The notes beneath the pieces were generated by a model. The model saw only the letters and a list, made by a program, of their open reading frames with translations. It did no database searches and was not told the origin of the DNA. Below, piece by piece: positions 1 to 53,929 of a stretch of 53,929 nt of DNA. The position numbers were made by a program, and so were the translations under genes. The DNA is taken from contig MNWP01000040.1 of NCBI GenBank assembly GCA_001872575.1, positions 1 through 53,929 of the forward strand. Reading direction: 5' to 3'. The stretch's first letter is position 1. Each line of letters starts with the position of its first letter. Origin of the DNA: Candidatus Peregrinibacteria bacterium CG1_02_54_53 (GTDB lineage: Bacteria; Patescibacteriota; Gracilibacteria; Peribacterales; Peribacteraceae).

Positions 1-1452
1 GGCAGCCCCGCCCAGATGGCCACTCGCATCGCGCAGGCGCGGACGACCATCCTCGCCCGCTTCGAGGGCAAACGCCAGCAGAGCGAGCGTCTCGTTGCCG
101 ACGAAGAACAACGCACTGAGGATGCACGCCTGCTTGCCGGGCAGCAGCGCAAGGCAGCACAGGAAGATCGTGCCGCGGCAGAGCGGGAATCCCGCATCGC
201 CAAACGGATTGAAGAGTACGAGATCTCCGTCGCCCAGATGACGAAGCAGAGGGAGGAATTGCAGCGCAAGTTCGAACAGCACCGCGAAGAGCGCTACGCC
301 CGGGCACTGGAAGAAGAAGGGCAGCGATTGGCCGAGGGCGAGCGCGCTCTGCAGAGAGAACAACAGGCTCTCGCACAGGAGCAGGAGAAAAACGCACAGC
401 GCCGTGCGGAGCGCCTGACGGAGAAAGACCAGCGCATCCAACGGCAATTGCTCGCGCAGGAGGAGGAAGCAAAACGTGAGGAGCTCGCCGCCAGGGAGCG
501 AGAGGCCCGTATCGCCCAGCGCATCGCGGAACATGAAGCCATCGTCGCCCAGATCGAGCAGGAAAAGGAGACGCTGCGCCGCAAGTTCGAGCAACACCGC
601 GAAGAGCGCTACGCCCGGGCACTGGAAGAAGAAGAGCAGCGATTGGCCGAGGGCGAGCGCGCTCTGCAGAACGAACAACAGGCTCTCGCACAGGAGCAGC
701 AGAACAATGCCCAGCGCCGTGCGGAGCGTCTGGCAGAGCGGGAGAACCTCCTAAAGGAGCAGGAGGAACTCGCTCTCGAACCCCCCTCCCGTGCCGCTGC
801 GAGCCCTTCTGGGCTGAGCACCTCTCCCGAGACCATCGCCGCACGGCGCGACAGGCTGTACGCCATCGTGGATGAAACACCGGTCATCTACGCGGATGTG
901 CCCCTCTCGGCGTGGTACGCGCCGTACGTGTCGTACGTCATTGAAGAAAAGATCGCAACGGGCTACGCGGATGAGAAGGGCAAGCTCACGGGGGAATTCG
1001 GCGTCGAGAAGCCGATCACGTATGCCGAAGTATTGAAGATGGCAATGCAGGCATCTGCCCAGGCCTTCGACTTGAGGGGCCTGCCCCCTCCGCGTAATGC
1101 CTCCGCCAAGGGTACTTGGGCCTCTGCTTACGTAGCCAAGGCCGAGGACCTGCAGCTCTCGGTCTTCACGACGCAACGTGATGTGATGAAGTCCGCGACA
1201 CGGGGAGCGGTGATCCAGACGCTGCTGGAGGTGCTTGGCATCCCAACGGGAATCAAAATCCTCTCATCATTCTCCGATGTCCCGTCCAATCACCAGTATG
1301 CGCAGGCTATTACGACTGCTGCCGCCTACGGCCTCGTCACGGGAGATACGGACAGTGCAGGAAATCCCTTGGGCACTTTCCGCCCCGATGAACCGATCAA
1401 CCGCGCGGAAGTGGCCAAGATCATTGCCTTGGCGAAGGAGTTACTGAAATAA
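1..1452 (+). CDS. Coiled-coil + S-layer homology (SLH) surface protein, C-terminal part (5' truncated by window)
   Basis: The reading frame is open from base 1, so the start lies outside the window; the Met at base 16 is internal. Visible parts are a long charged coiled coil (about residues 10-260 of the visible part) rich in Glu, Arg and Gln, containing a near-identical repeat of about 100 residues, and then three SLH-type modules (about 290-478) with motifs such as FSDVPSNHQYAQAI and GTFRPDEPINRAEVAKII. SLH modules usually bind secondary cell wall polymers, so this is inferred to be cell-surface anchored. The visible start aligns with the coiled-coil start of the 1352-residue protein at 44415-48473 (both RIAQA.., ..EGKR..), so the missing N-terminus is probably a similar beta-rich exported domain. 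Confident about domain type, not about biological role. Confidence 0.85.
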   Translation, partial: GSPAQMATRIAQARTTILARFEGKRQQSERLVADEEQRTEDARLLAGQQRKAAQEDRAAAERESRIAKRIEEYEISVAQMTKQREELQRKFEQHREERYARALEEEGQRLAEGERALQREQQALAQEQEKNAQRRAERLTEKDQRIQRQLLAQEEEAKREELAAREREARIAQRIAEHEAIVAQIEQEKETLRRKFEQHREERYARALEEEEQRLAEGERALQNEQQALAQEQQNNAQRRAERLAERENLLKEQEELALEPPSRAAASPSGLSTSPETIAARRDRLYAIVDETPVIYADVPLSAWYAPYVSYVIEEKIATGYADEKGKLTGEFGVEKPITYAEVLKMAMQASAQAFDLRGLPPPRNASAKGTWASAYVAKAEDLQLSVFTTQRDVMKSATRGAVIQTLLEVLGIPTGIKILSSFSDVPSNHQYAQAITTAAAYGLVTGDTDSAGNPLGTFRPDEPINRAEVAKIIALAKELLK

Positions 1453-1453
1453 G

Positions 1454-1471
1454 GGTGTACAGTAATACACC
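1454..1471. promoter_or_regulatory. 18-bp inverted repeat upstream of recA, copy 1
   Basis: Perfect dyad GGTGTA-N6-TACACC, starting 2 bp after the stop codon of the upstream gene and about 110 bp before recA. An identical half-site pair with the same 6-bp spacer recurs at 1534-1551. Two copies of one dyad ahead of recA suggest a repressor operator, by analogy with LexA-controlled recA. The sequence is not the E. coli or Bacillus SOS box, so the regulator is unknown. Confidence 0.6.
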
Positions 1472-1533
1472 ATCACGATTTAGTTTTTGCGCAAGAGATT
1501 GTCATTGCAGGGCCGAATCAGGATAAGTACAGT

Positions 1534-1551
1534 GGTGTACGAATTTACACC
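1534..1551. promoter_or_regulatory. 18-bp inverted repeat upstream of recA, copy 2
   Basis: Second perfect GGTGTA-N6-TACACC dyad, 80 bp (centre to centre) from the first and 27 bp before the recA start codon, a position where a bound repressor would block transcription. The spacer bases differ from copy 1, so only the half-sites are conserved, as expected for a dimeric DNA-binding protein. Confidence 0.65.
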
Positions 1552-1578
1552 TTTTACCCTTCTCTTCACAACCCTACC

Positions 1579-2634
1579 ATGGCAAAAGCATCTCCCACCA
1601 AAATTTCTATGACCGCAGTGAAAGACACAGCGAACACGAAGAACACGAAAGATGAAGCACTGAAATCGGCCCTCGCACAGATCGAAAAACAATACGGTGC
1701 CGGCGCAATCATGCGCATGGGTCAGGATCACGCGGTGAAGATCGAATGCATCCCTTCCGGTTCCCTCTCTCTTGATATCGCGCTGGGCGGCGGCATTCCG
1801 AAGGGACGCATTATTGAAATCTTCGGTCCGGAATCTTCCGGCAAAACCACGCTCGCTCTCCATGTGATTTCTCAGGCACAGAAACGCGGTGGCAAAGCGG
1901 CATTCATCGATGCCGAGCATGCGCTGGACGTGCAGTACGCCAAGAAAATCGGCGTCGATATCGACGCGCTGCTTGTTTCACAACCCGATGACGGCGAGCA
2001 GGCACTCGAAATCACGGAAACCCTGGTACGCTCCGGCGGTATCGATCTCATCGTCGTCGACTCGGTTGCGGCCCTCACCCCCCGCGCAGAAATCGAAGGA
2101 ATGATGGGTGACAGCCATATGGGGCTGCAAGCTCGCCTTATGAGCCAGGCTCTGCGCAAACTCACGTCGATCGTCAGCAAGACGAGCTGCTCCATTATCT
2201 TCATCAACCAAATGCGCATGAAGATCGGTGTGATGTTCGGTAATCCCGAAACGACCACAGGCGGCAACGCTCTGAAGTTCTACGCCAGTATCCGCATCGA
2301 CGTGCGACGCATCGACAAAATTGTTGAGAAAGGAGAAGGCGATCAGGAAATCGTCGGCAATCGCACCCGAGCAAAGATCGTGAAGAATAAAGTCGCGCCG
2401 CCCTTCCGACAGGCGGAATTCGACATCCTCTACGCGAAAGGCATCAATCACGCAGGTGATCTGCTCGACATGGGCGTGAAGTACGGCATCATTGAACGGG
2501 CAGGCACGCACTTCCGCTACGGAGAAGAGGCCCTTGGCCAAGGAAGAATGACCGCTTCACTCAACATCGCAGAGCAACCTAAGCTCTCTGAGAAACTTGA
2601 GAAGGAGATTCGCAGCGCTGCCGGCCTTCTCTAA
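1579..2634 (+). CDS. recA: Recombinase A
   Basis: ATP-dependent strand-exchange protein of homologous recombination and coprotease of the SOS response. At 351 residues it is of normal size. It has Walker A GPESSGKT at about residues 83-90, the DAEHALD segment, the [10 protein letters not shown] Walker B region, the [15 protein letters not shown] loop and the [21 protein letters not shown] loop-2 region. The N-terminus is about 20 residues longer than usual and Thr/Lys rich; a second Met at residue 11 is an alternative start. No Shine-Dalgarno is seen. The gene follows two identical 18-bp dyads (candidate operators) and abuts the next gene directly (TAA then ATG), so the two are probably co-transcribed. 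Confidence 0.98.
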
Positions 2635-3141
2635 ATGAAAGAACTGTATTCCGGACACGGCTGGCACGTCACCCTCGAGGAGGCTCCCCTCCCCAATGGC
2701 AAAACCAAAACGATCGCCCGCGTGAGGCGCTGCGACACCGCACATGTCATCGCCATCACCGAGAGAGGAAATGTCCTTCTCCTGCGCGAATATCGTCCGT
2801 TCTTCGGAGGCTACATCTGGATGCTGCCCACAGGCCGGGTGAACAAAGAGCCGGATCCCAAAACCGCTGCCCTGCGCGAACTGCAGGAGGAGACCGGCTA
2901 TCGCGCAGAGGAAATCACTTTTCTGTGCAGCGGTAATCACTCGGAAGGATTTCCGACAATGAACCACATCTTCGTCGCCGGGAAGCTGACGCACGATCCC
3001 TTGCCGCAGGACGAGACCGAATTGATCGAAGTGCATGAATGCAGTGTTGCGGAGGCGATTGATAAGGTCTGCTCAGAGTCCCACGTACATATGCCCAGTG
3101 CGTACGGGCTGCTTCGTTATGCAAGAGAAAACGGACTGTAG
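2635..3141 (+). CDS. Nudix hydrolase, ADP-ribose pyrophosphatase-like
   Basis: A 168-residue protein with an N-terminal beta-sheet region and a Nudix box at about residues 65-87 (GRVNKEPDPKTAALREL followed by QEETGY). The RELQEETG part carries the usual metal-binding glutamates, but the first Glu of the consensus box is replaced by Pro, with a Glu one position earlier. Nudix enzymes of this build commonly cleave ADP-ribose or other nucleoside diphosphate derivatives; the substrate here is not determinable. The start codon directly follows the recA stop, so translation is probably coupled. Whether this pairing has a role in damage response, such as nucleotide-pool cleaning, is only inference. 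Confidence 0.88.
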   Translation: MKELYSGHGWHVTLEEAPLPNGKTKTIARVRRCDTAHVIAITERGNVLLLREYRPFFGGYIWMLPTGRVNKEPDPKTAALRELQEETGYRAEEITFLCSGNHSEGFPTMNHIFVAGKLTHDPLPQDETELIEVHECSVAEAIDKVCSESHVHMPSAYGLLRYARENGL

Positions 3142-3271
3142 GCTTTAGAACATGGCATCTTGCGAATTTCCACAGCCTATCCACAATTTCCTCTCACAAC
3201 GCATCGCATTTTAGCTGTTCTACAAGCGGGATTGATTGCCTGCAATCACGAGGCCACTACAATCCGGATCC

Positions 3272-4630
3272 ATGGCAACGAGCACCCCGCCTACCATCGA
3301 GACCCAACCCCACTCCGTCGAGGCCGAGCGCACCGTATTAGGTGCACTGCTTGTCGATCCCGATGCCGTGATCAAGGTAAGCGATTTTCTCACGCCGCAG
3401 GACTTTTATGATCCCATCCTGCGCGAAATCTACCAGGCCATTCACGAGCTCTACATGGGTCACGAACCCATTGACTTCGTAACCGTCACCAGCAAACTTT
3501 CAAGCAACGAAAAAATCCAGAAGGCAGGCGGCAGCGCTTTCCTCGCCGAACTGGCTTCTGAAGTGCCCACTTCATCCCACGTTTACCAGTACGGCCAGAT
3601 CGTAAAAACCAAGGCCGTGCACCGTCGTATTATCAAAGCCGGTCAGAACATTGCCGGTCTTGGCTATGAAGAAGAGAAACCCATTGCCGAGCTTCTCGAT
3701 CTCGTAGAGAAATCTATCTTCGAAATCACGAACATCTATCTTAAAGACAAATTCATCCACATTCGTGATGTGCTTGAAGCTCGTTACGAGCGTTTTGCCG
3801 AAATGCACGAGGCACAGGACGAAGAAACAGTAAAAGGTGTGCCAACAGGATTTAAAACACTCGATATGAAGCTTTCGGGCCTGCAGCCATCGGATCTCAT
3901 CGTCATCGCGGCGCGTCCGAGTATGGGCAAAACCTCCCTCGCCCTCAACATTGCTCAGAACGCCGCAATCCGCGGACGCAAGCACGTGGGTATTTTCTCG
4001 CTCGAAATGAGCAAAGAGCAATTGGTGGATCGCCTGTTTGCATCGATGCTTGGCGTCGATTCATGGAAACTCCAGCGTGGCAGACTCGATGACACCGACT
4101 TCCAGAACATGGGGCCGATCATGGATGAACTTAACAAGGCAAACATCTTCATCGACGACTCAGTCGCATCGACGATTCCGGAACTCCGGGCCAAGGCACG
4201 CAGGCTGCAGATGGAAAACGGGCTGGATCTGCTGATTATCGACTACCTCCAGCTGATGAGTACGGGTAATGCCAGCTACGCCGGCAACCGTGTACAAGAG
4301 ATCTCAGAGATTTCACGCGCCTTAAAGCAACTTGGTCGCGAACTTCATGTGCCGATCGTAGCTTTGTCACAGCTTTCTCGCGCCGTCGAAACTCGCCCGG
4401 GAAATATTCCTCAACTTTCGGATCTGCGAGATTCCGGTTCGATCGAACAGGATGCGGACGTCGTGCTGATGATGTACCGCGAAGACTATTACGAAGAAGA
4501 CAGTGACCGGCCCGGCGTCACCGATATTTACATTCGCAAACACCGCAACGGACCCATTGGTCGTGTCGAGATGTTGTTCAAGAAAGAGCAGATGCGCTTC
4601 TACGACATCGATAAAGTGCACTCGGCATAA
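3272..4630 (+). CDS. dnaB: Replicative DNA helicase DnaB
   Basis: Hexameric 5'-3' helicase of the replication fork. About 452 residues from the chosen start. The N-terminal DnaB domain (HSVEAERTVLGALL, about 10-110) is followed by a linker and a RecA-like motor with Walker A ARPSMGKTS near residue 215, the FSLEMSKEQL segment, and LLIIDYLQLM as Walker B. The ATG at 3272 is preferred over an upstream in-frame ATG at 3236 because the conserved domain begins soon after it and a TACAAT -10-like hexamer ends 8 nt before it. No inteins are seen. The previous gene ends 130 bp upstream; mraY follows after 52 bp. Confidence 0.97.
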   Translation: MATSTPPTIETQPHSVEAERTVLGALLVDPDAVIKVSDFLTPQDFYDPILREIYQAIHELYMGHEPIDFVTVTSKLSSNEKIQKAGGSAFLAELASEVPTSSHVYQYGQIVKTKAVHRRIIKAGQNIAGLGYEEEKPIAELLDLVEKSIFEITNIYLKDKFIHIRDVLEARYERFAEMHEAQDEETVKGVPTGFKTLDMKLSGLQPSDLIVIAARPSMGKTSLALNIAQNAAIRGRKHVGIFSLEMSKEQLVDRLFASMLGVDSWKLQRGRLDDTDFQNMGPIMDELNKANIFIDDSVASTIPELRAKARRLQMENGLDLLIIDYLQLMSTGNASYAGNRVQEISEISRALKQLGRELHVPIVALSQLSRAVETRPGNIPQLSDLRDSGSIEQDADVVLMMYREDYYEEDSDRPGVTDIYIRKHRNGPIGRVEMLFKKEQMRFYDIDKVHSA

Positions 4631-4682
4631 TGAACGTTTGCACGATTGGCCATGAACAACAATACGGCTATCCTGTGCATAC

Positions 4683-5741
4683 ATGGATACATTCATTCCC
4701 GTCCGTCCCGATATCCCCCTGCTTGCAATTTTGCTGTACGCGCTTATTGCGTTCATGTTCGGCATCACGGCTACTCCGTGGTATCTGCGATTTCTGCTGC
4801 ACTTTCGACTGGGCAAGCAGATGCGCTGCGAAACCGTGGACGGCCGAATCGCCTCGGTTTTCAATCATTTTCACGCGAAGAAAGCCGGAACACCCACCAT
4901 GGGTGGCGTGCTCATCTGGGGATCGATTTTGCTGACCGTGCTCCTCTCGCGCGTCCTGTCACTCTTCGGCATCGTTGAGCGTTCCCTGCTGCAACGCGGT
5001 CAGGTCTACCTGCCCCTCTTTATGCTCGTGTCTTTCGGACTTTTGGGAGCACTCGATGATTATTTGAACATCTGCTGCATCGGCAAAAAACGCGGACTTG
5101 ATTGGCTCCCCAAACTCATTTCACTTCTCGCGATCTCTACGGCCGGGGGTCTGTGGTTCTACTTCAAGCTTGGGTACGACGCTATTCACGTTCCATTCAT
5201 TGGTGAACTGATGCTCGGTGGATGGTACGTTCCCGTCTTTATCTTCATCATTGTGGGAACAGCCAATGCCGTAAATGTCACCGACGGACTGGACGGACTT
5301 GCGGCCGGACTGCTGACCATTGCGTTTCTTGCCTTGGCGTTTCTCGCTTACCTCAAGGGGCTCACGGTGCTTGCAGGATTCTGCGCCGTCTCTGCGGGAG
5401 CCACATCTGCTTTTCTGTGGCACAACGTTCCTCCCGCCCTGTTCTTCATGGGTGATACCGGTGCTCTTGCCCTCGGGGGAATGCTGGGCGTGATCGCCCT
5501 CATGATTGATCAGGTTTTTGTGCTGCCGCTTATCGGATTCGTCTTCGTCATTGAAATGCTTTCCGTCATCATCCAGCTGACGAGTAAGAAACTGCGCAAT
5601 GGCAAGAAGGTTTTTCTTGCCGCTCCCCTTCACCACCATTTTGAGGCATTGGAATGGGGAGAGAGCAAGGTAACCATGCGACTCTGGATCGTCGGCATTT
5701 TCTTCGCCATGTTGGGAATATTTATCGGCATGTTTGGCTGA
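4683..5741 (+). CDS. mraY: Phospho-N-acetylmuramoyl-pentapeptide-transferase MraY
   Basis: Transfers phospho-MurNAc-pentapeptide from UDP to undecaprenyl phosphate, the first membrane step of peptidoglycan synthesis (lipid I). 352 residues with about ten hydrophobic segments. Diagnostic motifs are present: KKAGTPTMGG (about 62-71), the DDYLN aspartate pair (about 122-127), NVTDGLDGLAAG (about 198-209), FFMGDTGALALGG, and the HHHFE cluster near the C-terminus. It stands alone here, without other mur genes, unlike the dcw cluster of many bacteria. Its presence indicates a peptidoglycan wall. Confidence 0.97.
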   Translation: MDTFIPVRPDIPLLAILLYALIAFMFGITATPWYLRFLLHFRLGKQMRCETVDGRIASVFNHFHAKKAGTPTMGGVLIWGSILLTVLLSRVLSLFGIVERSLLQRGQVYLPLFMLVSFGLLGALDDYLNICCIGKKRGLDWLPKLISLLAISTAGGLWFYFKLGYDAIHVPFIGELMLGGWYVPVFIFIIVGTANAVNVTDGLDGLAAGLLTIAFLALAFLAYLKGLTVLAGFCAVSAGATSAFLWHNVPPALFFMGDTGALALGGMLGVIALMIDQVFVLPLIGFVFVIEMLSVIIQLTSKKLRNGKKVFLAAPLHHHFEALEWGESKVTMRLWIVGIFFAMLGIFIGMFG

Positions 5742-5798
5742 CATTCAAGAGAAAAGCCCTCCGTTTGCCTTTGACGTAGGTTTCCGTATCATGCCTTC

Positions 5799-6812
5799 AT
5801 GTTGAAAGTCTCCATAAACGGATACGGTCGCATCGGCAGAGTGGTACATCGACAGCTGCTCGAGCGATTTTCCGATGATGTTGAAGTTGTTGCCATCAAT
5901 GCATCAAGCGATGCGGCGATGCGGCGCTATCTTCTCAAGTTTGATTCTCTTCATGGCAGATTCCATCACTCGGTGGACGTCGATGGAGAAAATCTTCAAG
6001 TGGATGGCAAGCTCGTTCACGTCATCAGAGAAAAAGATCCTTCGAAATGTCCTTGGAAAGAATTGAAGATTGACGTGGTCGTTGAAGCAACCGGCAAGTT
6101 CCGAACGAAAGAAAAAGCACAGGCCCATCTCAATGCCGGCGCAAAAGCCGTTCTCATTACCGCACCTCCCAAAGATGACACCATCATGATTGTCCGGGGT
6201 GTGAACGACGACAGGCTTAAAGAAGCGCTTCCCATCGTAAGCGCCGCTTCGTGCACCACCAACTGCATTGCCCCCGTCGTGTCTGTTCTCGATGCGTGGA
6301 AGGGCATTCAGCGCGGCCTGATGTGTACGACGCACTCGTACACCAGTTCTCAAAATCTCCTCGACAACTCAACCGACAGCTCCAAATTGCGTATTTCTCG
6401 TGCTGCGGCGCTCAATATCATCCCTTCCACCACAGGGGCCGCCAAGGCCGTAGGCAAAGTCTTTCCGCACCTGAAGGGCAAATTGGACGGCATGGCTCTG
6501 CGTATCCCCGTACCGGATGTCTCGGCCGCCTACCTCGTCCTCGAACTGAAGCAGGCAACCACTGTTGACGAGATCAATCAGAAACTCCGCAGTGCGGCAG
6601 AGGGCGAACTGAAAGGAATTCTCGCGGTTGAAGAGGGCCTGCTTGTTTCGTCCGATTACCTCTCGGATCCGCATTCGAGTACCGTGGATCTCGACTCTAC
6701 CAACGTTATCGACGGCAATCTTGTTCAAATTCTTGCCTGGTACGACAACGAGTGGGGATACTCCATGCGTGTCACCGAAATGACGATGAATATCGGCAAA
6801 CTGCTTTCGTAA
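5799..6812 (+). CDS. gap: Glyceraldehyde-3-phosphate dehydrogenase, copy 1 (probable NADP-using, gluconeogenic type)
   Basis: Interconverts glyceraldehyde-3-phosphate and 1,3-bisphosphoglycerate. 337 residues, with the Rossmann motif INGYGRIGR at the N-terminus, catalytic Cys152 in SAASCTTNC, the HSYTSSQ histidine, and WYDNEWGYS near the end. At the end of beta-strand 2, where NAD-specific enzymes have Asp (as in the second copy at 26684-27697), this protein has Ala35 (INASS). Loss of this acidic residue is known to relax or switch specificity towards NADP. The neighbour 12 bp downstream is fructose-1,6-bisphosphatase, which fits a gluconeogenic role. A TATCAT hexamer ends 6 nt before the ATG (leaderless-type start). 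Confidence 0.95.
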   Translation: MLKVSINGYGRIGRVVHRQLLERFSDDVEVVAINASSDAAMRRYLLKFDSLHGRFHHSVDVDGENLQVDGKLVHVIREKDPSKCPWKELKIDVVVEATGKFRTKEKAQAHLNAGAKAVLITAPPKDDTIMIVRGVNDDRLKEALPIVSAASCTTNCIAPVVSVLDAWKGIQRGLMCTTHSYTSSQNLLDNSTDSSKLRISRAAALNIIPSTTGAAKAVGKVFPHLKGKLDGMALRIPVPDVSAAYLVLELKQATTVDEINQKLRSAAEGELKGILAVEEGLLVSSDYLSDPHSSTVDLDSTNVIDGNLVQILAWYDNEWGYSMRVTEMTMNIGKLLS

Positions 6813-6824
6813 CCTTTTGACCGC

Positions 6825-7772
6825 ATGACCCCCTCTCCGTCCGTCCCCGCCGAACTGCGCAGCCTCAATGGCCACCTCTTTCACGTTTCAAAGGCTCCGG
6901 ACAAACTGCGCCATCTCATCAACGATCTTTCGCGCGCGGCAAAGTACATCAGCTACGCCATCAAGACGACAGAAGCGGGCCTCGCAGGATCCGTGAATAT
7001 GTTCGGTGAGGAACAGGTGAAACTCGACGTCCTCAGCGATCGCATCATTCAGGAACACCTTCGTGAAAACTTGCTTGTATCATCCTATGCATGTGAGGAG
7101 CACGATTCCATCGTTGATCTTTCTCCGGATGCTCCCTATGCCGTTGCTTTCGACCCATTAGACGGCTCCTCCCTCGTGGATGCCAATCTCGCAATCGGCT
7201 CGATTTTCGGTATCTACGAAGGGAAAGAAATTATCGGCCATACACCCAGAGAACAGGTTGCCGCACTCTACGTCCTCTATGGGCCACGAACGCTTCTCGT
7301 CTACTCCACGGGCAGCGGCGTTCACGAATTTCTGCTCAATGACGTCGGAGAATTTATCCTTCTTCGAGAGCACCTGGGCATCGGCGATAACGCCAAAAAT
7401 TTCAGTCCGGGTAACCTGCGTGGCATAGATGAGAGTCAGGGATATCGCGACATTGTCGAGTCATGGCTTTCACAACAAATGACACTGCGCTATTCGGGCT
7501 GCCTCGTTGCCGACGTTCACCATATCTTCAGTAAGGGGCAGGGCATCTTCACCTTCCCCGCCAGCCACAAGTATCCTCAGGGAAAACTCCGCCACGCATT
7601 CGAATGCGGACCGTTCGCCTATTTGGTCAATCAGGCAGGTGGGGCTGCATCTGACGGCACTCAGGAAATTCTCGACATTCCCATCACGGCAGTGGACCAG
7701 CGCTGTCCGCTGTTCATCGGCTCAAAGAATGAGGTACAGCGTCTCTGCACCTCGCTGGCAATGAAAAAATGA
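6825..7772 (+). CDS. fbp: Fructose-1,6-bisphosphatase, class I
   Basis: Hydrolyses fructose-1,6-bisphosphate to fructose-6-phosphate, the committed step of gluconeogenesis. 315 residues. It carries the class I metal-binding signature FDPLDGSSLVDAN (about 109-121), the CEEHDS region for the first metal ligands, and the RYSGCLVADVHHIFSKGQGIF segment (about 220-240) that shapes the sugar-phosphate pocket. The conserved KLRHAFECGPFAYLVNQAGG block near the C-terminus is intact. It lies 12 bp behind a GAPDH gene and is surely co-transcribed with it. No SD is visible. It ends almost against the stop of the opposing small gene, so the two converge with no room for a terminator. Confidence 0.96.
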   Translation: MTPSPSVPAELRSLNGHLFHVSKAPDKLRHLINDLSRAAKYISYAIKTTEAGLAGSVNMFGEEQVKLDVLSDRIIQEHLRENLLVSSYACEEHDSIVDLSPDAPYAVAFDPLDGSSLVDANLAIGSIFGIYEGKEIIGHTPREQVAALYVLYGPRTLLVYSTGSGVHEFLLNDVGEFILLREHLGIGDNAKNFSPGNLRGIDESQGYRDIVESWLSQQMTLRYSGCLVADVHHIFSKGQGIFTFPASHKYPQGKLRHAFECGPFAYLVNQAGGAASDGTQEILDIPITAVDQRCPLFIGSKNEVQRLCTSLAMKK

Positions 7773-7774
7773 CT

Positions 7775-8071
7775 TCAATCCCAATAAGGCTCGCGCATGG
7801 CGCGCGTCATCACTTCGTCTAGCGATTGCGTCTGCTCTTCGCGTGTGCGTTTTCCCTCCAAATTGTAGAGGTGCTTGAGAGATCGGTACGAACCCCAAAG
7901 ATAACACTCCTTGCGGCGCTTGCCCCTTCGACGGCGGTCATTACCCTCATCAGGAGAAGTGGGTTTCTCCAACGGTTGCACGTTACCTGTTGTCGTCCAC
8001 TGTACGGGCCCGATCACCGCACGTGTCTCGGGGTCAAAGTAGAGAAAATCCGAATCTGCAAAATCTGCCAT
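7775..8071 (-). CDS. Conserved-looking hypothetical protein, 98 aa
   Basis: Not recognised. A soluble, charged protein without signal or membrane segments; it has a short aromatic N-terminus (FADSDFLYFD), a very basic middle (NDRRRRGKRRK) and an acidic/basic helical tail. It fills the gap between fbp and the next minus-strand gene exactly, converging with fbp (stops 2 bp apart), which is the main argument that it is real. The basic cluster could bind nucleic acid, but that is a guess. Confidence 0.55.
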   Translation of the reverse strand: MADFADSDFLYFDPETRAVIGPVQWTTTGNVQPLEKPTSPDEGNDRRRRGKRRKECYLWGSYRSLKHLYNLEGKRTREEQTQSLDEVMTRAMREPYWD

Positions 8072-8131
8072 GGTTTTATTCTATAGCATTCCGGCTTAAA
8101 GGCACATGCTGAAACCATGAGGAAACGGCAA

Positions 8132-8713
8132 TTAACGGTACATCCTGTGTTCCTCGGGCGGAGGAGGAGGCGGAGGGGGCGGAGGGGGCGGTGCCTCGAA
8201 AAATTCCTGCTTGTCGACAGGAGTCGATTGTTCCTCCGGATGATGAAATAGCTCCTGTACGAACCCTTTTCGCTGTTCCTGAAAACGCAAAAAAGACTCG
8301 AAGAGAGCCACAAGACTGCCGATGAGTGCCACGTAAATTCCGAAACGGATCTCCATGCGTGCCAAATCAAACGTAACCTTAATCAGTACCGAGAGGGAGG
8401 CGAGGATCAAGATCACGGTTTGGGCCGTAGCGCAAAGTCGCACGACTTCACGATAGCGCCTGCGAATGAGCACCGGGCCTCCCGTCAGGGGGATAATGGT
8501 TATCAGTAATACAAAAACGTGCAGGGCAAAAACCCCGATGCCGACAATACCGGTATAGAACCCGAATCCCGTGTACGAAACCGTCGTTCCGCCCAATTGC
8601 TCTCCGCCAATCCATGGCAGAAAAACACCGACAATGGCAACGAGAGCCCCTGCATTGAGGATCTTCTCTTCAAGTTCGAGCCCCATCATCTTTCGAAAAA
8701 ATTGAGAAGCCAT
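8132..8713 (-). CDS. Membrane protein with four hydrophobic segments and a polyproline tail
   Basis: About 193 residues from the chosen Met (MASQFF..); an upstream in-frame ATG at 8740 would add nine residues. A TATCCT hexamer ends 7 nt before the chosen start. Four membrane segments lie at roughly residues 20-40, 50-75, 95-115 and 125-145. The C-terminal cytoplasmic-looking tail has acidic stretches and a run of twelve prolines. No family is recognised. Upstream of a divergent glycosyltransferase gene by about 45 bp. Confidence 0.7.
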   Translation of the reverse strand: MASQFFRKMMGLELEEKILNAGALVAIVGVFLPWIGGEQLGGTTVSYTGFGFYTGIVGIGVFALHVFVLLITIIPLTGGPVLIRRRYREVVRLCATAQTVILILASLSVLIKVTFDLARMEIRFGIYVALIGSLVALFESFLRFQEQRKGFVQELFHHPEEQSTPVDKQEFFEAPPPPPPPPPPPPEEHRMYR

Positions 8714-8759
8714 CGCATTCAGGATAGCACCACATCTCATCCATCTCTAGACTGTCTCT

Positions 8760-9821
8760 ATGCGCACGCTTACCATCGATTGCCGAGAAGCTCTCAGCGC
8801 AACACCGACGGGAAAGGCCCGTTGGGCGAACTGCTTTCTTACAGAGCTCTTCACGCGCGGCCTTCCTGTGCTCCTTCTCACCGACCGCGCGATCCCCGCT
8901 GCCTGGCAACTTCCTCACGTTCGAAGTCAAACGCTTCCGGCAGGCGTATCTTGGCACTTTCACGCATCGCGTTTTCTCTCTTCTCAAAAACACGAACTTA
9001 CGTACTTCAGTCCGACCAGCTATATCGTTCCGTTTCTCGCAGGCGGTTCGCTGCCTGTCATTCCTCTCGTGCATGATCTCATCGCATTTCGCGGCGAGCC
9101 GCACCAGCGCAAGGCGCAGATCATTGAGCGCCTGACACTTCGGCGCGCGCTCTCAAACGCCTGTCACGTCTGTGCCGTCAGCGAAGCGACCAAGCACGAC
9201 CTCCTGAATCGTTTCCCCTTTCTCACCAGCGAACGTGTCTCAGTTATTTTTGCAGGACCGTACCGAGAGATTGCTGCACAGAATGTCCCTGACGGACGCA
9301 CAATTCTGAGTGTCGGCACGCTCTGCCCTCGCAAAAATCAAATCGGACTCATTCGAGCATTCGCCGCACTTCCCGAAGCAGCGCGAGCCAAGGCACGCCT
9401 GATTATCGCCGGAGGTCGCGGATGGCGCGACCGTGAGATCATTCGCCTTGCGCGAGAAACACCCGGTGTCGAATGGCGCGGATACGTATCGGATGCCGAG
9501 TATGAAACTCTGCTTTCATCCGCAACCGTCTTCGCATTGCCTTCGCTTTACGAGGGATTCGGCATGCCTGTGCTCGATGCGCTGCAACGCGGCATACCCG
9601 TATTGGCCAGTAAGCGCGGCAGTCTGCCAGAAATCGCCGGCGAAGCCGCACTCTTCGCCGATCCCGAAGATCGGGCCGCACTCACCCAAGGGCTCGCCAC
9701 ACTTCTTGAAGATGAAGTCGTTCGCCAGCAAATGGCGAATGCAGGCCCTCAGCAGGCACGCACGTTCAGCTGGAAGCGCACGGTGGATTTATTCCTTTCT
9801 CGTGTCGAGAAATTCCTCTAA
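8760..9821 (+). CDS. Glycosyltransferase, GT4 family (GT-B fold)
   Basis: 353 residues. The C-terminal half carries the GT4 hallmarks: the start of the donor domain ILSVGTLCPRKNQIGLI (about 182-198), the ALPSLYEGFGMPVLDA motif with the EX7E-type glutamates (about 260-275), and a GSLPEIAGEAALF sugar-nucleotide loop. The N-terminal half is the acceptor domain with HDLIAFRGEP. It probably transfers a sugar to a glycan or lipid on the inner face of the membrane; donor and acceptor cannot be read. A TAGACT hexamer ends 6 nt before the ATG (leaderless-type). NAD kinase follows 17 bp later. Confidence 0.9.
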   Translation: MRTLTIDCREALSATPTGKARWANCFLTELFTRGLPVLLLTDRAIPAAWQLPHVRSQTLPAGVSWHFHASRFLSSQKHELTYFSPTSYIVPFLAGGSLPVIPLVHDLIAFRGEPHQRKAQIIERLTLRRALSNACHVCAVSEATKHDLLNRFPFLTSERVSVIFAGPYREIAAQNVPDGRTILSVGTLCPRKNQIGLIRAFAALPEAARAKARLIIAGGRGWRDREIIRLARETPGVEWRGYVSDAEYETLLSSATVFALPSLYEGFGMPVLDALQRGIPVLASKRGSLPEIAGEAALFADPEDRAALTQGLATLLEDEVVRQQMANAGPQQARTFSWKRTVDLFLSRVEKFL

Positions 9822-9838
9822 CACGGTACACTGTTCCC

Positions 9839-10717
9839 ATGGCGAAGTTTCGTCGCATCGGCCTTACCGTGAAATCCGGTTTTGATCACAAAGATGAGGC
9901 CATTGCAAATGTGCTCGACATTCTGCACAACGAGGGCTGTACGATTTTCGTTGATCCCAAGCGCATTCACGATCTGCCCTGCGCCCGCGGCTGCGGCCCG
10001 ATGGAGCCGGACCAGAAAATCGATCTCCTGCTCGTTATGGGCGGGGACGGAACGGTACTTCGCTCCGTTCGTGAAATGCAGGATTTCTCGGTTCCCGTCC
10101 TCAGTGTGAACAGAGGGACGCTGGGTTTTCTTGCCGAAATTGAGCTGGCAGAAGCGGATCACATTCTGCCGTCGTTGCTGCGCGGAGAAGGCACTGTCGA
10201 CGAGCGCAGCCTGCTCACGGTGGAAACCATCCGAAACGATGCATCCCTGTTTACCGGTCACGCTCTCAACGAAGCGGTGATCGCCCAGGGAACGATTGCC
10301 CGACTCATCGATCTTGAAACCGTGGTGAATGGCGAACCTCTCACAACCTACCGTGCCGACGGACTCATTATCGCCACTCCAACGGGCTCCACGGCCTACT
10401 CATTGGCCGCGGGCGGCCCCATCGTGCATCCGTCATTCAAATCAGCTCTCATTCTCACACCGATCAATCCCTATAGTTTCTCGCAGAAACCGGTTGTGCT
10501 CAGCGGCGACAGTGCGATTGAAGTGGGAATCAACATGAAGATCCGTAAATTTGCCGATGTCGATGTCAACCTCACGATCGACGGTCAAATGTACGTTCCT
10601 CTGCAGGACGGCGATCAGGTGCGCTGCACGACGGCCAAGCACACCGTAAAATTCCTGCGAAGAAAACAGGACACGTTTCTTCGTACACTCAGAACCAAGC
10701 TGAAGTGGGGGGAATAA
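9839..10717 (+). CDS. nadK: NAD kinase
   Basis: ATP-dependent phosphorylation of NAD to NADP. 292 residues. The GGDGTVLRSV motif (about 64-73) is the conserved catalytic GGDG, and the nucleotide-binding block TPTGSTAYSLAAGGPIV (about 180-196) is intact, as is the INPYSFSQKPVVLSG segment. A TACACT hexamer ends exactly 6 nt before the ATG, within the tail of the preceding glycosyltransferase spacing, so the gene may have its own leaderless transcript. It provides NADP, which the first GAPDH copy may use. Confidence 0.95.
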   Translation: MAKFRRIGLTVKSGFDHKDEAIANVLDILHNEGCTIFVDPKRIHDLPCARGCGPMEPDQKIDLLLVMGGDGTVLRSVREMQDFSVPVLSVNRGTLGFLAEIELAEADHILPSLLRGEGTVDERSLLTVETIRNDASLFTGHALNEAVIAQGTIARLIDLETVVNGEPLTTYRADGLIIATPTGSTAYSLAAGGPIVHPSFKSALILTPINPYSFSQKPVVLSGDSAIEVGINMKIRKFADVDVNLTIDGQMYVPLQDGDQVRCTTAKHTVKFLRRKQDTFLRTLRTKLKWGE

Positions 10718-10735
10718 AGCTTTGAAAGAGTTCAA

Positions 10736-11974
10736 TTATTGAATCGTCATTTGTTCGCGTCCTGGCCCCGTGCCAATGAGTGTTGCGGGCACTCCGGTCT
10801 CTTTTTCGATAAATCGGATGTACTCTTGAGCCTCTTGAGGAAGTTTCGAGAATTCAGTGACGCCGACTGTGGATGTACGCCAACCGGGAAGGTTTTTCCA
10901 CTCCGGCTTGCCATCGGCACCGATACCCGCACAGACGGGAATCTCTTCCTCCTCATCCAACACATCGAGCTTGGTGATGTTCCAATGGGTGAAGCCGTTG
11001 ATCATGGCCGCACGCTTGAGATCGGGAATACTCAGCCATCCACAACGACGCGGACGGCCCGTCGTGGAGCCGTACTCCCCTCCCCGCTCACGCAATCGGT
11101 CACCCTGTTCCCCCCTGACCTCCGTCGCAAAATCCCCCTCACCGACACGCGTACAGTACGCCTTTGCCACACCGATGCACGAGGTGAGTGCACGCGGCGG
11201 TAAACCCAGACCCTGCAGTGCGCCGGCGGACGTGGTCTGACTGCTTGTGACATATGGGTACGTTCCGTGGTCGAGATCGAGCAAGCTGGCCTGTGCGCCC
11301 TCAATGAGCACATTCTTCTTTTGGATTAGATGTTCATAAAGAAGAGTGACGGTATCGACGATGTGTCCACTGAGGAGTTGCTGGGCACTAGACAAACTCT
11401 TGAGTTCGGCATCGACATCGACCGCAACGTCGTAGAGTCGCTGCACACGCTCGGCATGCGCCGTGAGGATGGGGCGTAAATCCCCTTTCAGGCACTCCAT
11501 GCGGGTACCGGATCGTGCCGCCTTATCCATATATGCAGGACCGATGCCGCGCTTGGTCGTGCCAATCCCTTTGCCCTCTCGCTCCTGACGCTGTTTTTCG
11601 AGTGCGATATCAATCTGCTTGTGAAACTCGAAAACAATGTGCGCCTCTGTAGAAATATACAGGCGAGGAAGCACGTCGATTCCTGCGGCCTGCAACGTTC
11701 GAATTTCCTCCAGAAGCGTCGGTAAATGCAGAACCAGACCGGATCCGATGACGACCGTCGCATGAGGATGGAGTGCCCCGGACGGGAGCAGATGAAAGAT
11801 GTGTTTCTGGCCGCCGACGACAATGGTGTGTCCGGCATTGGCACCCCCACACGCTCGCGCGATAACGCCGTAGTGCTCCGAAAGAAGATCAATGACCTTA
11901 CCCTTACCTTCATCGCCCCACTGTGCGCCGATCACCGCGCATACGGGGCCGAGGGATTTAAGGAGTTTCTGCAC
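10736..11974 (-). CDS. purA: Adenylosuccinate synthetase
   Basis: GTP-dependent ligation of Asp to IMP, the first dedicated step of AMP synthesis. 412 residues. The N-terminal GAQWGDEGKGKVIDLL (about 17-32) holds the GTP P-loop and catalytic Asp, followed by GGANAGHTIV and the catalytic-His region. KRGIGPAY and the base-recognition TTGRPRRCGW segment are present. It is the last gene of a minus-strand cluster (glycosyltransferase, prmC, a 61-residue protein, purA) with spacings of -4, 21 and 12 bp. It converges with nadK across 18 bp. Confidence 0.97.
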   Translation of the reverse strand: MQKLLKSLGPVCAVIGAQWGDEGKGKVIDLLSEHYGVIARACGGANAGHTIVVGGQKHIFHLLPSGALHPHATVVIGSGLVLHLPTLLEEIRTLQAAGIDVLPRLYISTEAHIVFEFHKQIDIALEKQRQEREGKGIGTTKRGIGPAYMDKAARSGTRMECLKGDLRPILTAHAERVQRLYDVAVDVDAELKSLSSAQQLLSGHIVDTVTLLYEHLIQKKNVLIEGAQASLLDLDHGTYPYVTSSQTTSAGALQGLGLPPRALTSCIGVAKAYCTRVGEGDFATEVRGEQGDRLRERGGEYGSTTGRPRRCGWLSIPDLKRAAMINGFTHWNITKLDVLDEEEEIPVCAGIGADGKPEWKNLPGWRTSTVGVTEFSKLPQEAQEYIRFIEKETGVPATLIGTGPGREQMTIQ

Positions 11975-11986
11975 GTCAGTACAGTA

Positions 11987-12172
11987 TCAATCTTCCCGTC
12001 CTTTGAGAAGACGACTCATCGGTTCACCGGATTCAAGTAATGCACGAATCTTCCGGATGAGCGGATCTTGTTCCACATCGGGATCCTCCTCAATTGCCTG
12101 AGGATCAGGAGGGCGATTCCATATTTTTCGCTTCGCTGGGTTTGGCTCTTCGCGGGGCTCGTCGGCAGACAT
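11987..12172 (-). CDS. Small hypothetical protein, 61 aa
   Basis: Not recognised. Highly charged and Pro-rich N-terminal half, then a predicted amphipathic helix (PLIRKIRALLESGEPMSRLLKG). It sits precisely between prmC and purA on the same strand, with 21 and 12 bp spacers, which supports a real gene in that operon. No function can be assigned. Confidence 0.5.
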   Translation of the reverse strand: MSADEPREEPNPAKRKIWNRPPDPQAIEEDPDVEQDPLIRKIRALLESGEPMSRLLKGRED

Positions 12173-12193
12173 CAGGAAAAGCCTAGGGCAGGT

Positions 12194-12991
12194 TCATGCT
12201 GCTGTAAGCCAATTCGCCTGATTTGTCTGACATTCACACAGCATGCCGACACACTGCGGATGATCGCGGGCCTGCGTGAGAAGTTTACGAAGAACATCGG
12301 TACCATCCCTTCCCGCAAAGAGTGCAGAGGCGGGCTCAAACGCGGCCACCTGATGTTCCAGAACAGTACCTTCGGGTATATAGGGCGGGTTCGTGACGAG
12401 AAGAAAAGGCTCCTGCAGATCTGCGGCAGGGGTGAGTCCGTTACCCGAACGAAAATCGATACGATCGGCGACATCCAGTCGCTCGGCGTTCTGACGTGCA
12501 ACGACCAGTGCAGACGCACTGATATCCGTTGCCACAACGTGCAGAGACGGGCGCTCCAATGCCAGAGTGATCCCGATGCAGCCGGAACCCGTTCCGCAAT
12601 CCACGATAACTGAAGGATGCAAACCGGCACGAAATACTTTGGATACAATGGAGATGCCGACATCTGCCGCAATACATGAATCGTGGGGACTATCGAGATA
12701 TTGCAGGGCGCCTTCGATCAAGCGCTCCGTGGCGGGACGGGGGATAAGAACGGCGGGCGTCACAGAGAACGTACGACCGTAGAATTCGCGCTCTCCGATA
12801 ATGTAATCGACGGGCTCGCCCTTACGCCTGCGCTCGCACCAGTCAAGAATGCGCTTTTCATCTCGAGATGAAACATCTGTATCGCCATACGCAAACAGCC
12901 ACGTGCGGTCTTTGCCCAGGGCACGAGCGACGAGTATTTCGGCTTCAGCTTGCGGAAGGCCGCATGCACGGATGAATGCATCAATCGTCAT
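12194..12991 (-). CDS. prmC: Peptide chain release factor N5-glutamine methyltransferase PrmC
   Basis: SAM-dependent methylation of the Gln of the GGQ motif in release factors, needed for efficient termination. 265 residues. It has the N-terminal helical domain (PQAEAEILVARALG; EYYGR-type segment EREFYGRTF) and a Rossmann methyltransferase domain with VDCGTGSGCIGITLA (about 139-153) and the diagnostic NPPY in LLVTNPPYIP (about 215-224). It overlaps the preceding glycosyltransferase gene by 4 bp (ATGA-type overlap), implying translational coupling. The C-terminus is shorter than the E. coli enzyme. Confidence 0.95.
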   Translation of the reverse strand: MTIDAFIRACGLPQAEAEILVARALGKDRTWLFAYGDTDVSSRDEKRILDWCERRRKGEPVDYIIGEREFYGRTFSVTPAVLIPRPATERLIEGALQYLDSPHDSCIAADVGISIVSKVFRAGLHPSVIVDCGTGSGCIGITLALERPSLHVVATDISASALVVARQNAERLDVADRIDFRSGNGLTPAADLQEPFLLVTNPPYIPEGTVLEHQVAAFEPASALFAGRDGTDVLRKLLTQARDHPQCVGMLCECQTNQANWLTAA

Positions 12992-14124
12992 GACTGCAGA
13001 AGCGACTCACAGAGCGCCAGAACCTCCGGTTGCAATGTGTGCGGATGAAAGTTTTTTTCAACATGGTTTCTGGACTGCCGTGCCCGATTGTTCCACGCAG
13101 AACGATCGGCAAAGAATGTTCGGAGCGATGCGGCAATCGCACGCGAGTCCGCAGGAACGACCTGTGCGAATCGACCGTCGTCCGTAAGTTCCGACAGCGT
13201 ACCGCGGTCCGTAACGATGAGCGGGCGGGCGCGTGCCATCGCTTCAATCGCCGTGAGACCGAACGGCTCTTCCCACACCGAGGGAACGAGCACGACATCG
13301 GCACCATCGTAGAGAGCGGACATTCCTTCCTGCCAGTCTGTCACATGAATTCTACTCGGTTGCTGAGCAGCCTGAGCTGCCAGTTCTTTGGCTACTTCCC
13401 TCCCCTGCTCCTCGAAAAGCGGCGCTCCCGAGAAAACAAAGTGACAGGATACATCCGCAAGCAGTCGTGAAGCTTCAAGAGCGAGACGCTGCCCCTTGTT
13501 CGGTGAAAATCGTCCGGGCACCAAGACGATCGGATTGGAATCCTTGATACCTAGCACCTGTCGCAGTCTTTGAAGAGACGCAGGTGCATCAAGAAACTCT
13601 GCAGCAACCCAATTGCTGATGTGACGAACGTTCGCAAGGTCATCGAACGGCTTGGCCACGAGTGCGGAGACAGCAACAGCCGCCGTGTGCGGCAGTGAGA
13701 GAAAAAATCGAATAAGTGCATTCTCGATTCGCCCATACTGCTTGTGCAGGTAGAGCAGTGCGGGCTTCTTGAAACGTCGTACCCATGTGCGGGCAATCGC
13801 AAGTGTTCGCGGGCCATTCACAACAATCAGATCGCACGATTGGGCAAGCGAAGCGTATTTCCGTGCGAGGTGCCGTGAAGCCACACTCATACGAACGAGT
13901 GAGATCAGGGATTTCGGGCCATCGCGCATCACCGGCAGTGCAAGAATATGAACATCTGCACCTCCGTTGCGAGCAACATCAACCAACGGACCGGATGGAC
14001 ACAGAACGTGCACCCGCCACCCCCGTGCCTTCGCCGCAATGACGAGATCCACAAGGATGCGTTGTCCTCCGCCCATGTGTCCGTACTGATCGACGAACAG
14101 AATGCTGAGACTGAGATCTGCCAT
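12988..14124 (-). CDS. Glycosyltransferase, GT4 family
   Basis: 378 residues. N-terminal acceptor domain with a glycine-rich FVDQYGHMGGGQRILVDL start typical of GT4 enzymes, then the donor domain from VLVPGRFSPNKGQRLALEA (about 195-213), and the VPSVWEEPFGLTAIEAMA motif with the two key glutamates (about 295-312), followed by RGTLSELTDDG. Likely makes surface glycans, but donor and acceptor are unknown. First gene of the minus-strand prmC-purA cluster, divergent from the DciA-like gene across about 50 bp. Confidence 0.9.
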   Translation of the reverse strand: MADLSLSILFVDQYGHMGGGQRILVDLVIAAKARGWRVHVLCPSGPLVDVARNGGADVHILALPVMRDGPKSLISLVRMSVASRHLARKYASLAQSCDLIVVNGPRTLAIARTWVRRFKKPALLYLHKQYGRIENALIRFFLSLPHTAAVAVSALVAKPFDDLANVRHISNWVAAEFLDAPASLQRLRQVLGIKDSNPIVLVPGRFSPNKGQRLALEASRLLADVSCHFVFSGAPLFEEQGREVAKELAAQAAQQPSRIHVTDWQEGMSALYDGADVVLVPSVWEEPFGLTAIEAMARARPLIVTDRGTLSELTDDGRFAQVVPADSRAIAASLRTFFADRSAWNNRARQSRNHVEKNFHPHTLQPEVLALCESLLQS

Positions 14125-14176
14125 AGCCAGATCATCCTACATCGATGTAGACTGAGAGTCCCCTACTCTTTCGCCC

Positions 14177-14482
14177 ATGGATCGCCTCAAGGCTCTCCCC
14201 TCGAACGTCCGCGGATCGAAAAGTTTGCACCAGCATGCCGATGCCGTACTTGTACTGCAGCGTGCATCTGCATGGATCGCTGAGCACTTGCCGAATATTC
14301 GCACTGCGGTCACGCCGCGCTCCATGCAAGAAGACGGCACCCTGCTTATAGAGTGTGAGCATTCTGCGGCCACCCAGGAATGCCTTTCTGCGCTACCGCA
14401 CCTCAAGGTTTTTCTTCGCGAAGAATGCGGATTTCTGCCTGTGCGCACCATTCGCCTCGTGCGTACGCGAGCTCATCAATGA
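14177..14482 (+). CDS. DUF721/DciA-like protein
   Basis: 101 residues with the size and pattern of DUF721 proteins: a helical N-terminal half, then a beta-strand (TLLIECEHSA), a helix (TQECLSALPHLKVFLREECG) and a final strand (VRTIRLVRT). DciA, the family's studied member, loads the replicative helicase DnaB in bacteria that lack DnaC/DnaI, and dnaB lies in this window, so this role is attractive. The family call rests on pattern only; similarity is weak by eye. It lies 97 bp upstream of rpsP on the same strand. Confidence 0.55.
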   Translation: MDRLKALPSNVRGSKSLHQHADAVLVLQRASAWIAEHLPNIRTAVTPRSMQEDGTLLIECEHSAATQECLSALPHLKVFLREECGFLPVRTIRLVRTRAHQ

Positions 14483-14579
14483 TGAAATCTTCTGCAGGAA
14501 AACTGTATTCCCGCTTGCACCAAGGCTCCTGCTCTCATAAACTGCCTCCACACCTGATTTTCGTCAGGTCACTGGTTCT

Positions 14580-15071
14580 ATGCTCATCATCCGTCTTCAG
14601 CGCACCGGCCGAGAAAATCTGCCCACCTATCGCATTGTCGTTGCCGAAAAGGCCCGACCGGTAAAAGGCAAGTTCCTCGAGATTCTGGGGCACTACCTCC
14701 CCGCCCGTGATCCGGCTGTTCTCGAAGTGACAAAGGAGCGCGTTGAGTACTGGATGCAACGGGGCGCCGCTGTCAGCGACACTGCTGCACGGCTGCTCAG
14801 CAAGCAGGGCATAGAGAATATGGAGAAGTACATTCAGAAATACACGAAGCAGAAGCGAAAGAAGGAAGAGGAAGAAGCTCCTGCTCCTGCGCCCGCTGCC
14901 ACTCCTGCGGCAGAGAAGAGTGCGCCCGCTCCTGAAGCTGCCAAACCAGCCGAAGCTCCCGCGCCCGAAGCAGAGAAGAAATCACCGGATGCAGAACCCA
15001 GCCCGGCCCCAGAGGCACCCACAGCCGCTCCTGTCCCCACTGAGCCGGATAGTGCAACTCCCGCAGCGTGA
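14580..15071 (+). CDS. rpsP: 30S ribosomal protein S16 with a long Ala/Pro/Glu tail
   Basis: Residues 1-80 are a normal S16 core: MLIIRLQRTGRENLPTYRIV, the RPVKGKFLEILGHYLP strand, and a helical end. From about residue 95 a basic KQKRKKEEEE stretch is followed by about 65 low-complexity residues of Ala, Pro and Glu that are not part of the S16 fold. Such tails are disordered and protrude from the ribosome surface; their function is unknown. The gene precedes khpA by 43 bp, a pairing (rpsP-khpA) common in bacteria. Confidence 0.95.
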   Translation: MLIIRLQRTGRENLPTYRIVVAEKARPVKGKFLEILGHYLPARDPAVLEVTKERVEYWMQRGAAVSDTAARLLSKQGIENMEKYIQKYTKQKRKKEEEEAPAPAPAATPAAEKSAPAPEAAKPAEAPAPEAEKKSPDAEPSPAPEAPTAAPVPTEPDSATPAA

Positions 15072-15114
15072 GCGCTTTGCATCGGAGCACAAACAGACTA
15101 AACTGACTGCGTAT

Positions 15115-15396
15115 ATGTCAGAAGACACCCAAGCACTTCCCGGGCACGCGTTCCTCCAGTTCGTTCTTGATGCGCTGTGCGAAGACAAAGATCAGCTCTT
15201 TGTCGAGGCAAAGAAAGACGAACTCGGCATCCTGCTCACCGTACGCGTGAGCGAGCGTGATATGGGTAAGCTCATCGGCAAGGGCGGGCAGACCGTCAAA
15301 GCCTTGCGCACGCTGCTGCGCATCATCGGCGGCAATGCCTCTGAGCGCGTGAACCTCAAGATTCTTGAACCGGACTCGGCGGCCGCCGCCGCCTGA
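15115..15396 (+). CDS. khpA: KH-domain RNA-binding protein KhpA
   Basis: 93 residues from the chosen ATG; a longer in-frame extension would overlap rpsP and is not protein-like. A single type II KH domain with the RNA-gripping loop GKGG inside MGKLIGKGGQTVKALRTLL (about residues 44-62). KhpA proteins bind small and messenger RNAs, often with KhpB. The position directly after rpsP is the usual one. The C-terminus ends in a run of alanines. No SD is visible. Confidence 0.92.
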   Translation: MSEDTQALPGHAFLQFVLDALCEDKDQLFVEAKKDELGILLTVRVSERDMGKLIGKGGQTVKALRTLLRIIGGNASERVNLKILEPDSAAAAA

Positions 15397-15427
15397 GCAC
15401 AGTTCTTCTTTTTTCCCCTCTTCTCCG

Positions 15428-15751
15428 ATGCTCCGCGAACTCCTCGAAGGCGGAAACGCCATGGAAATCATCTCGGTGTTCATTGCACTCGGGCTCATAG
15501 CAGCCACGATCCTCTGCCTCGTCTTCATCATTATCGGTGGCATCTCGTTCATCCTCTCTGCCGGAAACGAGGACAAGATCAAAAAGGCCGTCCACACCAT
15601 CCGATACTCAATTGTTGGACTGGTTGTGGCATTCATTGCCTACTTCCTTGTTCTCTTCATTGCACGCCTTCTCGATATTCCCTTCGAATTGTCCTTCGGC
15701 GATATCATCGACCTCATGCAGCAGATCCTCAGCGCAATGAATGGTGGATGA
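15428..15751 (+). CDS. Two-helix membrane protein, T4SS-pilin-like (CPR type)
   Basis: About 107 residues from the ATG at 15428. Two membrane segments (about 12-40 and 58-85) joined by a short polar turn of the form SAGNEDKIKKAVHTIRYSIVG. This pattern (GGI.FI.SAG.E.KI.KA, then a second hydrophobic helix) matches the pilin-like small membrane proteins of CPR bacteria related to VirB2/TrbC pilins of type IV secretion. No other secretion genes are adjacent, so its role in pili or DNA transfer is unproven. A strong hairpin terminator follows immediately. Confidence 0.75.
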   Translation: MLRELLEGGNAMEIISVFIALGLIAATILCLVFIIIGGISFILSAGNEDKIKKAVHTIRYSIVGLVVAFIAYFLVLFIARLLDIPFELSFGDIIDLMQQILSAMNGG

Positions 15752-15754
15752 GAA

Positions 15755-15778
15755 AACGCCCGGCGGTGACCGGGCGTT
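15755..15778 (+). terminator. Intrinsic terminator hairpin after the rpsP-khpA-pilin unit
   Basis: 9-bp GC-rich perfect stem AACGCCCGG / CCGGGCGTT with a 6-nt loop, 3 bp after the stop codon of the pilin-like gene. The 3' tail is only weakly T-rich (TTTAGCT). It sits between convergent genes, so it may serve both. Confidence 0.75.
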
Positions 15779-15805
15779 TAGCTAAATCAATGTTTTCATT
15801 CCCTG

Positions 15806-17467
15806 TTAGGCAAGGCGCCTCTTGAGCAGAAATGTTTGTCCCATGCCTGCCAGTCCCGACAACATCAGGAAGATCGCATCAAATGCGGCGCCCGTCGGAG
15901 GCAGTCCTCGCACAACGCCCAGACTGGTCGTAAAGACCTTCTCGGTAAGAGAGAGTGTCTCGAGACCCTCGCCAGAAGCGGTGACAACGTTATCGATGGC
16001 AAACCCGTGAGGTGCGCGCGGTGAGATCTCGACGCTGTAGCGAACGGTCCACACCTGTCCGGGGCTGAGTTCCGGAACACCCCAGACCAGTTGATCACCT
16101 TGCAGCTGACCACGCTCCGCACCCAGCACGGTCATGAAACGCGTATCGAGGCGGTCTTCGATGCGTACGGAACGGAACGGATGATCGGTCGTATTGCGAA
16201 GAGTGACAGTGTACGTAACCGTATCACCCGGCTTTACCTCACGGCGATCGGCTGTTTTCGTCAGCAGCGCAGACGGACGATTGCTGCGTGACGGAGCACC
16301 GGCAATCACCTGCGTAAGGTCCACGGCTACCAAACCCTGAGTCTCTGCCGTCATGCGCAACGTTGCGCCTGCAGGTGCATCGGTACGCACATGACCAACG
16401 ATCGTCAATACGCGCTCTCCGTGCGGACTGACGGTGATGTGGTCCCAACGAGCGTTGCTGCCCGTCCAGATGCCGCCGTTTGAGGCATCCATAAATTCCA
16501 CATAAACCGGAAGCGCTGCACTCACGGAGAGCCCCGTAGCGAGAATGGAATCCGTATTGCGCAGATGAATCTGGTAGCTCACCTCCGAAGCCGGAGATAC
16601 TTCGCCCAGATTGTCAGAAACCGTAATCGCAAATCTCTCAATTACGGGCTGGCGCTGAATAACCGTAATATCACTTGCAGGCGTGCCATCGACCGAGACC
16701 TTGAAAACGACGCTCGTAAAGTCCACGGCACTGTGTTCGACTGCGGCCATGATTTCGAACGTACGAACATCACCGGCAAGAATGAGCTGATCTGACCAAC
16801 GGATCGAGCCGTTCTGCTCCTGGTATTGACCGGTGGCCGCCAGGAAAGTCAACATGGGCGGAAGCGTTCCGCGCAACTCGAACGTTCGGTCAATCGAAGA
16901 GATGTTTTCCACAGAGATCACGTAACGCAATTCTTCATCCGGACCTGCATAATCCTTGCCATCACTGATACGAACACGCAATTCGGGTGGCAACGGAACG
17001 AGACGAGTATCAACGATTCGGGTGGTATCGCCTGCGCGCTCACCCTCACACGTCGCCTCAGCCGTCATCACACCACCCACTTGCGCAAGAGGATCCACCG
17101 AAACGCTTACTACCAGACGCCGAGCAACTACAGGATCGAGAGTGACGTTATTCCATACAATGGAATTTCCCACGCGTTGCCCCGCATTACTCGCCTCAAC
17201 GAGATTGGCATATGCCGGAAGAGTAAGAGTGACATCCGTCAGCTGCGCGGTCTGCGCATCGGATTGCACCGTCACCACGTACGTCAACGCGCCACCCGGC
17301 TGAACCGTTTCGGCACCATTCGTAAGCGTCAGGAAGATGTTACGATCCTCTGTCGAGGCTTGCACCACAGGAGACGGCACAGCAACGACAAGGGAGTGAA
17401 GTCCAATGGCGAGGCCTGCGATCAGGCTCAGAAGAGAGAGCATCTGGAAGCGGCGGTACGAACGCAT
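15806..17467 (-). CDS. Surface protein with DUF11 repeats and a C-terminal LPPTG sorting signal
   Basis: 553 residues. N-terminal signal peptide (basic MRSYRRF, hydrophobic core to about residue 38). Four or so tandem DUF11-type beta-sandwich repeats follow, each marked by phrases like VQPGGALTYVVTVQ, AGPDEELRYVISVENIS, VSPASEVSYQIHLRNT and VKPGDTVTYTVTLRNTT. The end has the classic sortase layout: LPPTG, then a hydrophobic helix, then a KRRLA charged tail. A sortase would cleave within LPPTG and attach the protein to the wall; no sortase gene is in this window. Probably a cell-surface adhesin or structural protein. Confidence 0.88.
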   Translation of the reverse strand: MRSYRRFQMLSLLSLIAGLAIGLHSLVVAVPSPVVQASTEDRNIFLTLTNGAETVQPGGALTYVVTVQSDAQTAQLTDVTLTLPAYANLVEASNAGQRVGNSIVWNNVTLDPVVARRLVVSVSVDPLAQVGGVMTAEATCEGERAGDTTRIVDTRLVPLPPELRVRISDGKDYAGPDEELRYVISVENISSIDRTFELRGTLPPMLTFLAATGQYQEQNGSIRWSDQLILAGDVRTFEIMAAVEHSAVDFTSVVFKVSVDGTPASDITVIQRQPVIERFAITVSDNLGEVSPASEVSYQIHLRNTDSILATGLSVSAALPVYVEFMDASNGGIWTGSNARWDHITVSPHGERVLTIVGHVRTDAPAGATLRMTAETQGLVAVDLTQVIAGAPSRSNRPSALLTKTADRREVKPGDTVTYTVTLRNTTDHPFRSVRIEDRLDTRFMTVLGAERGQLQGDQLVWGVPELSPGQVWTVRYSVEISPRAPHGFAIDNVVTASGEGLETLSLTEKVFTTSLGVVRGLPPTGAAFDAIFLMLSGLAGMGQTFLLKRRLA

Positions 17468-17681
17468 GACGGAGGTGGGAAAACAAAATGGCGATTACTT
17501 TAAGTCGAATTGGCACATTTGTCAATTCTTTTCCCAAGCCATCAAAAGAGCCATTACTCTCAATATTCTGCTGATATATGTCAATTTATGCGCTCCATTT
17601 GCCAATTTCCATCGAAGCATTCCGCCCATGCAAAATACGGCAAAACCGCGGAACCCTGGGTGACAGGATAATTTCTATGAA

Positions 17682-17759
17682 TGGTGGGTGGTACAGGAAT
17701 CGAACCTGTGACCTTCTGGGTGTAAACCAGACGCTCTAAACCAACTGAGCTAACCACCC
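17682..17759 (-). tRNA. tRNA-Val (anticodon UAC)
   Basis: Full cloverleaf on the minus strand: 7-bp acceptor GGGTGGT/ACCACCC, D-arm GCTC..GAGC, anticodon stem TCTGG/CCAGA with loop TTTACAC (anticodon TAC), T-arm ACAGG-TTCGATT-CCTGT, discriminator A and an encoded CCA (17682-17684). Confidence 0.97.
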
Positions 17760-17818
17760 GCCGGAAGAAGTGTATCAGATCGTTGCCCAGACGCACCCAC
17801 TCGACTAGAATGACGCCG

Positions 17819-18031
17819 ATGACCATCATCCATTCAATTCTCGTTATTGTGAGCGTACTCCTTTCGCTGACGATTCTTCTCCAACATCGTGCGGCAGGAT
17901 TGAGTGCCACGTTCGGCGGCATCGGGACGAGCTACGTACAACGCCGAGGCGCAGAGAAACTGCTCTACCAGATGAGTGTCTGGCTCAGTATCATCTTCTT
18001 TGCACTCTCGGTACTGCAGTGGTACGTGTGA
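17819..18031 (+). CDS. secG: Preprotein translocase subunit SecG
   Basis: Small membrane subunit of the SecYEG channel. From the ATG at 17819 it is 70 residues (MTIIHSILVIV..); ATGs at 17810 and 17783 are also in frame. 17819 is preferred because a TAGAAT hexamer ends 7 nt before it and SecG normally begins at its first membrane helix. Two membrane segments (about 4-24 and 50-69) flank the conserved LLQHRAAGLSATFGG loop. Its 3' neighbour, 30 bp on, is a peptide-binding protein. Confidence 0.9.
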   Translation: MTIIHSILVIVSVLLSLTILLQHRAAGLSATFGGIGTSYVQRRGAEKLLYQMSVWLSIIFFALSVLQWYV

Positions 18032-18061
18032 CGTTCATCTGCACTCCCCTCCCCATCCTTC

Positions 18062-20272
18062 GTGGTGTCTGACCCGCGCCAGTTCTTCCGGCTTGTGTCC
18101 TACGTGCAAAAGTGGGCTCTACGCATTCTGGCACTCACATTTCTGCTGGCTTTGCTTTTTCTTCTGCGTCGCTTCTACATCGAAAATTCCGAGCTCGTTC
18201 CTGAACGCGGCGGCACCTATATCGAAGGATCCGTCAGTCAGTTCCAGCCCCTTAATCCCTGGTTTACGATCACCAATAACGTCAATCGTGACATCGTTTC
18301 ACTCGTTTTCTCAGGACTGCAGAAATACAATCCCGAAACCAAGAAGATTGAAGATGATCTCGCCACACTCGCCGTAAGCCGTGACGGACAGACGTACACA
18401 CTCACCCTCAAAGACAACATCATCTGGCACGACTCTACTTCCGAAGCTCCCCACCCCGTCACTCCCGAAGATGTTCTCTTCACGTTTCAAACCATTCAGA
18501 GTCCCGACTTTCCCAATACCCTCCTGCGCGAAAACTTTCGAGGGGTGAAAATTGAAAAAGTCGATGATCGTACAGTGCGTTTTTTGCTCGACGAGCCGTA
18601 CAGCTTCTTTGCAAGCAACCTGACACTGGGTCTCTTGCCGGCAAATGCTTTTGAAGGCGTTCCGATTCGCAAGATCGATCAGGCGCTCGATTTCGGCCTC
18701 AAGCCGGTCGGCACGGGCCCGTACGCATTCAAGAGCATCGTACAAACAGACCTTTCCACGGAGGTCACACTGGAACGATTTCCCCGTCCCATTGATCCCG
18801 ACTACTACATCAAACGCATCATTTTTCGCATCTTTCCCGATTACTCCTCTCTTCTCGCCGATATCCGCAACCTCGATGGCGTTCGACTCGTTCCCCGAAA
18901 CGACAAGGGTGATCCTATCGTCCCACGCAGGTTCGTCGCGATGAACTACACGCTCCCGCAGTACGTCGCACTCTTTTTCAATCTCGCTCACCCTTTTCTA
19001 CAGGACACCAATCTGCGCCTTGGACTGCAATTGGGCACCAACAAGCAGGAAATCGTTGACCAGCTGGCCGAGAGTGTCATCGTCGACACGCCTCTTCTGG
19101 AACTCAACACGGCAGACTGGCGTTACAGCTACGATCCTACGGCCGCACAGGGTGCCCTGTTCGAGTCGAAATGGAATCTGCCGGAGAAAGCTCGACTTCA
19201 GCGACTGTTAGAAATCCGTGAGACAAATGAGGTCGGGGCACTGCACGCCGATCCTATTGTGCTGCTTGATACAGGAGCGGCACTCACGCTCACCGGGTCT
19301 CTTACAGTCGTAAAGGCCGGCTCTACGGTAAATGGCATGCCAATTCAAGAAAGCCCCACCGCATCGGGAACCTGGATCGCCGCACTCCCGACGACGGGAG
19401 GAACGGGGTCACTGCAGCTGGGGCAAAACCTCGTTCAGCTGCTCGACGAAAAGGGAAACGTCATCGACTCGCTCTATGTCTGGAGAACGGCAGGTACAAA
19501 GGAATTTCGGCGGGCTTCGGTTGAAGAAATCCTTCTGCAGCAGTTCCTCGATTCACGTGCAGGCAACCTCACGCCAGATGAGCGCATCACCGTGCAGGAT
19601 CTCGCCGTGGATCAGGGCATGCTGCGACGGAGGGAGTCGAATGACAAGACGGATATTCGCGTCAACGACAACGGCGAGAGGCTCTCTCTTCGGCTTCTGA
19701 CCAGCTCCTCACCACCTTCGTACAAAAGTACCGCTGAGCTCATACGTGATCAATGGGCTACCCTTGGCGTGGAAGTGACTATCGACGTTCCCGACACGCG
19801 CGCAGCGTTCGAGAAGAAGCTCATCAATCGTGACTACGATGTGCTGCTTTTTGGCCAATCCCTCCTCGATAACCTCGACAGCTACCCCTATTGGCATAGC
19901 GATGGCATTCAACATCTGGAGGACGGCCCTGCAAATTTGCGTCTCGATGCCTATAACTTCTCACAGTACTCCTCATTCAAAGCCGATACCCTGCTTACCC
20001 AGATCCGCCAGACATTCGACGAAGAGGAACGTCAGGAGGCCCTCAGTGAACTGCGTAAAGTGCTCGCGGCAGATGTACCAGCGGTGTTTCTTTACTCACC
20101 TCTCTACACCTTTGCCTTCCATCAGGATGTTTACGATGTTGCTATCGGGCACCCGTCTCTGCACTCCGACAGGTTCCTCACTCTCCACAAGTGGTACATC
20201 CTCCAGGAACGACAATTTCAATCAGGCAAGGGCTGGTTGTCCTTCGTACCTTGGCTATTCTCCATTCAATAA
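18062..20272 (+). CDS. Membrane-anchored ABC-type peptide-binding protein (SBP family 5)
   Basis: 736 residues from a GTG start. An N-terminal membrane helix (about 19-40), without a lipobox Cys, anchors it. The rest is a family 5 solute-binding fold (DppA/OppA): QFQPLNPWF, LTLKDNIIWHDS, TPEDVLFTFQTI, KPVGTGPYAFKS, DPDYYIKRIIFRIFPDY and a C-terminal lobe ending in VPAVFLYSPLYTFAFHQ. It is about 150-200 residues longer than usual: an insertion of roughly residues 390-500 reads as a beta-rich domain (LTGSLTVVKAGSTVNG, GNVIDSLYVWRTAG) unlike the transporter fold. No permease or ATPase genes are beside it, so the partner transporter is elsewhere or absent. Confidence 0.88.
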   Translation: MVSDPRQFFRLVSYVQKWALRILALTFLLALLFLLRRFYIENSELVPERGGTYIEGSVSQFQPLNPWFTITNNVNRDIVSLVFSGLQKYNPETKKIEDDLATLAVSRDGQTYTLTLKDNIIWHDSTSEAPHPVTPEDVLFTFQTIQSPDFPNTLLRENFRGVKIEKVDDRTVRFLLDEPYSFFASNLTLGLLPANAFEGVPIRKIDQALDFGLKPVGTGPYAFKSIVQTDLSTEVTLERFPRPIDPDYYIKRIIFRIFPDYSSLLADIRNLDGVRLVPRNDKGDPIVPRRFVAMNYTLPQYVALFFNLAHPFLQDTNLRLGLQLGTNKQEIVDQLAESVIVDTPLLELNTADWRYSYDPTAAQGALFESKWNLPEKARLQRLLEIRETNEVGALHADPIVLLDTGAALTLTGSLTVVKAGSTVNGMPIQESPTASGTWIAALPTTGGTGSLQLGQNLVQLLDEKGNVIDSLYVWRTAGTKEFRRASVEEILLQQFLDSRAGNLTPDERITVQDLAVDQGMLRRRESNDKTDIRVNDNGERLSLRLLTSSSPPSYKSTAELIRDQWATLGVEVTIDVPDTRAAFEKKLINRDYDVLLFGQSLLDNLDSYPYWHSDGIQHLEDGPANLRLDAYNFSQYSSFKADTLLTQIRQTFDEEERQEALSELRKVLAADVPAVFLYSPLYTFAFHQDVYDVAIGHPSLHSDRFLTLHKWYILQERQFQSGKGWLSFVPWLFSIQ

Positions 20273-20304
20273 GCCATCCGAGAAGTGTGAACCAAAGTTG
20301 ACCC

Positions 20305-20333
20305 TTGACAGACGCCGGGGCTGTCCGTAGACT
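20305..20333 (+). promoter_or_regulatory. Promoter of rplI
   Basis: A perfect -35 TTGACA (20305-20310), 17-bp spacer and -10 TAGACT (20328-20333), about 30 bp upstream of the rplI ATG, so a leader of about 20 nt is expected. This is the clearest -35/-10 pair seen in the window. Confidence 0.7.
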
Positions 20334-20362
20334 CTCTCGGCTTTGTGAACCTCAGTTCATCC

Positions 20363-20809
20363 ATGGAAATCCTCCTCCTCCAAGACATTCCCGGCATTGG
20401 CAAAAAGAACGACCTCCTCGTCGTGGGGGATGGCTTTGCCCTGAATTGCCTGTTGCCCGACCGTCGGGCGCTCGTCGCCACCCCAACGGTTCGACGACGC
20501 TACGCAGAAGAGATCAAGCGCCGGGCCGAAGAGAAGCAGCGCGAAATGGCCCTCAAGTCCAGCGTTGCCGGCAAAGTGGCCGGTAAGGAAGTGACCTTCA
20601 CACGCAAGGTGACGAAGACCGGCAAGCTCTACGCCGCCATTACCGAGAAGCACATTGCCGAAGCGCTTGCAGAGCAGCTACAGGTTCAGGTGGATGCCAC
20701 CGCAATTCAGCTCGCCGAGCACATCAAGGCAACAGGAGCATTCGACGCCACGTTGAAATCCGGCGAGTTTGAACAGAAGTTCACCGTGAAGGTCGGCGCC
20801 GAAAAGTAA
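20363..20809 (+). CDS. rplI: 50S ribosomal protein L9
   Basis: 148 residues from the ATG at 20363. N-terminal RNA-binding domain MEILLLQDIPGIGKKNDLLVV with the GdGfALNcLLP loop, a long connecting helix (about 40-75, Lys/Arg/Glu rich), and a C-terminal domain (TFTRKVTKTGKLYAAIT...). Normal length. An upstream in-frame ATG at 20345 lacks family support. L9 has been reported missing in several CPR groups, so its presence helps place the organism among those that retain it. It is transcribed alone from the promoter at 20305-20333. Confidence 0.96.
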   Translation: MEILLLQDIPGIGKKNDLLVVGDGFALNCLLPDRRALVATPTVRRRYAEEIKRRAEEKQREMALKSSVAGKVAGKEVTFTRKVTKTGKLYAAITEKHIAEALAEQLQVQVDATAIQLAEHIKATGAFDATLKSGEFEQKFTVKVGAEK

Positions 20810-20816
20810 ATCACAC

Positions 20817-21104
20817 CTACTCTTCACTTCCCAATCCTTCAACTGCGAAGGATGCTTCCGGCCATGTCAGATCGCTAAAGAGGTAATCCCAAAATTCGCT
20901 GTCGGTGAATCCCCAGTCCTGCCTCACGTCAGAAAAGCTTCCGACCGAGAGCGACCAATCCTCTCCTGCACTTTCTGCTTCGGCAGATGTCCACGAGAGC
21001 TCATCAAAAAGATAATCCCAGCGCTCGGCGAGAACGGAGGTAGGCATCGGCACGCCCACAATGAGGCACATCGTCAGAACTGCACTGAAACTGGAAAGTT
21101 TCAC
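20817..21104 (-). CDS. Small secreted acidic protein with an internal repeat, 95 aa
   Basis: Signal peptide (about residues 1-26, ending VLA), leaving a mature chain of about 70 residues, strongly acidic and Trp-rich. The mature part contains two copies of one unit: RWDYLFDELSWTSAEAESAG and FWDYLFSDLTWPEASFAVEG. No family is recognised. It lies downstream of the SLH protein gene on the same strand, 50 bp from its end, and converges with rplI (8 bp apart). Confidence 0.6.
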   Translation of the reverse strand: MKLSSFSAVLTMCLIVGVPMPTSVLAERWDYLFDELSWTSAEAESAGEDWSLSVGSFSDVRQDWGFTDSEFWDYLFSDLTWPEASFAVEGLGSEE

Positions 21105-21154
21105 ACAAATGATGATAAATACTTTCGTCCAATTGTCAATTCATCAGAAGATCA

Positions 21155-22993
21155 TCAGTATTTCATCATGGCATTTCGGACGATCTTTGCCGTTTCTGCA
21201 CGATTAATGGGGGCAGTGGGTCGGAATGTATTCTTTCCATCATCACCCGACACAATCCCATCACTCGTTGCGGTTTCGACAGCGCCGGCGAACTTCGTCT
21301 CCGCCGAGACGTCGCTGTACATTCCTCCTTGTGCAGAGGCAATCGTTTGGCCGAATGTCTCGAGAATTATCTGAAGAACAGCACCGCGTGGCGCAGGAGT
21401 GTTCACATCCAACCCGGACGATGCGAAGAGAGACACTCCTCTCTCCTCCAGCGCGGCAATATATCCCGAAGACCACTGGCCCCTGGCTGAACGATTGTTC
21501 GGCAGCGAACCTATGCGCGGCATCAGACCAGCGGCCTCCACTGCCATTTTTGCGATCTCTGCATACGTCACACTGTTGCCCGGTTTGAATTCGCCGGTCA
21601 ACTCACCTTGTGCATCACGGTATCCCGATATCACTCCGGCATCGACCAGCGAGAGAATGTACAATGCAAACCATTCTGTGACGGGAACATCACGAAACAC
21701 CACCTGCTGGCCTTCGATGCTTACAGAAAGGTGCCCGCGTACCTCTGGCAAGGGTGCCGCGGCAGGCTGAGAAGAAGTCGCAGATTGCGTTGCAATTGGT
21801 GCCGGGGTGCTTCCACCGCCGCCACGCCTTCCGCCTCCGCCGCCGGTAGTTGTTGACGAACTTGCGGCAGAGCTGGCGGTAATGGTCAAAGTTGCGGTAT
21901 CCGATCCCGTATCGGATGTATCCTGCGCATCCGTATATGTAAACGAAATGGTCGACGTCGTTGTGGATTCCAACGCTCCATTCGACGCCACATAGCTTGT
22001 GCTCGATGATGCCAAAATCGAACCACGGAAAATCCCCGACGTGTTTGTCGTTTCGGTCAACGTTACAGACTCCGAGTCTCCCGAAGATGAGGTCACTGTA
22101 ATGGTCATGGTATCCTGCGCCGTACCATCGATATTTTCGTCACTGTCGGTCACGGTAAAGTACACAGTACCGGGTGTCAGCGCATTGTCTTCGGCGTAGC
22201 TCGCGTCTGTAATGAGGACATTGGAAGACGTATGACTGATATAGCCCGTTCCTTCGGTTATCGTGCCGTAGTTGATGATCGTTGCCCCCGTTGCGTACAG
22301 GGCATACGAACCTAACGAGACTGTGGCCCCCGTACTGATTTGCAGCGTACCGGAAACCGTACTCACGTCACTCAGAAGCGTGGTGGCTCCTGTTGAGGCA
22401 ATGGTGAGATTCGTGAACGACGCACGGTAAGCCGCATTCAGATTCTGTGCTCCACCATTGAGTATTACCGTACCCGTCGACGTAAAATCAGTTGCTGATC
22501 CCGATACGACAAAACTCCCCGATACGGTGAACGTGCCGTTGCCTACGCGAACAATGCCCCCCGTCTGTGTGTATCCTCCTCTCGCCGCCACCGAGCCCGT
22601 TCCTCCGATGATTCGGCCGCTTCCCATACGCACGCCATCCCAACCCACCGTCAAGGAACCTGTGCCCAGAAGAATCGTCCCCGTCATGTTTTGATTTATC
22701 ACGAGACCATTCATAGTGGCATTACTCTTGATCCACACATTTTTTCCGATCAAGGTTGCGCCGCTGGAATTGGACATAAAGTACGCAGTATCACTTGCCG
22801 TCGGCGCAGCGGCTCCTCCATCACCACCCAGTGTCGCAGACCAGTTAATGGGGTTCTCAAACTGATTACTGTTGTTCATCTGTCCTCTCCAATACCGGTC
22901 AGCCGCCAGAGCAACCGGGCTGAAGGTCAGTGAAGAAACAAAAATAGAGAGACAGGATACGGCCAGTCTCTTCTGAAAGGTGTTCGCGTTCAT
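21155..22993 (-). CDS. Large secreted SLH-domain surface protein
   Basis: About 612 residues from MNANTFQ; an alternative Met 7 codons upstream (23014) is less likely because the signal peptide (KRLAVSCLSIFVSS...VALA) begins at the chosen Met. After cleavage, a beta-helix-like region (about 35-250) has short TGG, TGS and GTV repeats like those of the 1352-residue protein. A Ser/Thr-rich beta domain follows (about 250-370), then a Gly/Pro hinge (GGGGGRRGGGGST). Three SLH modules end the chain (about 410-612; FRDVPVTEWFALYI, FKPGNSVTYAEIAKMA, FRPTAPINRAETAKIV). Probably a wall-bound S-layer-type protein. Confidence 0.85.
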   Translation of the reverse strand: MNANTFQKRLAVSCLSIFVSSLTFSPVALAADRYWRGQMNNSNQFENPINWSATLGGDGGAAAPTASDTAYFMSNSSGATLIGKNVWIKSNATMNGLVINQNMTGTILLGTGSLTVGWDGVRMGSGRIIGGTGSVAARGGYTQTGGIVRVGNGTFTVSGSFVVSGSATDFTSTGTVILNGGAQNLNAAYRASFTNLTIASTGATTLLSDVSTVSGTLQISTGATVSLGSYALYATGATIINYGTITEGTGYISHTSSNVLITDASYAEDNALTPGTVYFTVTDSDENIDGTAQDTMTITVTSSSGDSESVTLTETTNTSGIFRGSILASSSTSYVASNGALESTTTSTISFTYTDAQDTSDTGSDTATLTITASSAASSSTTTGGGGGRRGGGGSTPAPIATQSATSSQPAAAPLPEVRGHLSVSIEGQQVVFRDVPVTEWFALYILSLVDAGVISGYRDAQGELTGEFKPGNSVTYAEIAKMAVEAAGLMPRIGSLPNNRSARGQWSSGYIAALEERGVSLFASSGLDVNTPAPRGAVLQIILETFGQTIASAQGGMYSDVSAETKFAGAVETATSDGIVSGDDGKNTFRPTAPINRAETAKIVRNAMMKY

Positions 22994-23163
22994 GCAAAAA
23001 GGGGGAAATAGCATTACTTACGGTCTATTGTCCTCTTTTCTGAAGAGTCGTAAAACTCTTCTGCTTGCACGAATCTAAAATATTGACATGATTTAAAATC
23101 GAACTGTCATTGGATATCAAGCGAAAGGACTGTCACTGCGGTCTGCGTTAGAATCGTCATCAC

Positions 23164-24144
23164 ATGATCGAGCTTGCCATCTTTATTGTCGGATTCATTT
23201 TTGCATCCGGCTTTTTCGCGATGATTGATGCGGCGATTTTGAGTGTGGGACCGGCAGAAGTGGAAGTGCTGATCGCCAAAAAACGGTGGGGGGCTACTGC
23301 ACTGAAATCACTTCTCAAACACATCACGCGCGCCATCATCGTCATTGTCATTCTGACAAATGTCACCAACATTCTCGGCCCAATCTTGGCAGGGAGAAAG
23401 GCGGAGGCCATCTTCGGCAGCAGTGCAATCGGCGTCATTACAGCCGTCCTTACGTTCATGACGATCATTTTTTCCGAAATTATTCCCAAGGCAATCGGAG
23501 CGCATCATGCACCGCGCATCAGCAGAATGGCGGCACCGTTTTTACGCGCGCTTGTCGTCATTTTATTCCCCGTTGTCTATCTGCTCGAGAAATTGGTTCA
23601 TCTGTTCAAATCGGGAAAGAGAAAGGTAGGCACCGAAGAGCAAATCCGCGCTCTGGCAAATTTAGGCGGCGGCACCGGGCATATCGATGCCGATGAGCGC
23701 GAATTGATTCACAAGGCATTCGTCCTCAACGACCGTACGACGGCCGAGGTGATGACGCCGGCAGCGAAAATCATCTATTGTCAGACCGACACGACGATTC
23801 AGCGTGCCGCAAAAATAGTCTTTAAGCACAGTTATTCGCGTTATCCGGTCATCGGGAGTTCCCCGGATGATATGCGCGGTTACATTCGGAGTCGTGATGT
23901 GCTCGAGGCTCTGGCGTATGGCGAAGGAGAGGCATCTGTACTCAGCATCGTCCGCCCCATTTCTCAGGTGAAGGGCGAAATGCGCTGTGACGACCTTTTG
24001 CATTTCTTGAGAAAGAATATGGCGCAACTGGCAATCGTCGTGGATGGCAACAAAACAATTGGACTGGTGACACTCGAAGATGCGCTGGAGGAATTGGTCG
24101 GCAGTATCGCGGATGAAAATGACAAGATGGAGCAATCGTCATAG
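23164..24144 (+). CDS. CNNM/CorC-type membrane protein (DUF21 + CBS pair)
   Basis: 326 residues. A DUF21 membrane domain with three or four helices (about 1-150), containing the family signatures GFFAMIDAAILSV, ILTNVTNILGP and IIFSEIIPKAIGAH. Then a paired CBS domain (about 195-310; EVMTPAAKIIYCQ, YSRYPVIGSS, GYIRSRDVLEAL, VTLEDALEELVGSI). The C-terminal CorC_HlyC domain found in many homologues is missing; the chain stops right after the second CBS. Homologues are implicated in Mg2+/Co2+ export or Na+/Mg2+ exchange; the role here is inferred from family only. Confidence 0.92.
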   Translation: MIELAIFIVGFIFASGFFAMIDAAILSVGPAEVEVLIAKKRWGATALKSLLKHITRAIIVIVILTNVTNILGPILAGRKAEAIFGSSAIGVITAVLTFMTIIFSEIIPKAIGAHHAPRISRMAAPFLRALVVILFPVVYLLEKLVHLFKSGKRKVGTEEQIRALANLGGGTGHIDADERELIHKAFVLNDRTTAEVMTPAAKIIYCQTDTTIQRAAKIVFKHSYSRYPVIGSSPDDMRGYIRSRDVLEALAYGEGEASVLSIVRPISQVKGEMRCDDLLHFLRKNMAQLAIVVDGNKTIGLVTLEDALEELVGSIADENDKMEQSS

Positions 24145-24198
24145 GTGAATGAGTGGATCCTTCAGCTGCGCTTCAGGACAAGCTTGAACCATCGACCT

Positions 24199-24233
24199 TC
24201 ATGGCTTGCCATGAGGAGCGAAGCGACGAATGG
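24199..24233 (-). repeat. tRNA-trailer repeat, copy behind tRNA-Ile
   Basis: 35-bp sequence read on the minus strand beginning with the CCA end of tRNA-Ile. It matches 53497-53531 and 53581-53615 on the plus strand with a few mismatches (shared core CGCTTCG...ATGGCAAGCCA). Its last part, TCATGGC-AA-GCCATGA, is a self-complementary hairpin and may act in 3' processing or termination of the tRNA transcript. Confidence 0.7.
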
Positions 24234-24307
24234 TGGGCGAGGGTGGAATTGAACCACCGACCGCAGGCTTATAAGTCCTGTGCTCTAACCAACTGAGCTA
24301 CTCGCCC
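24231..24307 (-). tRNA. tRNA-Ile (anticodon UAU)
   Basis: Minus-strand cloverleaf: acceptor GGGCGAG/CTCGCCC, D-arm GCTC..GAGC, anticodon arm CAGGA-CTTATAA-GCCTG (anticodon TAT; one A-G mismatch at the loop-closing pair), T-arm GGTGG-TTCAATT-CCACC, discriminator A and encoded CCA. Most bacteria read AUA with a CAU anticodon modified to lysidine; a genomic UAU anticodon is unusual. Confidence 0.95.
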
Positions 24308-24320
24308 GGTCATACACTCA

Positions 24321-25673
24321 CTATAGCATTTTTTGTATAAATTCCCGTGCCTCGCTTTTCTTCGTAATCTCGCCACGAACCTGCGTTTCATGAAGAGCCT
24401 GAATCACCTCGCCAACCTTCTCGCCGGGCGTAAGGCTGAGGATCTCCATAATTTCATCACCCGTGAGCAGCTGTTTGGGCGGGCGCGGGTGCTCGTCTAA
24501 GAAGTGATGGTAATCCTGCAGAATCTCGCCGTAGAGGGTGTAATCCTGTGGGTCTGTTCCGGCGATATCGAGCCAGAAAAGCTGCAGCAGCTCATGGAAC
24601 CACGGGTGGAAGTACCAGTGCGATTTGCGCTCCACAGTCATCTCGGCGAAAAACCCCATCATCATGTGGTGAGCGACAAGCCAGTGAATCTTGCGCATCC
24701 GATGACCGGTGGCTTGCAGCCGGTGCAGCGCCTTGTCGGTGAGATCGGCTGAAACGGGGGCATGCTCATCAAAACGAATGCGCTCCTTCGTTTCGAAGGT
24801 CACCGCCTTGCCGCAGTCATGAAAGAGCGTTGCCCATCGCACATCCGGTCCGTGCTCGGGAAGAAACCCGCGCAATGCCATCATCGTGTGATCCCACACG
24901 TCACCCTCGTGATGGTAATCCTTCGGCTGGGCAATGCCCTTACACGCGAAGAGCTCGGGAATGAGGTAGCTTAAAATCCGCGTCTCCCACAGATCTTCGA
25001 ACGCGCGATCGGGGTGCGGGCCGAGGAGCATCTTTTCAAGCTCGCGCAGGCAGCGGCTGCCCGAGAGCGACTCGACTGACTGCGCCTGTTCCTGCAGGGC
25101 ACGATACGTACTGGGGTGGTACTGCCCGTCAATGAGCGCACGAAAACGAACAACGCGCAGAAGCCGCAACGCATCGTGCCTGATACGGACCGTAGGATCG
25201 CCGATGAATCGGATCAGTCGCTCAGAAAGATCCGCTTCACCATCGAAAGGATCGTAGAGTTCGCGGGAAATGGGATTCCAGTACAAAGCGTTGATCGTGA
25301 TGTCGCGTCGCGCGGCATCCTGTTTCCGCTTGCCGAAGACGACGGATTCGGGATGACGTCCGTCCGAAATCTCGTCATCTTCGCGAAACGTCGTCACTTC
25401 CATATTGAGCCCCCTGATGCGCACGATCACACTGCCGAATTGTTCGCCCGTTGAACCGACGGTGTTGGGAAAGAGAGCGCGCACCTGATCGGGCAACGCC
25501 TCGGTGGCAATATCAATGTCGACGGGAATTTCGCCAAGCAGCATTTCGCGCACGCTTCCCCCAACCCACCACGTATCGAAGCCCTGGTCCGTAAGCTGCT
25601 CCACAATCCGGTATGCAACTTCGCCCTGCTTTTCAGCAAGAGTCTTTGTGATGATGTTTTTGGAGAGGGGCAT
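24321..25673 (-). CDS. cca: CCA-adding enzyme / tRNA nucleotidyltransferase with HD domain
   Basis: 450 residues from MPLSKNI; the frame extends 36 codons upstream but that part is not family-like. Class II nucleotidyltransferase head with WWVGGSVREMLLGEIPVDIDIAT (about 31-53; catalytic DID), a base-recognition region RRDITINALYWNP (about 118-130) and RFIGDPTVRIRHDALRLLRVVRFRA. An HD phosphohydrolase domain follows (DVWDHTMMAL, RWATLFHDCGKA). It adds or repairs CCA on tRNA 3' ends. All five tRNA genes in the window already encode CCA, so repair is its likely main duty here. Its stop is 13 bp from the tRNA-Ile gene on the same strand. Confidence 0.93.
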   Translation of the reverse strand: MPLSKNIITKTLAEKQGEVAYRIVEQLTDQGFDTWWVGGSVREMLLGEIPVDIDIATEALPDQVRALFPNTVGSTGEQFGSVIVRIRGLNMEVTTFREDDEISDGRHPESVVFGKRKQDAARRDITINALYWNPISRELYDPFDGEADLSERLIRFIGDPTVRIRHDALRLLRVVRFRALIDGQYHPSTYRALQEQAQSVESLSGSRCLRELEKMLLGPHPDRAFEDLWETRILSYLIPELFACKGIAQPKDYHHEGDVWDHTMMALRGFLPEHGPDVRWATLFHDCGKAVTFETKERIRFDEHAPVSADLTDKALHRLQATGHRMRKIHWLVAHHMMMGFFAEMTVERKSHWYFHPWFHELLQLFWLDIAGTDPQDYTLYGEILQDYHHFLDEHPRPPKQLLTGDEIMEILSLTPGEKVGEVIQALHETQVRGEITKKSEAREFIQKML

Positions 25674-25779
25674 GAAAAAAGTATGCAGTATGTAGTAGGC
25701 AGTATACAGAGATTCATATGTGAGGCCCGACGGGGACAGAGTGCTGCGTACTGCATACTCACCCCTGTATACTTCCCGC

Positions 25780-26604
25780 ATGCTTCACTTTGCTGTCGCC
25801 GGCGTCCCTCACTCCACGCCCGCCCCCGGCGGAACCGTCGAGGGATTGCTGCGTGCAAAGAAACTCAAGATCAACGCCATGGAGATCGAGTGGGTGCAGA
25901 ACGTTCCCAAGAATCCCGATCGCATGGCCGAAATCCGTGAGACGGCGGAAGAACTCGGCATCACGCTGACGGTGCACGCGCCGTACTTCGTGAACCTGAA
26001 TTCCCCCGACAGCGCCAAGCTGGCCGCGAGCAAACGACGCATTCTCGATACCTTGAGCATGGCAGAACTGTGTGGCGCAACCTCCGTGTGCGTACATGCC
26101 GCATTCAATCTGGGCCAAGAGTCGAACAAGGTTTACGACAATGTCCGCCACGCGACCGCGGACATCATGAAGCATAAATCTTCGCTCTTTCCCCGTGTGA
26201 ATCTGGCCTACGAGACCATGGGCAAACAAACGCAGTTCGGCACGCTTGAAGAGGCTCTCAAAATCAGCAAGGAATTCGGCAATTATCCCTGCGTGGATTT
26301 CGCACACCTGCACGCCCGCGAAAACGGCGCACTTAATTCGGCAAAGGAATGGGAAACCATGATCGATCTCTACCAAAAGGTGCTCGGCAAGAAGGCGCTC
26401 AAGCGCATGCATATCCACTATTCCGGCATCGAATACTCGGCCAAGGGCGAACGCAAACATCTGCCCCTGCAGAAGAGCGATGCCAAGTGGCAGGACTTTT
26501 TGAAGGTGCTGAAAAAGCGCAAGATTGAAGGCGTGGTGGTGTGTGAATCGCCGCTTTTGGAGAAGGATACTCTCCTTCTGCAGCAGTATTTTCAGAACCT
26601 TTGA
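25780..26604 (+). CDS. nfo: Endonuclease IV-type AP endonuclease (TIM barrel)
   Basis: 274 residues from the ATG at 25780, chosen because a TATACT hexamer ends 6 nt before it. An AP endonuclease 2 family barrel: metal-site stretches include MEIEWVQ (about 28-34), TVHAPYFVNLN (about 65-75), VCVHAAFNLG (about 104-113), NLAYETMGK (about 142-150), CVDFAHLHAREN (about 178-189), HIHYSGIEYS (about 222-231) and VVCESPLLEKDT (about 252-263). These supply the His/Glu/Asp ligands of the three-zinc site. Such enzymes cut DNA at abasic sites in base excision repair. It is divergent from cca across about 105 bp containing several related GTATAC-like palindromes. Confidence 0.9.
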   Translation: MLHFAVAGVPHSTPAPGGTVEGLLRAKKLKINAMEIEWVQNVPKNPDRMAEIRETAEELGITLTVHAPYFVNLNSPDSAKLAASKRRILDTLSMAELCGATSVCVHAAFNLGQESNKVYDNVRHATADIMKHKSSLFPRVNLAYETMGKQTQFGTLEEALKISKEFGNYPCVDFAHLHARENGALNSAKEWETMIDLYQKVLGKKALKRMHIHYSGIEYSAKGERKHLPLQKSDAKWQDFLKVLKKRKIEGVVVCESPLLEKDTLLLQQYFQNL

Positions 26605-26683
26605 ACCATGAAGAGGCATGGAGCAGTCCCTAAATACTTCATACTGAATACTGTATACTCGGTCCCGACTTCCCTCTCCTTTC

Positions 26684-27697
26684 ATGAATATTGCCATCAA
26701 CGGATTCGGTCGTATCGGACGTCAGGCACTGCGCGTAATCCTCGAAAAGCATCCGGATCTCAACGTCGTGCTGATCAACGATCTTTCACCCAATGACATC
26801 CTGGGGCATCTGTTTCAGTACGATTCGGTGTATCGCAAATATCCGGGAACGGTGGAAGCGAACGACAAAGAACTGATCGTGGATGGAAAGAAGATCCGCA
26901 TGACAGCGGAGAAGGATCCCGCTGCACTCCCCCACAAGACAATGAAAGTTGATGTAGTGCTGGAATGCACAGGGGTGTTCCGCAAGCGGGAGGGTGCCGC
27001 ACTGCACCTTAAAAGCGGCGCGAAGAAAGTGGTTCTCTCTGCTCCGGGAAAGGATAAGATCGACGGCACCTTCTGTATGGGTGTCAACGAAACCTCCTAC
27101 GATCCCGCCAAGATGGACATCATCTCCAACGCGTCGTGCACCACCAACTGTCTCGCGCCGATGGCCAAGGTGATGCACGATGCCTTCGGCATCCGGCAGG
27201 GATTCATGACCACGATTCACAGCTACACCTCGAGTCAGAAGATCGTGGACGGACCGGACAAGGACTGGCGCCGCGCCCGGGCAGCGGCCATCAATCTCAT
27301 CCCCACCAGCACCGGCGCGGCCAAAGCGGTGGGCCTCGTGCTGCCGGAACTCGCCGGCAAGCTGGACGGCATGGCCGTGCGCGTTCCCACACCCACGGGC
27401 AGCCTTACGGATCTCACGTGCGTGCTGGGTAAAGAAACGACGGCCGAAGCGGTGAACGCCGCATTCAAGAAGGCCGCGGAAGGACCCATGAAAGGCATCC
27501 TCGGATTCGAAGAAACGCCGCTTGTGCAGCAGGATTTTGTGGGCGATCCGCGCAGTTCCATCGTCGATGCCGCCTACACGAGTGTGCGGACGGAGAACGG
27601 CGTCACTCTCTGTAAAACGCTCTCGTGGTACGACAACGAGTGGGGGTATAGCTGCCGGCTGGTGGAACTGGCCGAGTTCATCGGAAAGAAACTATGA
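26684..27697 (+). CDS. gap: Glyceraldehyde-3-phosphate dehydrogenase, copy 2 (NAD-type)
   Basis: 337 residues. INGFGRIGR Rossmann motif, Asp33 in INDLS (NAD-type), catalytic Cys152 in SNASCTTNC, HSYTSSQ, and WYDNEWGYS. It retains the acidic residue lost in copy 1 at 5799-6812 and lacks the inserted residues around NSTDSSKL there, so it is the likely glycolytic isozyme. A TATACT hexamer lies 19 bp upstream. The last 36 bp of the gene recur, diverged, 83 bp downstream (27745-27780). Confidence 0.97.
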   Translation: MNIAINGFGRIGRQALRVILEKHPDLNVVLINDLSPNDILGHLFQYDSVYRKYPGTVEANDKELIVDGKKIRMTAEKDPAALPHKTMKVDVVLECTGVFRKREGAALHLKSGAKKVVLSAPGKDKIDGTFCMGVNETSYDPAKMDIISNASCTTNCLAPMAKVMHDAFGIRQGFMTTIHSYTSSQKIVDGPDKDWRRARAAAINLIPTSTGAAKAVGLVLPELAGKLDGMAVRVPTPTGSLTDLTCVLGKETTAEAVNAAFKKAAEGPMKGILGFEETPLVQQDFVGDPRSSIVDAAYTSVRTENGVTLCKTLSWYDNEWGYSCRLVELAEFIGKKL

Positions 27698-27744
27698 ATC
27701 ACCCTTTGCATCGCACCGGCTTAGACCCTGAGCGAAACCGAAGG

Positions 27745-27780
27745 GTGGAACTGGCCGCATACGTGGGGAAGAAACTCTGA
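27745..27780 (+). pseudogene. Duplicated tail of gap (fragment)
   Basis: A 36-bp stretch encoding VELAAYVGKKL and a stop, matching the last 36 bp of the intact gap gene (27662-27697, VELAEFIGKKL stop). First 13 bases are identical; later differences are scattered. The 47 bp between them shows no gap sequence. It looks like the remnant of a deleted tandem gap copy or a recombination scar. Not expected to be translated. Confidence 0.7.
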
Positions 27781-27784
27781 AGCC

Positions 27785-28480
27785 ATGCGCCTCTCCCTCA
27801 CCCCCTCCGTCCTTGAGCTTCTGCCAAATCTGCGCGTTGGCCTACTCGCGGTCAAAGGCGCTTCGAACAAAGATTCGCATCCGGAAGTTGTGACACTTCT
27901 GCGCGAAGCCGAAGCCTGCCTCCGCTCCCGATACACGGATGAAACCTTCAAAGAAGCACCGCACATCGTGCAATTCTTCGAAGCCCACCGCGCCTTCGGC
28001 AACAACCCCAAGCGGTACTACCCCTCGCACTTCGCGCTCGCCAAGCGGGTGCTGAAAGGAGGTTCGCTCCCGTCGATTAACACCTTCGTGGATCTCTACA
28101 ACGTCCTGTCGATGAAGTACCTCCTCCCCGTTGGGGGTGAAGACCTCGACCGGTGCGTTCGTGATATCGTGCTCGACCGCGCAACCGGATCAGAAACCTT
28201 CATTGCGCTCGGTGAGACGCAGAACGAGCCCCCCGAACCAGGCGAGCTCGTGTACAAGGATGCAGAAGGTGTGATCTGCCGCAGAATGAACTGGCGTGAA
28301 GCCGACCGGACGAAACTGACGGAAACGACCGCAAACGCAGTCCTCGTCATCGAGAGCTTGGATCTCACTGATCCTCTGCAAGAGATGCTTGCGGAACTGC
28401 AGGCTCTTGTGCAGAAGTATTGTGGAGGAACATGCAAAACGTTTCTTCTTGGCAAAGAACGATCATTCATAGAACTCTGA
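27785..28480 (+). CDS. Stand-alone B3/B4 domain protein (PheT editing-domain-like)
   Basis: 231 residues. The pattern matches the B3/4 domain that forms the editing site of phenylalanyl-tRNA synthetase beta chain, in its free-standing form (COG3382-like): NNPKRYYPSHFALAKRVLKGGSLPSINTFVDLYNVLSMKYLLPVGG (about 78-123), then ALGETQNEPPEPGELVYKDAEGVICRRMNWREADRTKLTE (about 141-180). Free-standing homologues are thought to clear mischarged aminoacyl-tRNA or bind tRNA, but few are characterised. It starts 4 bp after the gap-tail fragment. No metal or nucleotide motif is visible. Confidence 0.8.
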   Translation: MRLSLTPSVLELLPNLRVGLLAVKGASNKDSHPEVVTLLREAEACLRSRYTDETFKEAPHIVQFFEAHRAFGNNPKRYYPSHFALAKRVLKGGSLPSINTFVDLYNVLSMKYLLPVGGEDLDRCVRDIVLDRATGSETFIALGETQNEPPEPGELVYKDAEGVICRRMNWREADRTKLTETTANAVLVIESLDLTDPLQEMLAELQALVQKYCGGTCKTFLLGKERSFIEL

Positions 28481-28498
28481 ACGACAACAAAATTACGC

Positions 28499-28864
28499 TC
28501 ACTCTACAGATGTGTCTTGTAACGAATCCTGTTGATCCCCTTGCTCCTCCGGTGGAAAGCTCAGGATAAAGCGTACTGCCTTTCCCGTCCGATTATCGGA
28601 CCCAATGAGGTCCAGTCGGTTCGGAATTATATCTTGTCCTTCTTGAAGCTGCCCAGCAGCCTGTGCGTCCCGGCAGAGAGCGGCAAATAGTGTTTGTGCG
28701 TCTTGAATCCTCTGTCGCTTCACCGCCTCACCCTGTCGGGCCAGCATTTCACCGACAAGACGTTCACCTTCTTCAGGATGATCAAGGAGCCACTGTGCGC
28801 GAGCGAACACGTCCTCGCCTTGGACGCCTGTGGTTTCGCTTCCTCCATTTGACATTGGAGGCAA
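28499..28864 (-). CDS. Hypothetical protein downstream of dnaK, 121 aa
   Basis: Not recognised. A soluble, acidic, Gln-rich protein with helical segments (VFARAQWLLDHPEEGERLVGEML; RIQDAQTLFAALCRDAQ) and a short beta-rich part (KAVRFILSFPPEE). It follows dnaK on the same strand after 38 bp, so it is probably in the heat-shock transcript. Either the first Met or the Met three codons later could be the start. A cochaperone role is not supported by any motif. Confidence 0.5.
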   Translation of the reverse strand: MPPMSNGGSETTGVQGEDVFARAQWLLDHPEEGERLVGEMLARQGEAVKRQRIQDAQTLFAALCRDAQAAGQLQEGQDIIPNRLDLIGSDNRTGKAVRFILSFPPEEQGDQQDSLQDTSVE

Positions 28865-28902
28865 TACTGCCCTCCTTCCCGAGACAAATCAAGCTTGCGG
28901 CC

Positions 28903-30810
28903 TCATTTCTTCTTCTCGTCATCCACGACCTCCGCATCCACTACTTTCCCCTTCTTCCCTTCCTTACTTTCCTGCCCTTCCTGCCCTTCCTTACCCTTCT
29001 TCTGGGCGGCCTCGTAGACCAACTTGCCGATTTCCATTGCTTCGGTTGAGAGGGCCTCGGTCGCCTTCTTGATCTCCTCGGCGGTTGCATCCTCCTTTTT
29101 GAGTACATCCTTTACCTCACCCATGCGGGTATTCACCTTCTTCTTGAGGTCGTCGGGGATCTTGGCATCGTGCTCACGCATCTGCTTCTCAAGGTTGAAC
29201 ACGAGAGCATCGGCCTGATTGCGCTGATCGATGAGTTCACGCTTCTTTTTATCTTCTTCGGCATGCACCTCGGCATCCTTCTTCATCTGCTCCACTTCGT
29301 CCTTGCTCAAGCCCGTCGAGCCCTTGATCTGGATATGCTGCTCTTTGCCCGTGCCGAGATCCTTAGCCGTCACGTGCAGAATGCCGTTCGTATCGATGTC
29401 GAATGCCACTTCGATCTGCGGCACACCACGGGGAGCCGGCGGAATACCGTCCAAAATGAAACGTCCGAGTGATTTGTTGTCACTGGCCATCTCACGCTCG
29501 CCCTGCACCACGTGTATCTCCACTGATGGCTGTTGATCGGCTGCAGTCGAGAAGACCTGGCTCTTCTTCGTCGGAATCTTGGTATTGCGCTCAATAAGCT
29601 TGGTGGCAACGCTGCCGAGTGTTTCAAGCCCAAGCGACAACGGGGTCACATCGACGAGCACGATATCCTTGTGGATGTCTCCGCCGAGCACACCTCCTTG
29701 TACCGCCGCACCAATCGCCACCACCTCATCGGGATTCACCCCCATGTGCGGATCGCGGCCGAAGAGTTCCTTCACTTTCGCCTGCACGGCAGGCATGCGT
29801 GTCATTCCACCAACCAGCACGACTTCATGAATATCGGATTTCGAAAGCTTGGCGTCCTTCAATGCCGCCTCACAGGGTCCGACCGTCCGCTCGATGAGAT
29901 CTGTAACGAGCGACTCCAATTTCGCGCGCGAGAGCTTGAGTGAAAGATGCTTGGGTCCGGTGCTGTCGGCTGTGATGAAGGGCAGGCTGATCTCAGTCTG
30001 CGTAGCAGACGAGAGTTCGATTTTGGCTTTTTCGGCCGCCTCACGTACACGCTGAATGGCAATGGGATCCTTGCCTAAATCAACACCCTGCTCCTTTTTG
30101 AATTCCGCGAGTATCCACTCCACAATCACCTGATCAAAGTCGTCACCACCCAGATGTGTATCGCCGTTGGTCGAAATCACTTCGAAGACGCCATCCCCCA
30201 GTGAGAGAACCGAAACGTCGAAGGTACCGCCTCCAAGGTCGTAGACGATGATCGTGTGTTCATGCCCCTTATCGAGACCGTATGCGAGGGCTGCGGCTGT
30301 AGGCTCGTTGATAATGCGCACCACTTCCAACCCTGCGATTTCACCTGCCTCTTTGGTGGCCTGACGCTGCGAGTCATCGAAATACGCCGGAACGGTAATC
30401 ACCGCTTTCTCGACTTTGGTTCCGAGGTAGGCCTCGGCATCGCGCTTGAGCTTCTGTAATACCTGCGCGCTCACCTCCTGCGGAAGGAGCTTCTTGCCCT
30501 GCACCTCCATAACAACTCTTCCTTCCTTGCCTTCAACCACTGCAAACGACATACGACCGGCCTCCTCTTTGACCTCATCAAACCTGCGGCCGATGAAGCG
30601 CTTGGCCGACGACACCGTCAGCTTGGGATTCGTCACGGCCTGACGTTTGGCGGTCACACCCACGAGCACCTCACCGTCATCTTTGTAGGTGACGACTGAA
30701 GGCGTGGTACGGTTACCCTCCGCATTCGGGATGACGACAGGTTCGCCGCCTTCCACGACTGCCACGCAGGAATTGGTAGTACCGAGGTCGATTCCGATGA
30801 TCTTGGACAT
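28903..30810 (-). CDS. dnaK: Chaperone DnaK (Hsp70)
   Basis: ATP-driven protein-folding chaperone, 635 residues from [18 protein letters not shown]. The ATPase domain has the phosphate loops [13 protein letters not shown] and [12 protein letters not shown] and the motif [11 protein letters not shown]. The linker [13 protein letters not shown] is followed by the substrate-binding beta-sandwich and helical lid; the C-terminus is Lys/Glu-rich ([13 protein letters not shown]). The start is fixed by homology; longer in-frame upstream sequence crosses the CIRCE operator. No dnaJ or grpE is adjacent. CIRCE implies HrcA repression and heat induction. Confidence 0.98.
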
Positions 30811-30832
30811 AGATAAGGGGGAAAATGCGAAA

Positions 30833-30859
30833 TTAGCACTCGCAAGTTTAGAGTGCCAA
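30833..30859. promoter_or_regulatory. CIRCE operator (HrcA binding site) of dnaK
   Basis: TTAGCACTC, a 9-bp spacer, then GAGTGCCAA: the CIRCE consensus with one substitution in the second half-site (GAGTGCTAA expected). It lies 23 bp upstream of the dnaK start. A plausible promoter (minus strand TTGGCA, 18 bp, TAATTT) overlaps it, so HrcA binding would block RNA polymerase. Confidence 0.92.
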
Positions 30860-30869
30860 ACCCCCTCGG

Positions 30870-32515
<1,646 letters not shown>

Positions 32516-32602
32516 AAATTGCAATCCTCTTGAATTTTTTCAAGGCCATCTGAATTTTTGGCTGTTTCTGTGCTGTACCATGGTGAAAACCCCTCTCACC
32601 CT

Positions 32603-33469
32603 ATGCATCATCAACGTTCACTCGTCGATCTCTCTCTCGGCGTTCTCGTGCTCCTCGTGGTGAGTGCTCTTATGGGTGCGCTGCTCACACACACGACACC
32701 GGCTCCGAAAGTTCTCGCGCAATCCACAACCTGCGCCAATGATCCCGGACAGACATCCATGACAGAAGGCGGTACACAGTATCGCTGGCTCGGTTATCCG
32801 GAGTGCCGATGGGAGCAGATTACCGATGATCCTTTCGTACCAAGCAACAATACATACTGCTGCCTTTCGAACGGCGATAGTGCACGGTGCGTTGTGCTCC
32901 GCGCAGGAGAATCGTGTCAGCCCAATGCTCTCGAGCCGGATGTACGCTTGTTCTCCGGCTACTCGAACAATCAGTCCGCCTGCGAAACGCAACGCCGAAC
33001 CGGCTCGTGTTCACTTCAACCGGCGGCGAGCAGTGCGGAATCCTCCGAATCCTCCTCCGCGGCGTCGTGCGGAAACAACACGCTTGAACAATCGAATGGA
33101 GAGGAGTGTGACTGGGGCACGGACAACAGTGATTCCCTTCCCAATCGCTGTCGTTCCAGTTGTTCCTTTCCGATCTGCGGTGACGGCGTTTTGGATGATA
33201 ACTTCTCCGATCCTGCAACCGGCATGTTCGTCTCAGAGGAGTGCGAGAATGTCGATTACAACGTCAACGGCACGCAGTATGCAGCGGTTTCTCCCACACA
33301 GTGGGTGTGGAATGCCCACGAGTACTGCAACAACGACTGTACGGTGAAGCGGCCGGCAAATCCCCTGTTCTTCATGTTCCCGAAAAAGATCGATCGCCCG
33401 CTCTACATCGTGCGCCCGGTGTTCGACTGGAGCTCGATCTTCTTCCCGTTCTCGTCGGTATCGTTCTAG
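32603..33469 (+). CDS. Secreted cysteine-rich protein with DUF4215-like repeats
   Basis: About 288 residues from MHHQRSL (an upstream Met adds 15 residues that lack a signal-peptide character). One N-terminal membrane/signal segment (about 9-30). The exported part has about 20 cysteines. The section CGNNTLEQSNGEECDWG and ICGDGVLDDNF resembles the DUF4215/Myxococcus cysteine-rich repeat (C.NG..E.GEECD.G). A Ser-rich linker precedes it. Probably a disulfide-bonded surface protein; the DsbA-like gene at 35821 could serve it. The function is unknown. Confidence 0.72.
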   Translation: MHHQRSLVDLSLGVLVLLVVSALMGALLTHTTPAPKVLAQSTTCANDPGQTSMTEGGTQYRWLGYPECRWEQITDDPFVPSNNTYCCLSNGDSARCVVLRAGESCQPNALEPDVRLFSGYSNNQSACETQRRTGSCSLQPAASSAESSESSSAASCGNNTLEQSNGEECDWGTDNSDSLPNRCRSSCSFPICGDGVLDDNFSDPATGMFVSEECENVDYNVNGTQYAAVSPTQWVWNAHEYCNNDCTVKRPANPLFFMFPKKIDRPLYIVRPVFDWSSIFFPFSSVSF

Positions 33470-33487
33470 GCAGTGCAATGATTGGTG

Positions 33488-33670
33488 ATGAAGCAGAAGT
33501 TCATCTCTGCACTTCTGGCCGGAAGAAGTGGTGTAATCGTTTTTGGCGCCATTGGATTCATATCGTTTATGAATTACGGAGGGAACCACTGCGACCAGCC
33601 TCCTTCTGTTACGTGTGAATGCTTTTGTTGCAATTTATTGTATAGAGCGCCGCATTCACATGTACATTAA
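33488..33670 (+). CDS. Small membrane/Cys-rich protein, 60 aa, possibly truncated
   Basis: From MKQKFISALL (or two codons earlier at 33482). One hydrophobic helix (GVIVFGAIGFISF), then NYGGNHCDQPPSVTCECFCCNLL with six cysteines. The last residues, YRAPHSHVH, are encoded by a 20-bp copy of the tRNA-Ala anticodon arm (33642-33661), so the natural C-terminus may have been replaced by a recombination event. The conserved-looking FMNYGGN..CD...C.CFCC core suggests a real family, which I cannot name. Confidence 0.5.
   Translation: MKQKFISALLAGRSGVIVFGAIGFISFMNYGGNHCDQPPSVTCECFCCNLLYRAPHSHVH
33642..33661 (+). repeat. 20-bp copy of the tRNA-Ala anticodon arm (inverted to the tRNA)
   Basis: 19 of 20 bases match the tRNA-Ala segment whose minus-strand gene occupies 33760-33779. 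The copy is on the opposite strand, about 100 bp from the tRNA. This is too long to be chance and suggests a scar of an integration or recombination event at the tRNA. Confidence 0.7.
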
Positions 33671-33721
33671 ATTGGCTCGCCACGCGAAGCTCTCGTAAAC
33701 GAAGTGAACGAGAGCGAAGTG

Positions 33722-33797
33722 TGGTGGAGCTGAGGGGAATCAAACCCCTGACCTCCGCAATGCGAATGCGGCGCTCTATCAGCTGAGCTACAGCCCC
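33722..33797 (-). tRNA. tRNA-Ala (anticodon CGC)
   Basis: Minus-strand cloverleaf of 76 nt: acceptor GGGGCTG/CAGCTCC (one G-U), D-arm GCTC..GAGC, anticodon arm CCGCA-TTCGCAT-TGCGG (anticodon CGC), T-arm AGGGG-TTTGATT-CCCCT, discriminator A and encoded CCA (33722-33724). Confidence 0.96.
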
Positions 33798-33921
33798 ACG
33801 GTCCCGCGCGGGTGTTGCGCTCAGGATCAGCGAAAGAGCGAAAAAAGGCAAGTGAGAAGCAACGAGAGGAACCCCTTCTCACCCCCGCCAAGCCCTGATA
33901 CACTCCGGCCGCTCTCGATGT

Positions 33922-33997
33922 GGCCCGGTAGCTCAGTTGGTAGAGCACTCGCCTGAAGAGCGAGGTGTCACCAGTTCGATCCTGGTCTGGGCCACCA
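33922..33997 (+). tRNA. tRNA-Phe (anticodon GAA)
   Basis: 76-nt cloverleaf: acceptor GGCCCGG/CTGGGCC, D-arm GCTC..GAGC, anticodon arm CTCGC-CTGAAGA-GCGAG (anticodon GAA), T-arm ACCAG-TTCGATC-CTGGT, discriminator A and encoded CCA. A GC-rich, CTTCG-containing trailer follows. Confidence 0.97.
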
Positions 33998-34178
33998 TTT
34001 GACTCTGCCTTCGGCTTCGCTCATGGTCTTCGTCCCGCTTCTGCGGGGCTTCGGCCACTCCCGCTCTGAGTCGAATGTCCCGAGCGAGTCTGAACAAAAT
34101 TAAGAACGAGCCGAGGGACACTTTACTGACACAATGCCAAGTGAGAATGATTGGGCGTATTTGGTGTTATTTAATATA

Positions 34179-34207
34179 TTGCTAAAATTGTTAAAATATT
34201 ATATAAT
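34179..34207 (+). promoter_or_regulatory. Promoter of the vanW-like gene
   Basis: TTGCTA (34179-34184), 17-bp spacer, perfect TATAAT (34202-34207), in the most AT-rich stretch of the window (about 34160-34230). The gene starts 30 bp after the -10. Between tRNA-Phe and this promoter (33998-34178) I see GC-rich CTTCG-type repeats and no gene. Confidence 0.65.
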
Positions 34208-34237
34208 AATAAACCAACATTCATTAACACAAACACA

Positions 34238-35644
34238 ATGTCCAATAACCGCAAAAGCACACTCACTACCCTTCTCGGAATCTGTGCGATTCTGCTGCTC
34301 AGCGTCGTCGTTCCTCAAACCGTTTCAGATGAGGAATCCGTAATGCCGGCAGCCCGCTCACTCTTTCCTTCTCTCTCCATTGGCGGCTTCGCGGCTGAGG
34401 CCTCTACTCCAATGACACCAGCTGATGCCGCACTGATGCGCGTTGCGCAACGCATGAGTAAACGAATCGTGAGAAATCAGGGAACATCGCCCACGATTTC
34501 CACTCTCACCGAAGCACTTAAGCAGCAACGAAGCCTTCTGCAGAACCACACCACCGTTGCGCTGCGGCTCCCCGATAATCCCGACTACCGCACATGGGAG
34601 GTCAACCTGCAGCGATACCCCACCTGGTTGAAAGCCGATATCTCACCCGCCTCGGCGTACTTTCGCGTGGATGAGGAGCGCATCGGTCAGTATCTGCAAC
34701 ATGAAACGATTGATGGAATCATCATTCCAAAGAAGGCAATCATCTCTGCCATCGAAACAGATGGAGACGTTGAGCGTGTGGTGACGAGCACCGGGGCGGC
34801 ACGTCCCGGCATCGTCTTCGACCTTCCCACCGTCACGCGCGATCTCGCCACTGCACTGTCGAATGGCACAAAGTCGCTTGTCGCACCGCTCTACCGCGTA
34901 GGGGGACCGGTGGAAAACCAAACCGAGACCCCCCTGGGTGAGCTCACGCTGCTCGGCGTGGGAAAGTCAGATTTCAAAGGTTCCACTGCGGGTCGCATGT
35001 TCAATGTGCGAAAGGCCATCAATGAACAGGTGAACAACGCGCTCGTCCCTCCCGGTGCGACATTCTCGTTCAATGACACGCTGGGTGGTCCTGTCACGCT
35101 GGGCAACGGATGGCGCGAAGCGAAGGTGATATTCAACACCAATGAGTTACGCATGGCACCCGGAGGCGGAATCTGCCAGGCATCAACCACCACATTCCGC
35201 GCGATGCTGAATGCGGGGTTCCCTTCGGTTGAACGGGCGAACCACAGTATGTACGTGAGCTACTACGAGAAATTCGGCGTAGGCATCGATGCAACGGTTT
35301 TCCCGGGTCAACAGGATCTCACCTTCGTCAACGACACGGGAAACTACCTCCTCCTTCAGGCATACACCGAAGGTACCGAAGCTGTGGTTCAAATCTACGG
35401 CACATCCGACGGACGATCATCCGTCATCACCGGACCGTTCTTCGCACAGTCGGATCTTGCGAATTTTCCCGAAAATGAACGGGCGCCCCGACGCAACGAA
35501 ATTGCATGGGTGCAACGCATCATCTTTACAGATGGCAGAGAGGAAAGCCGTATGATCTATTCGCGCTACACCAGCCTGCCGATTAGGCTCGCCCAGAAAT
35601 ACGAGGCTCTGGTACACGCGAGTGCCGGCCAGGAGACCATGTAG
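34238..35644 (+). CDS. VanW-family secreted protein
   Basis: 468 residues with an N-terminal signal/membrane segment (about 8-28). The middle carries a peptidoglycan-binding-like (YoaR/PG_binding_4) region: QRYPTWLKADISP, FRVDEERIGQYLQ. The C-terminal third is a VanW domain (about 245-400) with NVRKAINEQVNNALVPPG, TFSFNDTLGGPVTLGNGW, GGGICQASTTTFRAML and ANHSMYVSYYEKFGVGIDATV. VanW proteins occur near vancomycin-resistance genes but also widely as wall-associated proteins of unknown activity; no resistance genes are near. It has its own strong promoter. Confidence 0.9.
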   Translation: MSNNRKSTLTTLLGICAILLLSVVVPQTVSDEESVMPAARSLFPSLSIGGFAAEASTPMTPADAALMRVAQRMSKRIVRNQGTSPTISTLTEALKQQRSLLQNHTTVALRLPDNPDYRTWEVNLQRYPTWLKADISPASAYFRVDEERIGQYLQHETIDGIIIPKKAIISAIETDGDVERVVTSTGAARPGIVFDLPTVTRDLATALSNGTKSLVAPLYRVGGPVENQTETPLGELTLLGVGKSDFKGSTAGRMFNVRKAINEQVNNALVPPGATFSFNDTLGGPVTLGNGWREAKVIFNTNELRMAPGGGICQASTTTFRAMLNAGFPSVERANHSMYVSYYEKFGVGIDATVFPGQQDLTFVNDTGNYLLLQAYTEGTEAVVQIYGTSDGRSSVITGPFFAQSDLANFPENERAPRRNEIAWVQRIIFTDGREESRMIYSRYTSLPIRLAQKYEALVHASAGQETM

Positions 35645-35820
35645 ACTCCCGCACATCCGAGATATCATGCTTGTGTCCCATTGTGGAAATTTTCAAATCC
35701 CGGCGGTTTTCTCGTGATTTTCCCACTGATTTTCGAAATCGCCACACCCGAAATTTCCTCTAGAAATCGCCCAAAATTTCGGTATACTGCACAGGCTATT
35801 TTCCCTTCCCTAACCCCTGT

Positions 35821-36540
35821 ATGACCAATATGCCTCAACAGGACACGAAGATGTGGTTCGGCATCTCGATGGTGCTCGTCGGTGCCATTATCGGATTTGC
35901 CGGCTCCAAGATGTCCGGTACGGCCGCCATTCAGCCGGCGCCTCCGACCGCGCAGGTTCAACCGACTCCATCCGTTCCTGAAGAAGATCCTGTGCCGGAG
36001 TATGCCAGCGTGAAGGCCGTTGACAGTGATGATCACGTCCGTGGCAATTCTGATGCAACCATTACGATTATCGAATATTCGGATACGGAGTGTCCGTTCT
36101 GTGCCCGCGTGCACCCCACGATGGTACAACTACTCGAAGACTACGGTGATGACGTCAACTGGGTCTTCCGTCACTATCCTCTCTCCTTCCACGCCTCCGC
36201 CCAGAAAGGAGCTGAGTCACTGGAATGTGCAGCAGAACTTGGTGGAAACGACAAGTTCTGGGCCATGATCGATATGATCTACGAGAAAGGCTCGGATCTC
36301 ACAAAATTCGGTGAATACGCCAGGGAAATCGGCTTGAACCAGACAGCCTTCCAGACGTGTCTTGATAGCGGTAAATACGCCGCAAAGACCGCCGAAATGA
36401 TGCAGTCCGGCTCCCAGGCTGGCGTGCAAGGTACCCCCGGAAACCTCATTCTGAATCACAAGACCAAGAAGGTTGCCGTCGTCTCGGGCGCACAGCCGTT
36501 GCAGAACTTCAAGGACGCCATTGATGGCTTGCTGAAGTAA
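35821..36540 (+). CDS. DsbA-like thiol-disulfide oxidoreductase, membrane-anchored
   Basis: 239 residues. N-terminal membrane anchor (about 12-32), an Ala/Pro-rich linker (about 36-62), then a thioredoxin fold with an inserted helical domain: active-site CPFC in EYSDTECPFCARVHP (about 82-96) and the cis-Pro loop GVQGTPGNLIL (about 202-212). Like BdbD/DsbA, it would form disulfides in exported proteins; the Cys-rich proteins at 32603-33469 and 33488-33670 are natural clients. TATACT at 35783-35788 is a likely -10 with a leader of about 27 nt. A GC-rich terminator follows. Confidence 0.93.
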   Translation: MTNMPQQDTKMWFGISMVLVGAIIGFAGSKMSGTAAIQPAPPTAQVQPTPSVPEEDPVPEYASVKAVDSDDHVRGNSDATITIIEYSDTECPFCARVHPTMVQLLEDYGDDVNWVFRHYPLSFHASAQKGAESLECAAELGGNDKFWAMIDMIYEKGSDLTKFGEYAREIGLNQTAFQTCLDSGKYAAKTAEMMQSGSQAGVQGTPGNLILNHKTKKVAVVSGAQPLQNFKDAIDGLLK

Positions 36541-36554
36541 TTGTGTTCTTTTAT

Positions 36555-36583
36555 CCCCCGGGGACATCCCCCGGGGGGTTTTT
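36555..36583 (+). terminator. Intrinsic terminator after the DsbA-like gene
   Basis: A very GC-rich stem CCCCCGGGG / CCCCGGGGG with a 4-5-nt loop, followed by five Ts, starting 15 bp after the stop codon. Confidence 0.88.
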
Positions 36584-36644
36584 GTGTGTGCACGACCTTG
36601 CGAGAGAGGTACAATGCGGGCCCACGTTTTTCTCACTTCTTCCT

Positions 36645-37571
36645 ATGCGCATCCATCCACTTCCACTCATTCTCACCGGTCTGTTGCTCGCTTCGTGCGA
36701 ATCAGCCACGGACGGCACCACAACAGATGAGAACATATCGTCGTCATCGTCCTCCGATGCCCCCATCGTCGAGACGCACAACGTTTCATTTATCGGAACG
36801 ATTCGGCCCGCAGGCATCAGCATCTACATGGAAGGAACACACCGTCTTGAGCTCGGTGACGGACGGTTCATTCTTCTCTCCAGCGATACCGTGGATCTCA
36901 ACGGATATGTGGGAGAAATAGCGGAAGTAACGGGAACCATTCGACCGACCATTGAAGAAGGCGGAACAATCATGCGCGTCGAACAGATACGACTTGAGGA
37001 AAAGTCCTCGTCATCGGTAAGCAGCGCTGTAGCCGCATCGTCCTCATCGCCGTCTTCAGAGACATCTTCTGCGATGGCTGCCGTATCGAGCGCCACTTCG
37101 TCCATGTTGGCCGCTTCGGCCTCGCAGCAATCCGTTGCCGCATCGAGCACGGCGACAACCGTCGACGTTTCTGCTCAAGTGACCTCTATGGCGAAACAAG
37201 ACTTCGCCACGAGTAACTGGACACAAGCCTACTGCGCTCCGCCGACCATCGGCTTCTGCGTTCCGATTCACCGTAACTGGTACTTCAAATCCTTCGGTTC
37301 GGCGACCGAGGCTCTGTGGCACCTCGAAATAGGATCACAGGAGGTCGAGAATACTCACGATGGTTCGATTGCCGTGAATCTAATGGGCGGTTCTCTTGCC
37401 AGTGAGGGCGTGGGCGAAGGTGATGTACGTGATGACGGCACAACCGTGCGCGGATACCGCGAATGGTCAAAAGATCGTCACATCGAGATATCCGCTCCAT
37501 CCGCGCTCAAAGAAGCCGTTTCGTATATGACAGAGCATCTCTCTGCCATGGAAGCAGTAACAGGTACGTAG
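36645..37571 (+). CDS. Lipoprotein with Ser-rich low-complexity region
   Basis: 308 residues from MRIHPLPLIL (a longer in-frame version would cross the upstream terminator). Lipoprotein signal with lipobox LLASC, Cys at residue 17. Then Ser/Thr-rich linker, an OB-like beta region (VSFIGTIRPAGISIYMEG...YVGEIAEVTGTIRPT, about 45-115), a long Ser/Ala stretch (about 122-180), and a C-terminal domain (about 190-308; YCAPPTIGFCVPIHRNWYFKSFG). No named family. TACAAT at 36611-36616 is a possible -10. Likely a surface-exposed lipid-anchored protein. Confidence 0.72.
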   Translation: MRIHPLPLILTGLLLASCESATDGTTTDENISSSSSSDAPIVETHNVSFIGTIRPAGISIYMEGTHRLELGDGRFILLSSDTVDLNGYVGEIAEVTGTIRPTIEEGGTIMRVEQIRLEEKSSSSVSSAVAASSSSPSSETSSAMAAVSSATSSMLAASASQQSVAASSTATTVDVSAQVTSMAKQDFATSNWTQAYCAPPTIGFCVPIHRNWYFKSFGSATEALWHLEIGSQEVENTHDGSIAVNLMGGSLASEGVGEGDVRDDGTTVRGYREWSKDRHIEISAPSALKEAVSYMTEHLSAMEAVTGT

Positions 37572-37610
37572 GCTTCAAGAACCTGATTGCGCATGTGGTA
37601 GGATACGCAT

Positions 37611-38165
37611 ATGCCGCAGTTCACTTACACGGCCATAGGAACGGATAATAAACGTGTCACGGGGAACATTGAGGCCTTCAGTATGCAGGCGGCCCACGAT
37701 GCCCTGCGTCAGATGCAGCTCATCCCCGAAGAGATTCACGAAGCCCTTCCTTCTGAGCAGACTCTGACGCCGGAACACGCCGAAAAACTTCTGGCCCTCA
37801 CGCCGGACACTTCACCGGAAGAGAAGCCGGCTGCTGCCGCGCCGAAGCCGGCGCCCGACGAATCGCAACAAGTGTATTTTCCGCTCATCGATACACTGCG
37901 CCTCTACGCAGGATGGCTGCTGGCGTGGTACTGTCTTGTCTACGCCCTGGGCAACTACCAATACGCGCGTGCTCTCCCCTTCCGCATCCCCTACGTCGAG
38001 GGGCTCTTTCTCTCTCCGCTCGTTCTGAGTTTTACATTGGCCGCCTATCTCTTTCTGCTGTTTTCCAGCATCTGGAAAATCCTTGGAAAGGGATTTGTGC
38101 GCGGCGGTGTGCTGGCCATTCTCGGCATCGGTGCATTCGTCCTTTACCGAATGAACGTTCTGTAA
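37611..38165 (+). CDS. Membrane protein with a GspF/PilC-like N-terminal segment
   Basis: 184 residues. Residues 1-45 (MPQFTYTAIGTDNKRVTGN, then EAFSMQAAHDALRQMQLIP) match the start of GspF/PilC inner-membrane proteins of type II secretion and type IV pili. The GspF membrane domain is absent; instead a Pro/Ala-rich linker (about 60-85) leads to three or four hydrophobic helices (about 95-182). It thus looks like a fusion or degenerate relative, not a functional PilC. TAGGAT ends 6 nt before the ATG. No other pilus genes are nearby. Confidence 0.65.
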   Translation: MPQFTYTAIGTDNKRVTGNIEAFSMQAAHDALRQMQLIPEEIHEALPSEQTLTPEHAEKLLALTPDTSPEEKPAAAAPKPAPDESQQVYFPLIDTLRLYAGWLLAWYCLVYALGNYQYARALPFRIPYVEGLFLSPLVLSFTLAAYLFLLFSSIWKILGKGFVRGGVLAILGIGAFVLYRMNVL

Positions 38166-38202
38166 TATACAGAAAGGACTCCTCATCGTTGACCATCCCG
38201 CG

Positions 38203-38841
38203 TTAAAGCCCCAATTGCTTGCGGATCTCGTCCGCCTGCTGCTCCTCTTGTCCGCGGGCAGCCTGCTGTACCGAAACGGCCTGCAGGTCACGCCAGTCAT
38301 CGGAATGCTTCTGCTCCAGCTTCATGAGTTGCAATAAATGCTTGGGCGACAGCTCGGAAAACTTGCGTCGTTCCTCCTCAAGAATTTTTTGCAGTTCATC
38401 TATCTGAAATTGTGAGAGCTTGGGAATCGCCATGATGATGCGCCATTTCTCGTCACGGGTGAGCGAGATCGATCCGCACAGGAGCGTGAGAAAATGCTGA
38501 TCATCGAACTTCGTCTCAGAATGCGGCGGCACGGGAATATTTTCATTCGTGAGTTTTGCCGTGATGGTGCCGAAACGGTAGTCGCCCACCTCGCCGAGAA
38601 TCTTGAGATCTTCGTCGTCAAAGCCCATCTCTTTGGTCGCTTTGGTCCCGGGAGGGGGCGGAGGCGGACCCTGGTCCGTCGGAGGAACAGTACCATCCTG
38701 CTGACCGCCACCCGTCTGCTGACCCTGTGTCTGCTGGGGAGGAGGCGGAGGCGGTGAGCCAAACACCTGTGTGGGATCAAGACCGCCTGCGGGCACGGGA
38801 TCGCCGGGGCGGGGTGGTTGCGGAGGAGTGGGGGTGGCCAT
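38203..38841 (-). CDS. Hypothetical protein with Pro/Gln-rich N-terminus, 212 aa
   Basis: Not recognised. Residues 1-75 are low complexity (Pro, Gln, Gly; several runs of six prolines). Residues 75-212 look folded and helical: DDEDLKILGEVGDYRFGTI, HFLTLLCGSISLTRDEKWRIIMAIPKLSQFQIDELQKILEEE is followed by a coiled-coil-like end. It lies 24 bp downstream of recG on the same strand. No signal peptide. The polyproline stretch recalls the tail of the membrane protein at 8132-8713. Confidence 0.6.
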   Translation of the reverse strand: MATPTPPQPPRPGDPVPAGGLDPTQVFGSPPPPPPQQTQGQQTGGGQQDGTVPPTDQGPPPPPPGTKATKEMGFDDEDLKILGEVGDYRFGTITAKLTNENIPVPPHSETKFDDQHFLTLLCGSISLTRDEKWRIIMAIPKLSQFQIDELQKILEEERRKFSELSPKHLLQLMKLEQKHSDDWRDLQAVSVQQAARGQEEQQADEIRKQLGL

Positions 38842-38865
38842 AACGTTTAAGAGGAACTCAGTGTT

Positions 38866-40935
38866 CTAGAGTCTAGCAGCCATTTCCTCCTCGGCAAACG
38901 GCTTTTCGCTCAAAGTTCGCTCCGCCGCACGACGTGCACGCACAATGAATTCCGGCTGCAGAAACTCCTGCAAACCCGACAGCGAGAACCCGCTCTGGCG
39001 CGTACCAAAGAGCTCTCCAAAGCCGCGTAGCTTTAGATCAATCTCGGCAAGGACGAATCCGCTGTCATGTTCCTCCATCGCTTTCAGCCTCGGCGAACGC
39101 GATTGCTCCACCGTTGTCGTAAAGAGAAAGCAGTGACTCTGATGGTCACCCCGACCCACGCGTCCGCGGAATTGGTGCAGCTGAGCAAGACCGAATCGCT
39201 CAGCTCCCTCGATGAGCATGATCGAGGCATTGGGTACGTCGATGCCGACTTCGATCACCGCCGTCGATACGAGCAGATCCACTTGGCGTTCCTTAAAGGC
39301 TTTCATGATCTTTTCCTTCTCTGCCGGTTTCATACGACCGTGAAGAGAAGCGATGCGACGACGCGAAAAGCTCTCGCGCAGACGCTGCTCCTCATGTTCC
39401 ACGCTCTTCACATCAGCCATCACTTCGTGATCGGAAGCCACAATGAGCGGACAGATAACGAACACCTGCCGGCCTTCATCAATCTGCTGATCGATAAACC
39501 GTTCCACGGTCTGACGATCACGCGGCGAAACCACCTTCGTGCGAATCACCTTGCGATTGCCGGGTTTCTCCACCAGAACGGAAAGATCGTGATGCCCGTA
39601 CGCCGTCAACGCCAGAGTGCGCGGAATGGGCGTGGCCGTCATGGTGAGCACATGGGGCGTGCCCTTCTCCTGCAGGCGCACACGTTGTTCCACGCCGAAA
39701 CGATGTTGCTCATCGACAATGACGAGCCTGAGATCGGCAAATTCCACCGCATCCTGAATGAGCGCGTGCGTGCCGATGACAATATCCGTCTGACCTGCTG
39801 CAACAGACCGTCTCACGGCGAAGGCATCTGCCGCCGTAAGCGAGCCAACGAGCAGCGATACGGACGGAAGACGAAAATCGAGAACACGCTCCCCTGCCCG
39901 GCGTCGCGCAAGCAAGTTGTTATAGAAGGCCACAAGCATGCGCGCAATCGACTCTGCGTGCTGTCGCGCGAGCACTTCGGTCGGTACCATCAATGCGCAC
40001 TGTCCGCCGTTCGCAAGAACGTTCGCCATGACGGCTGTCGCCACGAGCGTCTTGCCGGAGCCCACGTCTCCTTCCAACATCCGCGACATCGCCACGTCAT
40101 TCTCCATATCACGCAATATCTCGTAGATAGCGATCTTCTGGCTCTTGGTTGGCGTGAACTTCAGCGTGCGAAAGAAAGCCTTGATAAGCTCAGGATCCAT
40201 GGGAGTTCGTAATCGTTCCTGTCGCAGGCGCTGCCACTCTTGTCGCTGTCGAAGAGCTTCAATTTGAATACGATACATTTCTTCAAATGCTTGCCGTTCA
40301 CGTGCACGTGCCACGTCTTCAGGCTGCCTGGGGAAATGCAGTGCCTCCACCGTCTGCGCCCGGGTAAGCAGGTGCTCGTCGTCAACAATCTCCTGTGGCA
40401 GTGTTTCGGGAAGATCCTTGATGACACTGCGCACAAGAGACATTTTCTCGCGCAACCACTTGGTGTGAATACTGTCATGTTGCGGATAAATCGGTACGAG
40501 CCTGCCCGTATGGAGCAGGGGGCGCACGCCGGCACGTTCGAACTGCGGACTCGACATTTTCAACTTGAACCCTTCTTCCTGAATCTTGCCCGTAAGCACC
40601 ACCTCGTCTCCTTCGGTCAGCATGCGTTTGACATGCGGCTGGTTAAACCAGACGACTTCGGCACTGTCGCCGTGAAGGTCGGTGAAGAGCGTCTTGACAA
40701 TGGATTTACGACTGCGCGTACGCACGAGAGACAGCCGACCTACCGTACCGCGTACCGTGACCTTCGTATCAAGGGGGACTTCTCCGATAGTTTGAATCTG
40801 ACTGAGATCTTCATGGGCACGCGGAAGATGCAGCACGAGCTGCTCCACCGTTTCGATCTCCATGGCCTTGAGCGCTTCGATAAATGCCGGCGTAGTGCGA
40901 AGCAGCGAAGTCGTGAGGATATCTGAGAGCTGCAT
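38866..40935 (-). CDS. recG: ATP-dependent DNA helicase RecG
   Basis: Branch-migration helicase that remodels stalled forks and Holliday-type junctions. 689 residues, normal length. The N-terminal wedge/OB domain (about 60-150) includes TVRGTVGRLSLVRTRS. The helicase core has motif I EGDVGSGKTLVA (about 291-302), motif II VDEQHRFG, motif III TMTATPIPRTLAL, and motifs V-VI (STAVIEVGIDVPNAS, HQFRGRVGRG). The C-terminal TRG region (GELFGTRQSGFS) is present. Divergent from the small secreted protein gene at 41003. Confidence 0.98.
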   Translation of the reverse strand: MQLSDILTTSLLRTTPAFIEALKAMEIETVEQLVLHLPRAHEDLSQIQTIGEVPLDTKVTVRGTVGRLSLVRTRSRKSIVKTLFTDLHGDSAEVVWFNQPHVKRMLTEGDEVVLTGKIQEEGFKLKMSSPQFERAGVRPLLHTGRLVPIYPQHDSIHTKWLREKMSLVRSVIKDLPETLPQEIVDDEHLLTRAQTVEALHFPRQPEDVARARERQAFEEMYRIQIEALRQRQEWQRLRQERLRTPMDPELIKAFFRTLKFTPTKSQKIAIYEILRDMENDVAMSRMLEGDVGSGKTLVATAVMANVLANGGQCALMVPTEVLARQHAESIARMLVAFYNNLLARRRAGERVLDFRLPSVSLLVGSLTAADAFAVRRSVAAGQTDIVIGTHALIQDAVEFADLRLVIVDEQHRFGVEQRVRLQEKGTPHVLTMTATPIPRTLALTAYGHHDLSVLVEKPGNRKVIRTKVVSPRDRQTVERFIDQQIDEGRQVFVICPLIVASDHEVMADVKSVEHEEQRLRESFSRRRIASLHGRMKPAEKEKIMKAFKERQVDLLVSTAVIEVGIDVPNASIMLIEGAERFGLAQLHQFRGRVGRGDHQSHCFLFTTTVEQSRSPRLKAMEEHDSGFVLAEIDLKLRGFGELFGTRQSGFSLSGLQEFLQPEFIVRARRAAERTLSEKPFAEEEMAARL

Positions 40936-41002
40936 AGAGAAATGATACTACACCACCATCGCTCCCTTGCACGCTCGACTCGATTCGCGCCACAATACGG
41001 TC

Positions 41003-41467
41003 ATGCGCATTCCCACAACCACCCTCGGCGTTGCCTTTCTCCTCTCTATCTCCCTCCCCGCACTCGCCACAAACGTGGATGAGGAGCTCACGCCGGTGCA
41101 GGTGCAACAACAGCAATGGGATACCGAATGCCGCGCCACACTGCCATTCGGACAGGGCGATCTCGAAGGAGCTCTGCTCTATCGCCTTCGCGAGTGCATC
41201 AATCGCAAGCAGAACGCCATGCTGATTCAACAGAAACAAGAGAAAGAGCGGGAACGCTTGAGCCAGCGCGAAGCACGCGAGAAAGCCCGACGCGAAAATG
41301 TCTTAAATCGACTGCGAGCAGGTGCAAGGCAACGCATTGAGAACGCCCTTCCTCGTCGTGCCGAGCAGGGTACGTTGCTGCTGCGCTACCGTACGCGTCG
41401 TCGGTATCAGCAAGTGCGAGACAGCATCCGCCAACCGGGTAGCACCAATGCCACGACAGAAGACTAG
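41003..41467 (+). CDS. Small secreted basic helical protein, 154 aa
   Basis: From MRIPTTTLGV: a signal peptide (about 1-22, cleavage near ALAT), then an Arg/Gln/Glu-rich helical chain with a likely coiled coil (LIQQKQEKERERLSQREAREK) and a strongly basic end (RYRTRRRYQQVRDSIR). Two Cys lie in the middle. Unnamed family. CACAAT ends 6 nt before the ATG with TTGCAC 18 bp further up. It converges with the GerMN gene; the ends overlap by 4 bp. Confidence 0.65.
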   Translation: MRIPTTTLGVAFLLSISLPALATNVDEELTPVQVQQQQWDTECRATLPFGQGDLEGALLYRLRECINRKQNAMLIQQKQEKERERLSQREAREKARRENVLNRLRAGARQRIENALPRRAEQGTLLLRYRTRRRYQQVRDSIRQPGSTNATTED

Positions 41468-42405
41468 GGCTGCAATACCTCATCGATTGGCACTCCTTCA
41501 ACGGCGATGGTGACATCCTTCACGAAGGGAAACTGCTTCAGCGTACGTTCGATCTGGGAACGGATCTCCTGAACACGACAAGATCCGGCAACGCCCCCAA
41601 GAAGCGCCTTGTTGAACGTGGCCGTTACGTGCCCATCCTGCTCACGCAGACCGTGAATCTGCACGCCATCCGGCAGGCTGGTGGAGAAATGTTGTCGTTG
41701 CTCCGATATCGTCGGTCCTTTCAGCAGTTCCTGCAGAGAGGCTGCGAGCAGATCTTCGTCCAGTGCCACGCGTCGCGCAACGGGGTACGACACATCGCAA
41801 TACTCCGCTTTTGGATCACGTTCGCTGTTGCCGAAGAATGCCTTGATTTCGACGGTGGCATTTGGAATGAACCGCACAGGGATGCGAACGTCTTCTATCA
41901 GTCCGCCATTTTCTGCAAACAGTGATACATGCAATACGCCCCCCGTTCCCATGGGACGGGGAAATGCCGTCGCCGTGCGAAAGGGCACCACTTGTCCCGA
42001 GAGAGCCTTGGGTAAGCGGATTGCATCTTCGACCAGCGCAAAACCATCCTGATCTGCAAGAACAAATTGCACGGTGGTTCCACTGCCGATTCGCACATCG
42101 CCGGCAATATCGAGGGGGAGCGAAACCGGTTGATTCGATCGCGGTTCAACAATGCGAAACCTGCTTTCATTCGAGGCGAAATACACGCTGCCACCCACCG
42201 CACAGCGCGGAGGGTTCGTCTGTTCGATCGTATAACCCCGCTGCGCACACGACGCGAAATCGGTGACCATCGCCCGTTTCGCAAGAGAAGCATTCGGGCA
42301 CCATGCCGCAGTACAAAAAATCAACAGCCAGATGCCCACTCCCAGAACAAGCAGCAGGAGCACGGCAAGTACAATACCGAGGATGGTTCGTTTCGCAGCA
42401 ATCAC
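41464..42405 (-). CDS. Membrane-anchored Gmad2 + GerMN domain protein
   Basis: About 313 residues from a GTG at 42405 (VIAAKRTILG..); an in-frame ATG at 42501 would add 32 residues and start against the tRNA-Pro gene. A TAAGAT hexamer ends 8 nt before the GTG. One membrane helix (about 7-27). Then a Gmad2 immunoglobulin-like domain (about 80-175; IVEPRSNQPVSLPLDIAGDV) and a GerMN domain (about 185-313; LQELLKGPTISEQRQHF, ATFNKALLGGVAGSC). These domain pairs occur in wall-associated and spore-germination proteins and are common in CPR; the function in non-sporeformers is unknown. Confidence 0.88.
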   Translation of the reverse strand: MIAAKRTILGIVLAVLLLLVLGVGIWLLIFCTAAWCPNASLAKRAMVTDFASCAQRGYTIEQTNPPRCAVGGSVYFASNESRFRIVEPRSNQPVSLPLDIAGDVRIGSGTTVQFVLADQDGFALVEDAIRLPKALSGQVVPFRTATAFPRPMGTGGVLHVSLFAENGGLIEDVRIPVRFIPNATVEIKAFFGNSERDPKAEYCDVSYPVARRVALDEDLLAASLQELLKGPTISEQRQHFSTSLPDGVQIHGLREQDGHVTATFNKALLGGVAGSCRVQEIRSQIERTLKQFPFVKDVTIAVEGVPIDEVLQP

Positions 42406-42501
42406 AGTGGGGAATCTTACCAGAAAGTCATGCGACCCCCTTGCGCGGAACGGACGGAAACCGCTGTCTCTTCGCCTCTGCTCTGCTAGGATGACGCGCA
42501 T

Positions 42502-42578
42502 CGGGGCGTAGCTCAGTTGGCTAGAGCGTACGGTTCGGGACCGTAAGGCCGCTGGTTCGAGTCCAGTCGCCCCGACCA
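42502..42578 (+). tRNA. tRNA-Pro (anticodon CGG), integration site of the island
   Basis: 77-nt cloverleaf: acceptor CGGGGCG/CGCCCCG, D-arm GCTC..GAGC, anticodon arm TACGG-TTCGGGA-CCGTA (anticodon CGG), T-arm GCTGG-TTCGAGT-CCAGT (one G-T pair), discriminator A, encoded CCA. The last 13 bp recur at 53571-53583 in direct orientation, marking it as the attachment target of the element that follows. Confidence 0.97.
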
Positions 42579-44012
42579 GTCCGAAAATGAGGCGCGATTC
42601 ACAATCGCGCCCCAGCCGCGCAGCGGCTCCCAGAGCAGCGCGTTCCCTTTCAAAAGAAAGTTCGAGCCGATCGTTTTGAGAAATGTTGGATACTCTTCCG
42701 GTTCTCCATCGGAAAGCAGCATTTTGGCGTCCCTGCTTCGCAGAATGATCTCTCTCATCGGTTCGAGCCAAGCGTTGCCCCCTCGCTGCGCATCTTTGAT
42801 CTTCTGCTCAATTTCGTGCTTGCGGGAGACGAGGGAATTCTTCTTGGCTACATATTCCGCAGTATCAAGTACTCCTTCCAAACGCAAATCGAGCAGATCC
42901 TCCAACTTCTTCTCAATCTCTCGCTTCTTCGCTTTAAGATGCTGAACCGCTGCCCGATTGCCTGCCTTGTCCTCTGCCTTCTCCGTATCAAGTCTCCGGA
43001 GCATTTTCTCTGCCCAGTCATCGGGAAGCGAGACCTGTTCGACAATTCTCCGTACCTCCTCAAGCAGCGACTCCTCCCGCATATACTTCTTCTCCTCGCA
43101 CTTCCCTCTCTTCTTGGTGCAGCGGTAGTAGTGATGGCCTTTCTGTCTCTCCGCAGTGATGGCACAACCACAAGAGCTACAGTGCGCAAAACCGATGAAG
43201 GGATACTCATGCTTTCTCTTGTGCTGTTTCTTCGCCCTCCCCGCCATCACCCGCTGCACCTCGTCGAACAAGTCTTTCCTGACGATTGGCTCGAAGCATC
43301 CAGAGTAGAGCTCGCCCTTCACTCGCATCATCCCGTAGTAGACGGGGTTTTGTAGAAGATGCTGGACACCGGACACGGGCAATGGCTTGTCGCCGAAGCT
43401 GCGCAGTCCTATCTCAAAGAGAGTTTGCCGGAGCGAATAGAGGGTGTGATCTCCGGTTACGTAGAGTTCAAAAGCATTGCGGACGAGCGGCGCTGTCTCT
43501 GGATCTTGCTGAATATTCCTCGTCCTTGGATTATTGATATACCCGATGGGAGCGAGTGACGGCCACTCGCCTCTGCGCAGCTTCTGCCGGATCCCGCGCT
43601 TCACATTCTCGGAGAGATTATCCACGTAGTACTTTGATTGGGAGAATGCGATGGATAGCATGAATTTCCCTTGTGGAGTGTTCTCGAAGGTCATCGTGGG
43701 GAACTTCATGTTCTTGAGCGTGCCCGTGTCCAGCATATGGATGATGCGCCCTCCGTCTACGGAGTTCCGCGCGAGCCTGTCTGGATGCCATGCCAAAATG
43801 CCGTTGGCTTCTCCCCGTTCCAGAGTATCCAACATTTCCGCGAACACGGTTCGCCCGGGTTCTTTGGCAGTTTTTGCCTCGCAGAGCGAGGCGACGATTT
43901 CCAGCCGTTCTTTTGTCGCGTACTCACGGAGCTCGGCAATCTGAGCTTCGATGGAAAGAGCTTGTCTCTCTTCACTCTCCGAAGATTTCCGAGCGTAGAG
44001 GACGTACTTCAT
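42513..44012 (-). CDS. Large serine recombinase (resolvase + recombinase + zinc-ribbon)
   Basis: 499 residues. Resolvase/invertase domain (about 1-150) with YARKSS (nucleophile probably Ser10) and the DRLARNS motif. Recombinase domain (about 155-260; GYINNPRTRNIQQDPE, VQHLLQNPVYYGMM). Zinc beta-ribbon (CSSCGCAI...YYRCTKKRGKCEEKK, about 280-312), then a long coiled coil (about 340-420). Such enzymes integrate, excise or invert DNA without host factors. Its last ~45 codons run through the 79-bp repeat and into the antisense of tRNA-Pro, where the stop lies, so excision or inversion would change its C-terminus. No SD is seen. Confidence 0.93.
   Translation of the reverse strand: MKYVLYARKSSESEERQALSIEAQIAELREYATKERLEIVASLCEAKTAKEPGRTVFAEMLDTLERGEANGILAWHPDRLARNSVDGGRIIHMLDTGTLKNMKFPTMTFENTPQGKFMLSIAFSQSKYYVDNLSENVKRGIRQKLRRGEWPSLAPIGYINNPRTRNIQQDPETAPLVRNAFELYVTGDHTLYSLRQTLFEIGLRSFGDKPLPVSGVQHLLQNPVYYGMMRVKGELYSGCFEPIVRKDLFDEVQRVMAGRAKKQHKRKHEYPFIGFAHCSSCGCAITAERQKGHHYYRCTKKRGKCEEKKYMREESLLEEVRRIVEQVSLPDDWAEKMLRRLDTEKAEDKAGNRAAVQHLKAKKREIEKKLEDLLDLRLEGVLDTAEYVAKKNSLVSRKHEIEQKIKDAQRGGNAWLEPMREIILRSRDAKMLLSDGEPEEYPTFLKTIGSNFLLKGNALLWEPLRGWGAIVNRASFSDWSGRLDSNQRPYGPEPYALAN
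42566..42578 (+). repeat. attL: 13-bp direct repeat within the tRNA-Pro 3' end
   Basis: GTCGCCCCGACCA, identical to 53571-53583. Site-specific elements commonly insert into tRNA 3' ends and leave such a duplication; the gene is kept intact by the element side. Confidence 0.7.
42573..42651 (+). repeat. 79-bp inverted repeat, left arm (flanks recombinase gene)
   Basis: Starts with the CGACCA tRNA end and matches the reverse complement of 44050-44128 at about 74 of 79 positions by eye. It contains an internal palindrome (GCGCGATT-CACA-ATCGCGC). It also encodes the last residues of the recombinase. Confidence 0.9.
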
Positions 44013-44414
44013 GGCATCATGGTATCAAAAAAGTTTGCGGTTGGCACACGAAAGGGAACGCGCTGCGCTGGGAGTCGCGCCGCGGCTGGTGCGCGATTGT
44101 GAATCGCGCCTCATTTTCGGACTGGTCGTCCCTGTACGAAAAAATCCGAACCGAACTTCAGCCTTCGCCCAACCGTCGCTAAAGCTATGGCCGGCAAGCA
44201 AGGCTACGGCCGACAGGACGGGGCTGCGGCTGATTTCCTTTGGCGCGCACTTCGGCACAGCTCAGTGCAGGCTCCGCCGCAGCCCCAAACACTGCCCCGC
44301 CGCCGTTTCGGAAAAACTGCCAAAGAACCCGGAGGAACGTAGGCTCGAACTTTCTTGTTTACCCCGAGTCCATCGAGGGGGTGCGCCAACCGCAAACTTT
44401 TTCCCCTGCCCTAC
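44013..44414. other. Gene-free mosaic of repeats upstream of the recombinase
   Basis: Besides the 79-bp arm, it holds another inverted repeat pair: 44027-44049 (AAAAAAGTTTGCGGTTGGCA..) against 44381-44402, with one or two mismatches, and a GC-rich section rich in GGCTGCGGC/GCCGCAGCC. No open frame looks protein-like. The mosaic suggests repeated insertion or rearrangement. Confidence 0.6.
44050..44128 (-). repeat. 79-bp inverted repeat, right arm
   Basis: Reverse complement of 42573-42651 with about five mismatches, placed 38 bp upstream of the recombinase start codon. The following 22 bp (to 44150) extend the similarity to the island's right end: 44123-44150 matches 53472-53499 in inverted orientation at 27 of 28 positions. 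Confidence 0.88.
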
Positions 44415-47400
44415 CTATCGGAACGCTTCCTTCACGAGCGCGATGATTTTGCTGACCTCCGCGCGATTGGTGGGGTCGTCTGGGCGGAATGTGCCAGTTG
44501 GATTTCCTTCCGCATCGGTATCCCCCTGAATGATGCCAAAGACGAAAGCAGCAAGGATTTCCCTGCGGTAGGGGTGGCTGTCGGGAATGTCCGTGAAGAT
44601 CCCGCGCACACGATCCTCCTGTACGCGGATCGGCATATTGAGCGCATGCAGGATGATAGCCGTCACTTCCCCCCTCGTGGCAGATTCATTCACGTTTCTC
44701 TCAGGCGTTACGACCGGCAGATGCAGTTCTTCCGCTTTCGCAACGTAAGAACTCGCCCATGTGTTCTGCGCGGAGTTATTCCGCGGGGGCGGAACACCCG
44801 CGAAATCCGTATCTGCCGCTTCCATTGCCATTTTCAGAATCTCTGCAATCGTCACTGGATTTGCGACGCCGAACTCTCCTTTCGGCTTGCCTGTTTCATC
44901 CGCGTAGCCCGTTGCGATCTTCTCTTCCACGACGTAGCTCACGTACGGCGCGTACCACTCATCCGTAGGAACATCTGCGTAGATGACGGGATCAGTGCCT
45001 ACATAGGCAAACAAGCGTCCGCGCCTCTCAGCGATCACGGAGGGGTCAGCCACTGGTGCCGCGGCGTAGATCACCCCCTCGAGGCGCTCCCGCTTCGCCA
45101 AACGCTCCTCCCTCCGTTTGGCGTTCGCTTCCTGCTCCTCCCTGAGGGTCTGCTGCCCCGCTTCCAAAGCGGCCTGGGCTGCGGCAGCATGCTCTTGTTC
45201 CAGCTTGAGGGCCAGAGCGTAGCGTTCATCGCGGCGCAGGGCATATTTCCGTTCAAGTTCCTCCTGATCTTTCTCGCTTTGTGCAACGGCGGCTTCGTGC
45301 TCAGCAATCTGCTGCGCGATCCGCGCCTCCCGCTCCTTGGCTGCACGCTCTTCGTGCTCTTCCTCTTCCCGCCGGGCGAGCTCCCCCTCCCTCGTCAGGC
45401 GCGATCGCTCGGCGAGGCGTTCCTCCCGACGGACGGCATTTGCCTTCTGCTCCTCTGCCAGAGCTCTCTGCTCCGTTTCCAGTGCAACCTGCTCCTCTGC
45501 GATCCGATGCTCCTCGAGGACGAGAGCGCGGGCATAGCGTTCCTCACGGCGCAGGGCATACTTCTTCTGGAGCTCCTCCTTCTCCTGCTGGAGCTGGGCT
45601 ATTGCGGCCTTGTGCTCGGCGATGCGCTTGGCAATGCGAGTTTCTCGCTCCTTGGCTTCCTGCTCTTCGTCGGCCGCGCGATTCTCCTCCGCAGCGATTT
45701 GCACGCTCTCCCGGCGCTTTCCTTCGTACAGCGCGAGAATACGGCTGTGGGCTTGTGCAATCCGCGACTGCATCGCCGCGCTGTCGTAACCTCCGCGCGA
45801 GCCGCCGGAAGGGGTAGCCGCACTCGTCGTCTCTTCTGAAGATGCTGCGGGAGCAGGAGCGCTGTCATCGGAGGTGAGAGTGATCGTCATGCTGCCTGTG
45901 GAACCGAGAGAAGCGTTCGTCGGCGTTCCGAGGCTGAGCGTGATCGTTTCATCGCTCTCAACAGCGCTGTCATCGGTAAGCGACAAAATGATGCCCGTGG
46001 AGGTTTCTCCGGCTTCGAGAACCAGCGGCGACGGCGTGAGGAACGTGTAGTCCGTTCCCGTTCCCGTCGCCGTCCCGCCGTAGGAGAACGGAATCGTGAC
46101 GTCGGAGAGCGCCGTTCCGGAGAGCGTGATGGTGAGCGTGGTATTCCCCGCGGTTTCGCCCACGGTGAGCGCGCCGGACTGGAAGGAGACGGTGGGCAGA
46201 GAGAATTGCCAGTTGGTATTGTTCCCGCTGTTCACGTTCGTCCCTCCGGTCGCGTCCATTGCCGTCGCATTCGTGTTGTTGCTGTCCTTCACGTCGAGGT
46301 AGCTGATGGTGCGCGTCCCCTGCGGGTTGATTCTCCACTGCGTTCCGGTTGTTGAGGAGCGCAGGCTCAGGAGATTCGACACGGCGCCCTGTAACGTCAG
46401 AGTATTGCTGACCGTGAAGGTATCGTTTGCGTAAAACGTCAGCGTATCCGCGCTCGAGACGGTCTTCGTGAGGTTGTAGAACGTGGTGGAACCGGAGAGC
46501 GTCTGGCTCGTCCCATCGAGAACCACGGACCCCGTATTCGCCGTGAATGTTCCTTTGATGATAAGGGAGCCGCTGACCGTGAGAGTGGAACTTCCCGCAG
46601 TGAACGTCCCGTGGTTCACGAAACCGGAAGCCGTGGAGATGGAAGTCGTACTGCCAGCCCCCCCAGAGGCAATGATCGTGCCGGAGTTCGTGATGCCGCC
46701 CGTGCCGACGATCACGTTGTATCCGTTCGTAATCAGCGTGTCGCCTGCGGCAACAGTGAGGGAATCTGCGATGAGACTTCTGGAGAGCGTCGTCGTGTCC
46801 GGCGATGACCCGACCTGCACGTTCCCGAGGTTCGCTCCCGCCGCGTTCTCCAGCGTCAGGTCGCCATCCAGGACGAGGAGAGAGCCGTTACCGGACTTGG
46901 TGAAGACCGCGCCGGACTCAATGGTCATGTTCCCCGCGATGTTTAGCCGGTACGCGCCCTGCCGGAACGTGCCTCCCGTCATGGTGAACGTCCCGTCGAC
47001 GTCCATATTGCCATCCGGCGTCCAGTCGCCGGAATTGGTAAACCGGATATTCCCATATGAATTACCAGCGGGAAACGACGTGTATGTCCCCGTTCCGTCG
47101 TACTCCACCGTTCCGGAGTCCGTATCATTCGTGAAGGAGGTGAGCGTCTCGTCTCCGTGCAGGCGGAGCGTGCCAAAGTTGGAGAAAGATCCTCCGTCGT
47201 TCAGCACCAGATCGTACCCGTTCAGATCGAGCGTTCCGCCAGTCTGTATTGTCAGATTTCCCAGTTCTTCATTTGCGGACAGGACGGGAGAACCGTCGCT
47301 TGAGATGACGACGTCGTGGTAGTTGCCGGGAGCAGACCCGATGTCCCAGTTTGCACCCGTGTTCCAGTCGTTCGAAGAAGATCCGTCCCATGTCGCGGCA

Positions 47401-48473
47401 GTTGCAGTGTAAACGATGCTCACGTCATCCAGAACAGGCGTGTCCGTCCCGCCGGACGTCATCTTGACGCGGTAGTAGAAGTTGGCTCCCGACCACCCGA
47501 GGCCCGAGAGATCAATAGTATTGCTTCCCGTGGAGAGCGTGTCCGTGCCGCCGGAAACGCCGGACGAGTTATACCAAGCGGAACTGTCCTGGCTGAACTG
47601 CACCGAGGCGGTGGTGCCGGAGGGCTTGGCGGAAAGGTTATACGTGAAACTGTCTATGCCGGAAACCGCGCGTCCGGAGAGGATGTTCGTGGAAACCAGA
47701 TAGGCGCTCGGGTAGTAGGCGGCGACATTCATGCTTGTTCCCGCTGACCAGCTGGACCAGTTGCCGTCGCTGTAGCGGACGCGCCAGTAGTAGGTCGTTC
47801 CTATGCTGAGAGCCGTCTCCCCCGCGAGCTCATTCGCAAATGTCCCGTTCGCGGAAGTGACCACCGTGCCCGTCTCCGCCGCACCCGCCGTTCTCGTCCA
47901 GACCGGAGAGGAGAAATCACTGTCGTCGTCCACCTGCCACTGGGTGTCCGTATGCGCATCGCTCTCGGTGTCGGAGTACGCTTCGGCTGTCAGGCTCTGG
48001 TTCTTCTCGGCAGTGCCTCCGCTTGATGGTGTAGAGTTGGAAGGCTGATTCGGAGGGTAATTGCTCCCGCTCGTGTAATTCAGGGCAATGTCATCCAGAA
48101 TGGGCGTATTCGAACCGCTGGAAGTGAATTTGGCCTTGTAGTAGAAACTGCCGCCGTTCCAGCCCAGAGTGGAGAGACTGATCGTGTTCGATCCCGAAGC
48201 AGCCGCATCCCATCCATCCGCCGTTCCGGACGAATTGTACCAGATGCTGTTGTCTACGCTGAATTGAAATCGCAGAGCAGATCCGGCGGGCAAGGCAGAA
48301 ACAGAGTAGTCGAAGCTGCTGATCGAAACGGCGATCTGGCCGGAGAGAAGGTTTTGGGACTGAAGATAGGCAACCGGATAGTACGCGGCAGAGGCCGAAG
48401 CAGCAAAAGAGAATAGCATCGCGGCGGCAGTGACGCTCAGAGTAGCCCCTTTCTTTGTCGGAATATCCGTCAT
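44415..48473 (-). CDS. Giant SLH surface protein with Calx-beta domain and coiled coil
   Basis: 1352 residues. Signal peptide (about 1-29, ASASAAYYP). Two related beta-sandwich units (about 30-260: SAYLVSTNILSGRAVSGIDSF-type and YYWRVRYSDGNWSSWS Fn3-like). A beta-helix-like stretch of short GTF, GSG and TNSG repeats (about 360-740). A Calx-beta domain (about 765-870; TVGETAGNTTLTITLSGTAL, ETITLSLGTPTNASLG). A repetitive Glu/Arg coiled coil (about 900-1130), and three SLH modules (about 1155-1352). The coiled coil and SLH part is paralogous to the protein cut by the start of the window. Divergent from the RT gene with only 28 bp between start codons. Confidence 0.88.
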   Translation of the reverse strand: MTDIPTKKGATLSVTAAAMLFSFAASASAAYYPVAYLQSQNLLSGQIAVSISSFDYSVSALPAGSALRFQFSVDNSIWYNSSGTADGWDAAASGSNTISLSTLGWNGGSFYYKAKFTSSGSNTPILDDIALNYTSGSNYPPNQPSNSTPSSGGTAEKNQSLTAEAYSDTESDAHTDTQWQVDDDSDFSSPVWTRTAGAAETGTVVTSANGTFANELAGETALSIGTTYYWRVRYSDGNWSSWSAGTSMNVAAYYPSAYLVSTNILSGRAVSGIDSFTYNLSAKPSGTTASVQFSQDSSAWYNSSGVSGGTDTLSTGSNTIDLSGLGWSGANFYYRVKMTSGGTDTPVLDDVSIVYTATAATWDGSSSNDWNTGANWDIGSAPGNYHDVVISSDGSPVLSANEELGNLTIQTGGTLDLNGYDLVLNDGGSFSNFGTLRLHGDETLTSFTNDTDSGTVEYDGTGTYTSFPAGNSYGNIRFTNSGDWTPDGNMDVDGTFTMTGGTFRQGAYRLNIAGNMTIESGAVFTKSGNGSLLVLDGDLTLENAAGANLGNVQVGSSPDTTTLSRSLIADSLTVAAGDTLITNGYNVIVGTGGITNSGTIIASGGAGSTTSISTASGFVNHGTFTAGSSTLTVSGSLIIKGTFTANTGSVVLDGTSQTLSGSTTFYNLTKTVSSADTLTFYANDTFTVSNTLTLQGAVSNLLSLRSSTTGTQWRINPQGTRTISYLDVKDSNNTNATAMDATGGTNVNSGNNTNWQFSLPTVSFQSGALTVGETAGNTTLTITLSGTALSDVTIPFSYGGTATGTGTDYTFLTPSPLVLEAGETSTGIILSLTDDSAVESDETITLSLGTPTNASLGSTGSMTITLTSDDSAPAPAASSEETTSAATPSGGSRGGYDSAAMQSRIAQAHSRILALYEGKRRESVQIAAEENRAADEEQEAKERETRIAKRIAEHKAAIAQLQQEKEELQKKYALRREERYARALVLEEHRIAEEQVALETEQRALAEEQKANAVRREERLAERSRLTREGELARREEEEHEERAAKEREARIAQQIAEHEAAVAQSEKDQEELERKYALRRDERYALALKLEQEHAAAAQAALEAGQQTLREEQEANAKRREERLAKRERLEGVIYAAAPVADPSVIAERRGRLFAYVGTDPVIYADVPTDEWYAPYVSYVVEEKIATGYADETGKPKGEFGVANPVTIAEILKMAMEAADTDFAGVPPPRNNSAQNTWASSYVAKAEELHLPVVTPERNVNESATRGEVTAIILHALNMPIRVQEDRVRGIFTDIPDSHPYRREILAAFVFGIIQGDTDAEGNPTGTFRPDDPTNRAEVSKIIALVKEAFR

Positions 48474-48501
48474 ATCCTTCGTCTAGCCTATCATAAAACC
48501 C

Positions 48502-49693
48502 ATGCGCAATCATAACGACACGCCCCCCCCCCAACATTCGGGAAGACCTGTTCTCTGCGTACTACTCTGCACGCAGAAACAAACGCTCTACCTACAATGC
48601 TTTGGCGTTTGAAATCGAGTACGAGAAGAATCTTCTGAACCTCTGCGAAGAGATCATAAGCGGAACGTACTGCTTACGGCCCAGCACCTGCTTCATTTCC
48701 TTCCATCCTGTCATCCGGGAGGTATTCGCCGCAGATTTCCGTGACAGGGTCGTCCATCACCTCGTCTACAGCTACATCAACCCATACTTCGAAAAGCTGT
48801 TCATCGCGGACAGCTACAGCTGCCGCCCGGGAAAGGGCACGTCTTACGGCATCAGGCGACTCGGCCATTTCATCCGTTCATGTTCGCAGAACTACACGCG
48901 CGACTGCTACATCCTGAAGCTGGACATCAGAGGCTACTTCATGGCGATAGACCGCGCTCTCCTGTACCGCAAAATCGAGAGTGCTCTCGGCCGCTTCCGG
49001 GACGAAATGCGTTTCGACGAGGAACTTGTCATGCGCCTTCTGCGCCTCATCATCTTCAGTGATCCAACAAAGGATTGCATCGTCAGGGGGAGCAGACATG
49101 ACTGGAGACACCTCCCGAGAACAAAGAGCCTGTTTCACGCCGCGCAAGGCAAGGGGCTCCCCATCGGCAACCTGACGTCCCAGCTCTTCGGCAACGTGTA
49201 CCTCAACGACTTTGATCATTTCGTGAAACAGAAACTGCGATGCCGGTTCTACGGCCGTTACGTCGATGACTTCGTGATCGTCCATGAGAACAGGGAATAC
49301 TTGCGATCCCTCGTTCCTTCGATCAGAGACGAGCTCATGACGACGCTCTCGCTCGAACTGCACCCGGACAAGATCTATCTCCAGCATTATACGAAGGGAG
49401 TGCGGTTCCTGGGAACGGTTATCAAGCCGCATCGCACGTATGTTCACAGCAGAACGAAAAACGGTTTCTTTGGAGCGATCGATCGGTGGAACACCATCTT
49501 CGCAAAGAATGGCGGCGCATTCTCTCCAGAGGAAAGCGAGTGCTTCACAGCATGTATGAATTCGTATCTCGGAATGCTCAGGCACTACAGCACCTACAAG
49601 CTGCGCCGCAAAATGCTGATGAAAGTGCTCGACCCGCGCCTGCGGTGTCGAAGCAAGATCGCGCCGGATTACACGAAAATCTCTCTGCCTTGA
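48502..49693 (+). CDS. DGR-type reverse transcriptase (frame interrupted at a poly-C tract)
   Basis: The uninterrupted frame runs from about 48497 to 49693 and contains RT motifs: RDRVVHHLVYSYINP, DSYSCRPGKGTSYG, LKLDIRGYFMAID (catalytic Asp), GLPIGNLTSQLFGNVYLNDF with the GxxxSQ signature of DGR enzymes, and the catalytic YVDD at 49259-49270, then HPDKIYLQHYTKGVRFLGT. The conserved N-terminal part (NIREDLFSAYYSARRNKR, from 48533) has no ATG/GTG/TTG in frame; the first usable codon in frame is TTG 48602, which would lose it. The ATG at 48502, with TATCAT ending 7 nt upstream, is one base out of frame across a run of ten Cs. Nine Cs would give an intact protein of about 397 residues. Confidence 0.9.
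48523..48532 (+). repeat. Poly-C tract (10 C) inside the RT 5' coding region
   Basis: Ten consecutive Cs, seven codons after the likely ATG. With ten Cs the ATG frame ends at a stop at about 48610; with nine (or twelve) it joins the RT frame. Such tracts slip during replication and can switch genes on and off; an assembly or sequencing error is the other explanation. Confidence 0.85.
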
Positions 49694-49709
49694 AGTTTGA
49701 AGCTTAAAA

Positions 49710-49741
49710 CTTGGAACATGCTTCAAGTCTCATGTTCCAAG
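49710..49741. terminator. Perfect 11-bp hairpin between the RT gene and the template repeat
   Basis: CTTGGAACATG (49710-49720), 10-nt loop, CATGTTCCAAG (49731-49741). It lies 17 bp after the RT stop and 15 bp from the TR end, where two convergent transcripts would meet, so it may end both or fold at the TR RNA 3' end. There is no T-run. Confidence 0.6.
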
Positions 49742-49755
49742 ATTCAAGCGGTGTC

Positions 49756-49944
49756 CAGTCCTTTAGGCAACGGATGGAAAAGCCGTTCGCCTTGCTGTTG
49801 GTATTGCGGTTGACCGTGGCGTTGCCGGAATTCAGATTCCGGTTCCATGCCGACGAGCCGGACTCCAGCGACGACCAGAAGTTGCCGTTGGAGCCGAGAT
49901 TGTTGAAGGAACCGTCCGTATTGCGGTTGCCAGCTAGCAGGCCT
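49756..49944 (-). repeat. DGR template repeat (TR), 189 bp
   Basis: Same length as, and directly alignable to, 52465-52653 (VR). Counted by eye, 18 positions differ and all 18 are T on the plus strand, i.e. A in the minus-strand (RNA) sense; no difference falls on C, G or T of the TR sense strand. Read in the VR frame, TR has Asn (AAC/AAT) at the variable codons. This is the adenine-specific signature of DGR mutagenic retrohoming. Confidence 0.95.
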
Positions 49945-50105
49945 GGCGCATAAGTAACCGTTTGATTGCTTCCGCCGCCCTTAAACGGACAGCGGGAGTT
50001 AGGACTGTGCCTGAGACTGGTCACTTGCGAATGAACAAGTAGGCTACTGGACTGGAGAAGGTTCGCCCGCTTCCGCCGTAGCGACAAGCGGCTCCGACCG
50101 TGTCG

Positions 50106-50111
50106 ATTATA
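50106..50111 (-). promoter_or_regulatory. Likely -10 box of the TR RNA
   Basis: TATAAT on the minus strand. Its -35 region falls inside the AAGTTTCAAGTTTCAAG repeat (50111-50145), with no good TTGACA match. Assigned mainly because a TR transcript must start upstream of 49944 on this strand. Confidence 0.5.
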
Positions 50112-50145
50112 ACTTGAAACTTGAAACTTAAAACTTAAAACTTGT
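50111..50145 (+). repeat. Left inverted repeat flanking the four-helix-bundle gene
   Basis: AACTTGAAACTTGAAACTT followed by AAAACTT repeats, directly before the start of the gene at 50150. The reverse complement, AAGTTTCAAGTTTCAAG, lies directly after its stop (50510-50526). Related shorter motifs are at 49690-49726 and 50882-50900. Confidence 0.75.
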
Positions 50146-50149
50146 ATCA

Positions 50150-50503
50150 TTGTATATGATGACGCAGTTTCACGACGATTTGAAAGCCAAAATGGATGAA
50201 TATGTGCATTTTGTTTACAGATGCACAAAAACATTCCCGAAAGAGGAATTATACGGAGTAACATCCCAACTGAGACGGGCGGCGCTTTCCATCATTCTCA
50301 ACTACATTGAGGGATACGCGCGTTGCAGGGATAAGATTCACAGAAATTTCTTGGAGATCTCGTACGGCTCATTGAAGGAATCCAAATATCTTCTTCACTT
50401 TTCGCTTGTGGAAAATTATTTGCAGCAAGCTGATTATGAAAGAGCCATGAAGCTGGCCGAAGAGATCGGAGCTATGCTCTGGGGCATGCTCAGAAAAATG
50501 TAG
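50150..50503 (+). CDS. Four-helix-bundle protein (23S rRNA IVP/S23 family)
   Basis: 117 residues, entirely helical by pattern: HDDLKAKMDEYVHFVYRCTK, LYGVTSQLRRAALSIILNYIEGYAR (the family hallmark, helix 2), HRNFLEISYGSLKESKYLLHF, DYERAMKLAEEIGAMLWGML. These proteins were first found as ORFs in intervening sequences of 23S rRNA genes and share their fold with the DGR accessory protein Avd. It is on the opposite strand to the better Avd match next door. Perfect CTTGAAACTTGAAACTT inverted repeats hug both ends of the gene, suggesting a small mobile cassette. The start may be the second or third Met (MYMMTQF). Confidence 0.85.
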   Translation: MYMMTQFHDDLKAKMDEYVHFVYRCTKTFPKEELYGVTSQLRRAALSIILNYIEGYARCRDKIHRNFLEISYGSLKESKYLLHFSLVENYLQQADYERAMKLAEEIGAMLWGMLRKM

Positions 50504-50504
50504 T

Positions 50505-50540
50505 GCTTCAAGTTTCAAGTTTCAAGCTTTAAGCTTCAAG
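50505..50540 (-). repeat. Right inverted repeat flanking the four-helix-bundle gene
   Basis: CTTCAAGTTTCAAGTTTCAAG followed by CTTTAAGCTTCAAG, starting 2 bp after the stop. It is the inverted counterpart of 50111-50145 and reaches into the stop region of the avd gene on the other strand. Confidence 0.72.
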
Positions 50541-50877
50541 GGGCCGACCGTTGCCACGCCGTGAGTTGTTTCGAGACGGATTCGATGAGTCCGTTCAGGC
50601 GCACGAATTTTTCAAGGTCGATCTGCCGGAGATCCTTGCAGAGCCGTATATACAGACGGATGGTTTCCGCGTTCTCCCGCGCCGCCTGGATCAGCGCCCC
50701 CTTGGCGCGGCTGCTGTTCGCCCTGTAAATGTTGCGGATCATTTCTATCGCTTCGTTCTTGATGCTCTCGCCGAGCGTGAACTTGTACTCCCTGCTGAAA
50801 TTCTTCACGAAGCGGAATAGTTCGACGAGCAGATCGTAGCTCGTTTTGTACACGGGAAGGTGATCGTAGGTGGCCAT
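50536..50877 (-). CDS. avd: DGR accessory variability determinant, Avd-like
   Basis: 113 residues, four helices. The text matches the DGR-associated Avd pattern: MATYDHLPVYKTSYDLLVEL, then FTLGESIKNEAIEMIRNIYRANSS, then ALIQAARENAETIRLYIRLCKDLRQI, then a final helix ending in a Trp (QLTAWQRS). Avd forms a basic pentamer that binds RT and the TR RNA and is needed for mutagenic cDNA synthesis in the Bordetella phage DGR. It is encoded on the same strand as TR and the target, opposite to RT, separated from TR by the IVP-type cassette. Lys/Arg content is high as expected for nucleic-acid binding. Confidence 0.87.
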   Translation of the reverse strand: MATYDHLPVYKTSYDLLVELFRFVKNFSREYKFTLGESIKNEAIEMIRNIYRANSSRAKGALIQAARENAETIRLYIRLCKDLRQIDLEKFVRLNGLIESVSKQLTAWQRSAP

Positions 50878-50905
50878 GAAATCTTAAGCTTGAAACATTG
50901 AATTT

Positions 50906-51217
50906 TCAGACTTCAACGCCTGTTCTCTCAATCTCTCGGGCAAGCGTGAAAAAGGGGCGTGAAAAATCCTCCGGATGGAGCGTCACGGTCTCAATCTTCA
51001 TGTCAATTTCTTTGCTCGCCAGAAAAATATCAACATTCTCTTCCATTTGCGATGAAAGAAACGGCGCAGTGACGACAGCAACATCAATATCACTGTCTTT
51101 GTGCGCGATCCCTTTTGCCACAGAACCGTAGAGAAACACCTGCTGGACGGGATACCCGCGCTGCAGGAGATGCTGTTTGAATTGCCGTGCAATACTGAGT
51201 CCTTCTTCCTGCTTCAT
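50906..51217 (-). CDS. Minimal nucleotidyltransferase (MNT), HEPN partner
   Basis: 103 residues from MKQEEGLSIA. Pol-beta-type fold with FLYGSVAKGIAHKDSDIDVAVV (about 28-49): the GS and DxD metal residues are intact. It overlaps the HEPN gene upstream by 4 bp (ATGA). HEPN-MNT pairs often act as toxin-antitoxin systems in which MNT AMPylates and silences the HEPN RNase. The longer in-frame start at 51259 would overlap HEPN by 46 bp and is not favoured. Confidence 0.88.
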   Translation of the reverse strand: MKQEEGLSIARQFKQHLLQRGYPVQQVFLYGSVAKGIAHKDSDIDVAVVTAPFLSSQMEENVDIFLASKEIDMKIETVTLHPEDFSRPFFTLAREIERTGVEV

Positions 51218-51591
51218 GGTAAAAGAAAGGAAAGGAAATCCTGCGTGGCAGCAATCCATCGTGCACTGTTTTCTTCCGTCGCCTCCGCTTTAGCCCAATC
51301 GGGATCATCATAGCGGGCGGCAACTGCGTACTGCGTCAGGTAACCGAGTTGCTCCTCCTCTACTTTTGTCCATTGCCGCCTCAAGCTCTTCGCGATAAGG
51401 AAAAGATCATGCACAGGAGGCGCCTCTTCACGACGTTCATCCATGTACTGCGCTTTCAAAGCCTTCTCAACTGCGAGATGGCAATTGAAAAGTGCGTGCG
51501 CGTAGTGTCCGTCTTCGTGCGTGAGCTTCGCGACTTGAAGAGACTCTTCCGCGCGCATACGCCAGTGCCTGATGACATCGTCTTCGGTCAC
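51214..51591 (-). CDS. HEPN domain protein
   Basis: 125 residues from a GTG at 51591, chosen because a perfect TATAAT ends exactly 6 nt before it and the conserved sequence starts there (VTEDDVIRHWRMRAEESLQ); an upstream ATG (51663) adds 24 unrelated residues. Helical HEPN fold with HALFNCHLAVEKALKA (about 34-50) and a VAARYDDPDW segment. A strict RX4-6H RNase motif is not obvious, though VHDLFLIAK and ARYDD regions fit this HEPN subgroup. Coupled to MNT downstream. Likely toxin half of a toxin-antitoxin pair; the activity is unproven. Confidence 0.82.
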   Translation of the reverse strand: MTEDDVIRHWRMRAEESLQVAKLTHEDGHYAHALFNCHLAVEKALKAQYMDERREEAPPVHDLFLIAKSLRRQWTKVEEEQLGYLTQYAVAARYDDPDWAKAEATEENSARWIAATQDFLSFLLP

Positions 51592-51643
51592 AGTAGGATT
51601 ATAGCACAGCAACTGATTTGAACACCCAATAAACCTATTCATT

Positions 51644-51682
51644 TCAGACTCCTTCGTCATCAAGCAGACGCGCGTTCTTCAT
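51644..51682 (-). pseudogene. Remnant of a second HEPN (DUF86-type) gene
   Basis: A 12-codon frame (MKNARLLDDEGV, stop) overlapping the MNT stop at 51679 by 4 bp in the ATGA style usual for MNT-HEPN pairs. The normal partner of this MNT type is a DUF86 HEPN protein of about 110 residues starting with a similar MK-N-R-L pattern, so this looks like its truncated 5' end, cut where the next HEPN-MNT unit begins. Confidence 0.45.
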
Positions 51683-51969
51683 AGGGAGATCGCGGAATGG
51701 AAGATTTCATTTCTGATGAGTGGATGAACCCTCTTGTCGGAAACAACGTCAACGTCGCACCCCAGAAATTCGCGCAGATCAGAAACAAGACCGCCCCGGT
51801 CGAAGAGAGTCGTCCCCTTGCGAAATGCCATCAGGAAGTCAATGTCGCTCGCCTCGTTTTCCTCACCGCGCGCCACGGAACCAAACACGCGAACATTGTA
51901 ACCTCCTCTCCTGCTCGCGAGGGTAAGGATCTGCTCCCTGTTCTCTTTGAGGAATTGTAGTCGCGGCAT
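51679..51969 (-). CDS. MNT-type nucleotidyltransferase (orphaned antitoxin)
   Basis: 96 residues from MPRLQFLKENREQIL; an earlier in-frame Met at 51993 adds eight residues. Nucleotidyltransferase fold with VRVFGSVARGEENEASDIDFLM (about 27-48; GSx..DxD intact) and a C-terminal DVDVVSDK strand with the third Asp. Its expected HEPN partner is reduced to 12 codons. Without a toxin it may be a relic or may act on the neighbouring HEPN. Confidence 0.87.
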   Translation of the reverse strand: MPRLQFLKENREQILTLASRRGGYNVRVFGSVARGEENEASDIDFLMAFRKGTTLFDRGGLVSDLREFLGCDVDVVSDKRVHPLIRNEIFHSAISL

Positions 51970-52030
51970 GCTGTCAGCATACCGCAAAACCATGATCGGC
52001 GCAGCAAAAAATTTGTCGCGGACGAAATAG

Positions 52031-52081
52031 TCACCCCATGAGATAGAGCTCGCTCGCGGCGAGCTCGCTATCTCACGGGGT
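52031..52081. repeat. Hairpin with ACCCCRTGAGATAG ends, left of the GIY-YIG cassette
   Basis: ACCCCATGAGATAG (52033-52046) pairs with CTATCTCACGGGGT (52068-52081), 13 of 14 positions plus one wobble, with a GAGCTCGC-type inner palindrome. A further copy (52083-52095) forms the last codons of the GIY-YIG gene. The same motif pair recurs at 52387-52399 and 52451-52464. Confidence 0.8.
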
Positions 52082-52335
52082 CACCCCATGAGATAATCGC
52101 GGAGGCGGGTTTTGAGGTACCTCTTCCCCCACGCGGTTTTCAAATACTTCTCCCTTTTCAGCGCATCTTTCCTGTCTATGCATGCTTCGTAATACACAAG
52201 CTTCATGGGCAGCCTTCGTTTCGTTGAATACACTTTGCCGTTTTGATGTTCGGAAAATCGTTTTCGCAGATCGTTTGTCCAGCCTGTGTAAAAGTTCCCA
52301 TCCTTGCCCGATTGCAGCACGTAGACATATTCCAT
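52081..52335 (-). CDS. GIY-YIG domain protein (UPF0213-like)
   Basis: 84 residues. GIY-YIG nuclease-like fold: YVYVLQSGKDGNFYTGWTND (about 3-22; YVY..YTG variant of GIY..YIG), RKRFSEHQNGKV with the conserved Arg and His, and a Glu in YYEACIDRKDALKREKYLK. Such small proteins are often linked to mobile DNA. It is enclosed by hairpin-forming copies of one 14-bp motif, the left copy also encoding its C-terminus, so gene plus repeats (about 52031-52464) probably moved as a unit into the space next to the DGR target. Confidence 0.88.
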   Translation of the reverse strand: MEYVYVLQSGKDGNFYTGWTNDLRKRFSEHQNGKVYSTKRRLPMKLVYYEACIDRKDALKREKYLKTAWGKRYLKTRLRDYLMG

Positions 52336-52386
52336 GACTGCATGATCTCATGGAATTGAATAGACAAATAGTCAAAGTGTCGGATC

Positions 52387-52464
52387 ACCCCGTGAGATAT
52401 CCTCAGTTTTTCCTCAACAGACCTGTATGCATGTTCTCTTTCACATTGCGCTATCTCACGGGGT
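52387..52464. repeat. Inverted repeat abutting the variable repeat
   Basis: ACCCCGTGAGATA (52387-52399) and TATCTCACGGGGT (52452-52464) pair perfectly over 13 bp with a loop of about 52 nt. The inner arm ends at the stop codon of the DGR target, next to VR. Inverted repeats just behind VR assist target recognition in known DGRs; here it belongs to the GIY-YIG cassette family, so a DGR role is only possible. Confidence 0.7.
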
Positions 52465-53282
52465 CAGTCCTTGAGGCAACGGATGGAAAAGCCGTACGCC
52501 TTGCTGTAGGTACCGCGGTAGACCGTGGCGTTGCCGGAATACAGACTCCGGCCCCAGGCCGACGAGCCGGACTCCAGCGACGACCAGAAGTGGCCGTTGG
52601 AGCCGAGACCGCTGAAGGAACCGTCCGTATCGCGGTAGCCAGCCAGCAGGCCTTCGAACCCGGACGCGCCGTTCTGTTTGAGGCTCGTCCCCTCATTGGT
52701 GCCCCTCCATCCGGTCGTGGAGGTATCGTACGGGAAATCGGTTGTGCAGGTGCCGGAGGTGCAGACCGCGCGCTCCAGCGCCACGTATTCGTAATGCGAG
52801 GGGATGTGCCAGCCGTCGGGGCAGATTCCCCGCACCGGAGAGGCGCAGGCGGGGCTGCCCTCGCCCGTGCCGTTGCAGGAAGAGGAGTAATCCATCGCCT
52901 CGTCCCACTGGTACAGGCCTCCGTAGGTGGTGCAGTTGGCGTCGGAGTCGGAGTAACAGTATTTCTCTACTGTCCCGTTGTTCGTCTGATTGCCGCTGCC
53001 GTTCACGCGCGTACCGTAATTCAGATTCTTCGCCATCCAGCACTGGGTGCCGATGAGGACTGTCGTGTACGCCGTTCCATCCCTGTAATCGGTAAAGCTG
53101 TCGCCGCAGTTCCACACGGCGAGTTTCACCTGTCCTGCCGTCGTGTCCACATTGAGCTGGTAACTCTGTGAGATTTTGGATGTATCGGCGAATGTGTCGG
53201 AAATCTGGCTCGCGGCAATGGCAATGCCCGCGATGCCGAGGGCAGAGGCGACAGCGATCAAGACGGCTGGGCGTTTCTTCAT
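52464..53282 (-). CDS. DGR target: secreted FISUMP-domain protein with C-terminal variable region
   Basis: 272 residues from MKKRPAVLIAVAS; upstream in-frame sequence is repeat DNA. Signal/anchor helix (about 5-25). The body is a Fibrobacter major paralogous (FISUMP) domain of C-type-lectin-like character: IGTQCWMAKNLNYGTRV, YGGLYQWDEAM, GICPDGWHIPSHYEYVALE. The last 62 residues (GLLAGYRDTDGSF to the stop) are the VR; relative to TR, Tyr, Asp, Ser, Gly or His replace Asn at 12 sites, on the exposed lectin-type surface expected to bind ligand. Cys-rich, probably disulfide-bonded. A PilA-like N-terminus is an alternative reading of the first helix. Confidence 0.92.
   Translation of the reverse strand: MKKRPAVLIAVASALGIAGIAIAASQISDTFADTSKISQSYQLNVDTTAGQVKLAVWNCGDSFTDYRDGTAYTTVLIGTQCWMAKNLNYGTRVNGSGNQTNNGTVEKYCYSDSDANCTTYGGLYQWDEAMDYSSSCNGTGEGSPACASPVRGICPDGWHIPSHYEYVALERAVCTSGTCTTDFPYDTSTTGWRGTNEGTSLKQNGASGFEGLLAGYRDTDGSFSGLGSNGHFWSSLESGSSAWGRSLYSGNATVYRGTYSKAYGFSIRCLKD
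52465..52653 (-). repeat. DGR variable repeat (VR), 189 bp
   Basis: Aligns without gaps to TR (49756-49944). 18 substitutions, all at TR adenines: 15 change 12 Asn codons (to Tyr x5, Gly x3, Ser x2, Asp, His) and three are silent. Two Asn codons in GSNG and SGNAT are unchanged. Homology ends at the same base on both sides (GCAGGCCT inner edge, CAGTCCT outer edge). Confidence 0.95.
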
Positions 53283-53570
53283 GGCACGTATGATACCACG
53301 AATGAAGTTCTTGGGGTCAAGAAGCTGAAGTACTGTAAAAGAACGGCTGGAAATCGCCCCACAGCACCACTCGCTTCGCTCGGGTGCGAGGCAGGCCGAA
53401 ACCGTACAGGCAGTCAGCGGGCGGCGGCTGATTTTGCTACGCGCCCCCGCAGCCGCCACCCGAAAGATCCGTTCGAATTTTTTCGTACAGGGACGACCAT
53501 TCGGCGCTTCGCGTCTCATGGCAAGCCATCAGGGATTCGAGTCCAGCTCGCCCTGAGGCGGAATTGAAGG

Positions 53571-53583
53571 GTCGCCCCGACCA
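53571..53583 (+). repeat. attR: direct copy of the tRNA-Pro 3' end
   Basis: GTCGCCCCGACCA, identical and parallel to 42566-42578. It is followed directly by ATCGACGCTTCG, the trailer sequence type that follows tRNA-Ile, consistent with the original chromosomal sequence behind tRNA-Pro. Confidence 0.7.
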
Positions 53584-53615
53584 ATCGACGCTTCGTGTCT
53601 TATGGCAAGCCACCC
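53581..53615 (+). repeat. tRNA-trailer repeat at the right island edge
   Basis: 35-bp relative of 24199-24233 (there in inverted orientation behind tRNA-Ile). A second relative, with TCATGGCAAGCCAT intact, lies at 53497-53531. All three begin with a CCA. Confidence 0.65.
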
Positions 53616-53690
53616 GCGGAAATGGTGCTATCAACCCACAAAGATATTCAGAGGCGAACTGTAACCTGAAACGCATAAGAATTCTGTAGG

Positions 53691-53733
53691 TACGGTAGGA
53701 GGGAAGGCGCTTAACCCTTTCCCACCTACCGTA
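53691..53733. promoter_or_regulatory. Hairpin overlapping the transposase start / probable IS end
   Basis: TACGGTAGG (53691-53699) pairs with CCTACCGTA (53725-53733), and the stem continues inward (GGGAA/TTCCC). The last base is the A of the transposase ATG. It could be the terminal repeat of the insertion sequence, or an RNA hairpin restricting translation from read-through transcripts. Confidence 0.55.
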
Positions 53734-53929
53734 TGGCCCATATTACGCGTTCCCAGCGCGATAAACTGGAGGTCTTGTACCAGCTTGGCATAAGGCAATC
53801 CAAGATCGCTCAGCTCATTGGCTGCTCGCAGTCCACGATCAGTCGGGAGCTGAAGCGGAACCGTCCTCTGGTGTATGACCGCTACACCGCCGCCGTAGCA
53901 CAAGAGCGATCCAAGGAACGACGTGCACG
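53733..53929 (+). CDS. IS30-family transposase, N-terminal part (cut by window end)
   Basis: The frame starts MAHITRSQRDKLEVLYQLG and stays open to the end of the window (65 codons seen). It has the IS30 N-terminal helix-turn-helix: IRQSKIAQLIGCSQSTISRE followed by LKRNRPLVYDRYTAAVAQ. The DDE catalytic domain lies beyond the window, so intactness cannot be judged. It is just outside the right repeat of the island. Confidence 0.85.
   Translation, partial: MAHITRSQRDKLEVLYQLGIRQSKIAQLIGCSQSTISRELKRNRPLVYDRYTAAVAQERSKERRA

Follow-up and report, generated by a model that had tools for sequence, protein, structure and literature searches.

The run of ten cytosines (C10) in the leader of the DGR reverse transcriptase (RT) gene described here very probably acts as a contingency-locus switch, and slipped-strand phase variation is the best explanation of its sequence. 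The window, meaning the whole 53,929-nt stretch analysed, corresponds to contig C20 of a genome (labelled G000) that totals 1.37 Mb over 42 contigs. In the mechanism proposed, replication slippage would alter the number of Cs, slippage within the population being inferred. Whenever the C count is divisible by three, ATG 48502 would read into the RT and the DGR could rewrite the variable repeat (VR) of its FISUMP target; at other counts, translation would stop after a short peptide and mutagenesis would be off, the loss of RT activity again being an inference. The assembled copy would represent the OFF state. Many DGR RTs of the same class, taken here as the Peribacteria/Gracilibacteria portion of Patescibacteria, appear to work in this way too, through different repeat units and also at two further RT loops, and comparison among them, in the absence of read data, indicated with high probability that DGR RTs of this class are phase-variable. 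The first-pass annotation had suggested that slippage switches mutagenesis on and off; that suggestion gained support from comparison, not from reads, through other slippable repeats in congeners and the class, frame flips and purifying selection.

The RT frame was open from the TAA at 48494-48496 through to its stop at 49693, and a scan for ATG, GTG and TTG starts within it found TTG 48602 only, as the first-pass annotation had stated. The conserved N-terminus begins at about 48542, and the segment ahead of TTG 48602 (EDLFSAYYSARRNKRSTYNA) was likewise confirmed as the conserved start of DGR RTs: of about 40 homologues nearly all aligned with it, the majority having an ATG approximately 5-20 codons farther upstream, and it also matched the solved reverse transcriptase 8ub7 from residue 16 on (E=1e-33). 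ATG 48502, the only ATG that is well placed, lies one base out of frame, and with C10 as assembled it yields a peptide of 36 residues before a stop. According to the reading frames downstream of the tract, this ATG is joined to the RT in one continuous protein by nine Cs, as by any C count divisible by three, and the earlier placement of the shift at the ten-C run was correct, as was that of the TATCAT hexamer. Read as a -10 element, the hexamer offers only weak evidence for a nearly leaderless mRNA. C/G runs of at least nine occurred only twice in the genome, that of the RT included, and the probability of such a run landing within 120 nt of the RT start by chance was about 2e-4. The sole other run, a C10 at G000:C17:14729-14738 (L071), immediately preceded the ATG start of a small membrane protein that appeared GlsB/YeaQ-like by eye.

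Table 1. Features of the window, with corresponding repeats and VR footprints in related loci
Feature	Position	Strand	Basis or detail
TATCAT, -10-like hexamer, 7 nt upstream of ATG 48502	48489..48494	+	Sequence
ATG proposed as RT start, with leader codons MRNHNDT	48502..48522	+	RT out of frame as assembled
C10 tract, proposed slippage switch	48523..48532	+	Sequence; one of two C/G runs of at least 9 in genome
DGR RT frame (RVT_1; GLPIGNLTSQ motif; YVDD)	48533..49693	+	Profile, motif and structure matches
TTG, sole in-frame canonical start of RT	48602..48604	+	Conserved N-terminus lost if used
DGR template repeat (TR), 189 nt	49756..49944	-	18/18 TR/VR mismatches at TR adenines
Four-helix-bundle protein (PF05635/TIGR02436), Avd-like	50150..50503	+	Profile matches
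bAvd-like protein	50536..50877	-	PF22296 above cut-off; NCBIfam Avd model match below its cut-off
Diversified target, FISUMP/Fib_succ_major-domain protein	52464..53519	-	Profile matches
VR, 3' end of target gene	52465..52653	-	TR/VR comparison
Leader site			C10 window; (CT)16 G003; (GA)22 G004; (GA)20 G069; (GA)14 G011; G12 in G341; G9 in two G285 genes
M1, before motif A	Between GLLGAIER..FLK and W.CDVKKFFDSVD		(AC/CA)7-21: G256, G257, G258, G270, G271, G272, G277, G288, G302; (CT)18: G285; C8: G298
M2, before motif B	Before RGI.[IL]GN.TSQ		(GA)7-12: G020, G026, G059; (CA)7-17: G282 (two genes), G288
TR/VR mismatches at adenines, RT out of frame			G000 18/18; G258 22/22; G271 16/16; G272 17/19; G277 18/19; G282 13/13; G288 25/25 and 23/23; G020 17/17; G069 21/22
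Poly-C at avd 3' end	L084 1091-1100; L106 2826-2835; L208 2694-2702; L089 574-581

The identity of the window element as a DGR was supported on three counts, namely its RT motif, adenine-specific TR/VR differences and an Avd-like protein, with mutagenic retrohoming inferred from sequence footprints only. The DGR-clade motif (I/V/L)GxxxSQ is present as GLPIGNLTSQ in P0001, and the best solved structure match of the RT was 8ub7, the RT of the BPP-1 DGR. TR and VR differed at 18 of 189 positions while the assembled RT was out of frame; the restriction of changes to adenines, with no others, indicated that the VR was rewritten recently despite that frame. Both Avd-like genes lie near the TR, and the RT is encoded on the strand opposite to TR and VR. 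A HEPN gene (50906-51663) and an MNT-type nucleotidyltransferase gene (51679-51993), likely a toxin-antitoxin arrangement, adjoin the DGR.

A close RT was present in two of the four other genomes of the genus (G003 and G004), and in both a dinucleotide repeat stood in the leader, directly before the conserved core. The ATG of the G004 RT was in frame; in G003 the ATG adjoining the tract was out of frame and another, about 28 nt upstream, was in frame, leaving its state ambiguous. These were the only (CT/GA)n tracts with n of at least 8 in the five genus genomes. Across 74 family genomes (89 Mb) there were 17 such tracts, six of them in DGR RT genes (leader: G003, G004, G069, G011; before motif B: G020, G059), which make up about 0.04% of family DNA (P about 1e-16). 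C runs of at least nine were found a few at a time in many family genomes, C10 being far commoner than long dinucleotide tracts, a point against the switch. The first-pass annotation had proposed looking for a poly-C at the same place in homologous RTs: the poly-C itself was not conserved, whereas slippability at that place was, with other repeats in its stead.

The remaining family (CT)n tracts fell within or beside genes for fibre-like secreted proteins, a glycosyltransferase gene and genes of sensor-like type. Contingency loci are usually of these kinds, and slippage switches therefore seem to operate at other loci of the lineage as well. In G007 (L132, L133, L134), three (CT)13-22 tracts fell where the signal peptides of secreted, fibre- or collar-like proteins are encoded, and one contig ended within a tract. 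Further (CT)n tracts in or near glycosyltransferase-like, surface-type, HAMP-type and PAS-type proteins, so described by eye, were seen in L139 (G057), L141 (G069), L142 (G072) and L138 (G035) and are candidate contingency loci. A poly-C at the 3' end of avd, adjoining the TR, occurred in DGRs without an RT repeat (C9-10 in G039, G047 and G034; C8 in G041) and is perhaps a second kind of switch. At about 1455-1460 of L084, the RT and avd starts overlap on opposite strands at a common CATG.

Throughout the class, which includes lineages with RT frames running through many TGA codons, many of the RTs with halves in different frames proved to carry a repeat at the break. The repeat-bearing RTs numbered 25, with eight repeats in the leader, 11 at M1 and six at M2. 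The fraction of RTs with repeats was not relied on, as frame-broken loci had been collected first; whole-genome tract counts are without that bias in what they count. In 25 genomes of other families (ca. 28 Mb), selected as holding RT hits, all 11 (AC/GT)n tracts with n of at least 9 were in DGR RTs (10 RT genes). At one and the same site the repeat unit differed between RTs, so that the encoded peptides differed (PPP, SLSL, RERE, THTH, GGG), yet the DNA was always slippable. M1 and M2 were gaps in the alignment to 8ub7, i.e., length-tolerant loops. In a tree of RT C-terminal halves, M1 RTs formed one clade, the unit nevertheless changing (AC, CT, C), with approximately three changes for M2 and two for the leader, some forks being poorly supported. 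It is likely from this tree that repeats in the RT arose several times.

Frame state in relatives behaved as slippage would predict. In one genus, the in-frame RT of G270 and the out-of-frame RT of G271 differed in length at the site by one AC unit only; between genera, G004 (in frame) and G069 (out of frame), which share the leader, differed there by two GA units only. Internal breaks were -1 in eight RTs and +1 in five, and in-frame copies also existed, which is the pattern predicted by random slippage. Four of the 23 classifiable RTs were in frame and 19 were out of frame, one third in frame being expected; with 23 RTs this excess of OFF alleles was not significant (P 0.08), and it could reflect either a mostly OFF state or the decay of some RTs. 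Values of dN/dS in relatives (window RT excluded) were 0.05-0.13 on both sides of the repeats and, for G271 against G272, different species that are both out of frame, 0.06 and 0.095 for the two RT halves. These estimates imply that both sides are under purifying selection in relatives, even between out-of-frame copies. Two criteria for a simple-sequence contingency locus were satisfied, a slippable tract that sets the frame and, in the relatives, a gene maintained by selection despite OFF frames. Most of the MAGs probably come from short reads, and assemblies of that kind can get tract lengths wrong. The G256 RT was split by a contig break, with C33 and C47 (L186, L187) both ending at the (GT) repeat; this is compatible with mixed tract lengths in one population, the third criterion, which could have ended the contigs there.

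MutS was absent from all eight repeat-bearing family genomes tested, the window genome among them, and from the tested repeat-bearing genomes of families f1, f27 and f34. It was present in the (AC) families f25, f26 and f30, which ruled out missing mismatch repair as a general cause. Outside the class, 53 DGR RT loci from viruses, other phyla and other Patescibacteria had no long dinucleotide tract, and their only repeats were an A9 upstream and, in Moranbacteria (L034), an in-frame G9; repeats as a general property of all DGR RTs were ruled out by these loci. The ATG of a Bacteroidales DGR RT (L004, 1949) was out of frame, the break falling at an A-run that is longer by one base in the relatives L005 and L008.

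An error of sequencing or assembly, by which the true tract would be nine Cs and the window RT always on, is rather unlikely but the likeliest of the alternatives: homopolymers are the commonest site of miscounts, a single base joins the frames, and the VR was recently diversified. It leaves unexplained why congeners have other kinds of repeat at this position, why such repeats also occupy two RT loops throughout the class and why they are so concentrated in RTs, and a true C9 would be the ON allele of the same slippable tract, so that only the phase shown would change. A recent pseudogene, frameshifted and decaying, would agree with most repeat-bearing RTs being out of frame and with the G065 RT, which is broken at two points of its frame and probably dead. 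Schillinger et al. (2012; PMC3521204) judged DGR RTs that had a frameshift alongside clean VRs to be very recent inactivations or sequencing errors. This explanation was considered very improbable, as the breaks sit at repeats, purifying selection acts on both halves when out-of-frame copies from different species are compared, and VR changes fall almost only at adenines.

Restoration of the frame at expression was judged quite improbable. Homopolymers can cause transcriptional slippage, and non-standard in-frame starts (ATC, ATA, ATT, CTG) exist upstream of the conserved core, so that slippage at transcription, a programmed frameshift or initiation at a rare codon, TTG 48602 included, could be envisaged. 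However, dinucleotide repeats and shifts in both directions do not fit one programmed event, and a programmed frameshift was ruled out by those directions; another start could not bypass the internal tracts, and conserved residues would be lost with TTG 48602. Selection on the repeat peptide as an Arg-Glu, Thr-His or Pro linker, not on slippage of the DNA, is scarcely credible: (GA)n does encode Arg-Glu in every frame and the internal sites correspond to loops whose length varies by comparison with 8ub7, but different units at the same site give unrelated peptides, and the protein would be lost in out-of-frame copies.

With phase variation as the preferred reading, the element combines two known systems. 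It shares a DGR-type RT, adenine-only TR/VR differences, Avd-like proteins and a FISUMP-domain target with DGRs of the Bordetella BPP-1 type and of CPR/Patescibacteria (Roux et al. 2021; PMC8144416), and the RT strand opposite to TR and VR with "inverted" DGRs (PMC3521204); unlike known DGRs, it has a slippable repeat inside the RT reading frame. Simple-sequence contingency loci, such as the CT repeat of Helicobacter pylori oipA (PMC10564699) and the poly-C of Streptococcus mga (PMC10330708), likewise carry a tract in the coding frame whose repeat number sets the frame. Those loci switch a surface protein or a regulator, whereas the gene switched here would encode the enzyme by which a surface-type protein is mutated; one random switch would thus control a second diversity generator. 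Roux et al. treated DGR activity without frameshifts or phase variation (PMC8144416), and a literature search, with most subscription papers outside its coverage, returned no report tying DGR RT expression to repeat-length switching. The layer of control that the first-pass annotation thought undescribed apparently remains so, no earlier description having been found.

Little is known of how cellular DGRs are switched or of what keeps DGRs from destroying useful variants. The benefit of the proposed switch is inferred to be bet-hedging between exploring new variants and keeping a good VR. It is probable that targeted hypermutation is phase-variable in this class, through repeats that have arisen several times at three RT sites, and that a minority of cells would mutate the surface-type target while the rest keep the proven variant, a two-layer form of bet-hedging. 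If this is true, tract lengths in reads should be counted whenever DGR activity is surveyed, and many of the DGR RTs that look "broken" in databases may represent OFF alleles, not pseudogenes; a DGR-rich lineage would possess a heritable, reversible on/off state of mutagenesis set by one repeat.
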